The position numbers and the translations under genes were made by a program. Source: Candidatus Allochristensenella caecavium (GTDB taxonomy: Bacteria > Bacillota > Clostridia > Christensenellales > QAND01). Taken from it: a stretch of 64,000 nucleotides of DNA. Positions 1 to 64,000 of this stretch are shown here, in pieces. The DNA is taken from assembly GCA_904397865.1 (NCBI GenBank), contig CAJFOS010000016.1, forward strand, positions 62,001 to 126,000, read 5' to 3'. The notes below the pieces were generated by a model. That model saw only the letters and a program-made list of their open reading frames with translations, had not been told where the DNA came from and made no database searches. The stretch's first letter is position 1, and each line of letters starts with the position of its first letter.

Positions 1-122
1 TAAAAGCAGAAGGTGAGAAGGCGGAGAAAAAGCCGGCAGCCAAGAAGAGCACCGCAAAGAAAACCGACGCGAAACCGGCTGCGAAAAAGACCACGAAAGC
101 GAGCAAGAAGGACGCAGAATAA
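1..122 (+). CDS. tig: C-terminal tail of a trigger-factor-like protein (partial)
   Basis: Open frame from the window edge to a TAA at 120-122. The 39 visible codons are almost only Lys, Ala, Glu, Thr and Asp, a lysine/alanine-rich tail that looks disordered. Trigger factors of many Clostridia end in such a tail, and tig is the usual gene directly before clpP-clpX. The identification rests on position plus composition, since no chaperone domain is in view. A histone-like or ribosomal protein tail could look the same. The next gene starts 30 bases downstream. Confidence 0.55.
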
Positions 123-151
123 CGGGAAACTTGCTGGCAGGGAGGATTGCA

Positions 152-742
152 ATGAGCAGTAGTTATGTACCTATCGTAATCGAACAGACCAATCGGGGGG
201 AACGCAGCTACGATATCTATTCGCGGTTGCTCAAAGACCGAATTGTCTTTCTGGACGGCGAGGTCAATGACCAGAGCGCGAGCATTATCGTAGCGGAATT
301 GTTGTTTCTGGAAGCAGAGGACCCTGATAAGGACATCATGTTGTATATCAACAGCCCTGGTGGTTCGGTTTCGGCGGGCATGGCGATTTATGATACGATG
401 CAATACCTTCGCTGTGAGGTTTCCACCATCTGTGTTGGCATGGCCGCTTCCATGGGTGCGTTTTTGCTGGCTGCGGGGGCAAAGGGGAAGCGTAAAGCGC
501 TTCCCAATGCAGAAATTATGATTCATCAGCCTTCCGGCGGGGCCAATGGCCAGGCCAGCGATATTGCCATTGTGGCGGAACGAATTGTGCGAATCAAGGA
601 GAAGATGAACCATATCCTGGCCGAACGTACCGGACAGCCGTATGAGAAGGTGGCGGCGGATGTTGAACGCGACTATTATATGGAAGCGGAGCAGGCAAAG
701 GAATATGGGTTGATTGACGCAGTGATTCCGCCGCGCCGATAA
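152..742 (+). CDS. clpP: ATP-dependent Clp protease proteolytic subunit ClpP
   Basis: Serine protease of 196 residues that forms the tetradecameric degradation chamber fed by ClpX. The catalytic triad is readable as Ser100 (GMAASMG), His125 (MIHQP) and Asp174. The frame is open upstream to 131, but the ATG at 152 has GGAGG at 141-145 with a 6-base spacer and gives the usual ClpP N-terminus, so it is chosen. ClpX follows 15 bases downstream, consistent with one operon delivering both protease halves. Length is normal for the family. Confidence 0.97.
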
Positions 743-757
743 GAGGAGGAGACCAAT

Positions 758-2026
758 TTGTCGAAAATAGAAGACCGCAGTCGGCTGAAATGCTCGTTCT
801 GCGGAAAGACGCAGGAGCAGGTGCGCCGTTTGGTGGCGGGCCCCGGCGTGTATATTTGCGATGAGTGCATTGAACTGTGCAGGGAAATCATCGAAGAGGA
901 CTATTCCGAAGCGACGGTAACCGATGTGCAGGAATTGCCGAAACCAGCAGAAATCATGGCTGTGCTCAATGACTATGTAATTGGGCAGGAAGCGGCTAAA
1001 AAAGCCATGGCCGTGGCTGTATACAACCATTATAAACGCATCAACGCCAAAGCAGAAGGCGAAGAGGGTGTGGAACTGCAGAAGAGCAATGTGCTGATGT
1101 TGGGGCCGACGGGCAGCGGCAAAACGCTGTTGGCCCAGACGCTGGCGCGCATTCTCAACGTGCCGTTTGCCATTGCGGATGCGACATCGCTGACCGAAGC
1201 CGGATATGTGGGCGAAGATGTGGAAAATATTTTGCTCAAGCTCATCCAGGCGGCGGATTATGATGTCGAGCGTGCGGAAAAAGGCATCATCTATATTGAT
1301 GAGGTGGATAAAATTTCGCGTAAGAGCGAGAATCCGTCCATCACGCGCGACGTATCCGGCGAAGGGGTACAGCAGGCGTTGCTGAAGATTTTGGAGGGGA
1401 CGGTTGCTTCCGTACCGCCGCAGGGGGGGCGGAAACACCCGCATCAGGAATTTATCCAAATTGATACGACGAACATCCTGTTTATCTGTTCCGGCGCGTT
1501 TGATGGAATCGAGAAGATTATTGAAGCGCGTACGGGCAAGAAAACGATGGGATTTGGTGCGGATATCAAATCCAAAGAAGAAAAGGAAATCGGACAGACG
1601 CTGGAACAGGTGTTGCCGGAAGACCTGCTCAAATTTGGATTAATTCCCGAATTCATCGGCCGGTTGCCGGTGGTGGTGACGCTGCACTCGCTGGATGAAC
1701 AGGCGCTGGTCAACATTTTAACGCAGCCGAAAAATGCGTTGACGAAGCAATACCAGCGTTTGCTGGCGATGGATGGTGTGGATTTGATTTTTGAAGATGC
1801 GGCGTTGCGAGAGATTGCCAAGCAGGCCATTGAACGCAAGACGGGCGCGCGCGGCCTTCGTTCCATTTTGGAAAACATCATGTTGGATGTGATGTATGAT
1901 GTGCCCTCGCGTACGGATGTGAATACCTGCGTGATTGACCGTGCGGCCGTGTTGAAAACGGCAAAACCCAAATTGTTAGAACAGTTGCAGGACCCCCCGA
2001 AAAAAGCGGTGGGAGAACAGGGCTAA
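758..2026 (+). CDS. clpX: Clp protease ATP-binding subunit ClpX
   Basis: AAA+ unfoldase of 422 residues that recognises, unfolds and threads substrates into ClpP. An N-terminal zinc-binding domain has Cys12, Cys15, Cys34 and Cys37. Walker A is GPTGSGKT at 116-123, the Walker B acidic pair is Asp181-Glu182, the pore loop GYVG is at 149-152, and a sensor-2 GARG motif lies near the C-terminus. An MGF tripeptide stands where ClpX carries its IGF loop for docking to ClpP. The start is a TTG with AGGAGG at 744-749. A hairpin follows the stop codon, separating clpPX from lon. Confidence 0.97.
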
Positions 2027-2047
2027 AGCCTGAAAACTGCTGAGCGC

Positions 2048-2078
2048 ATCCCCCGAAGGCTTTGCTTTCGGGGGATTT
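2048..2078 (+). terminator. Hairpin terminator after clpX
   Basis: Stem ATCCCCCGAA (2048-2057) pairs with TTCGGGGGAT (2067-2076), with a short inner GC pairing in the loop. An outer arm TGAGCG (2041-2046) can also pair with CGCTCA (2086-2091). The T tract after the stem is short, so termination may be partial and lon could receive read-through. Confidence 0.65.
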
Positions 2079-2111
2079 CTGAAAACGCTCAATCGATAAA
2101 AGGAGGAAAAG

Positions 2112-4451
2112 ATGGTAAGAGTGCCTTTATTGCCCCTACGGGGTTTGAATATCTTCCCGCACATGTCGTTGCATTTTGATGTGGGCAGGGAAAAGTCGCT
2201 GTCCGCACTGAGCGCTGCGATGGCGGGCGACCAGATGATTTTTTTAACGGCCCAGCACGATTTGCAGGACATGGAGCCGCAGGAGACGGATGTGTACGAA
2301 ATTGGTACGCTTTGCCGGGTCAAGCAGGTGTTGGCGTTGCCGGGCGACCATGTGCGCACGCTGGTGGAAGGCGTGCAGCGTGCCCGCATGTTTCACGGAG
2401 AACTGCTGGACGGCCATTGGATGGTGGATGTAGAGGAGCTGCCGGAGTACACGGGTTCGTGGGAAGAATCGCCGGAGCTGGAAGCGAGCCGCCGTGTGTT
2501 TTTGGAAATGTTGGAGGAATACGCCAAACTGTCCGGCAAACTCAACAGCGATGCTGTAGCTGTGCTGGCGCAGATTGACGACCCGGGTGTATTTGCGGAT
2601 ACGATTGCGGCGGATGTGATAAACAAGCTGGAGGACAAGCAGGCGATTTTGGAAGCGCTGGATATCCAGACGCGCATGGACAAATTGATGGACATGCTCT
2701 GTAGGGAGCTGGATATTCAACGCATTGAACGACGAATTAACCAACGCGTGCGCCGTTCGTTGGACAAATCACAAAAGGAATATTATCTGCGCGAGCAGAT
2801 GAAGGCCATTCAGAATGAATTGGGCGAGAAAGACGCTGCGGCAGAAGCGGAAGAACTGCGGGAAAAACTGCAGCAAAGCGCGATGCCGGATGTGGCCAAG
2901 GAAAAGATGACCCGGGAAATTGACCGGCTGGTACGGATGCAATCCGGTTCGCCGGAGGCAGTGGTGGCGCGCACGTATATTGATACGGTGCTGGAGCTGC
3001 CCTGGGGAAAGATGACCGAGGACGAATTGGATTTGGAAAACGCGGCGCGTATTCTCAACGAAGACCACTATGGCCTGCAAAAACTCAAGGAGCGTGTGTT
3101 GGAGTATCTGGCCGTGTGCCAGTTGAAGAAGGATATGAAGGGGCCCATCCTCTGTTTTGTCGGCCCGCCGGGAACGGGCAAGACGTCCATTGCAAAGTCC
3201 ATTGCCCGCGCTTTAGGTCGTTCATTCTGCCGGATGTCGCTGGGCGGCGTACGGGATGAGGCGGAAATCCGCGGTCATCGGCGTACGTATATCGGGGCGA
3301 TTCCGGGTTCCATCATCTATCAGATGAAGCAGGCAGGGACGATGAACCCGGTGTTTCTGTTGGATGAAATTGATAAAATGGCCAGCGATTTCCGCGGGGA
3401 CCCGGCCAGCGCCATGCTGGAAGTGCTGGACCCTGAACAGAATAAGGCCTTCCAAGACCATTATCTGGAATTGGATTTTGACCTTTCGCATGTGTTGTTT
3501 ATTACCACCGCCAACACAACGGAAACCATTCCGCGGCCGTTGTTGGACCGGATGGAAATTATCGAAGTTTCCTCGTATACGCCGCAGGAGAAGTTGGGTA
3601 TCGCGCAGCAGTATTTGTGCAAAAAACAGGCGGAGGAACACGGTTTCCATCCGGAAGATATTGTATTTACCGAACAAGCGTTGCTGGACATGATTGACCA
3701 CTATACGGCAGAGAGCGGCGTGCGCGGTTTAAACCGGGAAATTGCCACAGTCTGCCGAAAGGCGGCGAAAAAAGTCGCCCAGGGTACGGCCTTGCCGATT
3801 ACGATTCGGCAGGAGGACGTTAAGGAATATCTCGGCATTCCCAAATATTTCCACGATGCGGCGGAACTGCAGGACAAGGTTGGCGTAGCCACAGGCCTGG
3901 CCTGGACGGCGATTGGAGGCACAACGCTGCAAATAGAGGCGATTGCCATGCCGGGCACGGGAAAAATTGAACTGACCGGCCAGCTGGGCGATGTGATGAA
4001 GGAATCGGCGATGGCGGCCATCAGCTATCTGCGCAGCCGGCAGAAGGAATGGGGCATCGACGCGGATTTTTATAAAGAGAAAGACCTGCATATCCATATC
4101 CCCGAAGGGGCAACGCCCAAGGATGGCCCCAGCGCCGGCATCACACTTGCTACGGCCATTTTGTCCGCATTGACGGGTAAGCCGGTGCGGGGGGATTTGG
4201 CCATGACAGGTGAAATTACGCTGCGTGGACGGGTGCTGCCGGTGGGTGGCATCAAGGAGAAATTGCTCGCGGCATACCGTGACGGAATTCGTACCATCCT
4301 GCTGCCGGAAGAAAATCTGAAAGACCTGGAAGAAATTGAAGCGCCGCTGCGTGCGCAGCTGAACTGTATTGGCGTGCATAATATGGACCAGGTTGTCCAA
4401 TACGCTTTTCAAAAAGGAAATCAACCATGCGCATCACCCGTGCAGAACTGA
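2112..4451 (+). CDS. lon: ATP-dependent protease La (LonA)
   Basis: Cytosolic AAA+ serine protease of 779 residues that degrades misfolded and regulatory proteins. The N-terminal substrate domain and a coiled-coil region precede the AAA+ module, with Walker A GPPGTGKT at 351-358. The C-terminal protease domain carries the Ser-Lys dyad: Ser674 in DGPSAG and Lys717 in GGIKEK, with the same 43-residue spacing as in E. coli Lon. The ATG start has AGGAGG about 5 bases upstream. Its last 25 bases overlap ysxC, as in many Bacillota where lon and ysxC are cotranscribed. Confidence 0.97.
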
Positions 4452-5044
4452 CAAAGACCATATATACCCCGGGGCAGTACGAACCATTCGGGTTGCCGGA
4501 AATCGCAGTTGTGGGGCGCAGTAATGCGGGTAAGAGCAGCCTGATTAACAGGATTTGCAACAATTCCAAACTGGCCCGCGTTTCCAGCGAACCGGGAAAG
4601 ACACGCAGCGTCAATTTTTTCACCATCAACCAGGCGTTTATGCTGGTGGATTTGCCGGGCTACGGATTTGCCCGGCGCAGCGCGGCGGAACGGCGGCAGT
4701 GGGCGGAACTTATCGAAGGCTATTTCGCCAAGACGGAGGCGCTCAAGCACCTGTTGTTGCTCTGTGATATCCGCCACGATGCCAGCGAGGGAGACTTACA
4801 GATGGTGCAGTGGCTGCAGTACTATCAAATCCCCTATACGCTTGTGGCGACCAAGGCTGATAAAGTGGCCAAGAGCAAACGTCCCATGCGGGTTGCAGCG
4901 CTGGCCAGGCAGGTGCAGGCAGAAGGCCGGCTGGCCTTTTCTGCGACGGAAAGCCTGGGCAAAGAGGCGTTGCTAGAGGCGCTGGAAAGCACATTGGATA
5001 AAAAAGATATTAAAAATTTTAAAGAACCCGTAACAAGGTCTTGA
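4427..5044 (+). CDS. ysxC: Ribosome biogenesis GTPase YsxC/EngB
   Basis: TRAFAC-class GTPase of 205 residues needed for late 50S subunit assembly. The G1 motif is GRSNAGKS, G3 is DLPGYG and G4 is TKADK, with the C-terminal helix expected of the EngB family. It begins inside the 3' end of lon (25-base overlap, different frame), with an AGGA-like ribosome binding site in the lon coding sequence, so translation is probably coupled. The C-terminal tail is lysine-rich. It ends directly before the promoter of the next transcription unit. Confidence 0.95.
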
Positions 5045-5069
5045 CATTCAATTCAAAAACATTTATGAG
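5041..5069 (+). promoter_or_regulatory. Sigma-A promoter for the zinc-ribbon gene
   Basis: A perfect -35 TTGACA at 5041-5046 is followed after 17 bases by TATGAG at 5064-5069, a 4/6 match to the -10 hexamer. It overlaps the ysxC stop codon and lies about 50 bases before the next start codon. Confidence 0.6.
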
Positions 5070-5116
5070 TATATATCGTGGTTGAAACCAAATCCATTTA
5101 CAGGAAGTGTGCTGCC

Positions 5117-5548
5117 ATGAAAGTTGTAAAGTGCCCAAGATGTGAATTGAATTACATGCTTTCAACGGAGAGCATGTGCGATGTATGCAAGAAGGAACGT
5201 AAGATTAAGGACGAACCGGAAGAGACGCTGGATATCTGCCCGGCATGCGGGGAAAGGCCTGTTGTGCCTGGGGAAGAATTTTGCAAAGTGTGCCTGCGCG
5301 AACGCAAACGGATTGAACAGGCCGAAGCGTTTGACGATGAGGAAGAGAAAGACGTCGAGGCCGAGGAGACGGAAGAACTGGAATCGGAGATGGAAGACGA
5401 AGCGGAAGTGCTGGAAGCATTTGCGGTGGACGTTGACACGGATGAGGAAATTCCGGAAAGCGAACTGTCCGATATCGACCGTGAACTTGCAATGGAGGAA
5501 GAGGAGGAAGACGGCGACTTCTTCGATGAGGACGAGGAAGAGGACTAG
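5117..5548 (+). CDS. Double zinc-ribbon protein with acidic C-terminal tail
   Basis: Protein of 143 residues that I do not recognise as a named gene. Residues 1-60 contain two CxxC...CxxC modules: Cys6/Cys9 with Cys21/Cys24, and Cys41/Cys44 with Cys56/Cys59, two likely structural zinc sites. From about residue 68 onward the chain is dominated by Glu and Asp, ending in an almost uninterrupted acidic run. The frame stays open up to GTG 5078, but ATG 5117 follows an AGGA at 5102-5105 and starts the conserved-looking part. It has its own promoter and a phosphoesterase follows 18 bases later. A role in nucleic-acid or protein binding is conceivable; no function is assigned. Confidence 0.8.
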   Translation: MKVVKCPRCELNYMLSTESMCDVCKKERKIKDEPEETLDICPACGERPVVPGEEFCKVCLRERKRIEQAEAFDDEEEKDVEAEETEELESEMEDEAEVLEAFAVDVDTDEEIPESELSDIDRELAMEEEEEDGDFFDEDEEED

Positions 5549-5566
5549 GCTGCCGTTGGCATGTGA

Positions 5567-6259
5567 ATGGCGATTTTTGCAATCAGCGACCCGCATCTCT
5601 CTTTGGCAAAACCAAAGCCGATGACGATTTTCGGAGCGCAATGGACCAATCATTGGGAGCGGATGCAGGAAAACTGGCGCGCCTGTGTAAAACAAGAGGA
5701 CTTGGTGTTGATGCCGGGCGACATCAGCTGGGCGATGCAGCTTTCCGATGCACAGGTTGATTTGGATGCCATTGGTGCATTGCCGGGACAGAAGCTGCTG
5801 ATGCGCGGCAATCATGACTACTGGTGGGGGTCGCTGGCCCGTGTGCGGCGGGCGCTGCCGGAGGGGATGCATGCGTTGCAGAATGACCATTTCGTATATC
5901 AGGGCCGTGCGATTGCAGGGACGCGCGGGTGGACCTGCCCGGGTTCTTCCGGATTTTCCGAACAGGACCGGCGGCTGTATGAGCGGGAGGTTCAGCGGCT
6001 GGAGCTTTCGTTGAAGAGCGCAGCGCAGACAGGTGAACCGCCGGCAGTAGTGATGATGCATTATCCACCGTTCAATGAAAAAAGGGAAGAGAACGGCTTT
6101 CTGCGTCTCTTTACAGCTTACGGAGTCCGTCATGTCATTTATGGACACTTGCATGGCCGTTCGCTTTCCTATGCGTTTGAAGGTGAGCATGAAGGGGTTT
6201 TGTATCAACTGGTATCATGCGACCACTTGCAGTTTGCCCCCCTTCTTTTATGCAAATAA
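5567..6259 (+). CDS. Calcineurin-like metallophosphoesterase
   Basis: Protein of 230 residues with the full dimetal phosphoesterase signature: Asp8-x-His10, Gly-Asp52, Gly-Asn82-His83-Asp84 and a C-terminal GHLHG. The residues between are tryptophan-rich (YWWGS, DISW), as in the uncharacterised YkuE/Icc-like phosphohydrolases of Clostridia. The substrate cannot be read from the sequence. No strong ribosome binding site precedes the ATG, and the 18-base gap to the zinc-ribbon gene suggests coupled expression. A good terminator follows at 6269. Confidence 0.85.
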   Translation: MAIFAISDPHLSLAKPKPMTIFGAQWTNHWERMQENWRACVKQEDLVLMPGDISWAMQLSDAQVDLDAIGALPGQKLLMRGNHDYWWGSLARVRRALPEGMHALQNDHFVYQGRAIAGTRGWTCPGSSGFSEQDRRLYEREVQRLELSLKSAAQTGEPPAVVMMHYPPFNEKREENGFLRLFTAYGVRHVIYGHLHGRSLSYAFEGEHEGVLYQLVSCDHLQFAPLLLCK

Positions 6260-6268
6260 GAACAAATG

Positions 6269-6292
6269 AGCAGGCAGCGGCCTGCTTTTTTT
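6269..6292 (+). terminator. Terminator after the metallophosphoesterase gene
   Basis: AGCAGGC (6269-6275) pairs with GCCTGCT (6280-6286) across a four-base AGCG loop and runs into seven T residues. It is a textbook intrinsic terminator ten bases after the stop codon. Confidence 0.9.
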
Positions 6293-6295
6293 GTA

Positions 6296-6310
6296 CCACT
6301 TTTTCCCACT
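6296..6310 (-). promoter_or_regulatory. MraZ-box-like pair, minus strand
   Basis: CCACT at 6296-6300 and again at 6306-6310, exactly 10 bases apart; read on the minus strand this is AAGTGG repeated with one helical turn of spacing. The unit matches the four repeats in front of mraZ. Confidence 0.45.
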
Positions 6311-6369
6311 TGGGCTTGTATTCCACACAACAAAAGGATGGATAAATATGCTGGGAAAGACAGGTGAAA

Positions 6370-6384
6370 CCACTTTGTCCCACT
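6370..6384 (-). promoter_or_regulatory. Second MraZ-box-like pair, minus strand
   Basis: CCACT at 6370-6374 and 6380-6384, again exactly 10 bases apart. The second copy touches the 5' arm of the hairpin at 6384-6410. Confidence 0.45.
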
Positions 6385-6410
6385 GCCGATCCGATGGACC
6401 GGCATTTTTT
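6384..6410 (+). terminator. Intrinsic terminator inside the mraZ upstream region
   Basis: TGCCG (6384-6388) pairs with CGGCA (6400-6404), and inner TCC (6390-6392) pairs with GGA (6396-6398) around a GAT loop, with one A/C mismatch between them. Six T residues follow at 6405-6410. It lies 92 bases after the previous terminator, so it implies either a short transcript starting between them or a leader. Confidence 0.65.
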
Positions 6411-6419
6411 ATGCCTGCG

Positions 6420-6444
6420 AGTGGAACAGGGTGGGAAAAAGTAG
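6420..6444 (+). promoter_or_regulatory. Degenerate MraZ-box triplet, plus strand
   Basis: AGTGG (6420-6424), GGTGG (6430-6434) and AGTAG (6440-6444) at an exact 10-base period, each of the last two one base from the AGTGG unit. Same unit and period as the operator before mraZ, but weaker. Confidence 0.35.
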
Positions 6445-6534
6445 AAGAAAAAATAAGAACATTTGTTCCCTTAATCCCTAAAATGAGGCGTGATTGCCTG
6501 GTTATTTCATCCAATTTCCCAAAAAAGACATAAA

Positions 6535-6570
6535 AAGTGGGTAAAAGTGGATAGAAGTGGTTGAAAGTGG
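6535..6570 (+). promoter_or_regulatory. MraZ operator: four AAGTGG repeats, 10-base period
   Basis: AAGTGG occurs at 6535-6540, 6545-6550, 6555-6560 and 6565-6570, perfectly phased at 10 bases. MraZ is known to bind direct GTGG-type repeats of this spacing upstream of its own gene and repress or tune the dcw cluster. The last repeat overlaps the end of the -35 element, which fits autorepression by promoter occlusion. Confidence 0.9.
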
Positions 6571-6589
6571 GAATGAGGTGTTCTATAAT
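6561..6589 (+). promoter_or_regulatory. Sigma-A promoter of the dcw cluster
   Basis: TTGAAA at 6561-6566 and a perfect TATAAT at 6584-6589 with a 17-base spacer. It begins inside the MraZ operator and lies 37 bases before the mraZ start codon. Confidence 0.9.
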
Positions 6590-6625
6590 AAAGCATATCT
6601 AAAATTAGGAGGTGAGAAGATACCC

Positions 6626-7078
6626 ATGGGACAGCTGATTGGCGAATTTTCCCATTCAATGGATGCCAAAGGCCGCGTCAAGCTTCCAAGCGTATGGGAG
6701 GCGGAACTGGGCGGCAAATTCATGGTTACCCGTGGGACGGGCCCGATGCTCTTTATCTTCTCTATGCCTCAGTGGGAAATCTTTTGCCAGAAATTGGCGG
6801 AACTCCCGATGATGGACCCGAGCGCACAGGCGCTGCGTCGTATTTTTGGTGCAGGCGCCCGCGAATGCGAGGTGGACAAGCAGGGACGTTTTTTAATCCC
6901 ACAAAAATTGCGCGAACATGCGCATCTGGAAAAGGAAACCGTCCTGGCAGGCGCTTTCACTTGGGGCGAAATTTGGAACGCGCAGGCCTGGGAGGAATAT
7001 AACAACCAATATGCGGATACCGCCGGCGAGGACTTCATGCAGCTGATGTCCACCGTCACACAGAAATTCTCACTATGA
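6626..7078 (+). CDS. mraZ: Transcriptional regulator MraZ
   Basis: Protein of 150 residues with two SpoVT/AbrB-like halves, each carrying the DxxGR signature (DAKGR near residue 15, DKQGR near residue 91). MraZ forms a ring that binds the phased repeats upstream of its gene and controls the division and cell wall cluster. The frame is open to 6557, but ATG 6626 follows AGGAGGTGAG at 6607-6616 and gives the normal MraZ N-terminus. The stop overlaps the rsmH start (ATGA). Confidence 0.96.
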
Positions 7079-8010
7079 GCGAATACAAACACGTTTCCGT
7101 GTTACTCGCACCGACGATTGAACTTTTGGCACCCGCGCCCGGGGCCATTATGGTGGATGGAACGGTGGGGCTTGGCGGCCATAGCGAAGCGATTCTTCAG
7201 CGCATTCGACCGGACGGCATTCTCTTTGGCGTAGACCGGGACCGTAACGCCCTGGCCATGGCGAAGAGAAGGCTGGCGGAGGGATTCTTGCCCATTCATG
7301 GAAACTTCTTTAACCTGCGGTCGCTGCTGGCGGAAAACGGTGTTCAGACTGTTGATGGCGTCGTACTGGATTTGGGTGTTTCCTCTTATCAGTTGGACGA
7401 GCCAAGCCGAGGGTTTTCTTACATGGCGGACGCGCCGCTGGATATGCGCATGGATGAAACCCAGCCATATAGTGCCAGGGATGCGGTGAACACCTTAGGC
7501 GAAGAGGAGTTGCGCCGCATCATCCAGGAATATGGCGAGGAACGGTGGGCCAAGCGAATTGCCCAGTTTATTGCGCAGAAAAGACAGCAGGCACCGATTG
7601 AAACAACTGGCCAGCTGGTGGAAATCATCAAAGCGGCCATTCCCGCCTCTGCCCGACGTGAAGGACCGCATCCGGCTAAACGGACGTTTCAGGCGCTGCG
7701 CATTCACGTCAACGGTGAACTCGAAGGGCTGGGACAAGCCCTGGAAGATGCCGTGCATTGCTTAAAACCGGGTGGACGGTTGTGTGTGATTACATTTCAT
7801 TCGCTGGAAGACCGCATTGTCAAACAAACCTTCCAACGCTTGCAAAATCCGTGCACGTGTCCGCCGCATAGTCCGATATGCACATGCGGAAAGCAAGCGG
7901 AAGTGGAAATTTTAACGCGAAAACCGATTGTTCCTGATGCACAGGAGCTTGATGAAAATCCGCGTTCCCGCAGCGCTAAGCTGCGCGCGGTACGCCGGCT
8001 GGCGTTCTAA
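7075..8010 (+). CDS. rsmH: 16S rRNA m4C1402 methyltransferase RsmH (MraW)
   Basis: S-adenosylmethionine-dependent enzyme of 311 residues that N4-methylates C1402 in the 16S rRNA decoding centre. The SAM loop [10 protein letters not shown] lies near residue 23, and the family blocks [16 protein letters not shown] and [12 protein letters not shown] are all present. A cysteine-rich stretch (CTCPP...CTC) precedes the C-terminus, as often seen in Clostridial copies. It overlaps mraZ by four bases and is the standard second gene of the dcw cluster. Confidence 0.96.
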
Positions 8011-8032
8011 CCAACCGAAAGGGTGAATAAAC

Positions 8033-8533
8033 ATGGCAACAGCTTACACGAGTTACACGCGGGGTTCTTCCGCTTATAAACTGGCACCGGCCACTGCGCC
8101 CGCACCGCGTTACCGCGAGACGCCGGCCGAACGCCGGGAGCGGCTGGAACGCCAACGTGCTGAACGCGCCCGGCGTGAAGCGCTGGCAGCCAAACGAGAA
8201 GCGCGCGCCAAAGCCATGGCCAAGGCAGAGGCCAAACGGAAGGCGGCTATACTGTGCTATGTCATGGTGGTGTTTGCACTGCTGTCGTTTGTCGTGTTAC
8301 GATATGCAAGCGTTGCCACAATGCAGCTTGAAAACAATCAGCTGCAATCACAACTGACAGCATCGCAGACAGAGATAGAGGATTTAAAACTCAAAGTTTC
8401 ACAGGCAACGGATTTGCAAACCATTCGCACCGAGGCGCAAGAGCGTTTGCAAATGGATTATCCAAAAGCTTATCAGGTTTTGACAGTCGAACCGGCTGAT
8501 ACGGCCAGCGGCACGCCCGCCAACGTACAATAA
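8033..8533 (+). CDS. ftsL: FtsL/DivIC-type septum formation protein
   Basis: Protein of 166 residues. About 75 cytosolic residues rich in Arg, Ala and Glu lead to one transmembrane helix near 76-96, then an extracellular coiled coil (heptad-like QLENNQLQSQL...) of about 50 residues. This is the layout of the bitopic divisome protein FtsL, which with DivIC and DivIB/FtsQ activates septal synthesis. Sequence similarity in this family is low, so the call rests on topology and on its place between rsmH and the class B PBP. The cytosolic tail is longer than in most FtsL proteins. Confidence 0.8.
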   Translation: MATAYTSYTRGSSAYKLAPATAPAPRYRETPAERRERLERQRAERARREALAAKREARAKAMAKAEAKRKAAILCYVMVVFALLSFVVLRYASVATMQLENNQLQSQLTASQTEIEDLKLKVSQATDLQTIRTEAQERLQMDYPKAYQVLTVEPADTASGTPANVQ

Positions 8534-8574
8534 CCGGTTTGCGTGTACCCCAAATGGGAAAGGAGCACTCAAGC

Positions 8575-10692
8575 ATGCAGTTAACTGAACACAAGCGCAA
8601 AATGCGTTTTGTCCGCTGCCTGCAATTTACGTGCATCCTGTTCGCTTTTCTGGTGGTACGCGTCTTTTATCTGCAAATTGTAAAAGGCCCGGAATTGGTG
8701 GAGAAGGCGCTCAACCAGTGGACCCGGGAAACGACGGTATCAGCCAAACGCGGCAGCATCGTGGACACGAACGGGGAAGTCCTAGCGCAGAGCGGTTCGG
8801 CCGATACCGTTATTTTGCATCCTAAGACCATTGCAACGTCGGCCAAAAAACAGGCCGGATTGGAGGAGACAATTGCCAATTCGCTGGCGGCAATTTTGGA
8901 TATGGATGCAGCCGGCGTATTGGAAAAGGTCAAAGACACGAGCAAGTATGAAATATGGCTCAAACGCCAGATTACGCAGGACCAGGCGGACCAGATTCGC
9001 GCGTTGGATTTTCCCGGGGTGGACTTTGCGGTGGATACCAAGCGCTATTATCCCAAGGGGGATTTGTTGACGCAGACGTTAGGCTTTACCTCTGTCGATG
9101 GCGAAGGCCTGGAAGGCCTGGAATCCTACTACAACAAGTATTTGACAGGGACGGCAGGTTCGACAGTTTCCGAAACAGATGTGAAAGGAAACAATGTTGC
9201 GTTTGGCGAGCAATACTACAATCCGCCCACTGACGGATACACTGTACAATTGAGCATCGACTATATCATTCAGTCCTACGTGGAAAAAGCTGCTAAGGAT
9301 GCTTATGAGAAATACACGCCGACCGGCATCATGTGCATTGCAATGGACCCCAATACGGGAGAGATTCTTGCGATGACCAACCAGCCAAGCTATGATTTAA
9401 ACAATGTGCCGCGCGATGATGCGGATGCCTTGACGGCGATGACGCGAAACCGGTGTGTTGTGGATACAAACGACCCGGGTTCCGTCTTCAAGGTATTTAC
9501 GACAGCAGCGGCGCTGGAGGAAAATATTGCCAATCCGAGCACGACGTTCACCTGCACGGGAAGCCGTAAGGTGGGGGATTCCACCATCCGTTGTACAGGC
9601 AAGCATGGTACGATTTCGCTGGAACTGGGGCTTGCGAAGTCGTGTAACTCGGTATATATTGACTTGGGCCTGCAGCTGGGAACAGAACGGCTGTATGAAC
9701 ACATCCGGGAGTTTGGTTTTGGGGAGAAGACAAATGTGGATTTCCCGAGCGAAGCATCCGGCATCCTGATTGACGAAAGCAAGGTCAAGGAAGGCGATTT
9801 AGCGCGTATCGCATTTGGCCAATCCATCACGGCCACGCCGCTGCAGACGCTGACTGCGTTCTGTTCCATTATCAATGGCGGGGAATTGCTGGAACCACAT
9901 CTGTTGAAAACCGTCAAAGATGCTGACGGCAACACCATCGAACAAAAGGAACGCACGGTTGTGCGGCGTACCATCAGCGAATCCACCAGCAAAACCATGC
10001 GCGAGATGATGGAGAAGACGATTCTGGAAGGAACGGGCACACGCGCAAAGGTATCCGGCTACCGCATCGGCGGCAAATCCGGCACGGCGCAGAAATACGA
10101 CGAAAACGGAAAGATTAAGGAGTCGCACTATTCGTCGTTCATGGCGTTTGCGCCGCTGGACGACCCGCAGATTGCGATTCTGTTTATCGTGGATGAACCG
10201 ACGACCACCGACGGTACGTCCGATGGAGGTGGTGCAGTTGCGGCGCCTTACGTTGGACAGATTCTGGAAGAAACGTTAAAATATATGCGCATCGAACCCA
10301 CGGAACAGACCTCCGACCAAAACACCGTACAGGTGCCCAATGTGTTGGGAATGACGCAGGAAGAAGCTACGGCAGAGCTGGCGGCAAAAGGATTGACGGC
10401 GACGTTCCAGGGTGAAGGTGTAGTTGCGGACCAGTTGCCAGCGGCGGGAGAAGCCGTTAAAGCTGGCGAGAATATTGCCGTAACGCTGAAAAAAGAAGAG
10501 GAACTGGGACCGGCAGAAATGGTGACGGTCCCCAATCTGAAAGGGAAGACCAAACAGGAATGCAAGCAGGCGTTGGAGGATTTGGGACTGACCTATTATT
10601 TCCACGGCGAGGGGAAAGCGAGCTGGCAGAACCAGAAAGCGGGAACCGAAGTGGAAAAACGGACAGAGATTCGCGTCGAATTTACGGAATGA
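8575..10692 (+). CDS. pbpB: Class B penicillin-binding protein with two PASTA domains (PbpB/SpoVD type)
   Basis: Septal transpeptidase of 705 residues. A short cytosolic N-terminus and one membrane anchor precede a PBP dimerisation domain and the transpeptidase domain, whose catalytic motifs are Ser303-x-x-Lys306, Ser356-Cys-Asn358 and Lys501-Ser-Gly-Thr504. Two PASTA repeats fill the last 120 residues. The ORF reaches 8539, but ATG 8575 has AGGAG at 8561-8565 with a 9-base spacer. The sequence does not settle whether this is the vegetative FtsI/PbpB enzyme or the sporulation-specific SpoVD; only one such gene is in the cluster. Confidence 0.93.
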   Translation: MQLTEHKRKMRFVRCLQFTCILFAFLVVRVFYLQIVKGPELVEKALNQWTRETTVSAKRGSIVDTNGEVLAQSGSADTVILHPKTIATSAKKQAGLEETIANSLAAILDMDAAGVLEKVKDTSKYEIWLKRQITQDQADQIRALDFPGVDFAVDTKRYYPKGDLLTQTLGFTSVDGEGLEGLESYYNKYLTGTAGSTVSETDVKGNNVAFGEQYYNPPTDGYTVQLSIDYIIQSYVEKAAKDAYEKYTPTGIMCIAMDPNTGEILAMTNQPSYDLNNVPRDDADALTAMTRNRCVVDTNDPGSVFKVFTTAAALEENIANPSTTFTCTGSRKVGDSTIRCTGKHGTISLELGLAKSCNSVYIDLGLQLGTERLYEHIREFGFGEKTNVDFPSEASGILIDESKVKEGDLARIAFGQSITATPLQTLTAFCSIINGGELLEPHLLKTVKDADGNTIEQKERTVVRRTISESTSKTMREMMEKTILEGTGTRAKVSGYRIGGKSGTAQKYDENGKIKESHYSSFMAFAPLDDPQIAILFIVDEPTTTDGTSDGGGAVAAPYVGQILEETLKYMRIEPTEQTSDQNTVQVPNVLGMTQEEATAELAAKGLTATFQGEGVVADQLPAAGEAVKAGENIAVTLKKEEELGPAEMVTVPNLKGKTKQECKQALEDLGLTYYFHGEGKASWQNQKAGTEVEKRTEIRVEFTE

Positions 10693-10709
10693 CCGGAAGG
10701 GAGAAGCCG

Positions 10710-12188
10710 ATGCAATTTTCTCAATTATTAGCAGGTGTTCCGAACGTTGTGCGCACAGGCGAAGATGTGACCATTACGCATGTGGAAATTGACAGCAGAA
10801 AGGTCAAGCCGGGAACGGCTTTTTGCTGTATTCCCGGTTTTCAGGTTGATGGACACGATTTTGCCGCACAGGCGGAGAAAAACGGAGCCGTTGCGTTGAT
10901 TGTTGAACATGAGGTGCCGGTGAATCTCCCCCAGGCCATTGTGCCGGATATGCGCACTGCGCTTTCCGCTGTGGCCGCCAATTTTTACGGTCATCCGGCG
11001 GACAAGTTGCGCCTGTTTGCCGTGACGGGCACCAATGGCAAAACCACTACCACGTTTATGCTGAAAACCGTATTGGAAAGCGCAGGGGAAAAAAGCGGAT
11101 TGATTGGAACGGTGGTCAATCTGGCGGGAGCCGAAGTGATTGGTGAATCGCTGACCACGCCGGAACCGCTGCAGATGCAAGGCTATTTTGCGCAGATGGC
11201 ACAAAAAGGGTGCAGCGTTTGTTGTATGGAAGCTTCTTCGCAGGCGATTTCGCAGCATCGGATAGAAGGGCTTCACTTTCAGGTGGGGATTTTTTCCAAT
11301 CTAACGCAGGACCATTTGGATTATCATAAAACCATGGAATGCTATGCTGCGGAAAAGAAGAAGCTGTTCGACCAATGCGATATCGGCCTGTTTAATGCGG
11401 ATGACCCATACGGCGCTTATATGCAAAAGGATGTTTCTTGTCGGAGCTATACTTACGGGGTTGACCAAGCGGCAGATTACCGTGCGGAAGGCGTACAGCT
11501 GCACGCCCATGGCGTGGAGTATGACCTGGTGGCCCCGCAAGGAAAGGGCCATGTAGAGTTACCGATTCCGGGCCGCTTTTCCGTATACAATTCACTGGCG
11601 TGCGCGGCAGCTTGCCTGGCGGCCGGGCTGCCGATGAACACGGTGCTGGATGGATTGCACCAGGTAAAAACCGTGCCCGGACGTATTGAATTGGTGCCGA
11701 CCCCTGGGTGCGATTTTAGCGTGATTCTGGATTATGCACACACGCCGGATGGCATTGAAAATATTCTGTCCGCTGTACGGGATTTTGCCACGGGCAGGGT
11801 GATTGTCCTGTTTGGATGCGGCGGCGACAGGGACCCCAAAAAGCGTCCGCTGATGGGGTTGGCCGCGGGGAAAGGCGCGGATTTGTGTATCGTGACCAGC
11901 GATAACCCGCGTACGGAAGACCCGGGTGCGATTCTGCAGGCTATTTTGCCCGGCGTAGAGGAAAGCGGATGCCCGTATGAAGTAGTGGAAAACCGGCGAG
12001 AAGCCATCGCTCATGCGCTGCGGATTGCCGAAAAAGGGGACGTCATTGTGCTGGCGGGGAAAGGACATGAGCCCTACCAGATTATCGGGAAAACGAAATA
12101 CCCATTTGATGAAAAGCAAATCGTCGCGGAGGAATTAAAAAAGATGAACAGCGACGGCAAGGAGCGTAGACCGGAATGCAACAACTAA
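10710..12188 (+). CDS. murE: UDP-MurNAc-L-Ala-D-Glu:meso-diaminopimelate ligase MurE
   Basis: Mur ligase of 492 residues that adds the third amino acid of the peptidoglycan stem peptide. The ATP loop GTNGKTTTT lies near 112, and the DNPR motif in TSDNPRTEDP is the signature of meso-DAP rather than lysine specificity, so the organism should have DAP-type peptidoglycan. The ORF extends upstream to 10560, but ATG 10710 after GGAAGGGAG gives the correct N-terminus just past the PBP stop. It overlaps mraY by 13 bases; murF, which normally lies between them, is missing here. Confidence 0.95.
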   Translation: MQFSQLLAGVPNVVRTGEDVTITHVEIDSRKVKPGTAFCCIPGFQVDGHDFAAQAEKNGAVALIVEHEVPVNLPQAIVPDMRTALSAVAANFYGHPADKLRLFAVTGTNGKTTTTFMLKTVLESAGEKSGLIGTVVNLAGAEVIGESLTTPEPLQMQGYFAQMAQKGCSVCCMEASSQAISQHRIEGLHFQVGIFSNLTQDHLDYHKTMECYAAEKKKLFDQCDIGLFNADDPYGAYMQKDVSCRSYTYGVDQAADYRAEGVQLHAHGVEYDLVAPQGKGHVELPIPGRFSVYNSLACAAACLAAGLPMNTVLDGLHQVKTVPGRIELVPTPGCDFSVILDYAHTPDGIENILSAVRDFATGRVIVLFGCGGDRDPKKRPLMGLAAGKGADLCIVTSDNPRTEDPGAILQAILPGVEESGCPYEVVENRREAIAHALRIAEKGDVIVLAGKGHEPYQIIGKTKYPFDEKQIVAEELKKMNSDGKERRPECNN

Positions 12189-13174
12189 TCTGGCCGCTGA
12201 TAGTGGCGTTTTTGCTTGCGCTTGCATGCGGCCCTGTTACGCTGCCGCTGCTGCGCAAATTAAAATTGGGACAGAATGTGCGCGATGACGGCCCGCAAAG
12301 CCATCTGGTCAAAGCGGGTACGCCGACGATGGGCGGCATCATCTTTTTAGCGGGCGGCCTGTTGTCTACGCTGCTGTTTTTTCGCGGTGATGTACAATGG
12401 ACGCTATTTGCCATCGTGATTACGATTGGTTTTGGACTGATTGGTTTTGTGGACGATTTTATCAAAGTGCACATGCACCGTTCGTTGGGATTGAGAGCGT
12501 ATCAAAAAATCATCGGTCAACTGGGGCTGGCGATAGTGGTGGCGTTGTTTGCGGCCAACCACCCGGAGATTGGCACAGCACTGTATATTCCATTTATCGG
12601 TTATGTTGATTTTGGCATCTGGTATATTCCGTTTACCGTATTTATCGTGGTGGGCATGGTCAACAGCGTCAACCTTACCGATGGGTTGGACGGGCTCGCT
12701 TCCGGTATGAGCGTTATCGTATGCGCTGCGTTTGCACTGGTCAGTTATGGTCTGGCGCAGCAGGCGCAGGCTGGGGGTGAAGTGTTGCGTGCGGTGTCCC
12801 TGCGCAACATGGCGGTGTTTGGTTCGGCGATGGCAGGCGGATGCCTGGGATTCTTACGCTACAATGCCCATCCGGCTAAAGCTTTTATGGGCGATACAGG
12901 CTCCCTGGCGTTGGGTGCAGCCATCAGTGTGCTAGGCGTGGTGACGCGCATGCAGTATTTGCTGGCAGTGTTTGGCGGCATGTTTATCGCTTCGACCATT
13001 TCGGTCATTATCCAGGTTGTCAGTTATAAAACACGCAAAAAACGCGTGTTTCGCATGGCTCCGCTGCATCATCATTTTGAATTGGGCGGCATGCACGAGA
13101 CCAAGGTGGTATCGATGTATTATGCATTAACCATCGGTTTGTGCATCTTGGGGTTATTAAGCCTTTTGGCATAA
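12176..13174 (+). CDS. mraY: Phospho-MurNAc-pentapeptide transferase MraY
   Basis: Polytopic membrane enzyme of 332 residues that makes lipid I from UDP-MurNAc-pentapeptide and undecaprenyl phosphate. Diagnostic stretches are KAGTPTMGG near 44, FVDDFIK near 91, NLTDGLDGLA near 165 and the MAPLHHHFEL histidine-rich loop near 291; the Asp residues in the DD and DGLDG motifs are intact. About ten hydrophobic helices are visible. Its first 13 bases lie within murE, so translation is coupled. Confidence 0.96.
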   Translation: MQQLIWPLIVAFLLALACGPVTLPLLRKLKLGQNVRDDGPQSHLVKAGTPTMGGIIFLAGGLLSTLLFFRGDVQWTLFAIVITIGFGLIGFVDDFIKVHMHRSLGLRAYQKIIGQLGLAIVVALFAANHPEIGTALYIPFIGYVDFGIWYIPFTVFIVVGMVNSVNLTDGLDGLASGMSVIVCAAFALVSYGLAQQAQAGGEVLRAVSLRNMAVFGSAMAGGCLGFLRYNAHPAKAFMGDTGSLALGAAISVLGVVTRMQYLLAVFGGMFIASTISVIIQVVSYKTRKKRVFRMAPLHHHFELGGMHETKVVSMYYALTIGLCILGLLSLLA

Positions 13175-13202
13175 GGGAAGGTTCCGGGGAGGAATGAAAA
13201 TT

Positions 13203-14561
13203 ATGCAGGAATGGAAAGACAAACAGGTCTTGCTTGTTGGAATGGCGCGCAGCGGTGTAGCCGCGGCGCGACTTTTGCATACATTGGGCGCAAAGCTGAC
13301 CATCAACGACGCCAAAGAACGCGATGCCTTTGAAGGCGCGCTGGATTTTATGGATGCATGGGGTGTTGACTGGCAGCTGGGCCAGGCGCCGGATAGGTTG
13401 ATTGAAGGGAAGGACCTGATTGTGTTTTCGTCCGGCGTACCATTTTGGAGCAAGTGGATTCAAAATGCGCGTGCGATGGGAATCCCCTGTATCAATGAAT
13501 TACAGCTGGGTTTCTGGATGAGCAAGGCGCCGTTTGTGGCCATTACGGGAACCAATGGAAAAACGACGACCACAACCCTGACCTGGCAGATGTTTGTCAA
13601 TGCGCATGTACAGTCCTTCGCGGTGGGGAATATCGGTATCCCCGTCTGTACACATGCCCTTGAGATGCGGCCGGACGGCGTGATGGTGGCAGAGGTAGCG
13701 CCTTTTCAGCTGGTCAGTACACTGGATTTTCGGCCGCGTGTCAGCGCGATTTTGAACATTACTGAGGACCATCTAAACTGGTTCCATACGATGGAGAATT
13801 ACATTGACAAGAAATGCTTGGTATTTGCCCATCAACGCGGCGACGATGTCTGCATCCTCAATGCGGATAACGACATTACAGCTACGCTGGTAAACCGGCC
13901 GCAGTGTCGTGTCATGTTGTTTTCCCACCAAAAAGAGGTGGCGGAGGGCGCCTTTGTGCGTGATGGCTGGATGTTGCTGCGCATTGACGGCAAGGAGACG
14001 AAGATTTGTCCAGTGGATTCCATTTTGATTCCAGGACCGCATAATCTGGAAAACGCGATGGTTGCCTCCCTGAGCGCGTTCCTGATGGGTGTATCACCCG
14101 AAGTGATTGCGCATACGCTGCAGACGTTTAAAGGCGTGGAACACCGCATTGAGACCGTGCGCACGCTCCATGGCGTGACCTATATCAACGACAGTAAGGC
14201 CACCAACCCCGATTCGACCATCAAGGCCATTGAGGCCATGAAACAGCCAACGGTGCTGATTTTGGGAGGTTCGGACAAAAAGAGCGACTACATGCCGATG
14301 TTCCGCGCGTTTACGCCGCTGATTCGCGATGTGGTAGTCGTGGGTGAAACAGCTGAAGATATTGCCGCCTGTGCCAAACGAGCAGGGTTACATTGCGTGC
14401 ATCGTGCATATTCCTTTGAAGAGGCCCTTTTGATGGCGCGGGATTTAGCGACGGAAGGAATGAACGTTCTGCTTTCGCCGGCCTGTGCCAGCTACGACTT
14501 TTTTGATAATTTCGAACAGCGTGGTGAAGTGTTCAAGCGCCTCGTCTGGGAGTTGAAGTGA
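13203..14561 (+). CDS. murD: UDP-MurNAc-L-alanine:D-glutamate ligase MurD
   Basis: Mur ligase of 452 residues that adds D-glutamate. It has an N-terminal nucleotide-binding fold (VLLVGMARSG), the ATP motif GTNGKTTTT near residue 117 and the C-terminal block ILGGSDKKSDY. Two in-frame ATGs compete: 13194 sits only one base from the GGGGAGGA at 13186-13193, while 13203 has a 9-base spacer, so 13203 is chosen. The stop codon overlaps the ftsW start. Confidence 0.95.
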   Translation: MQEWKDKQVLLVGMARSGVAAARLLHTLGAKLTINDAKERDAFEGALDFMDAWGVDWQLGQAPDRLIEGKDLIVFSSGVPFWSKWIQNARAMGIPCINELQLGFWMSKAPFVAITGTNGKTTTTTLTWQMFVNAHVQSFAVGNIGIPVCTHALEMRPDGVMVAEVAPFQLVSTLDFRPRVSAILNITEDHLNWFHTMENYIDKKCLVFAHQRGDDVCILNADNDITATLVNRPQCRVMLFSHQKEVAEGAFVRDGWMLLRIDGKETKICPVDSILIPGPHNLENAMVASLSAFLMGVSPEVIAHTLQTFKGVEHRIETVRTLHGVTYINDSKATNPDSTIKAIEAMKQPTVLILGGSDKKSDYMPMFRAFTPLIRDVVVVGETAEDIAACAKRAGLHCVHRAYSFEEALLMARDLATEGMNVLLSPACASYDFFDNFEQRGEVFKRLVWELK

Positions 14562-15673
14562 GGATGAAAAAACAAACGCGGGGCAAGGCGGATTTTCCGA
14601 TTCTTGTCATGACCATCGTGCTGGTGCTGTTTGGATGCATCATGATTTACAGTGCCAGTTACTATACGGCCATTGTTAAATACGGCAAGCCGGGCTATTA
14701 TTTCTTTCTCAAGCAGCTGGTAGGCGCAGTGCTTGGATGTGTGGCGATGCTGTTTTTCATGAATTTCAATTTCCAACGGTTGGAGGCATGGAGCATTCCA
14801 ATTCTCATCGCGTGCTGCGTGATGCTGATTGCGGTCTTCATTCCCGGCATCGGTAAAGAGCAATACGACAGCGCCCGCTGGATTGATTTGGGGTTTGTGC
14901 AGATTCAACCGGCGGAAATCACCAAGTTTGCTATCATCATCTATCTGTCCTCATATTTTGCACGCAATCGGGATAAACTGTCCAAGTTTTGGAAAGGCGT
15001 ATTTCCGGCGCTGCTGGTCATCGCCATTCCGTGCGGATTGATTCTGGCGCAGCCGAACTTTTCCATGCTGCTGATTATTTTGATGCTGGTGTTCATTATG
15101 ATGTTCTTGGGCGGTGTTTCCGGGCGTCAGTTGGGTACGATGGGCATCATCGGTGTGGCGGGGGCAGCCGGCATCGCCATTTTGGAGCCCTACCGCATCA
15201 AGCGTATTTTTGTATTCCTGGACCCCTGGAAGGATACAACGGGCAACTCTTATCAATTGATACAATCGTTTTATGCAATTGGGTCGGGGGGGCTATTTGG
15301 CAAGGGCCTAGGCCGCAGCCAGCAGAAATATCTGTATCTACCCTATGGGGAGAGCGATTTTATCTTTGGCATCATCGCCGAGGAATTGGGGCTGATTGGC
15401 GTTATTGCGATGCTGCTTGGTTTTCTGGTGATTATCTGGCGCGGCATTCGGATTGCCTTGCTGTGTCCCAATCGGTTTGGGAGCCTGCTGGCGGGGGGAA
15501 TTACGGCGATGCTGGCTGTGCAGGTATTGATTAATATTGCGGTAGCAACGGGGGTATGTCCGCCCACAGGGCAGACGCTGCCGTTTATCAGCTACGGCTC
15601 CAGTTCCTTGATTATCTTCATGTCTTCGATTGGCGTGCTGCTCAATATTTCCAGGAGCACGACCAAGACATAG
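14558..15673 (+). CDS. ftsW: Lipid II polymerase of the SEDS family, FtsW/SpoVE type
   Basis: Polytopic membrane glycosyltransferase of 371 residues that polymerises lipid II together with the class B PBP encoded upstream. The family blocks QPAEITKF, LGRSQQKYLYLPYGESDFIF and the C-terminal TLPFISYGSSS are present, with about ten transmembrane segments. GTG 14558 overlaps the murD stop and is five bases from GGGAG (14548-14552); an ATG at 14564 is an equally possible start. FtsW and SpoVE cannot be told apart here. Confidence 0.93.
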   Translation: MRMKKQTRGKADFPILVMTIVLVLFGCIMIYSASYYTAIVKYGKPGYYFFLKQLVGAVLGCVAMLFFMNFNFQRLEAWSIPILIACCVMLIAVFIPGIGKEQYDSARWIDLGFVQIQPAEITKFAIIIYLSSYFARNRDKLSKFWKGVFPALLVIAIPCGLILAQPNFSMLLIILMLVFIMMFLGGVSGRQLGTMGIIGVAGAAGIAILEPYRIKRIFVFLDPWKDTTGNSYQLIQSFYAIGSGGLFGKGLGRSQQKYLYLPYGESDFIFGIIAEELGLIGVIAMLLGFLVIIWRGIRIALLCPNRFGSLLAGGITAMLAVQVLINIAVATGVCPPTGQTLPFISYGSSSLIIFMSSIGVLLNISRSTTKT

Positions 15674-15692
15674 GCAGCTTGTTTTCTCCAGT

Positions 15693-15720
15693 CACATCCG
15701 CTTTTGGGGCGCATAGGATA
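15693..15720 (+). promoter_or_regulatory. Sporulation-sigma-like promoter before murA
   Basis: CATAGGATA at 15712-15720 fits the CATANNNTA form of the -10 element of SigK-type (and loosely SigE-type) promoters, with CAC at 15693-15695 sixteen bases upstream as the possible -35. The surrounding 13 bases (15710-15722) recur exactly before the ylmC gene at 24302. It is an inference from pattern only. Confidence 0.35.
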
Positions 15721-15751
15721 GAGCATGCAACAATTGAAAGAGGTGTTGTTT

Positions 15752-17005
15752 ATGTCCATGCTGCTCGTTCGTGGCGGCCGGCCGTTGGCAGGAGAAATTG
15801 AAGTGTACGGCGCCAAAAATGCGGTTCTTCCGATTTTAGCAGCCAGCATCCTGACGACCGAACGCGTCATTTTACATCATTGTCCGAAACTGCTGGATGT
15901 GGAAAACATGGTAGCGATTCTGCGCACATTGGGCGCGCATGTCCAGGTGGAGGGAAGTCAGATAACCATTGACCCGCAGTATGCGCATTCTCATGAAATG
16001 CCGGAAGAATTATCCAAGGTCATGCGCAGCAGCATTTTTATGTTGGGTGCTTTGATTTCCCGGTTTAAACAGGCGTGGGTGACGCATCCGGGCGGTTGCG
16101 AAATTGGGTTGCGGCCCATTGATTTACATCTCAAAGGCCTGCGTGAACTCAATGTATTTGTACGTGAAGAACACGGCGCTATCCACTGTCAGGGAGACGA
16201 TGTGCGCGGTGCTTCGATTACGTTGGACTATCCCAGCGTAGGGGCGACGGAAAATATAATGATGGCGGCGGTGACAGCCAAAGGAACCACGGTGATTCAC
16301 AACGCCGCGCGTGAACCAGAGGTAGCGGATTTAGCAGGCTTTATCAATACCATGGGCGGCAAAATCCGCGGGGCAGGGACGGACTGCATCCGCATTGAGG
16401 GTGTGGAAAACCTGCATGGAACGGAATATACCATCATGCCGGACCGCATTGTGGCTGGCACATATATGGCGGCGGCGGCCATTACGGGCGGGGATGTGAC
16501 TATACGCAACATCATTCCGGCTCACCAGCATGCTGTGGCGGCCAAATTGACCGAAGCGGGCTGCATAATCGACTGGAAACAGGATACCGTTCGCGTGCGG
16601 GCCCCCAAACGCCTGCGGGAGATGAACAAAATTGACACGTTGCCCTATCCAGGGTTTCCTACGGATATGCAGGCGCAGATGATGGCCGTGGCCAGTGTGG
16701 CGTCGGGCACATGCATTATTACAGAGAATGTATTTGAAAACCGTTTTAAACACGCTGGAGAGCTGGCGCGTATGGGCGCAAACATTACGATTAAAGACCG
16801 TATTGCCGTCGTACGCGGCGTAGAGCAGCTTCATGGCGCACGCGTAGAAGCCAAAGACCTACGCGGCGGTGCCGCCTTGGTGCTCGCCGGGTTGGCAGCC
16901 AAAGATGAAACGATGGTGGAAGGGCTGTGTTATATTGAACGCGGCTATCAGGACTTGGCGGCAGAACTTGCCGTACTGGGAGCCTGCATCGAAAAGGGAG
17001 ACTAA
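15752..17005 (+). CDS. murA: UDP-N-acetylglucosamine 1-carboxyvinyltransferase MurA
   Basis: First committed enzyme of peptidoglycan synthesis, 417 residues, transferring enolpyruvate from PEP to UDP-GlcNAc. The KNA motif near residue 22 and the catalytic Cys116 in the PGGCEIG loop are intact, so the enzyme should be fosfomycin-sensitive. ATG 15752 is six bases after GAAAGAGGTG; the upstream in-frame ATG at 15725 lacks a comparable site. A 78-base gap separates it from ftsW, unlike the tight joins elsewhere in the cluster, and holds a possible sporulation-type promoter. Confidence 0.95.
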   Translation: MSMLLVRGGRPLAGEIEVYGAKNAVLPILAASILTTERVILHHCPKLLDVENMVAILRTLGAHVQVEGSQITIDPQYAHSHEMPEELSKVMRSSIFMLGALISRFKQAWVTHPGGCEIGLRPIDLHLKGLRELNVFVREEHGAIHCQGDDVRGASITLDYPSVGATENIMMAAVTAKGTTVIHNAAREPEVADLAGFINTMGGKIRGAGTDCIRIEGVENLHGTEYTIMPDRIVAGTYMAAAAITGGDVTIRNIIPAHQHAVAAKLTEAGCIIDWKQDTVRVRAPKRLREMNKIDTLPYPGFPTDMQAQMMAVASVASGTCIITENVFENRFKHAGELARMGANITIKDRIAVVRGVEQLHGARVEAKDLRGGAALVLAGLAAKDETMVEGLCYIERGYQDLAAELAVLGACIEKGD

Positions 17006-17013
17006 AAATACCG

Positions 17014-17763
17014 TTGGCAAAGTACAGGCGAAAAAAGAAAAAACGGAAAGCGCATAGCTGGCGGGGCCCGTTGCTGGTCCTGCTGGTTTTGGCCGTTCTC
17101 AGTGGAGCGGCCTATTTGGGTTACCGTGTTTTCAAAATCAAAGAGATTGCCGTAGAGGGAAACAGCGCCTTTACACAGGAACAGATAGTCAATCTCAGCG
17201 GTATCCATTTGGAGGACAACCTGTTTTTGCTCCGCACGAATGAAATAAAAGCCGGGATTGAGGCCAATCCCTATCTGGTGCTGACTGAGGTACAGCGCGT
17301 GCTTCCAGATAAGATTGTTCTGCATGTGCAGGAGAAAAAGGTGGCTGCAGCAGTACCTTTGGGCGGTCAATATGCCTACATTGATGGTGAAGGAACGGTG
17401 CTGGAAATTGCCAACGAGGCAGGAAGCTATCCGATTGCCAATGGCATGGGGCCGACGGGCGCCAATCTGGGCGAAAAGCTGGCTGGACCAACGGATTATC
17501 AATGGCATGTATTCCAGACGGTGCTCCTGCCGGTGATGCAAACGGCAGAAATCAGCGAACATATTACAGGCATCGAGCTTTCGGAGCCGACGGCTGTGAC
17601 ACTTTCCACTAAACAGGGAATCACCATCCGCATTGGGGATGAGGAAAACATGGAGACAAAACTGCAGTGGCTCAAAACGCTGCTGCCGCGTTTGATTGAC
17701 GAAGGGAAGCGTTTTGGCACGCTGGATGTGACCGGTACAACGGGGGCCAGCTTCATCCCATAA
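17014..17763 (+). CDS. divIB: Cell division protein DivIB/FtsQ
   Basis: Bitopic divisome protein of 249 residues: a lysine/arginine-rich cytosolic tail, one membrane helix near 22-42, a POTRA domain (IKEIAVEGNSAFTQEQIV...) and the FtsQ beta domain. It bridges FtsL-DivIC and regulates the septal synthase. The start is a TTG eight bases after the murA stop, with AAGGGAG upstream overlapping the end of murA. The next gene starts from its own promoter 70 bases downstream. Confidence 0.9.
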   Translation: MAKYRRKKKKRKAHSWRGPLLVLLVLAVLSGAAYLGYRVFKIKEIAVEGNSAFTQEQIVNLSGIHLEDNLFLLRTNEIKAGIEANPYLVLTEVQRVLPDKIVLHVQEKKVAAAVPLGGQYAYIDGEGTVLEIANEAGSYPIANGMGPTGANLGEKLAGPTDYQWHVFQTVLLPVMQTAEISEHITGIELSEPTAVTLSTKQGITIRIGDEENMETKLQWLKTLLPRLIDEGKRFGTLDVTGTTGASFIP

Positions 17764-17771
17764 GAAAAGTT

Positions 17772-17800
17772 TTGAATTTTTGGCGGGATTTTGTTACAAT
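17772..17800 (+). promoter_or_regulatory. Sigma-A promoter for ftsA-ftsZ
   Basis: TTGAAT (17772-17777) and TACAAT (17795-17800) are 17 bases apart, and the -10 is preceded by an extended TGT. It lies directly after divIB and before the ftsA-like gene. Confidence 0.8.
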
Positions 17801-17835
17801 AAACAACTGAAAAAGGAGCGGAGGAGGCGGTGCAG

Positions 17836-18933
17836 ATGATTGGAACATTGACGGTGACAAGCTCACATGTGGTCTGTTCCTGTATCGACGTGCGCCGTGA
17901 TGGCTCCTACAGCATTCTTTCGGAAGCGCAGGTGGCATTTCCGGGCATCCGCAAGGGGAGGAATGTATCTGGTTTTGGTTTGCAGACTGCGGTGGCGCAG
18001 GCGGTGGGCGAGGCGGAAGAAATTGCTAAAGGCCGGATGAAGGAACTGCATGTTGGGGTGCCTGGCGCCTTTTGTGAGGTGCAGGTTTCAAGCCCGGTTG
18101 CCCAATCCGATGGCTATGGCGAACCGGCTGCACCGCAGGCGCATGAATACATGAACGATGATTTTGAACTGATTCACCGGATGCCATGGCCCAACCGGGG
18201 TCTGGCGCAGTATGGTCGCGGCGATAGCGTCTCGATTTTGGCGCGTCGGGACTATATTGGGGAAATCAACCGCGCATTGGATTTACTGCACATGCGTCCG
18301 GCGGCTTTTTATTCGCAAAATTTGGCGGAAGGGCTTTATATTATCCCAAGAAGTAGCCGCGAGCAGGTTGCTATTCTGCTCAATGTAGGGTATTATAATT
18401 CTAATATTTGCATCTTTCTTGGTGATGTGCAAATATATGGCGCGACGCTGTATTTAGGCGGCGCGCATATCGCGTCCGATTTGGCGTATGTGCTGGAATT
18501 GGAACGCAGCCAGGCTGAACAGCTGACAAGGCAGTTCGCCTTTGGCATTCATTATGAACCTGATGCGCAGGATTATATCCGCATGCCGGATGGAAAGTTG
18601 TGCGCGTTTAATCATCAGGAAGTGGAGCAGATTATTCTCTCCCGTATGGACGAAATCTGTGCGTTGATTGGACAAGCGGTGGAGCAAAGCGGCTTCCCGG
18701 TTACGGAATCAACAGTGGGGTATTTGCTCGGAGATGGTCTGCGCGATTTGCGCGGAAGCCGGGAATATATTAGTGCGCAGATTGGTTTTCCTGTCAAAGG
18801 GTTGCCGCTGGCGATTAACGATGGCGCTACGCGGTACGACACGGCATCGTTAGCGCTTTTGGAATTAATTTTGCAAAAGCGGGGCACACAACCAAAACAA
18901 TCTCGATTTTTCAATCGTTTTGCAAGAAAATGA
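17836..18933 (+). CDS. ftsA: Divergent FtsA-like cell division protein
   Basis: Protein of 365 residues immediately before ftsZ. Overall order fits the actin-like FtsA fold: a beta-rich N-terminus, a central 1C-like region, and a C-terminal basic-aromatic stretch (SRFFNRFARK, last ten residues) that looks like the FtsA membrane-targeting amphipathic helix. The ATP-binding loops are not recognisable: the phosphate-2 DxGGGT loop is replaced by NVGYYNSN at 183-190, and no phosphate-1 DxGT loop is visible at the N-terminus. Length is about 50 short of typical FtsA. ATG 17836 is eight bases after GGAGG; GTG 17830 is too close. It probably tethers FtsZ but may not hydrolyse ATP. Confidence 0.75.
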   Translation: MIGTLTVTSSHVVCSCIDVRRDGSYSILSEAQVAFPGIRKGRNVSGFGLQTAVAQAVGEAEEIAKGRMKELHVGVPGAFCEVQVSSPVAQSDGYGEPAAPQAHEYMNDDFELIHRMPWPNRGLAQYGRGDSVSILARRDYIGEINRALDLLHMRPAAFYSQNLAEGLYIIPRSSREQVAILLNVGYYNSNICIFLGDVQIYGATLYLGGAHIASDLAYVLELERSQAEQLTRQFAFGIHYEPDAQDYIRMPDGKLCAFNHQEVEQIILSRMDEICALIGQAVEQSGFPVTESTVGYLLGDGLRDLRGSREYISAQIGFPVKGLPLAINDGATRYDTASLALLELILQKRGTQPKQSRFFNRFARK

Positions 18934-18945
18934 GGAGGCTGGAAC

Positions 18946-20148
18946 ATGCTGGATATTGATATCGATTCGCAATTGGCGGCCATCAAAGTCATTGGCGTAG
19001 GCGGCGCGGGCAATAATGCCGTGAACCGCATGGTGCAATATGGACTGCGTGGGGTGGAGTTTTTGGCGGTGAATACCGACCGCCAAGCGCTGTATCTTTC
19101 GCAGGCGACGCAACGCATTCAAATCGGTGAGAAACTGACGCGCGGACTGGGTGCCGGCGCTAACCCGGAAATTGGACAGCGTGCGGCTGAGGAAAGCCGC
19201 GAGGACATTGCGGCAGCCATCCGTGGCAGCGATATGGTCTTTATCACGGCCGGCATGGGCGGCGGTACAGGAACCGGTGCCGCACCGGTCATTGCAGGGA
19301 TTGCGCGCGAGATGGGCATTTTGACAGTGGGTGTAGTGACACGGCCCTTCTCCTTTGAAGGAAAACAGCGGGCGCATAACGCAGACAAAGGCATCAATGA
19401 ATTGCAGAAAAATGTAGATACGCTTGTGATTATTCCCAATGACCGTCTGCTGACAGTCGTGGGGAAAGGAACGAGCATTTTGGATGCGTTCCGCATGGCG
19501 GATGATGTATTGCGCCAAGGCATTCAGGGCATCAGCGATTTGATTGCTGTGCCGAGCCTGATTAATCTGGACTTCGCAGATGTCAAAGCGATTATGGAAA
19601 ATAATGGCATTGCCCATATGGGCATTGGCATTGGCAATGGTGAAAACCGCGCGTTGGATGCAGCTAAGCAAGCTGTGCAAAGCCCGATGCTGGAAACGTC
19701 CATCGATGGCGCGCGCGGCGTGTTGCTGAATATTACGGGTGGACCGTCCATGACGATTATGGAAATCACCGAAGCGGCTGAAATGGTGCAACAGGCGGCA
19801 GACCCGGATGCCAACATCATCTTTGGTGCCGGCATTGACGAAGGTATGGGCGATGGCATCCGTATTACAGTTATTGCGACGGGTTTTGCGGGCAAGCGCA
19901 CCAGCAATATCCCGAATAAACCGCGCTATGCGGAGCCGGCGCGCAAAGAGCCGGTTCATCAGGCGCCTGCGGTACTGGAAGTAGAAGAGGATGAGGAGGA
20001 AGAACTCCAATTCGATACCTTCCAGCCCAAAGAGCGCACTACGCGTGTGCAGGAACGGCAGTCCTCGCGTACATTGTTCTCCCGTGAGCGAGATGACAAT
20101 GACGACGATGATTTGGAGATTCCGACCTGGTTGCGCCGCAATCGTTAA
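18946..20148 (+). CDS. ftsZ: Cell division GTPase FtsZ
   Basis: Tubulin-like GTPase of 400 residues that forms the Z ring. The N-terminal [10 protein letters not shown] loop, the tubulin signature GGGTGTG near residue 106 and the T7 loop NLDFADVK are intact. A variable acidic linker of about 60 residues leads to the C-terminal peptide [12 protein letters not shown], the docking site for FtsA, SepF and other partners. It sits 12 bases after the ftsA-like gene with GAGGAGG upstream, and a strong terminator follows. Confidence 0.98.
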
Positions 20149-20155
20149 ACGAAAC

Positions 20156-20187
20156 AAAAAAGGGGCAGGTTTCCTGCCCCTTTTTTT
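20156..20187. terminator. Bidirectional terminator between ftsZ and the minus-strand pair
   Basis: AGGGGCAGG (20161-20169) pairs with CCTGCCCCT around a TTT loop, with six A residues on the left and seven T residues on the right, so it can stop transcription from both directions. It serves ftsZ and probably also the convergent gene ending at 20316. Confidence 0.9.
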
Positions 20188-20315
20188 GTTTTATGAGAAA
20201 TGGATAAACGCGTTTTGACAGCCCCAAAATGGAAGCGCCTTGGTGTGGTTGGAGGAAGTCTATCCTTTGCAGATAAAGCCCCTATGTGCACAGTTGCCAT
20301 TTTTTCTGCGCATTT

Positions 20316-21257
20316 CTATAGACCTTGTATATCCGGCGCCGTTTGGACCGGATGCCCCGTATCTGCTGATTCCGGTGCGCTGTATTCAAAACTGGCCCGT
20401 TCGCTGATGTGGTCGAATAAAAGCTGGCTGCCTTCCCAAAAACGGTAGCGAACCCGGCAGGAGGGGCTTTCATGGATGACACGTGACATATTTCCCCGCA
20501 CAGGCGCTTGCAGTGGCTGTGCAGATGGGTGGAGAAGCTGTACATGAAGCCGGTGGCTTCCCTGCTCAAGGAGCACATGCGTGGGAGAATGTGCCAAAAT
20601 ACGCACGCCGCAATAGGTGGCCAGACGGTAGGATTTGCCCTGATATACGATGGCACAGATGCATCCAGTAAACGGAAATGTTCCGATGGGGACGGTGGCA
20701 AGAGCGAGCATGATACACGCGCTGTCTGTATCCAGGTCGTTGGTTTGCGTCCACAGATATGCGGAGGGGAAGGAGGTCCCCCAGTCCTTTTCTATATAAC
20801 CGGTATCCGCATCAAAGCAATAGGGCGTGCCGTTGAGCGTTAGTGTACCGGCGGCTGAATGAAACAGGCTGAGGATGCCGTGGTTGCACTGTAAAAACGG
20901 TAAAAAGCGAAAAGGGCCCATGATATCCGTTTCGGGCAGATGCCAAGGCCCATAGGAGAGCGCCCCTGTAAGATGGCAGGAAGGTGTATGGACATCCAAA
21001 AGGATTCCGTCTGTGTCAAAGTGATTGCGCCCCAGTTGTACATGAAATTGGCGCGGGTTTGCATAAAAATCCGCAGCGGAAAAAGGGATATGAAACGATT
21101 GCCGGTCAGCGATGATTTGTAAAGATGCGCTGGCCTGACCGGCTGTATCCACATGGTAAGCAGGGATAAGGGCAAGGGTTTGTGCCGCGTTCTGATGTTT
21201 GAGATACCAGCCTTCGAAAAAACGGCGGCGTTTTTTTTCGCCATGAAACTGAAGCAT
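20316..21257 (-). CDS. Tocopherol cyclase-like family protein
   Basis: Protein of 313 residues on the minus strand. It shows the hallmarks of the tocopherol-cyclase-like family: FFEGWYLKHQ near the N-terminus, a central HGILSLFH segment and YIEKDWGTSFP near residue 154, in a tryptophan- and aromatic-rich beta-sandwich-like sequence. In plants and cyanobacteria the family closes the chromanol ring of vitamin E; Bacillota members have no known reaction and no other tocopherol gene is nearby. AGGAGG lies five bases before the ATG. The gene reads against all its neighbours except yjbR, with which it probably forms an operon (67-base gap). Confidence 0.85.
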   Translation of the reverse strand: MLQFHGEKKRRRFFEGWYLKHQNAAQTLALIPAYHVDTAGQASASLQIIADRQSFHIPFSAADFYANPRQFHVQLGRNHFDTDGILLDVHTPSCHLTGALSYGPWHLPETDIMGPFRFLPFLQCNHGILSLFHSAAGTLTLNGTPYCFDADTGYIEKDWGTSFPSAYLWTQTNDLDTDSACIMLALATVPIGTFPFTGCICAIVYQGKSYRLATYCGVRILAHSPTHVLLEQGSHRLHVQLLHPSAQPLQAPVRGNMSRVIHESPSCRVRYRFWEGSQLLFDHISERASFEYSAPESADTGHPVQTAPDIQGL

Positions 21258-21324
21258 AAGAGCCTCCTGCTTTTTTTCTTAGTATGCGCATGCGGAGGCA
21301 AAACAAAACAAGGGCACGATTTTT

Positions 21325-21666
21325 TCAGCGAGTATATTTTTTGCCAGGGGCAGTGAGCGCATAACTGATATCAACCAACCGGGCAATCACTTTGTCGGGG
21401 ACGTCGCCCTGTGTGAAAACAGTGTTCCAGTGCGTTTTATTCATATGCCAGGCAGGTACGATGTCGGTATAGATATGCCGCAGGAGAGCGGATTCTTCCG
21501 GCGGACATTTTAAATTGATGATAACACGACCTTGCCAGTGTGTGATGAGTGCAAACCACTTTCCGTTGCCGGCGTGTTTGATAACAGCGTGTGGTTCGTC
21601 AAACGGATAGGCCAGAGATGCATCTGGGTATTGCAGGCAAATGTGAATCAATGCGTCCATATTCAT
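21325..21666 (-). CDS. MmcQ/YjbR family protein
   Basis: Protein of 113 residues of the YjbR (DUF419) family, a small double-wing DNA-binding-like fold of unknown role. Typical blocks are YPFDEPHAVIKHAGNGKWFAL, INLKCPPE and MNKTHWNTV. A GGAGGGG site lies about seven bases before the ATG at 21666, and the promoter upstream overlaps an 8-bp inverted repeat. The product is the promoter-proximal member of the minus-strand pair, and it could be the pair's own regulator, though the family is not an established repressor. Confidence 0.87.
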   Translation of the reverse strand: MNMDALIHICLQYPDASLAYPFDEPHAVIKHAGNGKWFALITHWQGRVIINLKCPPEESALLRHIYTDIVPAWHMNKTHWNTVFTQGDVPDKVIARLVDISYALTAPGKKYTR

Positions 21667-21682
21667 ATAAACCCCTCCGTTT

Positions 21683-21716
21683 TTTGTAGTTTCATTGTAT
21701 AAACTGTCACTACAAA
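21683..21716 (-). repeat. Inverted repeat over the minus-strand promoter (operator candidate)
   Basis: TTTGTAGT (21683-21690) and ACTACAAA (21709-21716) form a perfect 8-bp inverted repeat with an 18-base spacer. One arm abuts the -35 element and the other lies just downstream of the -10, the placement expected of an operator. The TACA/TGTA cores recall BlaI/CopY-type sites, but no such repressor gene is in the window. Confidence 0.45.
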
Positions 21717-21722
21717 TGACAA
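21694..21722 (-). promoter_or_regulatory. Promoter of the minus-strand yjbR-cyclase pair
   Basis: Read on the minus strand: TTGTCA (21722-21717) then 17 bases, then TACAAT (21699-21694). It is 28 bases from the yjbR start codon. Confidence 0.75.
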
Positions 21723-21837
21723 GCGGAGGAAAATGGCTTGTCCTGGCTATTTTTGCAGGGTGTTCTTTTTTCGCGCCGTTCTACAATTTATCCCATATGC
21801 GTATTTATATAATGCTGGCGTGAGGAGGGGGGACGCC

Positions 21838-22677
21838 ATGCGCGTATATATCGAACTTGTCTTTTTGGATAATTTCGCCATGGACTATCTGCTGCTGTAT
21901 ACGGTAGGGAAGTGTTGGTGGCCGGCCCCGTCCCGAATGCGCTGCGTTGGGAGCGCCTTGCTGGGCGCCATTTATGCTGTAATAGCACCGCTGCGTGGTT
22001 GGACATTCCTGTTGCATCCAGCGGTGAAAGTATTGATGAGCATGGGGTTGGTAGGCCTTGCGTACAGGCCGCGAACATGGCCTTCTTTTTTTAAACGTTT
22101 TGCCGCCTTTTGGGCGCTTTCACTGCTTGCAGCTGGGGCGCTGATGGGGGCGGGCGCCTTAGCAGGCAGCCTGATGGTCAGCGGTGGCCTGCTGGTGATG
22201 TCCGGTCCTCCTTTATGGGTGGCGCTGTTGGTGCTTTGGGGGGTGTTTACAGGCGGCCACAAGTTGTTTTATGCGCTCAAAAGGCGCGCAGCAGCCCTGC
22301 CGCAAAGTGTTGTCGTGGAACTGTTGTGGCAGGAGAAACGGGTGGAGATTCCCGGGCTGGTGGACACTGGCAGCCAGCTGCATGACCCCTCTACGGGACA
22401 GCCGGTGATTCTATTGCCACGCGGTGTTCTATCCGGGCTGGAAGAAGTGACGGAACAGACAGCGGCAGCCCTTTCGCTTGTCCTGGCCCGGATTCCCTAT
22501 CACACCATTGATGGTCCGGGATGGATGAACGGGTTTTATCACAAGGATGTTACATTGCGGTATCAGGCACGCGTACAAACACTGCAGGCAGTGCTTGCCT
22601 TTGTTCCGGATGGTAAGGTGAACCGTGCGATTGTACCCGCCCAGGCGTGCATTGATTGGTTAGGAGGAGCGGAATGA
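21838..22677 (+). CDS. spoIIGA: Sporulation sigma-E processing peptidase SpoIIGA
   Basis: Membrane-embedded aspartic protease of 279 residues that removes the pro-sequence of SigE in the mother cell. Five hydrophobic segments fill residues 1-140; the soluble protease half carries the catalytic aspartate in LVDTGSQL near residue 178. The frame is open from 21733, but ATG 21838 after GAGGAGGGGGG gives the family N-terminus ([12 protein letters not shown]). A TATAAT at 21808-21813 could be part of its promoter, but no -35 or clear Spo0A box is seen. The stop overlaps the sigE start. Confidence 0.93.
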
Positions 22678-23390
22678 ACAAGATTTTCAGTTGGATACAC
22701 AAGCAATGGCAGCGGCTTCGGATGGCGCTGTTCGGCGCGGCGGACGTTTTTTACATCGGCGGCAGTCAGCCTCTGCCCCCGCCGTTGAATATGGAACAGG
22801 AAGTAGCGCTGGTTCAACGGGTGGCACAGGGGGATGTTGCTGCCAAGGAGACGCTAATAGAACATAATTTGCGGCTGGTGGTATATATTGCGCGCAAATT
22901 TGAAAACACGGGCATCGGAATTGAGGACTTGATTTCCACGGGCACGATTGGCCTTATCAAAGCGGTGAACACCTTTGATGGGGAAAAGAAAATTAAGTTG
23001 GCGACCTATGCATCCCGCTGCATTGAAAATGAAATTCTTATGCATCTGCGCAAAACCTCGCGCATTCGCTATGAAATCAGCATTGATGAACCATTGAATG
23101 TGGATTGGGACGGCAACGAACTGCTGCTTTCGGATATCCTGGGTACGGAACCGGATATTGTAGTGCGCCCGTTTGAAGAACAGTCCGACCGAAATAGTCT
23201 ATATGAAGCGGTAACGCATCTGACGCCGCGCGAACGCAGGATTGTCGAGCTTCGTTTCGGCCTGTGCGGGCAAGAGGAAAAGACACAAAAACAGGTGGCG
23301 GACCTGCTGGGGATTTCACAATCCTATATTTCACGCCTGGAAAAACGCATTATTAAGCGCCTGCAAAAGGATATGGTCAGTAATATTTAG
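22674..23390 (+). CDS. sigE: RNA polymerase sporulation sigma factor SigE (pro-form)
   Basis: Mother-cell sigma factor of 238 residues. The first ~28 residues form a basic, amphipathic pro-sequence ending near the [13 protein letters not shown] segment, the position where SpoIIGA cleaves in B. subtilis. Region 2 ([18 protein letters not shown]) and the region 4 helix-turn-helix ([20 protein letters not shown]) are intact. ATG 22674 overlaps the spoIIGA stop (ATGA), keeping protease and substrate in one transcript. sigG follows after 77 bases. Confidence 0.97.
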
Positions 23391-23403
23391 CGCTTCTGGT
23401 AAA

Positions 23404-23433
23404 GAATAGAAAGGGTGGAAAATGGCCATGCTA
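23404..23433 (+). promoter_or_regulatory. SigF/SigG-like promoter before sigG
   Basis: GAATA at 23404-23408 fits the GHATR -35 of forespore promoters. Fifteen bases later GGCCATGCTA (23424-23433) matches 8 of 10 positions of the SigF -10, and the same stretch read as CATGCTA with an 18-base spacer is one base from the SigG -10 CATACTA. Pattern match only; the predicted start point falls inside the hairpin at 23435-23457. Confidence 0.4.
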
Positions 23434-23434
23434 A

Positions 23435-23457
23435 TTACGACCTCTTTCGGGTCGTAA
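23435..23457 (+). promoter_or_regulatory. Hairpin abutting the sigG ribosome binding site
   Basis: TTACGACC (23435-23442) and GGTCGTAA (23450-23457) make a perfect 8-bp stem with a 7-base loop. The 3' arm ends where AAGGAGGAG, the sigG ribosome binding site, begins. There is no T tract, so it is not a terminator. In B. subtilis a leader hairpin is reported to lower sigG translation, and this may be the equivalent. Confidence 0.55.
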
Positions 23458-23467
23458 GGAGGAGCGC

Positions 23468-24241
23468 ATGGCGATTCATAAAGTGGAAATCTGCGGGGTG
23501 CAGACTTCGCAGCTCGAAGTATTGGATGACAAAACGATGAAGGAACTGTTGCAGCGCATTCAACAAGGAGACGAGGCGGCACGGGAGACCTTCGTCAAGG
23601 GTAACTTGCGACTGGTATTGAGCGTAATTCAACGTTTTCATAACCGCGGGGAGAGTGCGGATGATTTGTTCCAGATTGGATGTATTGGACTCATCAAAGC
23701 GATAGACCATTTCGATTTGTCGCAAAATGTGCGCTTTTCGACCTATGCCGTTCCTATGATTATTGGGGAAATCCGACGCTATCTGCGGGATAACAACCCG
23801 ATTCGGGTATCCCGCTCGCTGCGAGACACCGCGTACAAGGTGCTCCAAGTGCGCAACCAACTGGCGGGAGAATCCGGCAAGGAACCCAGCGTGGAGGAGA
23901 TTGCGGAAAAGATGGAGCTCCCAGTGGAAGAAGTGGTGTTTGCCCTGCAGGCCATTCAGGACCCGGTTTCGCTATTCGAACCCATTTTCAACGACGGCGA
24001 GGATGCCATCTTTGTTATGGACCAGGTGAGCGACCAGCGGATTGACCAGGAAAATTGGCTGCAATCCATTGCGCTGGAAGAGGCTATCGGCCGATTGGGA
24101 GAAAGAGAACAGAATATCCTCTACAGGCGGTTCTTCCAGGGGCGGACACAGATGGAAGTGGCGGAAGAGATTGGCATCAGCCAGGCGCAGGTATCACGTC
24201 TGGAAAAGACCGCGCTGAAAAATATACGTAAATACTACTGA
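23468..24241 (+). CDS. sigG: RNA polymerase sporulation sigma factor SigG
   Basis: Late forespore sigma factor of 257 residues. It has the SigG-specific N-terminus (KVEICGVQTSQL), region 2 (DDLFQIGCIGLIKAIDHFD), region 3 and the region 4 helix-turn-helix ending in AQVSRLEK. The order spoIIGA-sigE-sigG is the Bacillota standard. ATG 23468 has AAGGAGG directly downstream of an 8-bp hairpin, so translation may be damped. A strong terminator follows the stop codon. Confidence 0.97.
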   Translation: MAIHKVEICGVQTSQLEVLDDKTMKELLQRIQQGDEAARETFVKGNLRLVLSVIQRFHNRGESADDLFQIGCIGLIKAIDHFDLSQNVRFSTYAVPMIIGEIRRYLRDNNPIRVSRSLRDTAYKVLQVRNQLAGESGKEPSVEEIAEKMELPVEEVVFALQAIQDPVSLFEPIFNDGEDAIFVMDQVSDQRIDQENWLQSIALEEAIGRLGEREQNILYRRFFQGRTQMEVAEEIGISQAQVSRLEKTALKNIRKYY

Positions 24242-24257
24242 ATAGCCCCAAGATGGG

Positions 24258-24283
24258 AAAGCGGACATTCGTCCGCTTTTTTT
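24258..24283 (+). terminator. Terminator after sigG
   Basis: AAAGCGGAC (24258-24266) pairs with GTCCGCTTT (24271-24279) over an ATTC loop, followed by T residues to 24283. Confidence 0.92.
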
Positions 24284-24312
24284 CACGTTTTCTTGCAATT
24301 ACGCATAGGATA
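24284..24312 (+). promoter_or_regulatory. Sporulation-sigma-like promoter before ylmC
   Basis: CATAGGATA at 24304-24312 with CAC at 24284-24286 seventeen bases upstream resembles a SigK-type promoter. The 13-base block at 24302-24314 is identical to that before murA. Here the downstream gene belongs to a sporulation-associated family, which makes the reading more credible. Confidence 0.45.
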
Positions 24313-24340
24313 GAAGAGCGCAGCGGGAAGGGGTGGGCAA

Positions 24341-24613
24341 ATGGAACGCTATTGTGAACTGAGAGAGAAGGATGTTGTCAACATCTTTGACGGCCGCCGG
24401 ATTGGGTTCGTTTCGGATTTGAATATCGATACATGCAACGGTACAATTCTGGCATTGATTGTACCGACGTGCGGAAAGATGTTCAACTGGTTCCGCGGCA
24501 GCGAAGAGGTTATTATTCCGTGGAATAAGGTAATTAAAATCGGCAACGATGTGATTCTGGTAGAAATCGATGTCGCGACAGACTATCAATCTCCGGAACG
24601 GTGTTGTCGATAA
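24341..24613 (+). CDS. ylmC: YlmC/YmxH family sporulation protein (PRC-barrel)
   Basis: Small protein of 90 residues with one PRC-barrel-like beta domain (LREKDVVNIFDGRRIGFVSDL...), the YlmC/YmxH family found next to sporulation sigma factors in nearly all spore-forming Clostridia. Its biochemical role is unknown. GGGAAGGGG precedes the ATG. It stands alone between the sigG terminator and the nrdR promoter, behind a possible sporulation-specific promoter. Confidence 0.9.
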   Translation: MERYCELREKDVVNIFDGRRIGFVSDLNIDTCNGTILALIVPTCGKMFNWFRGSEEVIIPWNKVIKIGNDVILVEIDVATDYQSPERCCR

Positions 24614-24633
24614 AGGAAGAAAGGGGGAAAGGA

Positions 24634-24664
24634 TTGTACAAACGTTTCTTACCTATGGTATAAT
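24634..24664 (+). promoter_or_regulatory. Sigma-A extended -10 promoter for nrdR
   Basis: ATGGTATAAT at 24655-24664 gives a TGN-extended perfect -10. TTGTAC at 24634-24639 is a possible -35 with a long 19-base spacer. Confidence 0.7.
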
Positions 24665-24699
24665 CAAGCCAAATATGTACAGAAGTAGAGGCGCTGGAC

Positions 24700-25164
24700 A
24701 TGAAGTGTATGTACTGTGAACACACGGAAAGCAAAGTCATCGATTCCCGTCCGACGGATGAGGGGACGGTGATTCGCCGCCGTCGCGAATGCCTGCGTTG
24801 CGGCCGCCGTTTTACCACGTATGAAAAGATTGAACAGACGCCCATGCTGGTGGTCAAAAAAGACGGGCGGCGCGAGGTGTTTGACCCGGATAAAATCCGC
24901 AGCGGCATTTTACGTGCAACGGAAAAACGGCCGGTGAGCATTGAACAGATTGATGCGCTGGTGGAACAGATTGAAAAATCGTTGTATAACACGCTGGAGC
25001 GTGAAGTGGAAAGCGTGAAGATTGGCGAACTGGTGATGGATGGTCTCAAAGCACTGGACCCGGTAGCCTATGTACGCTTTGCTTCCGTATACAGGCAGTT
25101 TACGGACATTGATACATTTCGGCGGGAACTGGAAAAATTGTTGGCGGAAACGGAGACAAAATGA
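24700..25164 (+). CDS. nrdR: Ribonucleotide reductase repressor NrdR
   Basis: Zinc-ribbon plus ATP-cone regulator of 154 residues that senses ATP/dATP and represses ribonucleotide reductase genes. Cys3, Cys6, Cys31 and Cys34 form the zinc ribbon, with the [17 protein letters not shown] stretch of the family; the ATP cone starts near residue 47 ([17 protein letters not shown]). No nrd gene and no clear NrdR box lie in the window. The stop overlaps the next start (ATGA). Confidence 0.96.
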
Positions 25165-26048
25165 TGGAAGCATTGCGCTGCCCGATGGCTTCTGCTGCGT
25201 TTGCTCAATGGCTGAGCCGGACGCAGTCCGGGTTTTGTTATGAGGAAAAGCAGGGCGTTGGTTTTTTTACCATCCCAATGTTTACGCAAACGGGCGAGGT
25301 TGTGCACGGGTTTTCCACACGCATTGGCGGCATCAGCGAGGGCTGTTATGCTTCGATGAATCTTTCGTTTACCCGCCATCATTCGCTGCAGGAGACGGAA
25401 CTCAATTTCAGCATTGCCAGCCGTGCCATTGGAATGGAACCTGAAAACCTGGTGATTGTCAATGGCAACCACGGCGTAGCAGTACAACGCGTAGGCCGGG
25501 AACAGCGTGGCGATGGGCTGGCGCGGGCCTACACAGCACAGGACGCGGCCTTTGACGGCATGATTACCAATGAGAGGCAGACAGCGTTGGTCACCATCCA
25601 TGCCGATTGTACACCGGTCTTTGCATTCGACCCGGTACACAAGGCAATTGGCCTGTGTCACGCGGGCTGGCGCGGCACAGTCAATGGAATGATTGATGCG
25701 CTAATTGCGCATATGCAGGCACAGTTTAATACGGCGCCGTCAGATTTGCTGATGGCAATTGGCCCGAATATTGGCGCCTGCTGTTTTGAAGTGGATGTGG
25801 ATGTAGCGCAGGCCTTTGAACGGACATTTGTCCAAGCAGGGTGCGTACATATGACAAGCAAACCGGGTAAATATCGGGTAAACCTGGCGCATGCGGCCGC
25901 TTATCAGATGTTCAACCGAGGGGTTGCTGCCGAACACGTGACGATGGCACATCTGTGCACCTGCTGCAATGAGACGCTGTTTCATTCCTATCGCCGCGAT
26001 GGAAAACAGGGCGGCGCGATGGCGTCCTTTTTGCAACTGAATCCATAA
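25161..26048 (+). CDS. pgeF: Laccase-domain purine nucleosidase PgeF (YfiH/YlmD)
   Basis: Protein of 295 residues of the multicopper-like YfiH family, now known to be zinc-dependent purine nucleoside phosphorylase/deaminase-type enzymes and linked to peptidoglycan editing. Metal ligands are readable in the [10 protein letters not shown] and LCHAGWRGT motifs (His, Cys, His). A histidine-rich N-terminal part (FTRHHS) is also typical. It overlaps nrdR by four bases; ATG 25161 or the adjacent ATG 25164 could be the start. Confidence 0.9.
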
Positions 26049-26066
26049 ACTGAAGGAGTACTGAAG

Positions 26067-26768
26067 ATGCGCAAACAGAGCATACTCGTGGTCGATGACG
26101 AGCGCCATATTCTGGAATTGATTCAATATAATTTACAAGAGGCGGGATATGACGTGCGCACAGCGGACACGGGCGAACAGGCCTTGCAGATGGTGCAGCA
26201 GCGTCATCCGGATTTGATTCTTTTAGACCTGATGTTGCCGGGCATGGACGGCTTGGCAGTTTGCAGCGCATTGAAACGGGAGCATGCGACGGCCTCTATC
26301 CCAGTGATGATGCTTACGGCGCGCGGAGATGAAATCGATAAGGTGTTGGGATTGGAAATGGGAGCAGACGATTATGTCGTCAAACCCTTCAGCGTACGGG
26401 AACTGATGGCCCGCGTCAAAGCGTTGCTGCGCCGCACGGGCAATCAGGCGGAAGAAAGCAGCGACGCCGTGTTGGAGGAAGACGGCATCCGGCTGGATTT
26501 GGTTACGTATCAGGCTTATGTGGATGGCAAACGCGTGCAGCTGACACTGAAGGAATTTGAACTGCTGCACATGTTGATGCAGAACCGCGGCCGTGTGCTG
26601 ACACGGGACCAGCTGCTGGATAAGGTTTGGGGCTATGAATATTTTGGCGAAACGCGTACGGTGGATGTACATATCCGCCATCTGCGCCAAAAACTTGGCG
26701 CGAAGGGCGCACGGATAGAAACTGCACGCGGCCTTGGATATATGTTTTCAGTGGAGGACCCTGCATGA
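26067..26768 (+). CDS. phoP: OmpR/PhoP-family response regulator
   Basis: Response regulator of 233 residues. The receiver domain has the acidic pair Asp10-Asp11, phosphoacceptor Asp54, Thr84 and Lys106; the C-terminal winged-helix DNA-binding domain ends in TVDVHIRHLRQKL. It overlaps by four bases the histidine kinase gene that follows, so the two are a cognate pair. The phosphate-responsive PhoP name is a family-level guess; no phosphate genes are nearby. Confidence 0.9.
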   Translation: MRKQSILVVDDERHILELIQYNLQEAGYDVRTADTGEQALQMVQQRHPDLILLDLMLPGMDGLAVCSALKREHATASIPVMMLTARGDEIDKVLGLEMGADDYVVKPFSVRELMARVKALLRRTGNQAEESSDAVLEEDGIRLDLVTYQAYVDGKRVQLTLKEFELLHMLMQNRGRVLTRDQLLDKVWGYEYFGETRTVDVHIRHLRQKLGAKGARIETARGLGYMFSVEDPA

Positions 26769-28486
26769 AAAAACGGGTATTTGCAGCCATGGCGGTAATG
26801 ATTGCGGTCATGGCTGTTTTTGTGGGCTATTTTACAAGCACTCAAATCGTCAATCAGTCGCAGCAGCCGGTCAAAGAAAATTTTATCGTGCAGGCAAAGG
26901 TCATTGCACTCGCAGACACGCCGGAACGCGCCGTGGCGACGACACAAAAGGTGCTGCAGCTTTCCCAGACACGCGCGACGATTATTCTGGCGGATGGCAC
27001 CGTATATTACGACTCCCAAAAACAGACGGAGGAGAACCATCTTGCACGCCCGGAAGTGCAGCAGGCTTTGCAGGAGGGAAGCGGTTCAGCCGTCCGGCAG
27101 AGCGAAACGCTTAACCAGCAGATGCTGTATGTGGCCGTCCGTCATGATAACGGGGATTGGCTGATACGTATCGCCATGCCGTTTTCCGATATCTTGGCTG
27201 CCCAGCAGCGCTCGCTGTGGGAGGTCTGGATTATTTTGATTGGCTGTGCCGCTGCATTGCTGTTGTTGGCTTGGCGATTTTCATCGATTATCATTGCCCC
27301 CATTCAGGAGATGACACAGGTTGCCCGCGAATATGCTGCCGGCAATTATGACAGGCGTATGCGCGCCAATTATCACGATGAGATTGGGCAGCTGGGTGCT
27401 TCCTTAAACGCAATGAGCGAAAAATTGATTCATGCCAACGAAGAATTGGCTACGCAGAACAATAAACTGCAGGCGATTATGGAGGCGATGAACCAGGGCC
27501 TGGTAGCGGTGGATGAACAGATGCACGTGCTGATGACCAACCCGGCTGCGCGCAAAATGCTTGGTATTGGGTGGAACGCAGAAGGGCAGGACCTGTTTGT
27601 GGCAACTGGGCAGCGGGAGTTGGAAGACTTTTTCCAGCGCGCGCTGAACGGCGAAGAAAACCTGGTGGAAGAGTTCCCGTTTGTGTCTATCCACCCGCAA
27701 AAGCAAACGCTGCTGCGCGTACGCGGTGCGCGGCTGGAACGCAATGGAACAATCAGCGGAGCCATGGCGTTGATTGAGGATATTACCGAATTGAAGCGGC
27801 TGGAGAATATCCGTACGGAATTTGCCGCTAACGTCTCCCATGAATTGAAAACGCCGCTGACATCCATCCGCGGGTTTGTAGAAACCTTGCAGGACGGTGT
27901 GGCGGACCCGGAACAGGAACAGCGTTTTTTGCATATCATCGCCTCAGAAACTGAACGGTTATCCCGTTTAATTAGTGATATTCTCTATCTCTCCGAATTG
28001 GAATCCACACCGGAAACGGCTGCTTCGCAGCTGGTGGATATGTATGATTGTGCACTGATGACCGTGGAGCTGCTGCGCAGCCGTGCGGAAGAAAAGCAGT
28101 TACAGTTGCATCTGGAGAACGACCCATCCGGCCAGGCATTCTGTTTGGGCAGCGAAGACAAGATGAAGCAAATGCTTGTCAATATCATTGCAAACGCAAT
28201 CGCGTATACACCGGAAGGCGGACGGATTGACGTGCGTCTGTATTCAGACGAAAAAAACGCCTACGTCAGTGTCAAGGATACCGGAATCGGGATACCGAAG
28301 GAAGCGATTCCGCGCCTGTTTGAACGTTTTTATCGGGTGGATAAGGGACGCTCGCGCGCGATGGGCGGCACAGGGCTTGGATTGGCGATTGTCAAACACA
28401 TCGCACTGGCCATGCAGGGCGATATCACTGTACACAGCAAGGTGGGAAAGGGAAGCGAGTTTATCATCCGTGTTCCCAAAGCATAA
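26765..28486 (+). CDS. phoR: PhoR-type sensor histidine kinase
   Basis: Membrane histidine kinase of 573 residues. TM1 (about 6-26) and TM2 (about 153-173) enclose an extracellular sensor domain, followed by HAMP, a PAS domain (QAIMEAMNQGLVAVDE), a dimerisation domain with His359 in SHELKTPLTS, and a HATPase with the N (IIANAIAY), G1 (DTGIGI) and G2 (GGTGLGLAI) boxes. The layout is that of PhoR/WalK kinases. It shares an operon with the regulator upstream and ends at a terminator. Confidence 0.92.
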   Translation: MKKRVFAAMAVMIAVMAVFVGYFTSTQIVNQSQQPVKENFIVQAKVIALADTPERAVATTQKVLQLSQTRATIILADGTVYYDSQKQTEENHLARPEVQQALQEGSGSAVRQSETLNQQMLYVAVRHDNGDWLIRIAMPFSDILAAQQRSLWEVWIILIGCAAALLLLAWRFSSIIIAPIQEMTQVAREYAAGNYDRRMRANYHDEIGQLGASLNAMSEKLIHANEELATQNNKLQAIMEAMNQGLVAVDEQMHVLMTNPAARKMLGIGWNAEGQDLFVATGQRELEDFFQRALNGEENLVEEFPFVSIHPQKQTLLRVRGARLERNGTISGAMALIEDITELKRLENIRTEFAANVSHELKTPLTSIRGFVETLQDGVADPEQEQRFLHIIASETERLSRLISDILYLSELESTPETAASQLVDMYDCALMTVELLRSRAEEKQLQLHLENDPSGQAFCLGSEDKMKQMLVNIIANAIAYTPEGGRIDVRLYSDEKNAYVSVKDTGIGIPKEAIPRLFERFYRVDKGRSRAMGGTGLGLAIVKHIALAMQGDITVHSKVGKGSEFIIRVPKA

Positions 28487-28494
28487 AGCAGAAT

Positions 28495-28525
28495 AAAAGA
28501 GACGCGTATTGCGTCTCTTTTATTT
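28495..28525 (+). terminator. Terminator after the histidine kinase gene
   Basis: AAAAGAGACGC (28495-28505) pairs perfectly with GCGTCTCTTTT (28511-28521) over a GTATT loop, followed by a T-rich tail. Confidence 0.9.
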
Positions 28526-28570
28526 TACGGCATCCTGTCAACGGTTCTGATAGGAATGCACTGGGTTGGG

Positions 28571-28577
28571 CATACTA
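28571..28577 (+). promoter_or_regulatory. SigG-like -10 element (CATACTA)
   Basis: CATACTA is the consensus -10 of SigG promoters and lies 27 bases before the ATG of the next gene. The expected -35 position (28548-28553, TGATAG) matches poorly, so only the -10 supports it. Confidence 0.25.
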
Positions 28578-28603
28578 GCCGCAGGAAATCGAGGTGGAGA
28601 TTT

Positions 28604-29281
28604 ATGTTGCTGTGTGCGAATATCATGTTTTGTCTGTTTTTGCTCAGCTCTTTTGGCGTATTGGAACAGCCGTTAAAACGGTTGCGCCTGCATCCAGTGG
28701 CAGCCAGTGTATTGTGTTTGACGGCATCGGGATTTTTTTTGTTGGAAAATATACGGTTGACCGAATGGCTGCACGCCAGCCTGGCGGGCGCTGTCATTCC
28801 ACTGGGTCTATGCCTTTATATGTGGGTGCGCGCGGCCAACAAGGAAAAGGTACTTTGGCTGTGCTTTGCTCTGCTTTGCGGAGCAGGTGGCTGGCTGTTT
28901 GAACAACTCACGCAGGATTTTCTAGAAACAGCTGCCGGATTGCCGGCTGTAGTGGGCCGCCTGCTTTTCTGCACATTTTTTGCCTCTTTTTTAAGCATGG
29001 ACGCCCGGCAGGCGCTGTTCTGTGGATGGACGGGTTTTTTCCTTTCCTCGCTTGCCCTGTTTACCGTTTCCATGCTGGTGGGCCAGCCCGGCTACATGGT
29101 ATTAGGAGGCGAAGAACAAGCCTTGCCGACGGTTTTTTTGTTTGTATGCATCCCGCTGCTGCATCAGGGGTGGATGACAACCCTGGAATGTATCAAACAG
29201 TGGTGGCAGCAGCGCAGCCACAAAAAACAGGCGCCGGCCGATTCCCCGCCAGGGGAAGAAGTAGCGCCCGCCCGTCTATAA
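28604..29281 (+). CDS. Polytopic membrane protein of unknown function
   Basis: Protein of 225 residues that I do not recognise. Six hydrophobic segments cover residues 1-190; the last 35 residues are hydrophilic with a Lys/Gln/Pro-rich tail. No catalytic motif is visible. The frame is open from 28556, but ATG 28604 has GAGGTGGAG at 28591-28599. It is an isolated cistron between two terminators, and its stop codon lies in the loop of its own terminator. A CATACTA element upstream hints at forespore expression, which would make it a spore membrane protein; this is speculative. Confidence 0.7.
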   Translation: MLLCANIMFCLFLLSSFGVLEQPLKRLRLHPVAASVLCLTASGFFLLENIRLTEWLHASLAGAVIPLGLCLYMWVRAANKEKVLWLCFALLCGAGGWLFEQLTQDFLETAAGLPAVVGRLLFCTFFASFLSMDARQALFCGWTGFFLSSLALFTVSMLVGQPGYMVLGGEEQALPTVFLFVCIPLLHQGWMTTLECIKQWWQQRSHKKQAPADSPPGEEVAPARL

Positions 29282-29295
29282 GGACGGGCTTTTTT
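29270..29295 (+). terminator. Terminator overlapping the membrane-protein stop codon
   Basis: GCCCGTC (29270-29276) pairs with GACGGGC (29283-29289); the TAA stop (29279-29281) is inside the six-base loop and six T residues follow. Confidence 0.88.
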
Positions 29296-29308
29296 CTATC
29301 ATCAAACG

Positions 29309-29318
29309 ATGGTATAAT
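29309..29318 (+). promoter_or_regulatory. Extended -10 promoter for the DUF512-der-plsY operon
   Basis: ATGGTATAAT, a TGN-extended perfect -10, 21 bases before the start codon. The -35 position is only a T-rich run from the preceding terminator. Confidence 0.65.
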
Positions 29319-29339
29319 ACATATTCAAGGAGGTTGTCC

Positions 29340-30635
29340 ATGAACCATCGTATCGTGCAGGTGGAGCCGAATAGTATCGCAGAAGAACTGGGCCTGCGCG
29401 CAGGGGACAGCCTGATTTCGCTATCCGGGCGCCCAGTGGCGGATTGCCTGGATTATCAATACCTATTGAATACCGAATACATCGAAGCGGAATTTGAGAC
29501 CCAGCAGGGTGAACGGTTTATCGCAGAAATTGATAAAGATGTGGACGAAGATTTGGGATTGATATTTGAAACGGGCCTGATGAGCAAAAAGCGCGCCTGT
29601 GCAAACCATTGTGTGTTTTGTTTCATTGACCAACTGCCGCCGGAAGTGCGTGCGTCCATGCAATTTAAAGATGATGACTGGCGGCTGTCCTTTTTGCAAG
29701 GCAATTATGTGACGTTGACCAATGTATCGGATACGGAACTGCAGCGCATCATTGACCAGCGTATCGAACCGCTTTTTATCAGCGTGCATGCAACGGACCC
29801 GGTGGTCCGCACAAAGATGATGCGTAATCCGCGTGCGGACCGCATTGAACATCAGCTGCGCATCCTCGCTGACGGCGGCATTCATTTTTATATTCAAATT
29901 GTGTTGTGTCCCGGGCTCAATGATGGTGACGTGCTGGAAGATACCATTCGTACGCTCTCAAAATACCGGCCGTACGCGCTGCACACGGCTATTGTGCCAG
30001 TAGGGTTATCCGAACACCGGGAGGGATTGTATCCGCTGACATCGTTTACAAAACGAACCGCTGCCGCGATGATTGGCCGCGTGGAACGGTTGATGCAGGG
30101 GCAGGAGGAACCGTTTGTACAGCTGGCGGATGAATTCTATCTGTTGGCGGAAAAACCTATGCCGCCTGCGCGCGCATACGGCAGTTTTTCCCTTGTCGAA
30201 GATGGGATTGGCATGGTACGCTTGTTGGAGAAGCAGTTCCTGCAGGCATTGGAACATACAGCGCCGTGCCCGCATCCTTATACGGCGACGATTGCCACCG
30301 GAACGCTGGTATATCCATTCTTTTGTGCACTGATGGAAAAAGCACAGGCGAGGCTGGGTATCAATATTCAAGTGTATCCGATTGCCAATACCTTTTTTGG
30401 CGGCAAGGTCAACGTGACTGGGCTTTTGAGCGGCCAGTGCCTGGTGCATGGGCTGAAGGGAAAATCCCTGGGCGATAAACTCTTTCTGTCCCGGACGATG
30501 TTCCGGGCGCAGGAGGACGTATTTTTGGATGATATGACCCTTGAACAGCTGCGTCAGACGCTGCGAATTCCCATCGAAGCGGTGGAAAATGAGGGCGCTG
30601 CGCTGGTGCAGGCGTTGGCAAAGGGGAAGGAGTAA
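29340..30635 (+). CDS. DUF512 family radical-SAM-like protein with N-terminal PDZ domain
   Basis: Protein of 431 residues. A PDZ-like domain (NSIAEELGLRAGDSLISLSGRPV) fills the first 70 residues, followed by a radical-SAM-like core with three closely spaced cysteines (CANHCVFCF, Cys86, Cys90, Cys93 by count) and a C-terminal DUF512 region. The Cx3Cx2C spacing is the radical SAM 4Fe-4S motif. The substrate is unknown, though the family is widely conserved next to der in Clostridia. ATG 29340 is six bases after AAGGAGG; the TTG at 29334 is too close. Confidence 0.88.
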   Translation: MNHRIVQVEPNSIAEELGLRAGDSLISLSGRPVADCLDYQYLLNTEYIEAEFETQQGERFIAEIDKDVDEDLGLIFETGLMSKKRACANHCVFCFIDQLPPEVRASMQFKDDDWRLSFLQGNYVTLTNVSDTELQRIIDQRIEPLFISVHATDPVVRTKMMRNPRADRIEHQLRILADGGIHFYIQIVLCPGLNDGDVLEDTIRTLSKYRPYALHTAIVPVGLSEHREGLYPLTSFTKRTAAAMIGRVERLMQGQEEPFVQLADEFYLLAEKPMPPARAYGSFSLVEDGIGMVRLLEKQFLQALEHTAPCPHPYTATIATGTLVYPFFCALMEKAQARLGINIQVYPIANTFFGGKVNVTGLLSGQCLVHGLKGKSLGDKLFLSRTMFRAQEDVFLDDMTLEQLRQTLRIPIEAVENEGAALVQALAKGKE

Positions 30636-30640
30636 AAAAG

Positions 30641-31963
30641 ATGGCAAAACCATTGGTCGCCATTGTAGGACGGCCGAATGTGGGCAAATCTACATTTTTC
30701 AATCGCGTCGTCGGCAAACGAATCGCTATCGTAGAGGATACGCCGGGCGTCACCCGGGACCGCATCTATGCAGATGCTGATTGGGGGCGCTATCGGTTCA
30801 CTTTGATTGATACCGGTGGACTGGACCCGGTGGGCGAAGTCATGATGATTGATAAGATGCGCGAACAGGCGGAAATCGCCATTGATTTGGCGGATGTAAT
30901 CGTCTTTTTTGTCGATGGGCGCGACGGCGTGAATCCCAACGATGAGGATGTAGCGCATTTTTTACGGCGCACGAAAAAACCAATCGTTTTGGCTGTCAAC
31001 AAAATGGATAACCCGCATAAACAAGATGATGCGTATGCGTTTTATGAACTGGGGATGGGAGACCCGATTGCCATTTCGGCCACGCTCGGCATCGGTATCA
31101 ACGATGTGCTGGATGCGATTGTGGCACATCTGCCTGCGCCGGATGAGCAACAGGAAGAGGAGGAGCAAGGGCTCCAGATTGCGGTGATTGGAAAGCCAAA
31201 CGTAGGAAAGAGTTCGCTGGTCAACGCGCTTTTGGGGCAAAACCGTGTGATTGTGGAGGACTATCCAGGCACGACGCGCGACGCCATTGACACACAGTTT
31301 GAACGCGATGGAGAGCGCTATACCATCATCGATACGGCAGGCCTGCGGCGCAAGCGCAGCATTGAAGATAACAGCATCGAGCGCTATGGGGTGATTCGTT
31401 CCCTTGCGGCGGCCCGCCGGGCGGACGTGGTGTTGGTGGTGATTGACGCCACCGAAGGGATGACAGAACAGGATGTAAAAATTGCCGGCTATGCCCATGA
31501 AGAGGGGAAGCCCAGCATTGTGATTGTTAATAAATGGGATTTAATTGAAAAGGACACGCATACAATGAATCAGTTCAAAAAGGATATCAGCCGTGAACTG
31601 GCCTTTATGAGCTACGCCCCCATGCTATTCACCTCAGCGCTGAATGGGCAACGGGTGGAGCGCATTTTTGAACTGGTGTACCATGTGTACGCGCAGAGCG
31701 TACTGCGGGTTTCTACCGGCGTGCTCAATGAAGTTATCAACCATGCATGTGCGGCTGTCGAACCGCCGTCGGATAAGGGGCGCCGCCTGAATATCTTATA
31801 TGCCACGCAGGTGGATGTACAGCCGCCGTCATTTGCGCTGTTTGTCAATGAACCCAATCTGTTGCATTTCTCCTATCAGCGGTATTTGGAAAACCAGCTG
31901 CGCAATGCCTTTGGGTTTGAGGGAACTCCGATTCGGATTTTCCCGCGGCGGCGAGAAAATTAG
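30641..31963 (+). CDS. der: Ribosome biogenesis GTPase Der (EngA)
   Basis: Protein of 440 residues with two GTPase domains in tandem: G1 motifs GRPNVGKST near residue 10 and GKPNVGKSS near 183, G3 motifs DTGGL and DTAGL, and G4 motifs NKMD and NKWD. The C-terminal KH-like domain follows. Der acts in 50S subunit maturation. It begins five bases after the DUF512 stop, in the same operon. Confidence 0.97.
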   Translation: MAKPLVAIVGRPNVGKSTFFNRVVGKRIAIVEDTPGVTRDRIYADADWGRYRFTLIDTGGLDPVGEVMMIDKMREQAEIAIDLADVIVFFVDGRDGVNPNDEDVAHFLRRTKKPIVLAVNKMDNPHKQDDAYAFYELGMGDPIAISATLGIGINDVLDAIVAHLPAPDEQQEEEEQGLQIAVIGKPNVGKSSLVNALLGQNRVIVEDYPGTTRDAIDTQFERDGERYTIIDTAGLRRKRSIEDNSIERYGVIRSLAAARRADVVLVVIDATEGMTEQDVKIAGYAHEEGKPSIVIVNKWDLIEKDTHTMNQFKKDISRELAFMSYAPMLFTSALNGQRVERIFELVYHVYAQSVLRVSTGVLNEVINHACAAVEPPSDKGRRLNILYATQVDVQPPSFALFVNEPNLLHFSYQRYLENQLRNAFGFEGTPIRIFPRRREN

Positions 31964-31974
31964 GAGGAAATTGG

Positions 31975-32559
31975 ATGAATTATATCATTGTTCTATTGGT
32001 GGGGTACTTGCTCGGCAGCATTCCTACATCGGTCATTATTTCAAAAATTGCGCTTAAAGATGATGTGCGCAGACACGGAAGCGGGAACCCGGGCGCCAGC
32101 AATATGATGCGTTCGTTCGGGTTCAAATATGCGGCTATTGTGTTGGTAGGGGATATGCTCAAAGGTCTGTTGGCGGCCCTGATTGGACAGTGGTTGTTGG
32201 GACAATCCGGGCTGTACTATGGCACGCTGGCGGCTGTAATTGGCCATAACTGGCCGATTTTTCTCAAATTCAAAGGCGGCAAGGGTGTGGCCACGACCAT
32301 GGGCGGCATGTTGGTCATTGTGCCGTTATGGACGGCGTGTGCGTGCCTGCTGTTCATCCTTACCCTGTTGATTACCCGTTATTTTTCCGTTGCTTCACTG
32401 GTAGCGCTGGGCTTTTTGTGGGTGATGATTTTGGTATTCTATATGTCCAATACCACGTTGTTCTTTTTTACAACACTGCTGGTTCTGCTCAGCGTTTATC
32501 GTCACCGTGCAAATATTGACCGCTTGATGCAGGGAACTGAACCCAAACTGAAGCATTGA
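31975..32559 (+). CDS. plsY: Acyl-phosphate:glycerol-3-phosphate acyltransferase PlsY
   Basis: Polytopic membrane acyltransferase of 194 residues that makes lysophosphatidic acid, the first step of phospholipid synthesis. Family motifs GSIPTS near residue 14, HGSGNPGASNMMR near 37 and the glycine-rich FKGGKGVAT near 99 are present, with about five membrane helices. AGGAGG lies seven bases before the ATG and der ends 11 bases upstream. A strong terminator follows. Confidence 0.96.
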   Translation: MNYIIVLLVGYLLGSIPTSVIISKIALKDDVRRHGSGNPGASNMMRSFGFKYAAIVLVGDMLKGLLAALIGQWLLGQSGLYYGTLAAVIGHNWPIFLKFKGGKGVATTMGGMLVIVPLWTACACLLFILTLLITRYFSVASLVALGFLWVMILVFYMSNTTLFFFTTLLVLLSVYRHRANIDRLMQGTEPKLKH

Positions 32560-32582
32560 TAGAAGCAATATCGTTTCTGGAT

Positions 32583-32611
32583 GCGCCGACCTTATGTCGG
32601 CGCTTTGTTTT
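32583..32611 (+). terminator. Terminator after plsY
   Basis: GCGCCGAC (32583-32590) pairs perfectly with GTCGGCGC (32596-32603) over CTTAT, followed by TTTGTTTT. Confidence 0.9.
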
Positions 32612-32676
32612 GCATATAAACTGCCTGTTGCGCATATCTTTCAACAAAGCCAAAGAATACGCAGGGGGATGCAGTG

Positions 32677-33297
32677 ATGGAACTGGAAGGGAACACCGTA
32701 CAGATAATGGGCCGTGTAGTAAAAGCACCCGCCTTTTCCCATCGGTTGTACGGTGAATGCTTTTTCTGTATCTCTGTACAGGTTCCCCGCCTATCGGATT
32801 GTATGGATACGTTGCCCGTTACGCTGTCGGAGCGGCTGCTGCCGGCTGCCTTAAAAGAGGGAAGCGTTGTGGAAATCCTGGGGCAGGTGCGCAGTTACAA
32901 TAAATGGGTCAATGGGGCCAACCGTCTCATTATTACGGTGTTTGCCAGGCAGTTGCGCCTTGTGGAGCGGATGGGAGCATCGCTGAATGAAGTGTGTCTG
33001 GTGGGGCATCTATGCAAGGAACCCGTATATCGCATCACGCCGTTTCGCCGCGAGATTACCGACCTTTTGCTTGCTATCAACCGGCCGTATAACAAAAGCG
33101 ATTATATTCCCTGTATTGCCTGGGGGCGCAACGCGCGTTTTGCAGGAACTCTTTCGGTGGGAGACGCCATCCGCCTGCACGGCCGCCTGCAATCCCGTGA
33201 GTATGAGAAACAGATGCCGGATGGCCGTATGATGACACGCACGGCGTATGAAGTTTCCATCAGCGGCCTTGAAAAAATCGACCGTTGGCATGCGTAA
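32677..33297 (+). CDS. SSB-like protein with two OB-fold halves
   Basis: Protein of 206 residues. Both halves look like OB folds of the single-stranded DNA-binding family: residues 5-95 (NTVQIMGRV...GSVVEILGQVRSY) and 104-200 (NEVCLVGHLCKEP...GDAIRLHGRLQSREY). Unlike bacterial SSB it lacks the acidic C-terminal tip that recruits partner proteins and ends in RWHA. ATG 32677 follows AGGGGGAT; the preceding GTG 32674 is less well placed. No -10/-35 pair is obvious. It could act on DNA or RNA; the housekeeping ssb must lie elsewhere. Confidence 0.75.
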   Translation: MELEGNTVQIMGRVVKAPAFSHRLYGECFFCISVQVPRLSDCMDTLPVTLSERLLPAALKEGSVVEILGQVRSYNKWVNGANRLIITVFARQLRLVERMGASLNEVCLVGHLCKEPVYRITPFRREITDLLLAINRPYNKSDYIPCIAWGRNARFAGTLSVGDAIRLHGRLQSREYEKQMPDGRMMTRTAYEVSISGLEKIDRWHA

Positions 33298-33312
33298 ACG
33301 CAATTTCGCACT

Positions 33313-33340
33313 TTAACAAAGCAACGTCCTATGCTACAAT
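33313..33340 (+). promoter_or_regulatory. Sigma-A promoter for yerC
   Basis: TTAACA (33313-33318) and TACAAT (33335-33340) with a 16-base spacer, the -10 being TGN-extended (ATGCTACAAT). Confidence 0.75.
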
Positions 33341-33381
33341 AAAAACAATATATTAAACCCGCAAGGCATGGAGGACAAGCA

Positions 33382-33678
33382 ATGACCATGATGGAAAAAA
33401 TCAATCGTGAGGAACTGGATTTTCTCTGTGACGCCGTACTCAGCCTAAAGACGCGTGAGGAATGCTACGCGTTTTTTGAGGACGTGTGTACGATTGCGGA
33501 AACCCAAGCGCTGATGCAGCGGTTGGAAGTGGCGAAATTACTGCGTGAAAAGGTGACTTATCAGGAAATCAGTAAGCGCACGGGCGCCAGCACGGCGACC
33601 ATCAGCCGTGTAAACCGCTGTGTGGTTTATGGCCCGGGTGGCTATAACCTGGTGCTGGAACGTCTGCAAAAGAATTAA
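33382..33678 (+). CDS. yerC: YerC/YecD family TrpR-like regulator
   Basis: Helical protein of 98 residues of the TrpR-like YerC family. The helix-turn-helix reads VTYQEISKRTGASTATISRVNR near residues 55-76. In Bacillota it usually lies next to pcrA-ligA, as here; its target is not known. GGAGG at 33370-33374 is seven bases from the ATG. It is a monocistron with its own promoter and terminator. Confidence 0.92.
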   Translation: MTMMEKINREELDFLCDAVLSLKTREECYAFFEDVCTIAETQALMQRLEVAKLLREKVTYQEISKRTGASTATISRVNRCVVYGPGGYNLVLERLQKN

Positions 33679-33700
33679 GCGTTGGACAAAGTTGTTTTCG

Positions 33701-33732
33701 GCGTACACGGGACAACCCTTGTACGCTTTTTT
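33701..33732 (+). terminator. Terminator after yerC
   Basis: GCGTACA (33701-33707) pairs with TGTACGC (33720-33726), with an inner GGG/CCC pairing around ACAA, followed by six T residues. Confidence 0.9.
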
Positions 33733-33758
33733 ATCGAAGGAATCCTGGAGGATGAAGG

Positions 33759-35945
33759 ATGGACTTATCATCACTGAACCAGATGCAGCGCAAGGCGGTG
33801 GAACATACGGAAGGGCCGCTGTTGATTCTGGCTGGCGCGGGCAGCGGAAAAACAAAAACATTGACCCAGCGTACGGCCTACCTGGTGGAAAAAGGCATAT
33901 CGCCTGCACACATTCTGTGCATTACATTCACCAATAAAGCGGCCAAAGAGATGAAGGACCGCGTGGAATCACTCATTGGCCCGCGCAGTTCGATGATGTG
34001 GATATGTACGTTCCACAGCATGTGCGCGCGTATTCTGCGCATCGATGGGGAAAAGATTGGGTATCAAAAGTCTTTCACTATCTATGATACGGATGATACG
34101 CAAAAGCTGCTCAAACTGTGTTTGAAAGAATTGAACCTAGATGAAAAGGTATTCAATCCCAAGGCGGTAGCCGCGGCAATTTCGGACGCAAAGAACCATA
34201 TGATTTCGCCTAAACAGATGCGCCTGGAAGCTGCGGCGGATTTATGGCGGGAAAGCTGTGCCGATGTCTATGAGATGTATGAGGCGCGCTTAAAGGCCAA
34301 CAACGCCATGGATTTTGACAACCTGTTGAATAAAACGGTTGAACTGTTTCAAACGTGCCCGGAAACGCTGGCAGCTTACAGCAATCGGTTTCAATACATC
34401 CACGTAGATGAATACCAGGACACCAACCGCGCGCAATATCTATTGGTGAAGATGCTGGCCAGCCATCAGAATATCTGCGTTGTCGGTGACGACGACCAAT
34501 CCATTTACGGTTGGCGCGGAGCGGATATCCGCAATATCTTGGATTTTGAGCATGACTTTCCACATGCGGAGGTCATTCGTTTGGAACGCAATTACCGCAG
34601 CACCGATGCAATTTTGCATGCCGCAAACGCCGTTATTGCCCATAACAAGGGACGCAAGGGCAAAACGCTTTGGACGGACCGCAAAGCTGAAGTGCCGGTT
34701 ACTGTGCATAAGGCGGTCAGTGAACGGGAAGAAGCGACGTATATTGCGGAAAAAATTGACGATTTACTGGGAACGTATAACTTGCGGGATTTTGCCGTAC
34801 TGTACCGAACCAACGTGCAGAGCCGTGCCATCGAAGAAGCGTTGATGCGTGCGGGCATCGCCTATCGCGTATTGGGCGGTATGAAGTTCTACGACCGCAA
34901 GGAGGTCAAGGATTTGGTCGCCTATCTGCGCTTTTTGCAGAATCCGGATGACGCCATTTCCTTGACGCGCATTCTCAATGTTCCACGCCGCGGAATTGGG
35001 GATACGACTGTGGAAAAGATACGTCAGGCCGCCACACAGGCGGGGACATCGATGTGGGAAGTGGTACGTGACGCCAGTGCTTATCATATTACACCGGCTC
35101 GCACGGCGGATAAGTTGAGCCAGTTTGCTGCGCAGATGGTACGGCTGATGGCCCTGGGTTCGCTCCTTGAACCTGAAGAATATGTGCGCAGCGTGTTGGA
35201 TACGACAGGCCTGTTGACCCAATATACCGACGACGGTTCGGACGAAGCGCTTTCGCGGGCGGAAAATATGCTCGAATTCATCACAGCGGTCAAGGAATAT
35301 TTTGCACAGAACGAAGGCGCGACCATGGAGGATTTTTTGGGCAACGTCGCGCTTGTGATGGATACGGATGGCTATGAAGAAACAGCCAACGCCGTGACAT
35401 TGATGACGTTGCACAGCGCCAAAGGGCTGGAATTTCCCATTGTGTTTTTTGCAGGATTGGAAGAGAGCGTGTGCCCGCATTTCCGGTCCATGAGCGATAC
35501 GGCGGGCGTGGAAGAGGAACGGAGGCTGTGTTATGTCGGCATCACTCGTGCCATGGACCAGCTGTACATGACCTACGCGCTGTCTCGTGGATTGTTCGGA
35601 AGCACCAGCCACAATCCACCGTCTCGCTTTTTGGAAGAACTGCCTGCTGATGTACAGAGGGATGACATGTCTGCTGGCGTGGTGACGCCGTTGGCGGATT
35701 TTAAACCCACGCAACATGCAAGTGTGCCGCGTTTTACGCCGTCGGCACAAAAACCCGTATTCAAAGCACCGGCCAAGGAAATCATGGAACTAAAGAGGGA
35801 CGATGAAGTGATTCATCCCGCCTTTGGCAGAGGGAAGGTGCTTTCGCTCAGCGGCACAGGGGAAGCCGTTGTCGCTGAAATCGATTTTGCAGACAAGGGC
35901 GTCAAACGCATTGCCCTCAAATACGCGAGTATGAAGAAGGTTTGA
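33759..35945 (+). CDS. pcrA: ATP-dependent DNA helicase PcrA (UvrD/Rep family)
   Basis: Superfamily 1A 3'-5' helicase of 728 residues for repair and replication-conflict resolution. Motif I is AGAGSGKT near residue 27, motif II VDEYQDTN near 217, motif III GDDDQSIYGWRGA near 241, and motifs IV-VI (YVGITRAMDQLYMTYA) follow. A proline-rich linker and a Tudor-like C-terminal domain (DDEVIHPAFGRGKVLS), which in PcrA binds RNA polymerase, close the protein. ligA starts three bases after the stop. Confidence 0.97.
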   Translation: MDLSSLNQMQRKAVEHTEGPLLILAGAGSGKTKTLTQRTAYLVEKGISPAHILCITFTNKAAKEMKDRVESLIGPRSSMMWICTFHSMCARILRIDGEKIGYQKSFTIYDTDDTQKLLKLCLKELNLDEKVFNPKAVAAAISDAKNHMISPKQMRLEAAADLWRESCADVYEMYEARLKANNAMDFDNLLNKTVELFQTCPETLAAYSNRFQYIHVDEYQDTNRAQYLLVKMLASHQNICVVGDDDQSIYGWRGADIRNILDFEHDFPHAEVIRLERNYRSTDAILHAANAVIAHNKGRKGKTLWTDRKAEVPVTVHKAVSEREEATYIAEKIDDLLGTYNLRDFAVLYRTNVQSRAIEEALMRAGIAYRVLGGMKFYDRKEVKDLVAYLRFLQNPDDAISLTRILNVPRRGIGDTTVEKIRQAATQAGTSMWEVVRDASAYHITPARTADKLSQFAAQMVRLMALGSLLEPEEYVRSVLDTTGLLTQYTDDGSDEALSRAENMLEFITAVKEYFAQNEGATMEDFLGNVALVMDTDGYEETANAVTLMTLHSAKGLEFPIVFFAGLEESVCPHFRSMSDTAGVEEERRLCYVGITRAMDQLYMTYALSRGLFGSTSHNPPSRFLEELPADVQRDDMSAGVVTPLADFKPTQHASVPRFTPSAQKPVFKAPAKEIMELKRDDEVIHPAFGRGKVLSLSGTGEAVVAEIDFADKGVKRIALKYASMKKV

Positions 35946-38959
<3,014 letters not shown>

Positions 38960-38992
38960 TAACGAGAAATCAATGGACGGGGGGAAGTTCAT

Positions 38993-39868
38993 TTGAATAG
39001 CATGACCGGCTTTGGCCGCGCAACGGCCAGCCACGATGGACGGGAAGTAACCGTGGAGATGAAAACCGTCAACCATCGGTATCTGGACCTATCCTTCCGC
39101 ATGCCGCGCAGTTTTGCAAGCTTGGAAGACCGCCTGCGCAAATGGGTGGGAGACCAGCTGGAACGCGGCAAAGTGGATGTATATATCAATTACCGCAACG
39201 TGCGCGAGGACCATGCGCAGGTGTGTGTGGATACGGCGTTGGCGTTGTCCTATCAAAAGGCGATTGCGCAGTTGAGTGAGATTTCCTGCTTGAGCAACAC
39301 TCTTTCCTTGACACAGCTGGCTGGTTATCCGCAGGTTTTGACAGTGCAGGAAGCGGAAGAGGATGAAGAAGCGGTTGCGGCGGTGTTGCAGGATGCCGTC
39401 ATGCAAGCGTTGGATAAACTCAAAAGCATGCGCGCGGCAGAAGGAGAACAGTTAAAACAGGATTTGCTGCTCAAGGCCAATGCGGTGGAAGCACTCGTCA
39501 GAACGATTGAAACGGTGGCGCCGCAGGTTGAACAGGCGGGCAAAGAGCGCTTGATGCAGAAAATGCAGGAATACGTAGAAGCGGATGAATCGCTCAAGCA
39601 ACGTGTTTTAATGGAAGCGGCTATTCTGGCCGATAAGCACGCTATCGATGAGGAATTGGTGCGGCTCTTCAGCCACATTCGGCAGTTTCGTGCCACCGTG
39701 GAAGAGGAGAACCCCGTTGGCCGCAAGCTGGATTTTATCGTCCAGGAAATGAATCGGGAAATCAATACCATTGGCAGCAAAGCCAATGATGCGCAGATTG
39801 CCGGCACGGTCATCCAGTGCAAAAGCGAACTGGAAAAGATGCGCGAACAAGTACAGAATATCGAATAA
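38993..39868 (+). CDS. yicC: YicC family endoribonuclease
   Basis: Protein of 291 residues with the characteristic SMTGFGRA N-terminus and the C-terminal DUF1732 block ([23 protein letters not shown]). Recent work assigns YicC proteins as RNA-degrading enzymes acting on small RNAs. The start is TTG 38993 after GGGGGGAAG; the next in-frame ATG would remove the conserved first residues. It opens a run of closely spaced genes to coaBC. Confidence 0.92.
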
Positions 39869-39894
39869 GTGCTACACCTGGAGGAGGGAAAATC

Positions 39895-40155
39895 ATGGGA
39901 ATCCGTTTGATTAACATTGGGTTTGGAAATATCGTTTCCGCCAATCGCATCATTGCCATCGTCAGCCCAGAATCCGCGCCAATCAAGCGTATTATCCAGG
40001 AGGCGCGCGAGCGAAGCATGCTGATTGACGCTACCTACGGCCGTCGGACACGTGCCGTTGTCATTACCGACAGCGACCACGTTATTCTTTCAGCGGCACA
40101 ACCGGAAACCGTTGCGAACCGGATGAAGGACCGCGACGAAGAAATCGAGGATTGA
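39895..40155 (+). CDS. remA: Extracellular matrix/biofilm regulator RemA (DUF370)
   Basis: Small DNA-binding protein of 86 residues with the RemA core ([28 protein letters not shown], split here by position 3-30). RemA forms octameric rings that bind promoter repeats of matrix and osmoprotection genes in B. subtilis. ATG 39895 has GGAGGAGGG upstream; upstream in-frame codons lie within the intergenic stretch. The order yicC-remA-gmk-rpoZ is the Bacillota norm. Confidence 0.95.
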
Positions 40156-40159
40156 GCAC

Positions 40160-40777
40160 ATGCAAAAAGGGACGTTATTGGTGGTGTCCGGCCCGTCTGG
40201 TGCAGGGAAAGGCACGTTGTGCAATGAGCTGCTGGCCCGGCGGGAAAATGCCAAGTTTTCTGTTTCCGCCACCACGCGTGCGCCGCGGCCGGGAGAAATT
40301 GACGGTGTACACTACTATTTTGTAACAAATGAACGCTTTGATGAGATGATTGAGCAGGGCGAGTTTTTGGAATATGCCTGTGTGTTTGGTATGAATCGTT
40401 ACGGCACGCCCCGCAAAGCGGTGGAAGAACGGCTGGCGCAAGGCATCGACGTGATTTTGGATATCGATGTCCAGGGTGCGTTGAACGTGAAAAAGGCTAT
40501 GCCGGAAGCTGTCATGCTGTTCCTGTTGCCACCTTCGTTTGAAGTCCTTCGAAAGCGCCTAGTAGGCCGCGGCACGGAAACCGATGAACAAATACAAAAG
40601 CGATTGGCCACGGCGAAAAGTGAAATTGCTTTGGCCAGTGAGTATGATTATGTGATTATCAACGACCAATTGGAGACGGCCTTGCGCCAGGTGGAGGATG
40701 TGCTCGATGCAGAATCCTGCCGCCCTTCGCGCTGGACGCAGTGGCTCAAACAGTTTAGGGAGGATGCGGAACAATGA
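40160..40777 (+). CDS. gmk: Guanylate kinase
   Basis: P-loop kinase of 205 residues converting GMP to GDP. The P-loop is SGPSGAGKG near residue 9; the GMP-binding block TRAPRPGEIDGVHYYFV and the lid arginines follow. It is four bases after remA and overlaps rpoZ by four bases. Confidence 0.96.
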   Translation: MQKGTLLVVSGPSGAGKGTLCNELLARRENAKFSVSATTRAPRPGEIDGVHYYFVTNERFDEMIEQGEFLEYACVFGMNRYGTPRKAVEERLAQGIDVILDIDVQGALNVKKAMPEAVMLFLLPPSFEVLRKRLVGRGTETDEQIQKRLATAKSEIALASEYDYVIINDQLETALRQVEDVLDAESCRPSRWTQWLKQFREDAEQ

Positions 40778-40980
40778 TTACAGACCCGCCGATTAATGAA
40801 TTGATGGATAAGGTGGACTGCCGCTATACGCTGGTAGTTTTAGCCGCCAAGCGTGCGCGTCAGCTCGTTGCGGGCGATGCGCCGTTGGTGGAAATGGATG
40901 AAAATGCAAAACCGGTCAGCAAGGCCGTGCGTGAAATCTACGCCGACAAGGTTACCTATGACCGTATAAGGAGGGCGTAA
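40774..40980 (+). CDS. rpoZ: DNA-directed RNA polymerase omega subunit
   Basis: Protein of 68 residues. The YTLVVLAAKRARQL helix is the conserved omega segment that clamps the beta-prime C-terminus. The ATG overlaps the gmk stop (ATGA). An AGGAGGG near its end serves the next gene. Confidence 0.95.
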   Translation: MITDPPINELMDKVDCRYTLVVLAAKRARQLVAGDAPLVEMDENAKPVSKAVREIYADKVTYDRIRRA

Positions 40981-40985
40981 ACGCC

Positions 40986-42176
40986 TTGAAGAACAAGACG
41001 GTTGTCCTGGGTGTGACCGGTGGCATTGCGGCGTATAAAAGCGCAGAGATTGTATCCCGTCTGCGTAAGACGGGCGTAGATGTCCATGTGGTGATGTCAC
41101 GCGGCGCGTGCAATTTTATCACGCCCTTGACGTTGGAAACGATGAGCGGCCATCCGGTTGCGACAGAAATGTTCCATGAAAAAACACATTGGGAAGTGGA
41201 ACACATCTCTTTGGCGCAAAGGGCGGATGTGTTTGTTGTTGCGCCCGCGACTGCGCATGTCATTGCCAAATATGCGCATGGGCTGGCGGATGACATGCTT
41301 TCCACAACCTTGCTGGCAACGACTGCCCCCGTGCTGCTCGCTCCGGCCATGAATGAAAATATGTGGGCGCATCCGGCTACGCAGGCAAATATGGCTTTGC
41401 TGCGCGAACGGGGTGTTCACGTGGTGGGGCCGGCCAGCGGCCTGTTGGCCTGCGGGGTGAACGGCCAGGGGCGCATGGAAGAACCGGACGTCATTGTTGA
41501 TGCCATTCTGGATTTGTTGGAAACCAAAAAGGATTATGCAGGCAAACGCGTTATGGTAACAGCCGGGCCAACACGTGAAGCAATAGACCCTGTTCGCTAT
41601 GTGTCCAACCGCAGCAGCGGGAAGATGGGCGTTGCGTTGGCATTGCAGGCGCGCCGTCGCGGCGCGCAGGTAACGCTGGTGCACGGGCCCATGGAGGTAC
41701 AACCGCCGCGTTGGGTCAACTGCGTGCCGGTTGAAACGACTGAACAGATGTGCCAGGCAATCTTGCAGCGGCTGGATGATTGCGACATGTTGATAAAATG
41801 CGCCGCCCCTGCGGATTTCAAGGCTGCTTATCCCAGCGACCAGAAGATAAAAAAAGCGGGTAAAGACAACCTTGCGCTGGATATGATTCCTACGCCCGAT
41901 ATTCTCACTGCCGTGAGCGAAGCCAAAAAGAATCAGGTAGTGATTGGATTTGCGGCCGAAACGCAAGATGTTTCCGCATATGCCAAAGACAAGATGCAGC
42001 GCAAAGGCCTGGATATGATAGTCGCCAATGATGTGACGATGCCAGGTGCCGGATTCGGCGTCGATACCAATATCGTTACCGTCCATAAAAAAGATGGAAC
42101 GGTTTATCAGCACCCATTGGCGAGCAAGGAACAGATAGCCGCCTTTGTGCTGGACCAAGGAATTACATTGTTCTGA
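40986..42176 (+). CDS. coaBC: Bifunctional phosphopantothenoylcysteine decarboxylase/synthetase CoaBC
   Basis: Protein of 396 residues for two steps of coenzyme A synthesis. The N-terminal flavoprotein CoaC half (VTGGIAAYKSAEIV, then NMWAHPATQ) decarboxylates phosphopantothenoylcysteine; the C-terminal CoaB half (VTAGPTREAIDPVRYVSNRSSGKMG) forms it from phosphopantothenate and cysteine. The start is TTG 40986 after AGGAGGG. A terminator separates it from priA. Confidence 0.96.
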   Translation: MKNKTVVLGVTGGIAAYKSAEIVSRLRKTGVDVHVVMSRGACNFITPLTLETMSGHPVATEMFHEKTHWEVEHISLAQRADVFVVAPATAHVIAKYAHGLADDMLSTTLLATTAPVLLAPAMNENMWAHPATQANMALLRERGVHVVGPASGLLACGVNGQGRMEEPDVIVDAILDLLETKKDYAGKRVMVTAGPTREAIDPVRYVSNRSSGKMGVALALQARRRGAQVTLVHGPMEVQPPRWVNCVPVETTEQMCQAILQRLDDCDMLIKCAAPADFKAAYPSDQKIKKAGKDNLALDMIPTPDILTAVSEAKKNQVVIGFAAETQDVSAYAKDKMQRKGLDMIVANDVTMPGAGFGVDTNIVTVHKKDGTVYQHPLASKEQIAAFVLDQGITLF

Positions 42177-42180
42177 AAAG

Positions 42181-42202
42181 AGCGCCGCAAGGTGCTTTTT
42201 TT
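42181..42202 (+). terminator. Terminator after coaBC
   Basis: AGCGCC (42181-42186) pairs with GGTGCT (42191-42196, one G-U) over a GCAA tetraloop, followed by a run of T residues. Some read-through into priA is likely. Confidence 0.8.
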
Positions 42203-42227
42203 AGCTGGCTGAGAGAGGTGAACACCT

Positions 42228-44498
42228 ATGGCGCTTTATGCGCAGGTCATTATTGATATTGCCCATACGAACGTCGACCGCGTGTTTGCCTATTCCATTC
42301 CGGCAGAAGAAGCAATCGAAGTAGGACAACGTGTGCTGGTTCCATTCGGCAGGGGCAACACAGCCAAGGAGGGCTATGTGATTGCGCTTTGTGAACAGGT
42401 GGATGTGCCAAAAGAACGCATCAAGCCCATCCTCCGTAAGGCGGAGGGCTTTGCGGCCCTCTTGCCAGAACAAGTGCGTTTAGCGTCCTGGATGGCCCAG
42501 CGCTATCATTGTCTGATGGTTGACGCCTTGCGATTGATGATTCCGGCGCAAATTCGTGGTGACCGTGTTCATGAAAAGACACTGGGCGTTGCTGTCCTCA
42601 CCGAACAAGCGGCGACCCTGCAAACAGTCAAGGCTGCTTTGTATACCAAAGGGGGCGCCTGTAAAGCGCCCGTGCAGAAACAGGTGCTGGAGTTATTGGA
42701 ACAGATGCCTGAGGGTATGGCCGTAACGGATTTATATGCCTTTTTGCCAGGTTGCAACAGCGCCGTTGCCGCACTGAAGAAGAAGGGGGCGCTCATCATT
42801 AAAGATGTGCCCGTACGGCGTACGCCATATAAACAAATGGCGCCGGGCACAGAAACCCGTCCTGTTTTAACTGACGAGCAGGCGGAAGCGTTCCACGCCA
42901 TTGAACAAGCCATGGACGAACCACGCCCAGGACAGACCTCCTTCCTTCTGCATGGCGCTACAGGGAGCGGGAAGACGGAAGTGTATCTTTGTGCGATTGA
43001 ACATGCCCTGCAAAAGGGGCAGGGGGCCATTGCGCTTGTGCCGGAAATTTCCCTGACGCCGCAGATGGTACAGCGCTTTCGCAGCCGGTTGGGCGAACCG
43101 GTAGCCGTGTTGCATTCCCGCCTTTCCGCTGGCGAACGGTATGATGAATGGCGGCGCATCCGCAACGGACAGGCGCGTGTGGTCATCGGTCCGCGTTCTG
43201 CCCTGTTTGCACCTGTGCAGAATGTGGGGCTGATTGTGATTGACGAAGAACACGAACAGTCCTATCGTAACGAACAACGCCCGCAGTTTGAATCGGCCGA
43301 AGTGGCACGCAAACGGTTGGATGAACAAAATGGTGTGCTGGTGTTGGGCAGCGCTACGCCGTCGGTTACGACGTATTATCAGTGCGTACAGGGAAAGCTG
43401 CGGCTGCTGGAAATGCCCACACGCGTTGGCAAGATGGGCCTTCCCAAAGTTGTTGTCACCGACATGCGCGAAGAACTTAAACGCGGAAACCGTACCGTGT
43501 TTTCCGGTGTGTTGTATGAGGCCATGCAGCGCACACTGGAACGTGGCGAACAGATGATGCTGTTCATCAATCGCCGTGGATATTCGACCTTTGTCCAGTG
43601 CCGCGGCTGCGGTTATGTGGTGCAGTGTGAACACTGTGATGTTTCCATGACCCTGCATAAGTCCTCTCGCGGAGATTTTCTGCGTTGTCATTATTGCGGC
43701 CAGCAGAAGGCCATTCCGCCCCTTTGTCCAGTTTGCGGGAAGCCTTATTTAAAGCAATTCGGCATGGGGACGCAGTTGGTCGAAGAACAGGTGCGCCAGC
43801 ACTTTCCACAGGCGCGCATTCTACGTATGGATTATGACACGACACAGGGGAAGGATGCCCACTTAAACATTCTGCAGTCCTTTGGCCGCCGCGAAGCCGA
43901 TGTGCTCATTGGTACGCAGATGATTGCCAAAGGCCTGGATTTTGGCGGTGTGACCCTGGTGGGTGTTGTTGCGGCCGATGCCTCCCTCTATTTGCCGGAC
44001 CCGCGCAGCGCAGAACGCACGTTTCAGCTGATTATGCAGGTGGCCGGCCGGGCCGGTCGTGACCAGCTTCCCGGGCAGGTTGTGGTGCAGACCTATCATC
44101 CTGACCATTTTGCCATCGATACCGCGGCCCGCCAGGATTATAAAGCGTTTTACCGGCAGGAAATTCAAAACCGCCAGATTGCACAGTTTCCGCCGTTTGC
44201 CAATTTCGTACGGTTGCTGTTTCGGGGACAGGCGGAGCAAGCGGTCCGAGCGGCAAAGGAGTGCCACGGCCTGTTGCTTCAGTGTTTGAAGGAACACAAT
44301 ATCGTCCCCTTACAGCTGGAGATGGGTTATGCTCCCATCGCGCGTATCAAGGATGAAACTCGTACGCAAATCCTGCTCAAGTTGCCGTCAGGGCCGCAGG
44401 CTGATGCCGCATTGGACGCACTTTATACGCTGTTTTACCGGCGCACTTGGCCACATTGTACGCTGACCATGGAGACCAATCCTTCCAATATGGTGTAA
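42228..44498 (+). CDS. priA: Primosomal replication restart helicase PriA
   Basis: Superfamily 2 helicase of 756 residues that reloads the replisome at stalled forks. It has the 3'-end-binding N-terminal domain, Walker A GATGSGKT near residue 244, the DEEH box in IDEEHEQSY, and the paired-cysteine zinc module (CRGCGYVVQCEHCD, then CHYC and CPVC) near 460-510. GAGAGAGGTG lies about nine bases before the ATG. Confidence 0.97.
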   Translation: MALYAQVIIDIAHTNVDRVFAYSIPAEEAIEVGQRVLVPFGRGNTAKEGYVIALCEQVDVPKERIKPILRKAEGFAALLPEQVRLASWMAQRYHCLMVDALRLMIPAQIRGDRVHEKTLGVAVLTEQAATLQTVKAALYTKGGACKAPVQKQVLELLEQMPEGMAVTDLYAFLPGCNSAVAALKKKGALIIKDVPVRRTPYKQMAPGTETRPVLTDEQAEAFHAIEQAMDEPRPGQTSFLLHGATGSGKTEVYLCAIEHALQKGQGAIALVPEISLTPQMVQRFRSRLGEPVAVLHSRLSAGERYDEWRRIRNGQARVVIGPRSALFAPVQNVGLIVIDEEHEQSYRNEQRPQFESAEVARKRLDEQNGVLVLGSATPSVTTYYQCVQGKLRLLEMPTRVGKMGLPKVVVTDMREELKRGNRTVFSGVLYEAMQRTLERGEQMMLFINRRGYSTFVQCRGCGYVVQCEHCDVSMTLHKSSRGDFLRCHYCGQQKAIPPLCPVCGKPYLKQFGMGTQLVEEQVRQHFPQARILRMDYDTTQGKDAHLNILQSFGRREADVLIGTQMIAKGLDFGGVTLVGVVAADASLYLPDPRSAERTFQLIMQVAGRAGRDQLPGQVVVQTYHPDHFAIDTAARQDYKAFYRQEIQNRQIAQFPPFANFVRLLFRGQAEQAVRAAKECHGLLLQCLKEHNIVPLQLEMGYAPIARIKDETRTQILLKLPSGPQADAALDALYTLFYRRTWPHCTLTMETNPSNMV

Positions 44499-44510
44499 CC
44501 GGGAAGGAAT

Positions 44511-44520
44511 ATGATATAAT
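44511..44520 (+). promoter_or_regulatory. Extended -10 promoter before def
   Basis: ATGATATAAT at 44511-44520, a TGN-extended perfect -10 just after the priA stop. No good -35 is visible. Confidence 0.65.
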
Positions 44521-44550
44521 ACCCAATAAAAAAGAAGAGGTGGATGCCAC

Positions 44551-45015
44551 GTGGCGATTCGCGATATTCTCCATGAAGGAGACCCGACATTAAGAAAAAT
44601 TTCCAAACCCGTAGCCCAGGTGGATGGTTATATTCAGCGCCTGCTAGACGACATGCTGGAAACAATGCGGCAAGCAGACGGCTGTGGCCTTGCCGCGCCT
44701 CAGGTAGGAGTGCTGCGCCGCGTAGTGGTTGTTGAGGTGGAGGGGGAAGTGTTTGAACTTATCAATCCCGAAATCATCGATGCCCAAGGTGAAGTTACCG
44801 ATGCGGAAGGCTGTTTGTCCGTTCCGGGCCGCGCGGGCCTTGTCACGCGCCCGCAAACCGTAACGGTTCGTGCCATGGGACGTGATGGACAAGTGCACGA
44901 ATATACGGGACACGGCTTGTTGGCGCGTGCCTTCTGTCATGAATTGGACCATTTGGATGGCGTTTTGTATATCGATAAGATGATTGAAGAACTGGATATG
45001 GAGGACGAAGATTGA
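44551..45015 (+). CDS. def: Peptide deformylase
   Basis: Metalloenzyme of 154 residues that removes the formyl group from nascent proteins. The three family motifs are present: GCGLAAPQVG near 46, EGCLSV near 88 (metal-binding Cys) and HELDHLDG near 130 (metal-binding His pair and catalytic Glu). The start is a GTG after AAGAGGTGG. It overlaps fmt, the enzyme that adds the formyl group to initiator tRNA. Confidence 0.97.
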   Translation: MAIRDILHEGDPTLRKISKPVAQVDGYIQRLLDDMLETMRQADGCGLAAPQVGVLRRVVVVEVEGEVFELINPEIIDAQGEVTDAEGCLSVPGRAGLVTRPQTVTVRAMGRDGQVHEYTGHGLLARAFCHELDHLDGVLYIDKMIEELDMEDED

Positions 45016-45941
45016 ACATCGTCTTTATGGGGACGCCTTCTTTCGCCGTTCCCGTGTTGGAAGCTTTACATGCCGCCGGCCACCGTATTGTAGCGGTTGT
45101 CACACAGCCGGATAAACGCAATGGACGCAAGGGAACGATGACCCCCCCGCCGGTCAAACAGGCGGCACAAGCATTACAGTTACCTGTCTATCAATTTGAA
45201 AAAATCAAAAGTGAACAGAGCGCGCAGGCGTTGGAGGATTTTGCGGCGGATGTGATTGTCACCGCCGCCTATGGACAGATTCTCAGCCGGCGCAATCTGC
45301 AGGCCGCCCCGTTGGGCGTCATCAATGCCCATGCTTCACTTTTGCCTAAATATCGCGGCTCTGCACCGGTCAACTGGTGCCTAATTCATGGAGAAACGCA
45401 TACGGGCGTTACCACCATGCATTCCGATGTTGGGATTGACGATGGAGATATGATTTTACAGCAAGCCATTGCCATCGACCCGCAGGACAATGCGCAGACC
45501 TTGTTGGAACGCCTTTCACATGTGGCCGCGGATTTGATGTGTCAAACGCTCACACAGATAGAAGCGGGCACTGCACCGCGGATTCCCCAGGACCCGGCGC
45601 AGGCGACCTATCAGCCCATGTTGCAAAAACAGGACGGTCAGCTGGATTTTACACATTCCATGCAGGCGTTGTGTAACCGTGAAAGAGGCCTGACGCCTTG
45701 GCCAGGGGTGTTTACTTCCTTCGCGGGGGAGAATTGGAAGTTTTTTGCCCTCTCTCCATGTCAAGGGCATGGCGCACCGGGAGAAGTATTATGCGCAGAC
45801 CCCAAAACGGGGCTCGTTATCGCCTGTGGTGACGGCGCGGTGCAGGTGGGGGAATTGCAGGCCCCGGGCAAAAAACGTATGTCAGCAGATGCATTCTTAC
45901 GTGGCAAGACCATCCCGTTGGGAGCGAGGTTTGGCCTATGA
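45012..45941 (+). CDS. fmt: Methionyl-tRNA formyltransferase
   Basis: Protein of 309 residues that formylates initiator Met-tRNA using 10-formyltetrahydrofolate. The N-terminal MGTPSFAVPVLEAL, the catalytic block with Asn and His in INAHASLLPKYRG and SDVGIDDGDM are conserved; the C-terminal tRNA-binding domain follows. The start is a TTG within the def stop (TTGA), matching the usual fmt N-terminus. Confidence 0.97.
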   Translation: MNIVFMGTPSFAVPVLEALHAAGHRIVAVVTQPDKRNGRKGTMTPPPVKQAAQALQLPVYQFEKIKSEQSAQALEDFAADVIVTAAYGQILSRRNLQAAPLGVINAHASLLPKYRGSAPVNWCLIHGETHTGVTTMHSDVGIDDGDMILQQAIAIDPQDNAQTLLERLSHVAADLMCQTLTQIEAGTAPRIPQDPAQATYQPMLQKQDGQLDFTHSMQALCNRERGLTPWPGVFTSFAGENWKFFALSPCQGHGAPGEVLCADPKTGLVIACGDGAVQVGELQAPGKKRMSADAFLRGKTIPLGARFGL

Positions 45942-47263
45942 ATGTGCGCGAAGGGGAATGGGCTGCACTGGCTATCATAGAAAAGGTCAGCGGCGGCGCC
46001 TATAGCAACGAAGCTACTGCGCAGGTTTTTGCGGAAAAGAAGTTGAAGGGCCCTGCGCGCGCGGCGGCCCTTGCTTACGTGCGCCTGACGCTGGAAAACT
46101 GGCAGGCGTGTGAATTTGTACTCAAGCAATATACCAAATTGAACCAGTGCGGCCGTACTGTGCGCAACATTCTGCGGATGAGCACGGCGCGCTTGTTGTT
46201 TTCACAGGCGGAAAATGCTGCCATTGTCCACGGTGCCGTAGAATTGGCCCGTGCCAGCGGGAAAGGTGCGCAGAGCAAGTTTGTCAATGCCGTGTTGCGC
46301 AATGTATCCCGCAACAAGGAACACATCCCCTGGCCGGATATCCGGACGCAACCCGCCCAGGCGCTCGCAGTTCGCTACAGCTGGCCGCAATGGGCGGCGC
46401 AGGAAGCAATCGAAATTCTCGGTATCGAGCAGGCTGAACAGTTTTTATCCAGCCGTTCGGATGGGCAGGTGAGTTTCCGCGTCAATACACGGCGGCAAAC
46501 ACGGGAAGAGGCGCTTGCTGCCTTGCATGCTATGCAGATTCAGGCAGAACCGAGTGCATTCTGTCAAACAGGCATTTTGGCAGCGGGGGTAGAAAATGCG
46601 ACAGGGCTCTCGCTGTATCGAAACGGGATACTCAGCCTGCAGGGACAGGCCAGTTTGCTGGCCGCCCAACAGTTGTACGGTGTAAAGGGAACGGTGCTGG
46701 ACGTCTGTGCCGCACCCGGCGGAAAGACGTGCGCCATGGCAGAAATGTTGGGGGAAGATGCACAGATATATGCTTTCGACATTCATCCGCATCGGGTAGC
46801 GTTGATTCAAGCGCAGGCAAAACGGCTGCATTTGCCCAATGTGCATGCAGACGTATGGGATGCCAAACAGCCTTTTTCACAATGGACAGGGCGTGCCGAT
46901 GCCGTGCTGGTGGACGCACCTTGTTCCGGTCTTGGCACAGCCTTGCATCGGCCGGATGTAAAGCGAAACCGACAGCTGGCGGATATTGAAGCGCTTGCCC
47001 AGGAACAACGGGCCATCTTGCAGAATGCCGCCCGCTGTGTGAAACCAAGCGGCCGGCTTATCTATTGCACCTGCACCTTTATGCGGGAAGAAAACGAAGC
47101 GATTGTTCAACATTTTCTACAGGGAAATGCTGATTTTGCACAGGATATACTATACGTATCCCAGCCATTGGCTGACCGTGCACAGCGGGGGATGCTGCAG
47201 CTCTGGCCGCACCTGGACGGAACGGACGCCTTTTTTATCGCAGCAATGAAGAGGATGAGATGA
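45938..47263 (+). CDS. rsmB: 16S rRNA m5C967 methyltransferase RsmB
   Basis: Protein of 441 residues: an N-terminal NusB-like RNA-binding domain (about 1-135) and a SAM methyltransferase domain with VLDVCAAPGGKT near 252 and the two catalytic cysteines in DAPCSG and YCTCTF. It overlaps fmt and rlmN by four bases each, the canonical def-fmt-rsmB-rlmN order. Confidence 0.95.
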   Translation: MNVREGEWAALAIIEKVSGGAYSNEATAQVFAEKKLKGPARAAALAYVRLTLENWQACEFVLKQYTKLNQCGRTVRNILRMSTARLLFSQAENAAIVHGAVELARASGKGAQSKFVNAVLRNVSRNKEHIPWPDIRTQPAQALAVRYSWPQWAAQEAIEILGIEQAEQFLSSRSDGQVSFRVNTRRQTREEALAALHAMQIQAEPSAFCQTGILAAGVENATGLSLYRNGILSLQGQASLLAAQQLYGVKGTVLDVCAAPGGKTCAMAEMLGEDAQIYAFDIHPHRVALIQAQAKRLHLPNVHADVWDAKQPFSQWTGRADAVLVDAPCSGLGTALHRPDVKRNRQLADIEALAQEQRAILQNAARCVKPSGRLIYCTCTFMREENEAIVQHFLQGNADFAQDILYVSQPLADRAQRGMLQLWPHLDGTDAFFIAAMKRMR

Positions 47264-48276
47264 AAGCATACGATTTTAACCTTCAACAGTGGCAGCAATG
47301 GTGTACCGAGCAAGGGCAGCCGGCGTTTCGTGCCAAACAGATTTTTGCCTGGTGTGCCAAGGGCGTACAGCCGAAGGAGATGACCAACCTGCCCAAACCC
47401 CTGATACGTGCGCTCGAACAGATGGGGATGGGCGGGGTTCGCATCAGCGAAGTGCATCCTTCTGCGGATGGCAGTGAGAAGTATCTGTATACCTGTGAAG
47501 ACGGGCATGCAATGGAAGGTGTATTGATGCAATATCAATACGGCGGTTCCCTATGCGTATCCACCCAGGCGGGCTGCCGGATGGGATGCCGTTTTTGTGC
47601 CAGCGGTGAACAGGGTTTGGCACGCAACCTGACTGCGGGAGAGATGGCCGGGCAGCTTTATGCTGTGACCCGTTTGCATGGCCAGCGTCCATTCAATCAT
47701 TTTGTACTGATGGGGTGCGGTGAACCGCTGGACAACTATGAAAATGTTGTTCATTTTCTCAAGCTTGTATCCGATGAACATGGGATGAATATCTCTTTGC
47801 GTAACGTATCGCTTTCCACCTGCGGTCTTGTGGAGCGCATGGACGATTTGGCGCAGGAGAACTTACCCCTCACGCTCTGTATCTCTCTTCATGCCGCGGA
47901 TGACGAAACCAGGCGGAAAATCATGCCAATTGCCAATCGTTACGCCATCACAGACGTCATCGCCGCCGCCCGGCGTTATGAACATCGGACATCCCGGCGT
48001 GTTGTATTTGAATACATTCTCATCCATGGTGTCAACGACTCAGTGGAAGATGCAAAACGTTTGGCGTCGATTACAGCCGGTATGCGCAAGCATATCAACC
48101 TGATTCCATTTAACGGCGCAAAAAATGGATTTACAGCCCCCGACGCGATGACGATTGCGCGATTTCGTGCTACACTGGAAGAAAATCATGCGTCAGTCAC
48201 TGTCCGCCGCCGAATCGGGGCGGATGTGGAAGGCGCTTGCGGTCAGTTACGGCTCAAGGCGCACGGCAGGCAGTAA
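47260..48276 (+). CDS. rlmN: Dual-specificity RNA methyltransferase RlmN
   Basis: Radical SAM enzyme of 338 residues methylating C2 of A2503 in 23S rRNA and A37 in some tRNAs. The 4Fe-4S motif is CRMGCRFC near residues 106-113; a second catalytic cysteine is expected near the C-terminus and the ADVEGACGQL segment supplies one. It overlaps the rsmB stop and precedes the phosphatase-kinase pair. Confidence 0.96.
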   Translation: MKAYDFNLQQWQQWCTEQGQPAFRAKQIFAWCAKGVQPKEMTNLPKPLIRALEQMGMGGVRISEVHPSADGSEKYLYTCEDGHAMEGVLMQYQYGGSLCVSTQAGCRMGCRFCASGEQGLARNLTAGEMAGQLYAVTRLHGQRPFNHFVLMGCGEPLDNYENVVHFLKLVSDEHGMNISLRNVSLSTCGLVERMDDLAQENLPLTLCISLHAADDETRRKIMPIANRYAITDVIAAARRYEHRTSRRVVFEYILIHGVNDSVEDAKRLASITAGMRKHINLIPFNGAKNGFTAPDAMTIARFRATLEENHASVTVRRRIGADVEGACGQLRLKAHGRQ

Positions 48277-48287
48277 GGAGGTAGAGG

Positions 48288-49052
48288 ATGCGATACGCCA
48301 GTTATACGCATAAAGGGAATATACGGGAACTTAATGAAGACAGCCTGTATATTCCTGACGTTCGCGATGAAAAGGCCCCCGCTTTTTTCATGGCAGTGGC
48401 GGATGGCATGGGCGGCCATCGTGCGGGAGAAGTTGCCAGCGCGATTGCAATTAAATCCATGGTCAATCTGCTGCAGGATACGGGCGTGCGGGAACAGGCA
48501 CAAAATGAACCCTTTTCCTTTTTAGAATCCTGTATCGCAAAAACCAATCAAAAAATATATATGCTTTCCAAAACGGGCCTGAAGTTTGCCGGGATGGGGA
48601 CCACGCTGACCGCCGCAGTCTGTTTGCCGCAGGCTGCGTACGTCGCGCATTTAGGGGATTCGCGGGCCTATTTTTTGCATGCTCATATGTTGACGCAAAT
48701 CACGCGCGACCATACTATGGTGCAGGAGATGGTGGAAAATGGAGCCATCCGTCCGGAGGATGCCCCTTGGCATCCCTATCGCCATATCATTACCCGGGCC
48801 TTGGGCATTGCCAAAACACAGCAGATTGACACTTACCAAGTACCCTGGGAGCAGGGTGACCGTGTCTTGCTTTGTTCGGACGGCTTGACAACGCATCTGT
48901 CCGATGAAGAAATAGGGCAAATGCTCGGCGATGAGACGATGTCATTGGATGCCATCTGTCACGCGATGGTCGATTTGGCGCTCAAACGGGGTGGAACGGA
49001 TAACGTATCCGTTTGCATCGCTGAACACGATGGGGGTGATGCTGCATGCTAG
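48288..49052 (+). CDS. prpC: PP2C-type protein phosphatase (Stp/PrpC)
   Basis: Metal-dependent Ser/Thr phosphatase of 254 residues. The motifs NEDS (near 17), ADGMGGH (near 39), HLGDSRAY and GGTDNVSV with their metal-binding aspartates are all present. It reverses phosphorylation by the PASTA kinase encoded immediately downstream; the two genes overlap by seven bases. Confidence 0.95.
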   Translation: MRYASYTHKGNIRELNEDSLYIPDVRDEKAPAFFMAVADGMGGHRAGEVASAIAIKSMVNLLQDTGVREQAQNEPFSFLESCIAKTNQKIYMLSKTGLKFAGMGTTLTAAVCLPQAAYVAHLGDSRAYFLHAHMLTQITRDHTMVQEMVENGAIRPEDAPWHPYRHIITRALGIAKTQQIDTYQVPWEQGDRVLLCSDGLTTHLSDEEIGQMLGDETMSLDAICHAMVDLALKRGGTDNVSVCIAEHDGGDAAC

Positions 49053-50512
49053 CCTTGGACAGTGTGCTGGCTAACCGCTATCGTATTCGCTATGAAATCG
49101 GCCAGGGCGGCATGGCAGTCATCTATGTGGCGGAGGATATGCGTACCGGTGAAGATGTGGCCATCAAGGTATTGCGCAGCCAATATGCCGGCGATGCGGA
49201 ATTTGTTCGGCGCTTTGAACGAGAAGCGTACGCGATGCTGCGCGTGCAGCATCCCAACATCGTGCAGGTTTACGATGTTGGCCATCAGGATGGCGTCCAT
49301 TACATCGTGATGGAATTTGTCAAAGGCCAAACGCTTAAAGAATATATTCAAAACCAGGGCGCACTGAGCGTTGAAGAGGCAACGCGTATCTGTCTGGCCT
49401 TGTGTGCCGCTTTGCAGACCGCGCACGATAACGGCGTCGTCCATAGAGATGTAAAGCCTCATAACGTCTTGATTTCTGAAAACGGCGATGTAAAAATGAC
49501 CGACTTTGGCATCGCGAAAGTAGAAGGCGCATCTACAACCACGCTTTCCGGAGAAAATGTTTTGGGTTCGGTGCATTATATTGCACCCGAACAGGCGCAG
49601 GGTCAGCCGACGGATGAAAAAACGGATATTTATTCACTGGGCATCTCCATGTATGAAATGCTCACCGGGGAATTGCCTTTCCAGGGGGATACGACGGTAA
49701 ATATCGCGTTGCAGCATGTACAGGAACGCATGCCATCCCCTTGTGAAGTGGATGCCTCCATTCCATACAGCCTAGGTGCCTGTGTGCGCAAAGCCTGTGC
49801 CAAGGACCCGGCGCAGCGCTATCAAACGCCACGGGATATGGCCAACGACTTGGTTTTGACCTATACGGCTCCGGATGGCCATTTTGCCGATTTACCGGAA
49901 GACCGTGAGCACACGGCGGTGATTCCTACGCTTCGGGAAGAACGGCGGGTTGGGCAAACGCAAAGCCCGAAGCGCAATATCATGAAGATTTTGCTCCCAA
50001 CGTTGGGCGCGGTATTGATTCTGGTGACACTGTTCTTTATTGTCAATGCCGTTATCAATAACGCCAGCGGGGAGCTGGTTGCCGTACCCAGCGTTGTGGG
50101 AAGCAATTCGGCACAAGCGCAGGCTACGCTTGTTTCTTCCAATTTACAGGTCACCCTTGAATATACGTTTGATGACCAGGTACCGGAGGACCAGGTGATT
50201 CATCAATCTATCGCAGAAGGGGAACTGGTTAAGCAAAAGACCAATGTCACCATCACTATCAGCAAAGGGGTGGAACAGATACCCGTGCCGGACTTAAAAG
50301 GGCTGACCCAGGAACAGGCGGCGGGCACGCTGCAGGAAGTCGGTTTAAAAGTAGGAGAAGTGCGAACTGTGTATGAACCCAATGAGGTGGCTGGCTTGGT
50401 AGTCCGGCAAGACCCCGCTTATGATACGGATGTCCCGCGCGGCGATGAAATCGACCTTTATATTGCGACCGACCAAGTGCCCAATACTGTGCCGCAGGGG
50501 TGGATAGAATGA
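49046..50512 (+). CDS. prkC: PASTA-domain Ser/Thr protein kinase PrkC
   Basis: Membrane kinase of 488 residues. The kinase domain (about 10-270) has the glycine-rich loop GQGGMA, the catalytic HRDVKPHN, DFG and the activation-loop SVHYIAPEQ. One transmembrane helix lies near 313-334, followed by only two PASTA repeats (about 345-410 and 413-480) that bind muropeptides; many PrkC proteins have three or more. It controls growth, wall synthesis and spore germination in relatives. Overlaps prpC by seven and rsgA by four bases. Confidence 0.95.
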   Translation: MLALDSVLANRYRIRYEIGQGGMAVIYVAEDMRTGEDVAIKVLRSQYAGDAEFVRRFEREAYAMLRVQHPNIVQVYDVGHQDGVHYIVMEFVKGQTLKEYIQNQGALSVEEATRICLALCAALQTAHDNGVVHRDVKPHNVLISENGDVKMTDFGIAKVEGASTTTLSGENVLGSVHYIAPEQAQGQPTDEKTDIYSLGISMYEMLTGELPFQGDTTVNIALQHVQERMPSPCEVDASIPYSLGACVRKACAKDPAQRYQTPRDMANDLVLTYTAPDGHFADLPEDREHTAVIPTLREERRVGQTQSPKRNIMKILLPTLGAVLILVTLFFIVNAVINNASGELVAVPSVVGSNSAQAQATLVSSNLQVTLEYTFDDQVPEDQVIHQSIAEGELVKQKTNVTITISKGVEQIPVPDLKGLTQEQAAGTLQEVGLKVGEVRTVYEPNEVAGLVVRQDPAYDTDVPRGDEIDLYIATDQVPNTVPQGWIE

Positions 50513-51390
50513 AACAGGGTCGCATTCTCAAGGGTATCGGAGGCTATTATACCGTTTGTGATGAACAGGGCACATTGCACACATTAAAAGCACGTGGCCG
50601 TTTTCGTAAGGAGGATAGGACTCCGCTTCCGGGGGATTGGGTGTGTTTTGAGCCGCCTGCCGCTGGGATGGAAGGCGCAATGGGAGATTTGTTGCCTAGA
50701 CGCAACTGCCTGATGCGGCCGCGTGTGGCGAATGTCGATATCGTATTTGCTGTCCTTTGTGCACAGAATCCAGCACCGGATTTCCTTTTGCTGGATAAGC
50801 TTTGCATCAACGCATATGAAAATCAGATTGAGGTCTGTGCCGTGCTCAATAAAGCAGACCTTGCAACGGAAGAGCAACGCAGCCGTTTTTATGCGGACTA
50901 TGCGCCCTTTCATCCGCTTTGTGTCAGCACCCGCACAGGGGAGGGAAAAGACCCGCTGCTGCAGCAAGCGGCCGGTAAAGTTGCCTGTTTGGCCGGCCAA
51001 TCCGGCGTAGGAAAAACCAGCTTGGTAAATCTGCTTTTACCCGGCACGCAATGGCAAACGGGGGAATTGAGCGCCAAGACCAGCCGCGGACGGCATACTA
51101 CCCGCCACGCGGAACTTCTATTGATGGCAAATGGGGGTGCTCTGGTTGACACGCCGGGGTTTAGTTTGATGGAACTGCCATTGATGGAACCGAATGCCTT
51201 GGCAGAGGCTTATCCGGAATTTGCAGAGCATCTGGGGCACTGTAAATTCACAGGGTGTCTGCACGATGCTGAACCAGGCTGCGCCGTCAAACAGGCAGTT
51301 GAACAGGGGCGTATTCCCATCGCGCGCTGGCAGCGTTATACACAGCTTCTTAAACACGTACAGGAAAAATGGAGGAACCGGTATGAATGA
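50509..51390 (+). CDS. rsgA: Ribosome small-subunit GTPase RsgA (YjeQ)
   Basis: Circularly permuted GTPase of 293 residues for 30S maturation. An N-terminal OB fold is followed by motifs in permuted order, G4 (NKADL), G1 (GQSGVGKTS), G3 (DTPGFS), and a C-terminal zinc-binding segment with Cys-x6-Cys-x-His-x5-Cys. GTG 50500 is also in frame, but ATG 50509 overlaps the prkC stop in ATGA form. Confidence 0.95.
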   Translation: MKQGRILKGIGGYYTVCDEQGTLHTLKARGRFRKEDRTPLPGDWVCFEPPAAGMEGAMGDLLPRRNCLMRPRVANVDIVFAVLCAQNPAPDFLLLDKLCINAYENQIEVCAVLNKADLATEEQRSRFYADYAPFHPLCVSTRTGEGKDPLLQQAAGKVACLAGQSGVGKTSLVNLLLPGTQWQTGELSAKTSRGRHTTRHAELLLMANGGALVDTPGFSLMELPLMEPNALAEAYPEFAEHLGHCKFTGCLHDAEPGCAVKQAVEQGRIPIARWQRYTQLLKHVQEKWRNRYE

Positions 51391-52030
51391 TATTCTTGTA
51401 AGCCCGTCCATTCTCGCGGCGGATTTTGCACTTCTGGGCCGTGAGGTAGCGGATTTAGAGATTGCAGGAGCGGACTGGATTCACGTCGACGTCATGGATG
51501 GACATTTTGTTCCCAACATCACGTTTGGCCCGCAGATGGTCAAGGCCATCCGCCCATATACCGAACAGCCGTTGGACGTTCATCTGATGGTGGAAGACGC
51601 TGTGCGGTTCGTCCCCGCCTTTGTGGAGGCCGGTGCGGATATTTTAACTGTTCATGCGGAAACGGAAAAGGATTTGGCACAATCCGTTGCAACCATTCAT
51701 GGGGTGGGGAAAAAAGCGGGAGTGGCTATCTGTCCGCAAACGCCCGTGTTGGCACTGTTACCCGTGCTTGAAGTAGTGGATATGGTGTTGATTATGACGG
51801 TGCAACCTGGTTTCGGCGGGCAGAAGATGCGAGAGGACTGTCTGGAAAAAATTGCACAGGTACGGCAGATGTCCGGCCGGGAAGAATTGCGCGTTCAGGT
51901 CGATGGCGGCATTGACGGCATGAATGTCAAACGCGCCCTGCGCAAAGGGGCGGATACGATTGTGGCCGGCAGTTATATCTTCCAGGCCAAGAGCAAGGCA
52001 ACAGCGATTGCCTCTTTGCGGCGGATATGA
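51383..52030 (+). CDS. rpe: Ribulose-phosphate 3-epimerase
   Basis: TIM-barrel enzyme of 215 residues interconverting ribulose 5-phosphate and xylulose 5-phosphate. Motifs SPSILAADF, HVDVMDGHFVPN, DVHLMV and the phosphate-binding VQPGFGGQ and VDGGI are present. The ORF runs from 51194 inside rsgA, but ATG 51383 after TGGAGGA is the real start, giving an 8-base overlap. Confidence 0.97.
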   Translation: MNDILVSPSILAADFALLGREVADLEIAGADWIHVDVMDGHFVPNITFGPQMVKAIRPYTEQPLDVHLMVEDAVRFVPAFVEAGADILTVHAETEKDLAQSVATIHGVGKKAGVAICPQTPVLALLPVLEVVDMVLIMTVQPGFGGQKMREDCLEKIAQVRQMSGREELRVQVDGGIDGMNVKRALRKGADTIVAGSYIFQAKSKATAIASLRRI

Positions 52031-52665
52031 GGGCGCTGATTTACACCGGCGGAGATTGGCCGGCGGATGCGCTGATTCATACGCTTGTTCCTCAGGCAGA
52101 TGACTTTATCTGTTGTGATGGCGCAGCAAATCGAGCCCTTTCGCTCGGGTTGCCTATCCGTCTGCTGGTAGGCGATATGGATTCCATCCAACCATCCGTT
52201 TTGCAAGAATTGCAAACATGCGTCTCCGTCCTTCGCCTTCCGCGTGAGAAGGATTGGACAGATTTGGAAATGGCCTGTAAACTGGCCGTTGAACGCGGGG
52301 CGGACTGCATAACGATTCTAGGCGGCCTGGGCGGACGGATGGACCATGCGATGGGCAATCTGCAGTGTCTGTTTACCCTGGCTTGCCAGGGCGTGGATGC
52401 GCAGATGGAAGGAAAGGATGAGTTTGTTCGTGTCCTACTTGCCCGCCAGCGGCTTGTCGGCGCGAAAGGAAAGACATTTTCCTTGGTCCCGTTTTTGCCG
52501 GATACGGTGGTTGAACACATGGAAGGGGCGTTTTATCCCTTGCATGAGGCTGCGCTTCCTCTGGGCTGTACACTGGGTATAAGCAATGTTGCGGTGGAGG
52601 ATGTTGTGGACATACAGATACAACGGGGGGCGGCGTTGTTGTTCGTCGTGCGCGAACCTGTATAG
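52027..52665 (+). CDS. thiN: Thiamine pyrophosphokinase
   Basis: Enzyme of 212 residues converting thiamine to thiamine diphosphate. The N-terminal catalytic part has CCDGAAN near 35 and VGDMDSI near 52, followed by DWTDLEMA and GGRMDH; the C-terminal beta domain binds thiamine. It overlaps rpe by four bases and ends the rsgA-rpe-thiN trio. Confidence 0.94.
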   Translation: MRALIYTGGDWPADALIHTLVPQADDFICCDGAANRALSLGLPIRLLVGDMDSIQPSVLQELQTCVSVLRLPREKDWTDLEMACKLAVERGADCITILGGLGGRMDHAMGNLQCLFTLACQGVDAQMEGKDEFVRVLLARQRLVGAKGKTFSLVPFLPDTVVEHMEGAFYPLHEAALPLGCTLGISNVAVEDVVDIQIQRGAALLFVVREPV

Positions 52666-52679
52666 AAAGGATGAATGTG

Positions 52680-53408
52680 ATGCAAACTAAGGTCTGGGCG
52701 CATCGGGGTGCGAGCGCATACGCGCCGGAAAATACAATCGAAGCCTTCCAGTTGGCCGTTGAACAGGGCGCTGATGGTATCGAATTGGATGTGCATTTGA
52801 GCAAAGACGGCTATGTCGTTGTCGCTCATGATGAGACGCTGGAACGCGTTTCCGATGGAACGGGGCGCATCGTAGACCACACGCTTGCCCAGCTGCAGGC
52901 ACTGACCTTCAATCGGACACATCCGGATTTTTCACGGGCTAAAATGCCGCTTCTCGAACAGGTGCTCGCGCTGATTGCCCCTACAGATTTAACCATTAAT
53001 ATCGAAATAAAAAGCGGGATTGTATTGTATGAGGGCATTGAACAAAAGACATTGGATTTAGTCAAGGCCTACCACATGCAGGACCGCGTAATATACTCCT
53101 CCTTCAATCATTTCAGCCTCATGCAGCTGCGTGCTCTGGACCCATCGGTGCATATCGGCCTGCTCTATCAGGCCGCCATGGTCGACCCGCACGTATATGC
53201 CATGCATCTCAAAGCCGACGCCATCCATCCGTTTTATCCCAGCGTGCTGCTGGGTCCGGGTGTGGTGGAAGGCTGCCAAAAGGCCGGAGTTGCCATCCAT
53301 CCCTATACGGTTGACAATCCTGCCCATCTCGTAGCCTTGGGTGAAAAGGGCATAGAGGCCGTTATTACCAACGTGCCGGACGTGGCGCGAAAAGCATTGA
53401 GCCGTTAA
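52680..53408 (+). CDS. Glycerophosphodiester phosphodiesterase family protein
   Basis: TIM-barrel phosphodiesterase of 242 residues. The GDPD signature HRGASAYAPENT near residue 8 with GIELDVHLSKDG and HDETLERVS supplies the catalytic His and metal-binding Glu/Asp. It has no signal peptide, so it acts in the cytosol, probably on glycerophosphodiesters from phospholipid turnover. Of the in-frame starts, ATG 52680 has the best spacing from AGAAAGG (52664-52670); ATG 52671 is too close. Confidence 0.92.
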   Translation: MQTKVWAHRGASAYAPENTIEAFQLAVEQGADGIELDVHLSKDGYVVVAHDETLERVSDGTGRIVDHTLAQLQALTFNRTHPDFSRAKMPLLEQVLALIAPTDLTINIEIKSGIVLYEGIEQKTLDLVKAYHMQDRVIYSSFNHFSLMQLRALDPSVHIGLLYQAAMVDPHVYAMHLKADAIHPFYPSVLLGPGVVEGCQKAGVAIHPYTVDNPAHLVALGEKGIEAVITNVPDVARKALSR

Positions 53409-53418
53409 GACAGCAATG

Positions 53419-53451
53419 AAAGAGGAGTCGTAGAAAGGACGCCTCTTTTTT
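53419..53451 (+). terminator. Terminator-like hairpin overlapping the MFS start
   Basis: AAAGAGG (53419-53425) pairs with CCTCTTT (53442-53448), with inner GTC/GAC pairing, followed by six T residues. The MFS ribosome binding site AGAAAGGA lies in its loop and the TTG start within the T tract, so it may act as a regulatory hairpin rather than a plain terminator. Confidence 0.65.
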
Positions 53452-54598
53452 GTTAAAACAAAGCCCTTATATGCGTTTGGCGTGGATGATGTTTTTTTAT
53501 TGGGGTGCGATGAGCACACTTGCTTTCCATGTCCTGCTTTTGCAGCAAAGCGGGCTAAGCAGCACGCAGGTTGGCTTTGTCACGGCCGCCAATGCTGTTG
53601 TTGGCATGATAGCGCCTCCGCTCTGGGCACGCCGGGCAGACCATTGTCAAAATATGAAGCGCGTATTGCTATGCGCTTTTTTCTTATGGGCCGTATGCAA
53701 TATACTGTTGCCGTTCGCCAATGGCGTCCGTTTTTGGGCGCTGCCGCTTTCGGCCTTTCTTTTGCCGTGTCTGATGTTTTTTCGCGCCCCCTCAAGCGCG
53801 CTGCTGGATGGCATTGTGGTTCAAGGGGCGCGTCGAGCACAAATCCCGTTTGCCCGTATCCGGTTATGGGGCTCGCTCGGCTATGCATGCGTGGTAAGCC
53901 TTTCCGCTTTCCTATTGCGGCGTTCCAATTTATTCGTCCCCTATTTTATCAGCACGGCGGTGGCGCTTCCTCTGCTGTGGATGCTGTTCCATCAACCGCT
54001 TGCCCCAAAGGAAAAAAAGACCGCGTCTGGCCAAAAGGGATTTCACCCCGGTATCCCATTTTTCTTTTTTCTGCTGTTCAATACAGCGTTGTATATGGCA
54101 TCCAACGCAACCTCCACCTTTACCCCTTATCTGCTCGCGGAGCTGGAGCTGGAGCCAACACTCTTCAGCACTTTTGCAGGGTTGAAAACGTTTTTGGAGA
54201 TTCCTGCTTTGTACATAGCCAGCCGTTGGACACGCCCCAAAGCCATGCGGGTAACGCTCTGCCTTTCTGGCGTATTGTATCTGGCTGAACAGGTTTTATA
54301 TCCATTTGCCTGGCAAAGCTGGCACATCTTGATTTTGCAATGTTTGGAGGGCGTTGCCTTCGGGTTGTATTTATCTGCAGCCGCACCGTATGTAGCGCAT
54401 ATTACCGCCGCACAATGGACGGCGACGGCGCAGTCTTGGGTGACGACAACGCTGTTTTTTGGCTCCATCCTCAGCAGTCTGCTGGGAGGGCTATTCAGCG
54501 GATGGTGGGGGGTGCGCAGCGCTTTCATACTGACGGCGTGCGTGCTGGGCTTATCGCTGCTCTGCTTTTTCCTTCGCCGTAACAGGGAAGTGGAATAA
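53450..54598 (+). CDS. MFS family transporter
   Basis: Integral membrane protein of 382 residues with about twelve hydrophobic helices in two six-helix halves and a basic RRADH loop between helices 2 and 3, as in the LacY/nucleoside-symporter-like MFS group. The transported compound cannot be read from the sequence. The start is uncertain: TTG 53450 lies in the T tract of a hairpin, with AGAAAGGA upstream, while ATG 53471 lacks a ribosome binding site. It follows the GDPD gene by 41 bases. Confidence 0.85.
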   Translation: MLKQSPYMRLAWMMFFYWGAMSTLAFHVLLLQQSGLSSTQVGFVTAANAVVGMIAPPLWARRADHCQNMKRVLLCAFFLWAVCNILLPFANGVRFWALPLSAFLLPCLMFFRAPSSALLDGIVVQGARRAQIPFARIRLWGSLGYACVVSLSAFLLRRSNLFVPYFISTAVALPLLWMLFHQPLAPKEKKTASGQKGFHPGIPFFFFLLFNTALYMASNATSTFTPYLLAELELEPTLFSTFAGLKTFLEIPALYIASRWTRPKAMRVTLCLSGVLYLAEQVLYPFAWQSWHILILQCLEGVAFGLYLSAAAPYVAHITAAQWTATAQSWVTTTLFFGSILSSLLGGLFSGWWGVRSAFILTACVLGLSLLCFFLRRNREVE

Positions 54599-54632
54599 AT
54601 GTGGCAATGCTGTGAAAAAGCGTGGATTCGCT

Positions 54633-54661
54633 TTGCGAGAAGGGACCTTGTATGATATAAT
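54633..54661 (+). promoter_or_regulatory. Sigma-A promoter for the HlyD-yggS-sepF-divIVA group
   Basis: TTGCGA (54633-54638) and TGN-extended TATAAT (54656-54661) with a 17-base spacer, after the MFS stop codon. Confidence 0.75.
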
Positions 54662-54704
54662 TCATCCGTTATATTGGAGAATTTTGTAGAGATGGGGTGC
54701 GGGC

Positions 54705-55907
54705 TTGGCCAATCAAACAAAGCGAGTGATTACCAAACGCTTTTATTTAGTGCTTGCAATTCTGCTGGCCACCATTGCATTGGTTGCTGTTCTGTTGCTC
54801 AAAGGACCCTCGCGCGCCAAAATTGAAGATGGAAGCATCGCGGTAGAACGCGATGTAGATGTTGTCCTCGTACGCGACGAAAAAGTTTACAATGCCAATA
54901 ATTATGCTTCCGCGTCGTTCTTTGTATCCGAAGGGGAAAAGGTGTCGCAGGGCACATCCATCGCACAGGTATATAAATGGGGCTTTAATGAAAAGTTGTT
55001 GACCGACTTGATTGATGTCCAGCAAAAAATTCAAAATAAACAAGAAAATGAAATCTGGGCAGACACGGTCAACGCCGACCTCAATGATTACAACAGCAAA
55101 ATTTCCAACACCATCTCGGAAATCGCCCAGGTAATTCAGGGAAAGAGCGATGCGGACTTGGTCACCCTGGAACGCAAGCTTAAGGAACTGAGTGAACAAA
55201 AACAGACTTTTTTGCGTAAAAATGTGCAAGCCAATGATGAATTAAACGCTCTCTACGCACAGGAACAGCAGTACTTGGAACGGCTGGCCAATTGGCGGGA
55301 AGAGATTACGGCAGAAGACGCCGGTGTCATCAGCTTTTATCTGGATGGCTTGGAGACTCAGTTGACGCCCTATAATCTGGATACCTTGACGCGCAAGGAT
55401 ATCGAAAATGCAAAAAAAGGCGTGGTGACGAATACGACGTCGGCCGATAGCGCTACCAAGCCACTCTATCGGGTAATAAATAATTTTAAATGGTATTGTT
55501 TGATTATGGTGGACAGCGATAAGGCCATTGATGAATTGGTAGAAGGCGGCGAAGTGAAAATGACCTTCGAAGGTTATTATGACCGTCCATATACGGCCAA
55601 GGTGGCCAGCATTCGCGTGCCAGAGGATGGCGGAAAGCTCTATGTGCTGGAAATGAGCGAAGACGTAACTCCGCTGCTGAGTGTGCGTACCGCTGATGCA
55701 CATTTGCAGGTGGAATACACGGGCTGCAAGGTGCCGGAAAAGGCGCTCTTTACGCAGGATAATAAACAGTATGTCAAATTGGTTCAGGGCAATACGGCCA
55801 CTCTCGTGCCGGTGGAAGTATCCATTAAGACCAAGGATGCGGCAATCGTCACCAGCCAGGACCCGCAGATTACCCTGAAGGCAGGAATGGAATTACAACT
55901 GAGGTAG
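54705..55907 (+). CDS. HlyD-like envelope adaptor protein
   Basis: Protein of 400 residues. One transmembrane helix near 12-33 anchors it; then a barrel-sandwich segment (IAVERDVDVVLVRDEKVYNA...VSEGEKVSQGTSIAQVYK), a coiled coil near 100-200, and a second barrel-like part with an HlyD_3-type stretch (GEVKMTFEGYYDRPYTAKV). It looks like a membrane-fusion adaptor, yet no transporter or ATPase is adjacent. Position at the head of yggS-sepF-divIVA suggests a link to division or wall synthesis. The start is TTG 54705 after GATGGGGTG. Confidence 0.8.
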   Translation: MANQTKRVITKRFYLVLAILLATIALVAVLLLKGPSRAKIEDGSIAVERDVDVVLVRDEKVYNANNYASASFFVSEGEKVSQGTSIAQVYKWGFNEKLLTDLIDVQQKIQNKQENEIWADTVNADLNDYNSKISNTISEIAQVIQGKSDADLVTLERKLKELSEQKQTFLRKNVQANDELNALYAQEQQYLERLANWREEITAEDAGVISFYLDGLETQLTPYNLDTLTRKDIENAKKGVVTNTTSADSATKPLYRVINNFKWYCLIMVDSDKAIDELVEGGEVKMTFEGYYDRPYTAKVASIRVPEDGGKLYVLEMSEDVTPLLSVRTADAHLQVEYTGCKVPEKALFTQDNKQYVKLVQGNTATLVPVEVSIKTKDAAIVTSQDPQITLKAGMELQLR

Positions 55908-55916
55908 TGAGGAACC

Positions 55917-56606
55917 ATGCGGGAAGTGCTAGAGGCTGTCAGACAATCCATTGAGCAGGCCGCGTTGGGCAGCGGCCGTCGGTCAGAAGAAATTACACTG
56001 GTCGCAGTCAGCAAATTTGCAACATTGGAACAGGTGTATCAGGCCATTGCATGTGGACAGATGGATTTTGGTGAAAATCGGGCCGATAAACTGCTGGAAA
56101 AAACTGCCGTTATTTCCGATTCGGTGCGGTGGCATTTTATTGGACAATTGCAGACAAATAAGGTAAAATACATTATTGATAAAGTATCGATGGTGCAGTC
56201 GCTGGACCGTTTGTCCCTGGCTAAGGAATTGGACAAGCGTGCCGCCAAGGCAGGGCGCGTAGTGCCGGCGTTGCTGGAGGTGCGCTTGAATGACAATCCG
56301 GAGAGGGGTGGCGTTCCGCCGGAAGAGGTGGAACCGTTGCTGGAGCAGTGCGCTTCTTTTGCACATCTTCGCGTGCAGGGGTTGATGTGCGTTGCGCCGC
56401 TGGGGTGTGATGCAAAGACAACGGAGGACTGTTTTGAACGTGTTCGGTCTTTGTTTGAACATTTAAAGACAAGATGCCCGGATAATGCATCAATGCAGGT
56501 GCTGTCGATGGGGATGAGTCATGATTATGTAGCTGCCATTCGGCATGGTGCGACAATGGTGCGCATTGGTTCCGCCATTTTTGCACCGCAACAGGGGAAA
56601 AGTTGA
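55917..56606 (+). CDS. yggS: Pyridoxal-phosphate homeostasis protein YggS
   Basis: TIM-barrel PLP-binding protein of 229 residues of the alanine-racemase-like YggS/YlmE family. The PLP lysine is in LVAVSKF near residue 33, followed by FGENRADKL and WHFIGQLQTNK. It keeps vitamin B6 and amino-acid pools balanced, and in Bacillota it is usually next to sepF, as here. The ATG lies nine bases after the HlyD-like stop. Confidence 0.95.
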   Translation: MREVLEAVRQSIEQAALGSGRRSEEITLVAVSKFATLEQVYQAIACGQMDFGENRADKLLEKTAVISDSVRWHFIGQLQTNKVKYIIDKVSMVQSLDRLSLAKELDKRAAKAGRVVPALLEVRLNDNPERGGVPPEEVEPLLEQCASFAHLRVQGLMCVAPLGCDAKTTEDCFERVRSLFEHLKTRCPDNASMQVLSMGMSHDYVAAIRHGATMVRIGSAIFAPQQGKS

Positions 56607-56627
56607 AAAATTTGGAGGTTTTATTAC

Positions 56628-57263
56628 ATGGCGAAAAAGAAGATTTTTGGCAAGATGCTGGATCTGATTGGCCTGGAAGAAACGGATGCCAACGATGAAG
56701 ATACGTTTGATTATGATGACGATATGGGTTTGGATTTAGAAGGCGAAGACGAATTCACCTCCCGCCGGCGGATGGAAGAGGACGAATTTGACGATTTTGA
56801 GGACGAGCCTTCTTATTCCTTCAGCCGCAAGGATTCGATTGTTAAGAATCGCAGGGAGAAATCCGCTTCCCGTTCGCGTGAACGTGAGCTGGAACCGGAG
56901 TTTTCCCGTACAATTGAGCCGCGGGAAAACAAAGTCGTTGGGCTGGCACCCAATCCAAACAGTAAGATGAAAATGATTGTTTATCAGCCGATGACCTATG
57001 ACGATACACAGAATATCATTGATAATCTGAAAAATCGCAAACCCGTCATTGTCAACTTGGAAAGTTTGGAAATTGATACTGCTCAGCGTATTTTGGACTT
57101 CATGTCTGGTGCGGTTTATGCACTCAACGGCAATATCCACAAAATTTCCAAGGGGATTTTCATCCTCGTTCCCAACAATGTTGATATTGCCGGCAATATC
57201 CCGGATGAACTCAAAGGCAAAAGTTTTTATACCTTAGGCAGCAAACAACGCCGTGATTATTAA
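56628..57263 (+). CDS. sepF: Cell division protein SepF
   Basis: FtsZ-bundling protein of 211 residues. The first ~15 residues (KKKIFGKMLDLIGL) form the membrane-binding amphipathic helix; an acidic, then basic low-complexity linker spans about 20-115, longer than in B. subtilis SepF; the C-terminal SepF/DUF552 core (MIVYQPMTYDDTQNIIDNL...) follows. With the ftsA-like protein lacking ATP loops, SepF may carry much of the Z-ring tethering. GGAGG precedes the ATG. Confidence 0.94.
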   Translation: MAKKKIFGKMLDLIGLEETDANDEDTFDYDDDMGLDLEGEDEFTSRRRMEEDEFDDFEDEPSYSFSRKDSIVKNRREKSASRSRERELEPEFSRTIEPRENKVVGLAPNPNSKMKMIVYQPMTYDDTQNIIDNLKNRKPVIVNLESLEIDTAQRILDFMSGAVYALNGNIHKISKGIFILVPNNVDIAGNIPDELKGKSFYTLGSKQRRDY

Positions 57264-57284
57264 GAGAATAAGGGGAGAAAAAGC

Positions 57285-57989
57285 ATGCTGACTGCACAGG
57301 ATATTCATGAAAAAGATTTTGCACGCGGGCGTAAAGGCTATGACATGGATGAAGTAGACGCCTTTTTGGATGAGGTCGTCAATGATTTTGATTTGCTTAG
57401 CCGTGAAAATCAGGAGCTCAATGCCCGTATCGAAGCGCTGAATAAACAGATTGAATCGTATCGCGGGATGGAAAATTCCATGATGCATACGATGGTCACC
57501 GTGCACAAAGCCGCTGAGGACATCACGGATAAAGCCAAACGCGAAGCGGACGAGTTGTATACCAAAACGCGCCATGAAGCGGATGAAATGGTGGAACGCG
57601 CCCGTACGGAAAGCGAACAGATGCTTGCTGACGCGAAGGAAAAGGCGGAAGCAATTCTGCAAAGCAAACAGGATGAAATTCAGATGCATGAAAGCCGTTT
57701 GGTAGAATTGAAAAGCTTGCTGGCGGAATTTAAAAACGGCCTGCATACCTATACCAGCGAATTCCTCGAATTTGTCGACAAAGAAGAAGCCCCTGCGGAA
57801 GTAGATGCGCTCGAACAGAAGCTTCAGGCTGAGGAAGCGGCCGAAGTGGAACCGGCGAAGGAAGTTGAACCGGATTATGTGCAGGAATATGTGCGAGGCA
57901 TCCATGAAAGTCAGGCAGCGCTTCGTGAGGAAGATGTATATCGCCCGGTAGAAGTCGACGCAGAAGATGATGACCTTTATACGGAATAA
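57285..57989 (+). CDS. divIVA: DivIVA-domain protein
   Basis: Coiled-coil protein of 234 residues. The lipid-binding DivIVA N-terminus (MLTAQDIHEKDFARGRKGYD, residues 1-20, with DEVDAFLDEV following) is clear; a long coiled coil covers 35-160, and an acidic C-terminal tail follows. It marks negatively curved membrane at poles and septa. The yggT and ylmH genes that usually separate sepF and divIVA are absent. A terminator follows. Confidence 0.94.
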   Translation: MLTAQDIHEKDFARGRKGYDMDEVDAFLDEVVNDFDLLSRENQELNARIEALNKQIESYRGMENSMMHTMVTVHKAAEDITDKAKREADELYTKTRHEADEMVERARTESEQMLADAKEKAEAILQSKQDEIQMHESRLVELKSLLAEFKNGLHTYTSEFLEFVDKEEAPAEVDALEQKLQAEEAAEVEPAKEVEPDYVQEYVRGIHESQAALREEDVYRPVEVDAEDDDLYTE

Positions 57990-58001
57990 AGCTGAATAGA
58001 T

Positions 58002-58034
58002 AAAAAAAGGACCCGTAACCCGGGTTCTTTTTTT
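58002..58034 (+). terminator. Terminator after divIVA
   Basis: GGACCCG pairs with CGGGTTC (one G-U) around TAAC, flanked by seven A and seven T residues, so it may work in both directions. Confidence 0.88.
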
Positions 58035-58116
58035 ATCCTGTGTCCGCTTCCATGTTGCGCCTGTATAGCGATACTGCGATTGGCATATCCTACCTTGAAA
58101 GGGGGGATGCCCGTTG

Positions 58117-58455
58117 ATGTACCATGACCCGCCTCCACGCCATAAAAAGGAGTCGAACGAAGACGCGCCGCCGGTAACAAACGCCATGCTCAAACAAACG
58201 CTGGATGAACTCAATGAAACGCTGCAGCGGCTGTGCATTGCGCTGGGCATTCCCGAATCCTATACGCGCAAGAAAATGCTGCGCCGTAGTTTGCTTGCGG
58301 GCATCGCACGCGGCCTTGGTTCGGCCATTGGTTTTACCATCTTGGGCGCTATTCTTATCAGCTTATTAGCCTACCTAGCGAATAAAAACCTGCCTATCAT
58401 TGGGGAGTTTCTAGCGCGCTTGATGCAGATGATTCAAGTCTATACGCCCAAATAA
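58117..58455 (+). CDS. Small membrane protein (DUF5665-like)
   Basis: Protein of 112 residues. A hydrophilic N-terminal half with a short helix (TLDELNETLQRLCIALG) precedes a Gly- and Arg-rich segment (RRSLLAGIARGLGSAIGFTI) and one or two membrane helices near 65-95. This matches the small DUF5665-type membrane proteins of Clostridia, whose role is unknown. A run of six G residues upstream is the ribosome binding site; an in-frame TTG at 58114 is the alternative start. Confidence 0.72.
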   Translation: MYHDPPPRHKKESNEDAPPVTNAMLKQTLDELNETLQRLCIALGIPESYTRKKMLRRSLLAGIARGLGSAIGFTILGAILISLLAYLANKNLPIIGEFLARLMQMIQVYTPK

Positions 58456-58484
58456 AACCGTCTCTTTCCGCATCTCCTCTGTTC

Positions 58485-58494
58485 ATGGTATAAT
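58485..58494 (+). promoter_or_regulatory. Extended -10 promoter for lspA-rluD
   Basis: ATGGTATAAT, a TGN-extended perfect -10, 26 bases before the lspA ATG. The -35 is weak (TTTCCG at 58465). Confidence 0.65.
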
Positions 58495-58520
58495 AACGCC
58501 GTTAAGAATGGAGGAAGAAA

Positions 58521-58992
58521 ATGCTGGAAGCCATCATTGCGATTGCAGCCGTTGTGTTGGACCGTTTGAGCAAAATGTGGGCCGTCGGTTCGCTTAGCCA
58601 TATGCCCGGACAGCACATGGATGTCCTGCCAGGCGTGTTTGAATTCCGCTATGTGCAAAACGAAGGAATGGCGTTCTCCCTTCTGGAAGGGAAGACCTGG
58701 CTGTTTATTGTGATTACTGTTCTCATTGTTGCCTGTCTATTGGGATATCTGGTCAAATATCGCGCGGTCGAATCAGTGTGGACACGCATTGCCATCGCCA
58801 GCATTATTGGCGGTGCTCTTGGCAATCTGATAGACCGCCTGCTCTATGGCTATGTAATTGATTTTATTAATCCTACCTTTATGCGTTTTGCCGTGTTTAA
58901 TGTAGCGGATATCTTTGTGACCTGTGGGGCCATTCTCTTCATATTCGCGCTGTTGATTCTGCCACAGTTTTACAGGAAAAAGGAACGTGCCC

Positions 58993-59000
<8 letters not shown>
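58521..59000 (+). CDS. lspA: Lipoprotein signal peptidase LspA
   Basis: Membrane aspartyl protease of 159 residues that cleaves prolipoprotein signal peptides. Four membrane helices are visible; the conserved blocks DRLSKMW, FRYVQNEGMAFS, GGALGNLIDRL and FNVADIFV are present with the expected catalytic aspartates at Asp114 and Asp130. AATGGAGGAAG precedes the ATG. Its end overlaps rluD by eight bases, the usual lspA-rluD-pyr order in Bacillota. Confidence 0.96.
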
Positions 59001-60628
<1,628 letters not shown>

Positions 60629-60631
60629 GCA

Positions 60632-61555
60632 ATGAAACGCAAACATCTTTTAGGGCTTCACGGCGTTTCACGTGAAGAGATTGAAAAGATTCTCAATCAG
60701 GCTGCTTTCATGAAAAAAGTGATTGTCAGCGACCATAAACGCATTCCTACCTTACAAGGAAAGAGCGTAGTTACGCTTTTCTATGAAAATAGTACGCGCA
60801 CACGGATGAGTTTTGAACTCGCTTCTAAATACATGGGCGCAGCCAGCGCCAATATGTCGGCCTCCGCCAGTAGCGTTGCCAAAGGAGAAACGCTGGTGGA
60901 TACCGGTGCGACGTTGGATATGATGGGCGTGGATGTTATCATTATGCGCCATCCCATGTCCGGCGCTCCGCATCTGTTGTCCCAACACGTCAACGCAAGC
61001 GTTGTTAACGCCGGCGACGGCATGAACGAACATCCTACGCAGGCGCTTTTGGATATGTATACCATCAGGGAAAAACGCGGTGGGCTCGACGGCATGAAAA
61101 TCGCCATTATCGGTGATGTTTTGCACTCGCGTGTGGCGCGCAGCAATGCATATGGCATGAAAACAATGGGGGCAGACCTATATTTTGCCGGCCCGTCGAC
61201 ATTGATGCCTCCTGGGTTTGACCATCTAGGCGTTCACGTCGGAAATGACGTGCGTGCTGCGGTAGAAAACGCCGATGTGGTCATGGGCCTGCGCATCCAG
61301 CGGGAACGCCAGAAGGCTGGGCTATTTCCTTCCGTACGGGAATACGCCCATTTCTTTGGTATTGATATGAACGTCCTTAAATTGGCCAAAAAGGACGCTT
61401 TGGTCATGCATCCCGGCCCGGTTAACCGCGGTGTGGAACTTTCCAGCTTCACGGCGGATTGTGAACAAAGCGTTATTCGTGAACAGGTGCAAAACGGTGT
61501 GGCCATTCGTATGGCCGTGCTGGACATGCTCACCCGAAAGGAGCAAACACGATGA
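60632..61555 (+). CDS. pyrB: Aspartate carbamoyltransferase catalytic subunit
   Basis: Enzyme of 307 residues making carbamoyl aspartate, the second step of UMP synthesis. The carbamoyl-phosphate motif STRTRMSFE lies near 53 and the HPTQALLDMYTI block near 131. No pyrI regulatory chain follows, as is usual in Bacillota. It overlaps pyrC by four bases; carA and carB, which supply carbamoyl phosphate, are not in the window. Confidence 0.97.
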   Translation: MKRKHLLGLHGVSREEIEKILNQAAFMKKVIVSDHKRIPTLQGKSVVTLFYENSTRTRMSFELASKYMGAASANMSASASSVAKGETLVDTGATLDMMGVDVIIMRHPMSGAPHLLSQHVNASVVNAGDGMNEHPTQALLDMYTIREKRGGLDGMKIAIIGDVLHSRVARSNAYGMKTMGADLYFAGPSTLMPPGFDHLGVHVGNDVRAAVENADVVMGLRIQRERQKAGLFPSVREYAHFFGIDMNVLKLAKKDALVMHPGPVNRGVELSSFTADCEQSVIREQVQNGVAIRMAVLDMLTRKEQTR

Positions 61556-62838
61556 AAACAATTATTCGAGGAGGCGAAGTCGTCAATCCCGGCGGCTTAC
61601 AAGGAAAGCTGGACCTCCTCATCGAACATGGCAGGATTGTGCAAATGGAAGAACATCTGGATACAACGGCCGATGAAGTGGTGGACGCAACCGGCCGCTA
61701 TATCTTCCCAGGCTTGGTGGATATCCATTGCCACTTGCGCGAACCGGGTTATGAATATAAAGAAACGATTGCCTCCGGCGCCCGCGCAGCTGTGGCCGGT
61801 GGCTTCACGTCCATCTGTTGCATGCCCAATACCGACCCCGTCATCGATGATGAAGCGGGGGTGCAATATATTGTACAGCGCGCCCGGGATGCCGCATACG
61901 CCAAGGTATATCCAATCGCAGCGATTACCAAAGGCTTGCAGGGAAAAGAGCTTACGGAAATGGGGTTCCTGCTGCAGGCAGGAGCGGTGGCCTTCAGTGA
62001 TGATGGCCGCCCGGTTGAAAGCGCCCGTGTGATGCGCAATGCAATGTTGTACGCTAAGAATTTTGACGCTTTACTCTGCTCACATTGTGAGGAACTTTCA
62101 CTGGTCAATGGGGGCGTGATGAATGAAGGGGAAGCCAGTACGCGCGTAGGGCTGCGCGGCAATACGCGTGCCGCGGAAGAAGTGATGCTTTCACGCGAAA
62201 TTCTGCTGGCGGAATCCATGGATGGTCGAATTCATATCTGCCATGTTTCGACCCGTCAGGGATTTGAGATGGTTCGGCAAGCGAAAAAACGGGGCGTGCG
62301 CGTCACATGCGAAACCTGTCCGCATTATTTTTCGCTTACCGATGAAGCATGCACTACCTTTGATACCAATACCAAAATCAATCCGCCGCTGCGTACCGAG
62401 GATGACCGGCAGGCGGCGATTGAAGCATTGGCAGACGGAACCTGCGATGCCATTGCGACGGACCATGCGCCGCATCATATCGATGATAAACAAGTGGAAT
62501 TTGACCTTGCGGCTAACGGCGCCAGCGGGTTGGAGACGGCCCTTTCGCTGGGCTATATGCACCTGGTGCAGACAAAACGGCTTTCCTTGGGCCAGCTAGT
62601 GGACCATATGAGTGCGATACCTGCCCGTATCATGGGCTTGGACGCAGGTATTTTACAGCCTGGCGGACATGCGGATATCACTGTGTTTGACCCGTCGCAA
62701 ACTTGGACTGTAGAGGCGGACAAGCTCTATACCAAAGGAAAAAATACGCCTTGGCTGGGGCAGACCCTGCAAGGGAAAGTCACCGATGTGTGGGTGGATG
62801 GGCGGCCGGTGCTGCGCCATGCGGCCATCGTAGAATAA
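61552..62838 (+). CDS. pyrC: Dihydroorotase
   Basis: Metal-dependent amidohydrolase of 428 residues cyclising carbamoyl aspartate. The metal site HCHLREPG near 60, a GGFTSICCMPNT segment and the ATDHAPHH block near 302 are present, typical of class I (PyrC type of Bacillota). ATGA overlap with pyrB. Confidence 0.96.
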   Translation: MKTIIRGGEVVNPGGLQGKLDLLIEHGRIVQMEEHLDTTADEVVDATGRYIFPGLVDIHCHLREPGYEYKETIASGARAAVAGGFTSICCMPNTDPVIDDEAGVQYIVQRARDAAYAKVYPIAAITKGLQGKELTEMGFLLQAGAVAFSDDGRPVESARVMRNAMLYAKNFDALLCSHCEELSLVNGGVMNEGEASTRVGLRGNTRAAEEVMLSREILLAESMDGRIHICHVSTRQGFEMVRQAKKRGVRVTCETCPHYFSLTDEACTTFDTNTKINPPLRTEDDRQAAIEALADGTCDAIATDHAPHHIDDKQVEFDLAANGASGLETALSLGYMHLVQTKRLSLGQLVDHMSAIPARIMGLDAGILQPGGHADITVFDPSQTWTVEADKLYTKGKNTPWLGQTLQGKVTDVWVDGRPVLRHAAIVE

Positions 62839-62850
62839 GGAGAGAATGAG

Positions 62851-63777
62851 ATGATGATTGACCGTTTGTTTGAAGCCGTAATCCAGAAACGCAATCCTTC
62901 CGTGCTGGGGTTGGATACCCGCCTGGAATATTTACCGCAGGAGCTGCAAAGCCAGTTTGATGCCAAAGCCCCGTTTGAAAGTGCGGCAGAGTTAATCCGC
63001 ACGTTCAACTACGCACTTATCGACGCCACTGCTGATATTGTCCCCGCTGTCAAGCTGCAGTCGGCCTATTATGAAATGTACGGCCCACAGGGCGTGCAGG
63101 CGTTTTTAGATACGGCGCGCTATGCCAAACAAAAAGGCATGCTTGTCATGGCAGACTGTAAGCGAAACGATATCGGTTCGACCGCACAAGCCTACGCCAT
63201 GGCGTATCTTTCCAGTACGCCCTTTCCAGACGGCATTGCACGCAGTGCCTTTGATATGGATTTTTTGACCGTCTCTCCCTACCTGGGGGTTGATGGAGTG
63301 CAACCGTTTGTGCAAGCTTGTGAGCAAGCCGGCAAAGGCATCTTTGTTCTCGTCAAAACCAGCAATCCTTCTTCTGGTCAGTTGCAGGATATCGTCGCCC
63401 AGGGCAAGACCGTTTATACCCATATGGCCGGGCTGGTTGCCCAATGGGGACAGACGCAGATTGGGCGCTATGGATATTCTTCCATCGGTGCGGTTGTTGG
63501 CGCCACCTACCCGGCCCAGGGGGCGGAGCTGCGTGCCGCATTTGCATCGGTTCCATTTCTGGTGCCAGGCTATGGCGCGCAGGGCGGAAAGAGTGACGAT
63601 TTAGCGCTTACCTTTGATGAAAGAGGCCTTGGGGCCGTAGTCAATGCTTCGCGCAGTTTGATGTGCGCGCATCAGAAAAGTGACGCGCCCTATGCGCAGG
63701 CCGCCCGGGAAGAGGCCCTCCGTATGCGTGATGACTTGTTGGGTGCGCTGGCCAAAGCCAACCGCCTTTCGTACTAA
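62851..63777 (+). CDS. pyrF: Orotidine 5'-phosphate decarboxylase (subfamily 2)
   Basis: TIM-barrel enzyme of 308 residues for the last step of UMP synthesis. The catalytic Lys/Asp cluster is in MADCKRNDIGSTA near 91; the extra length over the ~240-residue class 1 enzymes and the VGATYPAQGAELR segment mark the longer subfamily 2. Adjacent ATG codons at 62851 and 62854 could both serve as start; AAGGAGAG precedes them. Confidence 0.95.
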   Translation: MMIDRLFEAVIQKRNPSVLGLDTRLEYLPQELQSQFDAKAPFESAAELIRTFNYALIDATADIVPAVKLQSAYYEMYGPQGVQAFLDTARYAKQKGMLVMADCKRNDIGSTAQAYAMAYLSSTPFPDGIARSAFDMDFLTVSPYLGVDGVQPFVQACEQAGKGIFVLVKTSNPSSGQLQDIVAQGKTVYTHMAGLVAQWGQTQIGRYGYSSIGAVVGATYPAQGAELRAAFASVPFLVPGYGAQGGKSDDLALTFDERGLGAVVNASRSLMCAHQKSDAPYAQAAREEALRMRDDLLGALAKANRLSY

Positions 63778-63797
63778 AGGAAAGGAGATTGAATATC

Positions 63798-64000
63798 ATG
63801 CCTTGTGATATAATCTGTCCGGTTTTAAAAAATGAACGCATTGCAGACGATATCATGCTTCTTTGGTTGGACGTGGATGCAGGGAAAAAGGATGAATACC
63901 AACCAGGACGCTTTGTCCATATGAAAATCCCCAATCGGCCGGATTTGATTTTACGCCGCCCCATCAGCATCAACGGCTACGACAATGTCGTAGGCCGCCT
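63798..64000 (+). CDS. pyrK: Dihydroorotate dehydrogenase electron-transfer subunit PyrK (partial)
   Basis: The first 67 codons of a gene that runs off the window. ATG 63798 follows AAAGGAG. The GRFVHMKIPNRPDLILRRPISI stretch (visible near residues 42-63) is the FAD-binding beginning of PyrK, the iron-sulfur flavoprotein that passes electrons from PyrDB to NAD+. pyrD would be expected next, outside the window. Confidence 0.9.
   Translation, partial: MPCDIICPVLKNERIADDIMLLWLDVDAGKKDEYQPGRFVHMKIPNRPDLILRRPISINGYDNVVGR

Follow-up and report, generated by a model that had tools for sequence, protein, structure and literature searches.

Few bacterial transcription regulators are as widespread as MraZ, whose gene stands first in the division gene cluster. 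In the stretch of DNA analyzed here (the window, 64,000 nucleotides of a 1.61-Mb genome), the repeats that make up the MraZ operator recur further upstream of mraZ, partly on the opposite strand. This locus therefore raises the question of whether the additional repeats are operators as well and, if so, what they contribute to control of the cluster.

Arrangement of the repeats before mraZ in the window

The open reading frames of the window, named by sequence and gene order, follow each other as clpP, clpX, lon, a GTPase gene, a short cysteine-rich gene, a metallophosphoesterase gene, mraZ, mraW, and the remaining dcw (division and cell-wall) cluster. The upstream neighbor of mraZ encodes a calcineurin-like metallophosphoesterase (positions 5567 to 6259, plus strand, stop codon at 6257 to 6259; Pfam match to PF00149) and is followed by an intrinsic terminator, GCAGGCAGCGGCCTGC plus a T run, at 6268 to 6293 on the plus strand. 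The mraZ gene (6626 to 7078, plus strand) encodes 150 amino acids with two PF02381 domains harboring the motifs DAKGR and DKQGR, and the encoded protein matches the solved MraZ chains 1n0e, 9qlg, 9sx6, and 9qlr; a search of viral contigs for MraZ yielded no relative. The start of the dcw cluster is marked by mraW/rsmH (7075 to 8010, plus strand), likewise identified by sequence and gene order. The intergenic region between the metallophosphoesterase gene and mraZ extends from 6260 to 6625. An open reading frame of 80 amino acids at 6291 to 6533, which spans this region, was taken as incidental.

Directly upstream of mraZ, four AAGTGG repeats at 6535, 6545, 6555, and 6565 (6535 to 6570, plus strand; dimer scores of 24.1 to 24.5) constitute a canonical MraZ operator, which is recognized by at least three direct AAAGTGG-type repeats with a 10-base step. 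The operator overlaps the mraZ promoter (6561 to 6589, plus strand, 11 of 12 matches), since the -35 hexamer TTGAAA (6561 to 6566) lies within the last repeat spacer, separated by 17 nt from the -10 hexamer TATAAT (6584 to 6589).

Further upstream, two reversed pairs of MraZ-like repeats are found on the minus strand, pair A at 6296 to 6310 (AGTGGGAAAAAGTGG, dimer score of 23.0) and pair B at 6370 to 6384 (AGTGGGACAAAGTGG, dimer score of 21.1). Pair B adjoins a second terminator-like hairpin with a T6 tract, TGCCGATCCGATGGACCGGCA, at 6384 to 6410 on the plus strand, which was recognized by folding, contains one mismatch, and is absent from a simple terminator scan. A degenerate plus-strand group follows at 6420 to 6444, with AGTGG, GGTGG, and AGTAG at 6420, 6430, and 6440 in 10-base steps. 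An earlier note on this DNA had placed all of these repeats correctly on both strands; its count of eleven half-sites in 275 bases holds when the degenerate AGTAG is included. The plus-strand group, described there as a triplet, is retained as a pair: its first two units fit a loosened pattern, whereas the third, AGTAG, is poor, the dimer score being weak at 13.2 versus 21 to 25 elsewhere.

Pattern searches of the host genome were used to judge the role of chance. Across the 1.61-Mb genome, AGTGGN5AGTGG was matched five times, each time inside 6296 to 6570, and its reversed control pattern has no match genome-wide. For RGTGGN5RGTGG, six matches were found in the 64 kb of the window, again all within 6296 to 6570, where 0.39 were expected. 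The loosened pattern adds just one site, the plus-strand pair at 6420; given six matches against 0.39 expected, this group, taken as a pair, is unlikely to be noise. Pairs A and B share the AAAGTGG unit and the exact 10-base phase with the local MraZ box. Each comprises two repeats rather than three or four, and no promoter-like site was found at either of them in the window.

Reversed pairs upstream of mraZ in other genomes

Regions upstream of mraZ were gathered throughout the order as well as from Bacilli and from Clostridia outside it, and 203 of them were used in a spacing test. Phased runs of two or more GTGG units are present in 147 of the 203 regions. Minus-strand GTGG pairs with a spacing of exactly 10 bases were detected at -600 to -120 in 17 genomes, whereas each of the remaining spacings between 5 and 31 gave 0 to 5 genomes; plus-strand pairs in the same test showed no peak at 10 (4 genomes). 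A box matrix was then trained on canonical operators, and reversed pairs were counted at a score of at least 17 in the interval from -450 to -115. With this matrix, phased groups upstream of orthologous mraZ genes were recovered as reversed pairs in 17 of 157 genomes, belonging to 9 of 82 genera of the order. Dinucleotide shuffles yielded a mean of 0.16 genomes with a reversed pair and a maximum of 2 in 100 trials, against the 17 observed, and the control region from -1200 to -700 contained a reversed pair in 0 of 150 genomes. Outside the order, a reversed pair scored in 1 of 74 genomes, and the region upstream of mraZ in E. coli contains canonical boxes and no reversed pair.

Some matches were set aside. 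In family f15, minus-strand pairs occur in two of eight genomes (G016 and G234) and fall within the reading frame of the upstream gene; once these genera are discounted, seven genera in five families carry reversed pairs. A double match to AGTGGGACAAAGTGG in G208 (L137, i.e., G208:C16, 900 to 1350) was rejected as an operator, as it is located on a contig other than that of the G208 mraZ, inside longer CCAC-rich near-duplicate blocks about 217 bases apart. When 60 relatives were searched at the DNA level with the complete intergenic sequence, only short matches to the canonical boxes and noise were returned. Reversed GGTGG-type repeats are also present upstream of mraZ in two Bacillaceae, Oceanobacillus and Ornithinibacillus (L091, at about -168, and L107, at about -258); these are suggestive and may represent the same feature outside the order. 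As for mraZ itself, 49 of 297 genomes of the order, including the family relative G002, gave no MraZ match, and 34 of the 49 are among the 247 genomes listed as at least 90% complete; either real losses or assembly gaps would account for this.

The distribution of the distal pairs is patchy, with most genomes of the order being devoid of them. The only family relative with an mraZ gene, G001, belongs to another genus and encodes an MraZ protein with 54% identity to that of the window. Its canonical boxes are kept and can be aligned with those of the window, but both minus-strand pairs are absent from its upstream region, and the intergenic region is 130 bases shorter. Since the pairs are missing in G001 and in most genomes of the order, they are dispensable for MraZ control in general.

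Where they occur, the extra reversed copies sit 150 to 400 bases further upstream, as seen in the window genome and several relatives, and two reversed clusters between the metallophosphoesterase gene and mraZ are found in three families, represented by the window, genus g42, and G028. In g42, nine genomes carry mraZ; their MraZ proteins are 57 to 99% identical, and the intergenic similarity is no longer alignable except for four islands. The first, directly after the metallophosphoesterase stop codon at about -270, is a reversed pair A, roughly CCAYTTTTNNCCAYTT, whose second half is weak in G065 and G170. Around -156 follows a reversed cluster B, which starts with ATCCAC or GTCCAC and lacks the second half-site in some genomes. 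The AT-rich palindrome CACAATATATTGTG, located near -130, and the canonical operator are the remaining two. Both reversed clusters are thus kept in this genus. The distance from cluster B to the operator is either 102 to 104 or 113 to 114 bp, that from the palindrome to the operator is 73 to 75 or 85 to 86 bp, and that from pair A to cluster B is 113 to 115 or 105 bp, so that the spacing classes differ by about one helical turn; as the g42 genomes are related, these steps represent few independent events. From pair A to the operator, the distance is 239 bp in the window genome (G000), 215 to 228 bp in g42, and 315 bp in G028, and this variation between families indicates that there is no universal helical phase.

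In G028 (family f27), a reversed pair is located five bases after the metallophosphoesterase stop codon, with a second, weaker one 121 bases further on. Genus g18 is arranged differently: in the five genomes in which the metallophosphoesterase gene was located (L273, L284, L277, L280, and L285), it is divergent, whereas it is codirectional in g42 and the window. Reversed pairs with scores of at least 17 occur in three of six g18 genomes, and G145 and G102 have additional half-sites alongside. Taken as putative MraZ boxes, as the earlier note had proposed, the upstream groups are supported by their unit, their 10-base phase, their uniqueness in the genome, their recurrence in other families, and their conservation in the nine genomes of one genus.

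Proposed distal operators, possible looping, and rival explanations

Known MraZ operators, as cited in PMC8475190 and PMC5138195, consist of direct repeats grouped at a single place, the mraZ promoter, as described for E. coli (Eraso 2014) and for Mollicutes (Fisunov 2016; AAAGTG[T/G]), and in M. genitalium the motif is reported to occur only at the mraZ promoter (PMC8475190). The repeats at 6535 to 6570 are an ordinary member of this class, and the window agrees with it in unit, 10-base step, position upstream of mraZ, and regulator family. Unlike the known cases with one site at the promoter, it adds pairs that face the opposite way, 150 to 240 bases upstream. In the open-access papers searched, which cover the two key MraZ operator papers (Eraso 2014; Fisunov 2016) through citations, distal or reversed MraZ boxes were not encountered, and we therefore provisionally regard them as a new form of MraZ operator.

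The unit and phase of the MraZ box, together with the lack of exact copies anywhere else in the genome, lead us to infer that the distal pairs are bound by MraZ. DNA looping between the distal and promoter operators is less certain than binding; it is suggested by the ring-forming nature of MraZ, known from published structures, by the spacing shifts of about a helical turn in g42, and by the scarcity of promoters belonging to the distal pairs themselves, a -10-like hexamer following 3 of 20 distal pairs compared to 63 of 159 canonical operators. The explanation we favor, with roughly even confidence, is that the reversed pairs are distal auxiliary MraZ operators and that one ring, or two touching rings, bridges the promoter operator and a distal pair in a DNA loop. 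MraZ, as autorepressor of the dcw cluster, would occupy the promoter operator with some of its ring subunits, while other subunits of that ring, or a second contacting ring, would hold the distal pair. A loop of about 85 to 300 bp would thereby be closed, which would raise MraZ occupancy at the promoter and deepen autorepression of the cluster.

Auxiliary operators that loop DNA are familiar from the repressors of lac (O1-O2/O3), gal, deo, and ara. The arrangement upstream of mraZ resembles these in combining a strong promoter operator with distal operators at distances of tens to hundreds of bases and, in g42, in spacing shifts by helical turns. It differs in that MraZ belongs to another protein family, that the distal sites face the opposite way from the promoter site, and that looping is here deduced from spacing only. 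As the MraZ ring has more DNA-binding units than the promoter site uses, conserved, reversed, and helically spaced distal sites would give a testable reason for this surplus: the ring may hold two DNA segments.

In several genomes the upstream gene has the pairs at its 3' end, and the main rival explanation is therefore that MraZ bound there acts as a roadblock or insulator, halting read-through into the dcw cluster and leaving the cluster responsive only to its own promoter. The distal pair indeed lies three to five bases past the metallophosphoesterase stop codon in G028 and g42, and in the window pair A follows the terminator of this gene and pair B adjoins the second terminator-like hairpin. 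However, with these two hairpins the window already has terminator-like structures at this place, and the steps of about one helical turn in g42 are not required for a block. In g18, the neighboring gene is divergent, leaving no read-through from it to be halted, yet reversed pairs are present in some genomes of this genus. The g18 arrangement thus speaks against a roadblock as a general answer, and we consider it unlikely.

Alternatively, as the earlier note had suggested, the upstream pairs could control another transcript, with MraZ coregulating a divergent gene or an antisense RNA through them. Their orientation is that expected for the operator of a leftward promoter, the metallophosphoesterase gene is divergent in g18, and a -10-like hexamer lies at a fitting distance from three distal pairs. 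This suggestion is weakened by the other 17 of the 20 distal pairs, which lack such a hexamer, and by the location of the window and g42 pairs at the 3' end of a codirectional gene; moreover, no leftward promoter was found in the window, and no conserved promoter is seen on the left side of the g42 clusters. It may hold in g18 with its divergent neighbor; overall, we consider a leftward transcript improbable.

The pairs in the window genome might also be functionless, either relics, for instance of an inverted duplication of the operator, or products of chance. Their absence from G001, the nearest available relative, and the patchy distribution in the order would fit this, but chance is excluded by the genome-wide pattern counts and the shuffle test, and the recurrence in several families with orientation and phase unchanged, together with the conservation in nine g42 genomes, argues for a function at least there. 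We accordingly give this explanation little credence. Least probable of all is a role at the RNA level, in which the inverted arms (about 6298 to 6311 with 6430 to 6443) would pair as a long hairpin in read-through mRNA and control termination before the cluster: the segment from 6262 to 6470 does fold better than its shuffles (z of -4.2) and forms a long-range stem of 14 base pairs, but the two terminator hairpins supply part of the fold energy, g42 lacks a plus-strand partner cluster in between, changes of GTGG to ATGG in its cluster A are unmatched in the canonical boxes, and a search of 6000 to 7100 against Rfam gave no match.

NrdR- and LexA-type palindromes near mraZ

If the distal pairs serve as auxiliary operators in a loop, other regulators may act within it. 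We tentatively propose that the dcw cluster in a Clostridia lineage is controlled by a loop in which one MraZ ring would grip the promoter operator together with the inverted distal operators. In several genera this loop would enclose NrdR or LexA sites, and competition for the loop, or its reinforcement, might then link expression of the division genes to nucleotide supply or DNA damage.

Outside the region upstream of mraZ, the g42 palindrome CACAATATATTGTG has one other exact copy in G256, directly upstream of nrdD, which encodes the anaerobic ribonucleotide reductase. As this sole other copy precedes nrdD, the palindrome is probably an NrdR box. The arrangement resembles NrdR box pairs in having two sites upstream of a promoter, and NrdR-type palindromes occur in the mraZ upstream regions of several relatives; the NrdR box itself, however, is AT-rich and palindromic and is the site of a different regulator. 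NrdR-type cores were found at -320 to -60 of mraZ in 12 genera (60 kb), compared to 2 in 114 kb of control sequence. The palindromes are located at about -130 in g42 (L246 to L254), at -153 in L296 (G037), at about -159/-190 in L062, L070, L067, and L078, and at L321:1501-1514; none was found upstream of mraZ in the window. These sequences suggest that in some Clostridia the NrdR regulon of ribonucleotide reductase includes the dcw cluster.

The window contains a candidate LexA/DinR-type site, the palindrome GAACATTTGTTC at 6457 to 6468 on the plus strand, and motifs of this kind raise the possibility that the division cluster is under SOS control. The Gram-positive LexA/DinR-type pattern GAACN4GTTC occurs 146 to 210 bases before mraZ in 7 genera, compared to 1 in a control twice as large, and its carriers besides the window are G171, G030, G085, G090, G050, and G234.
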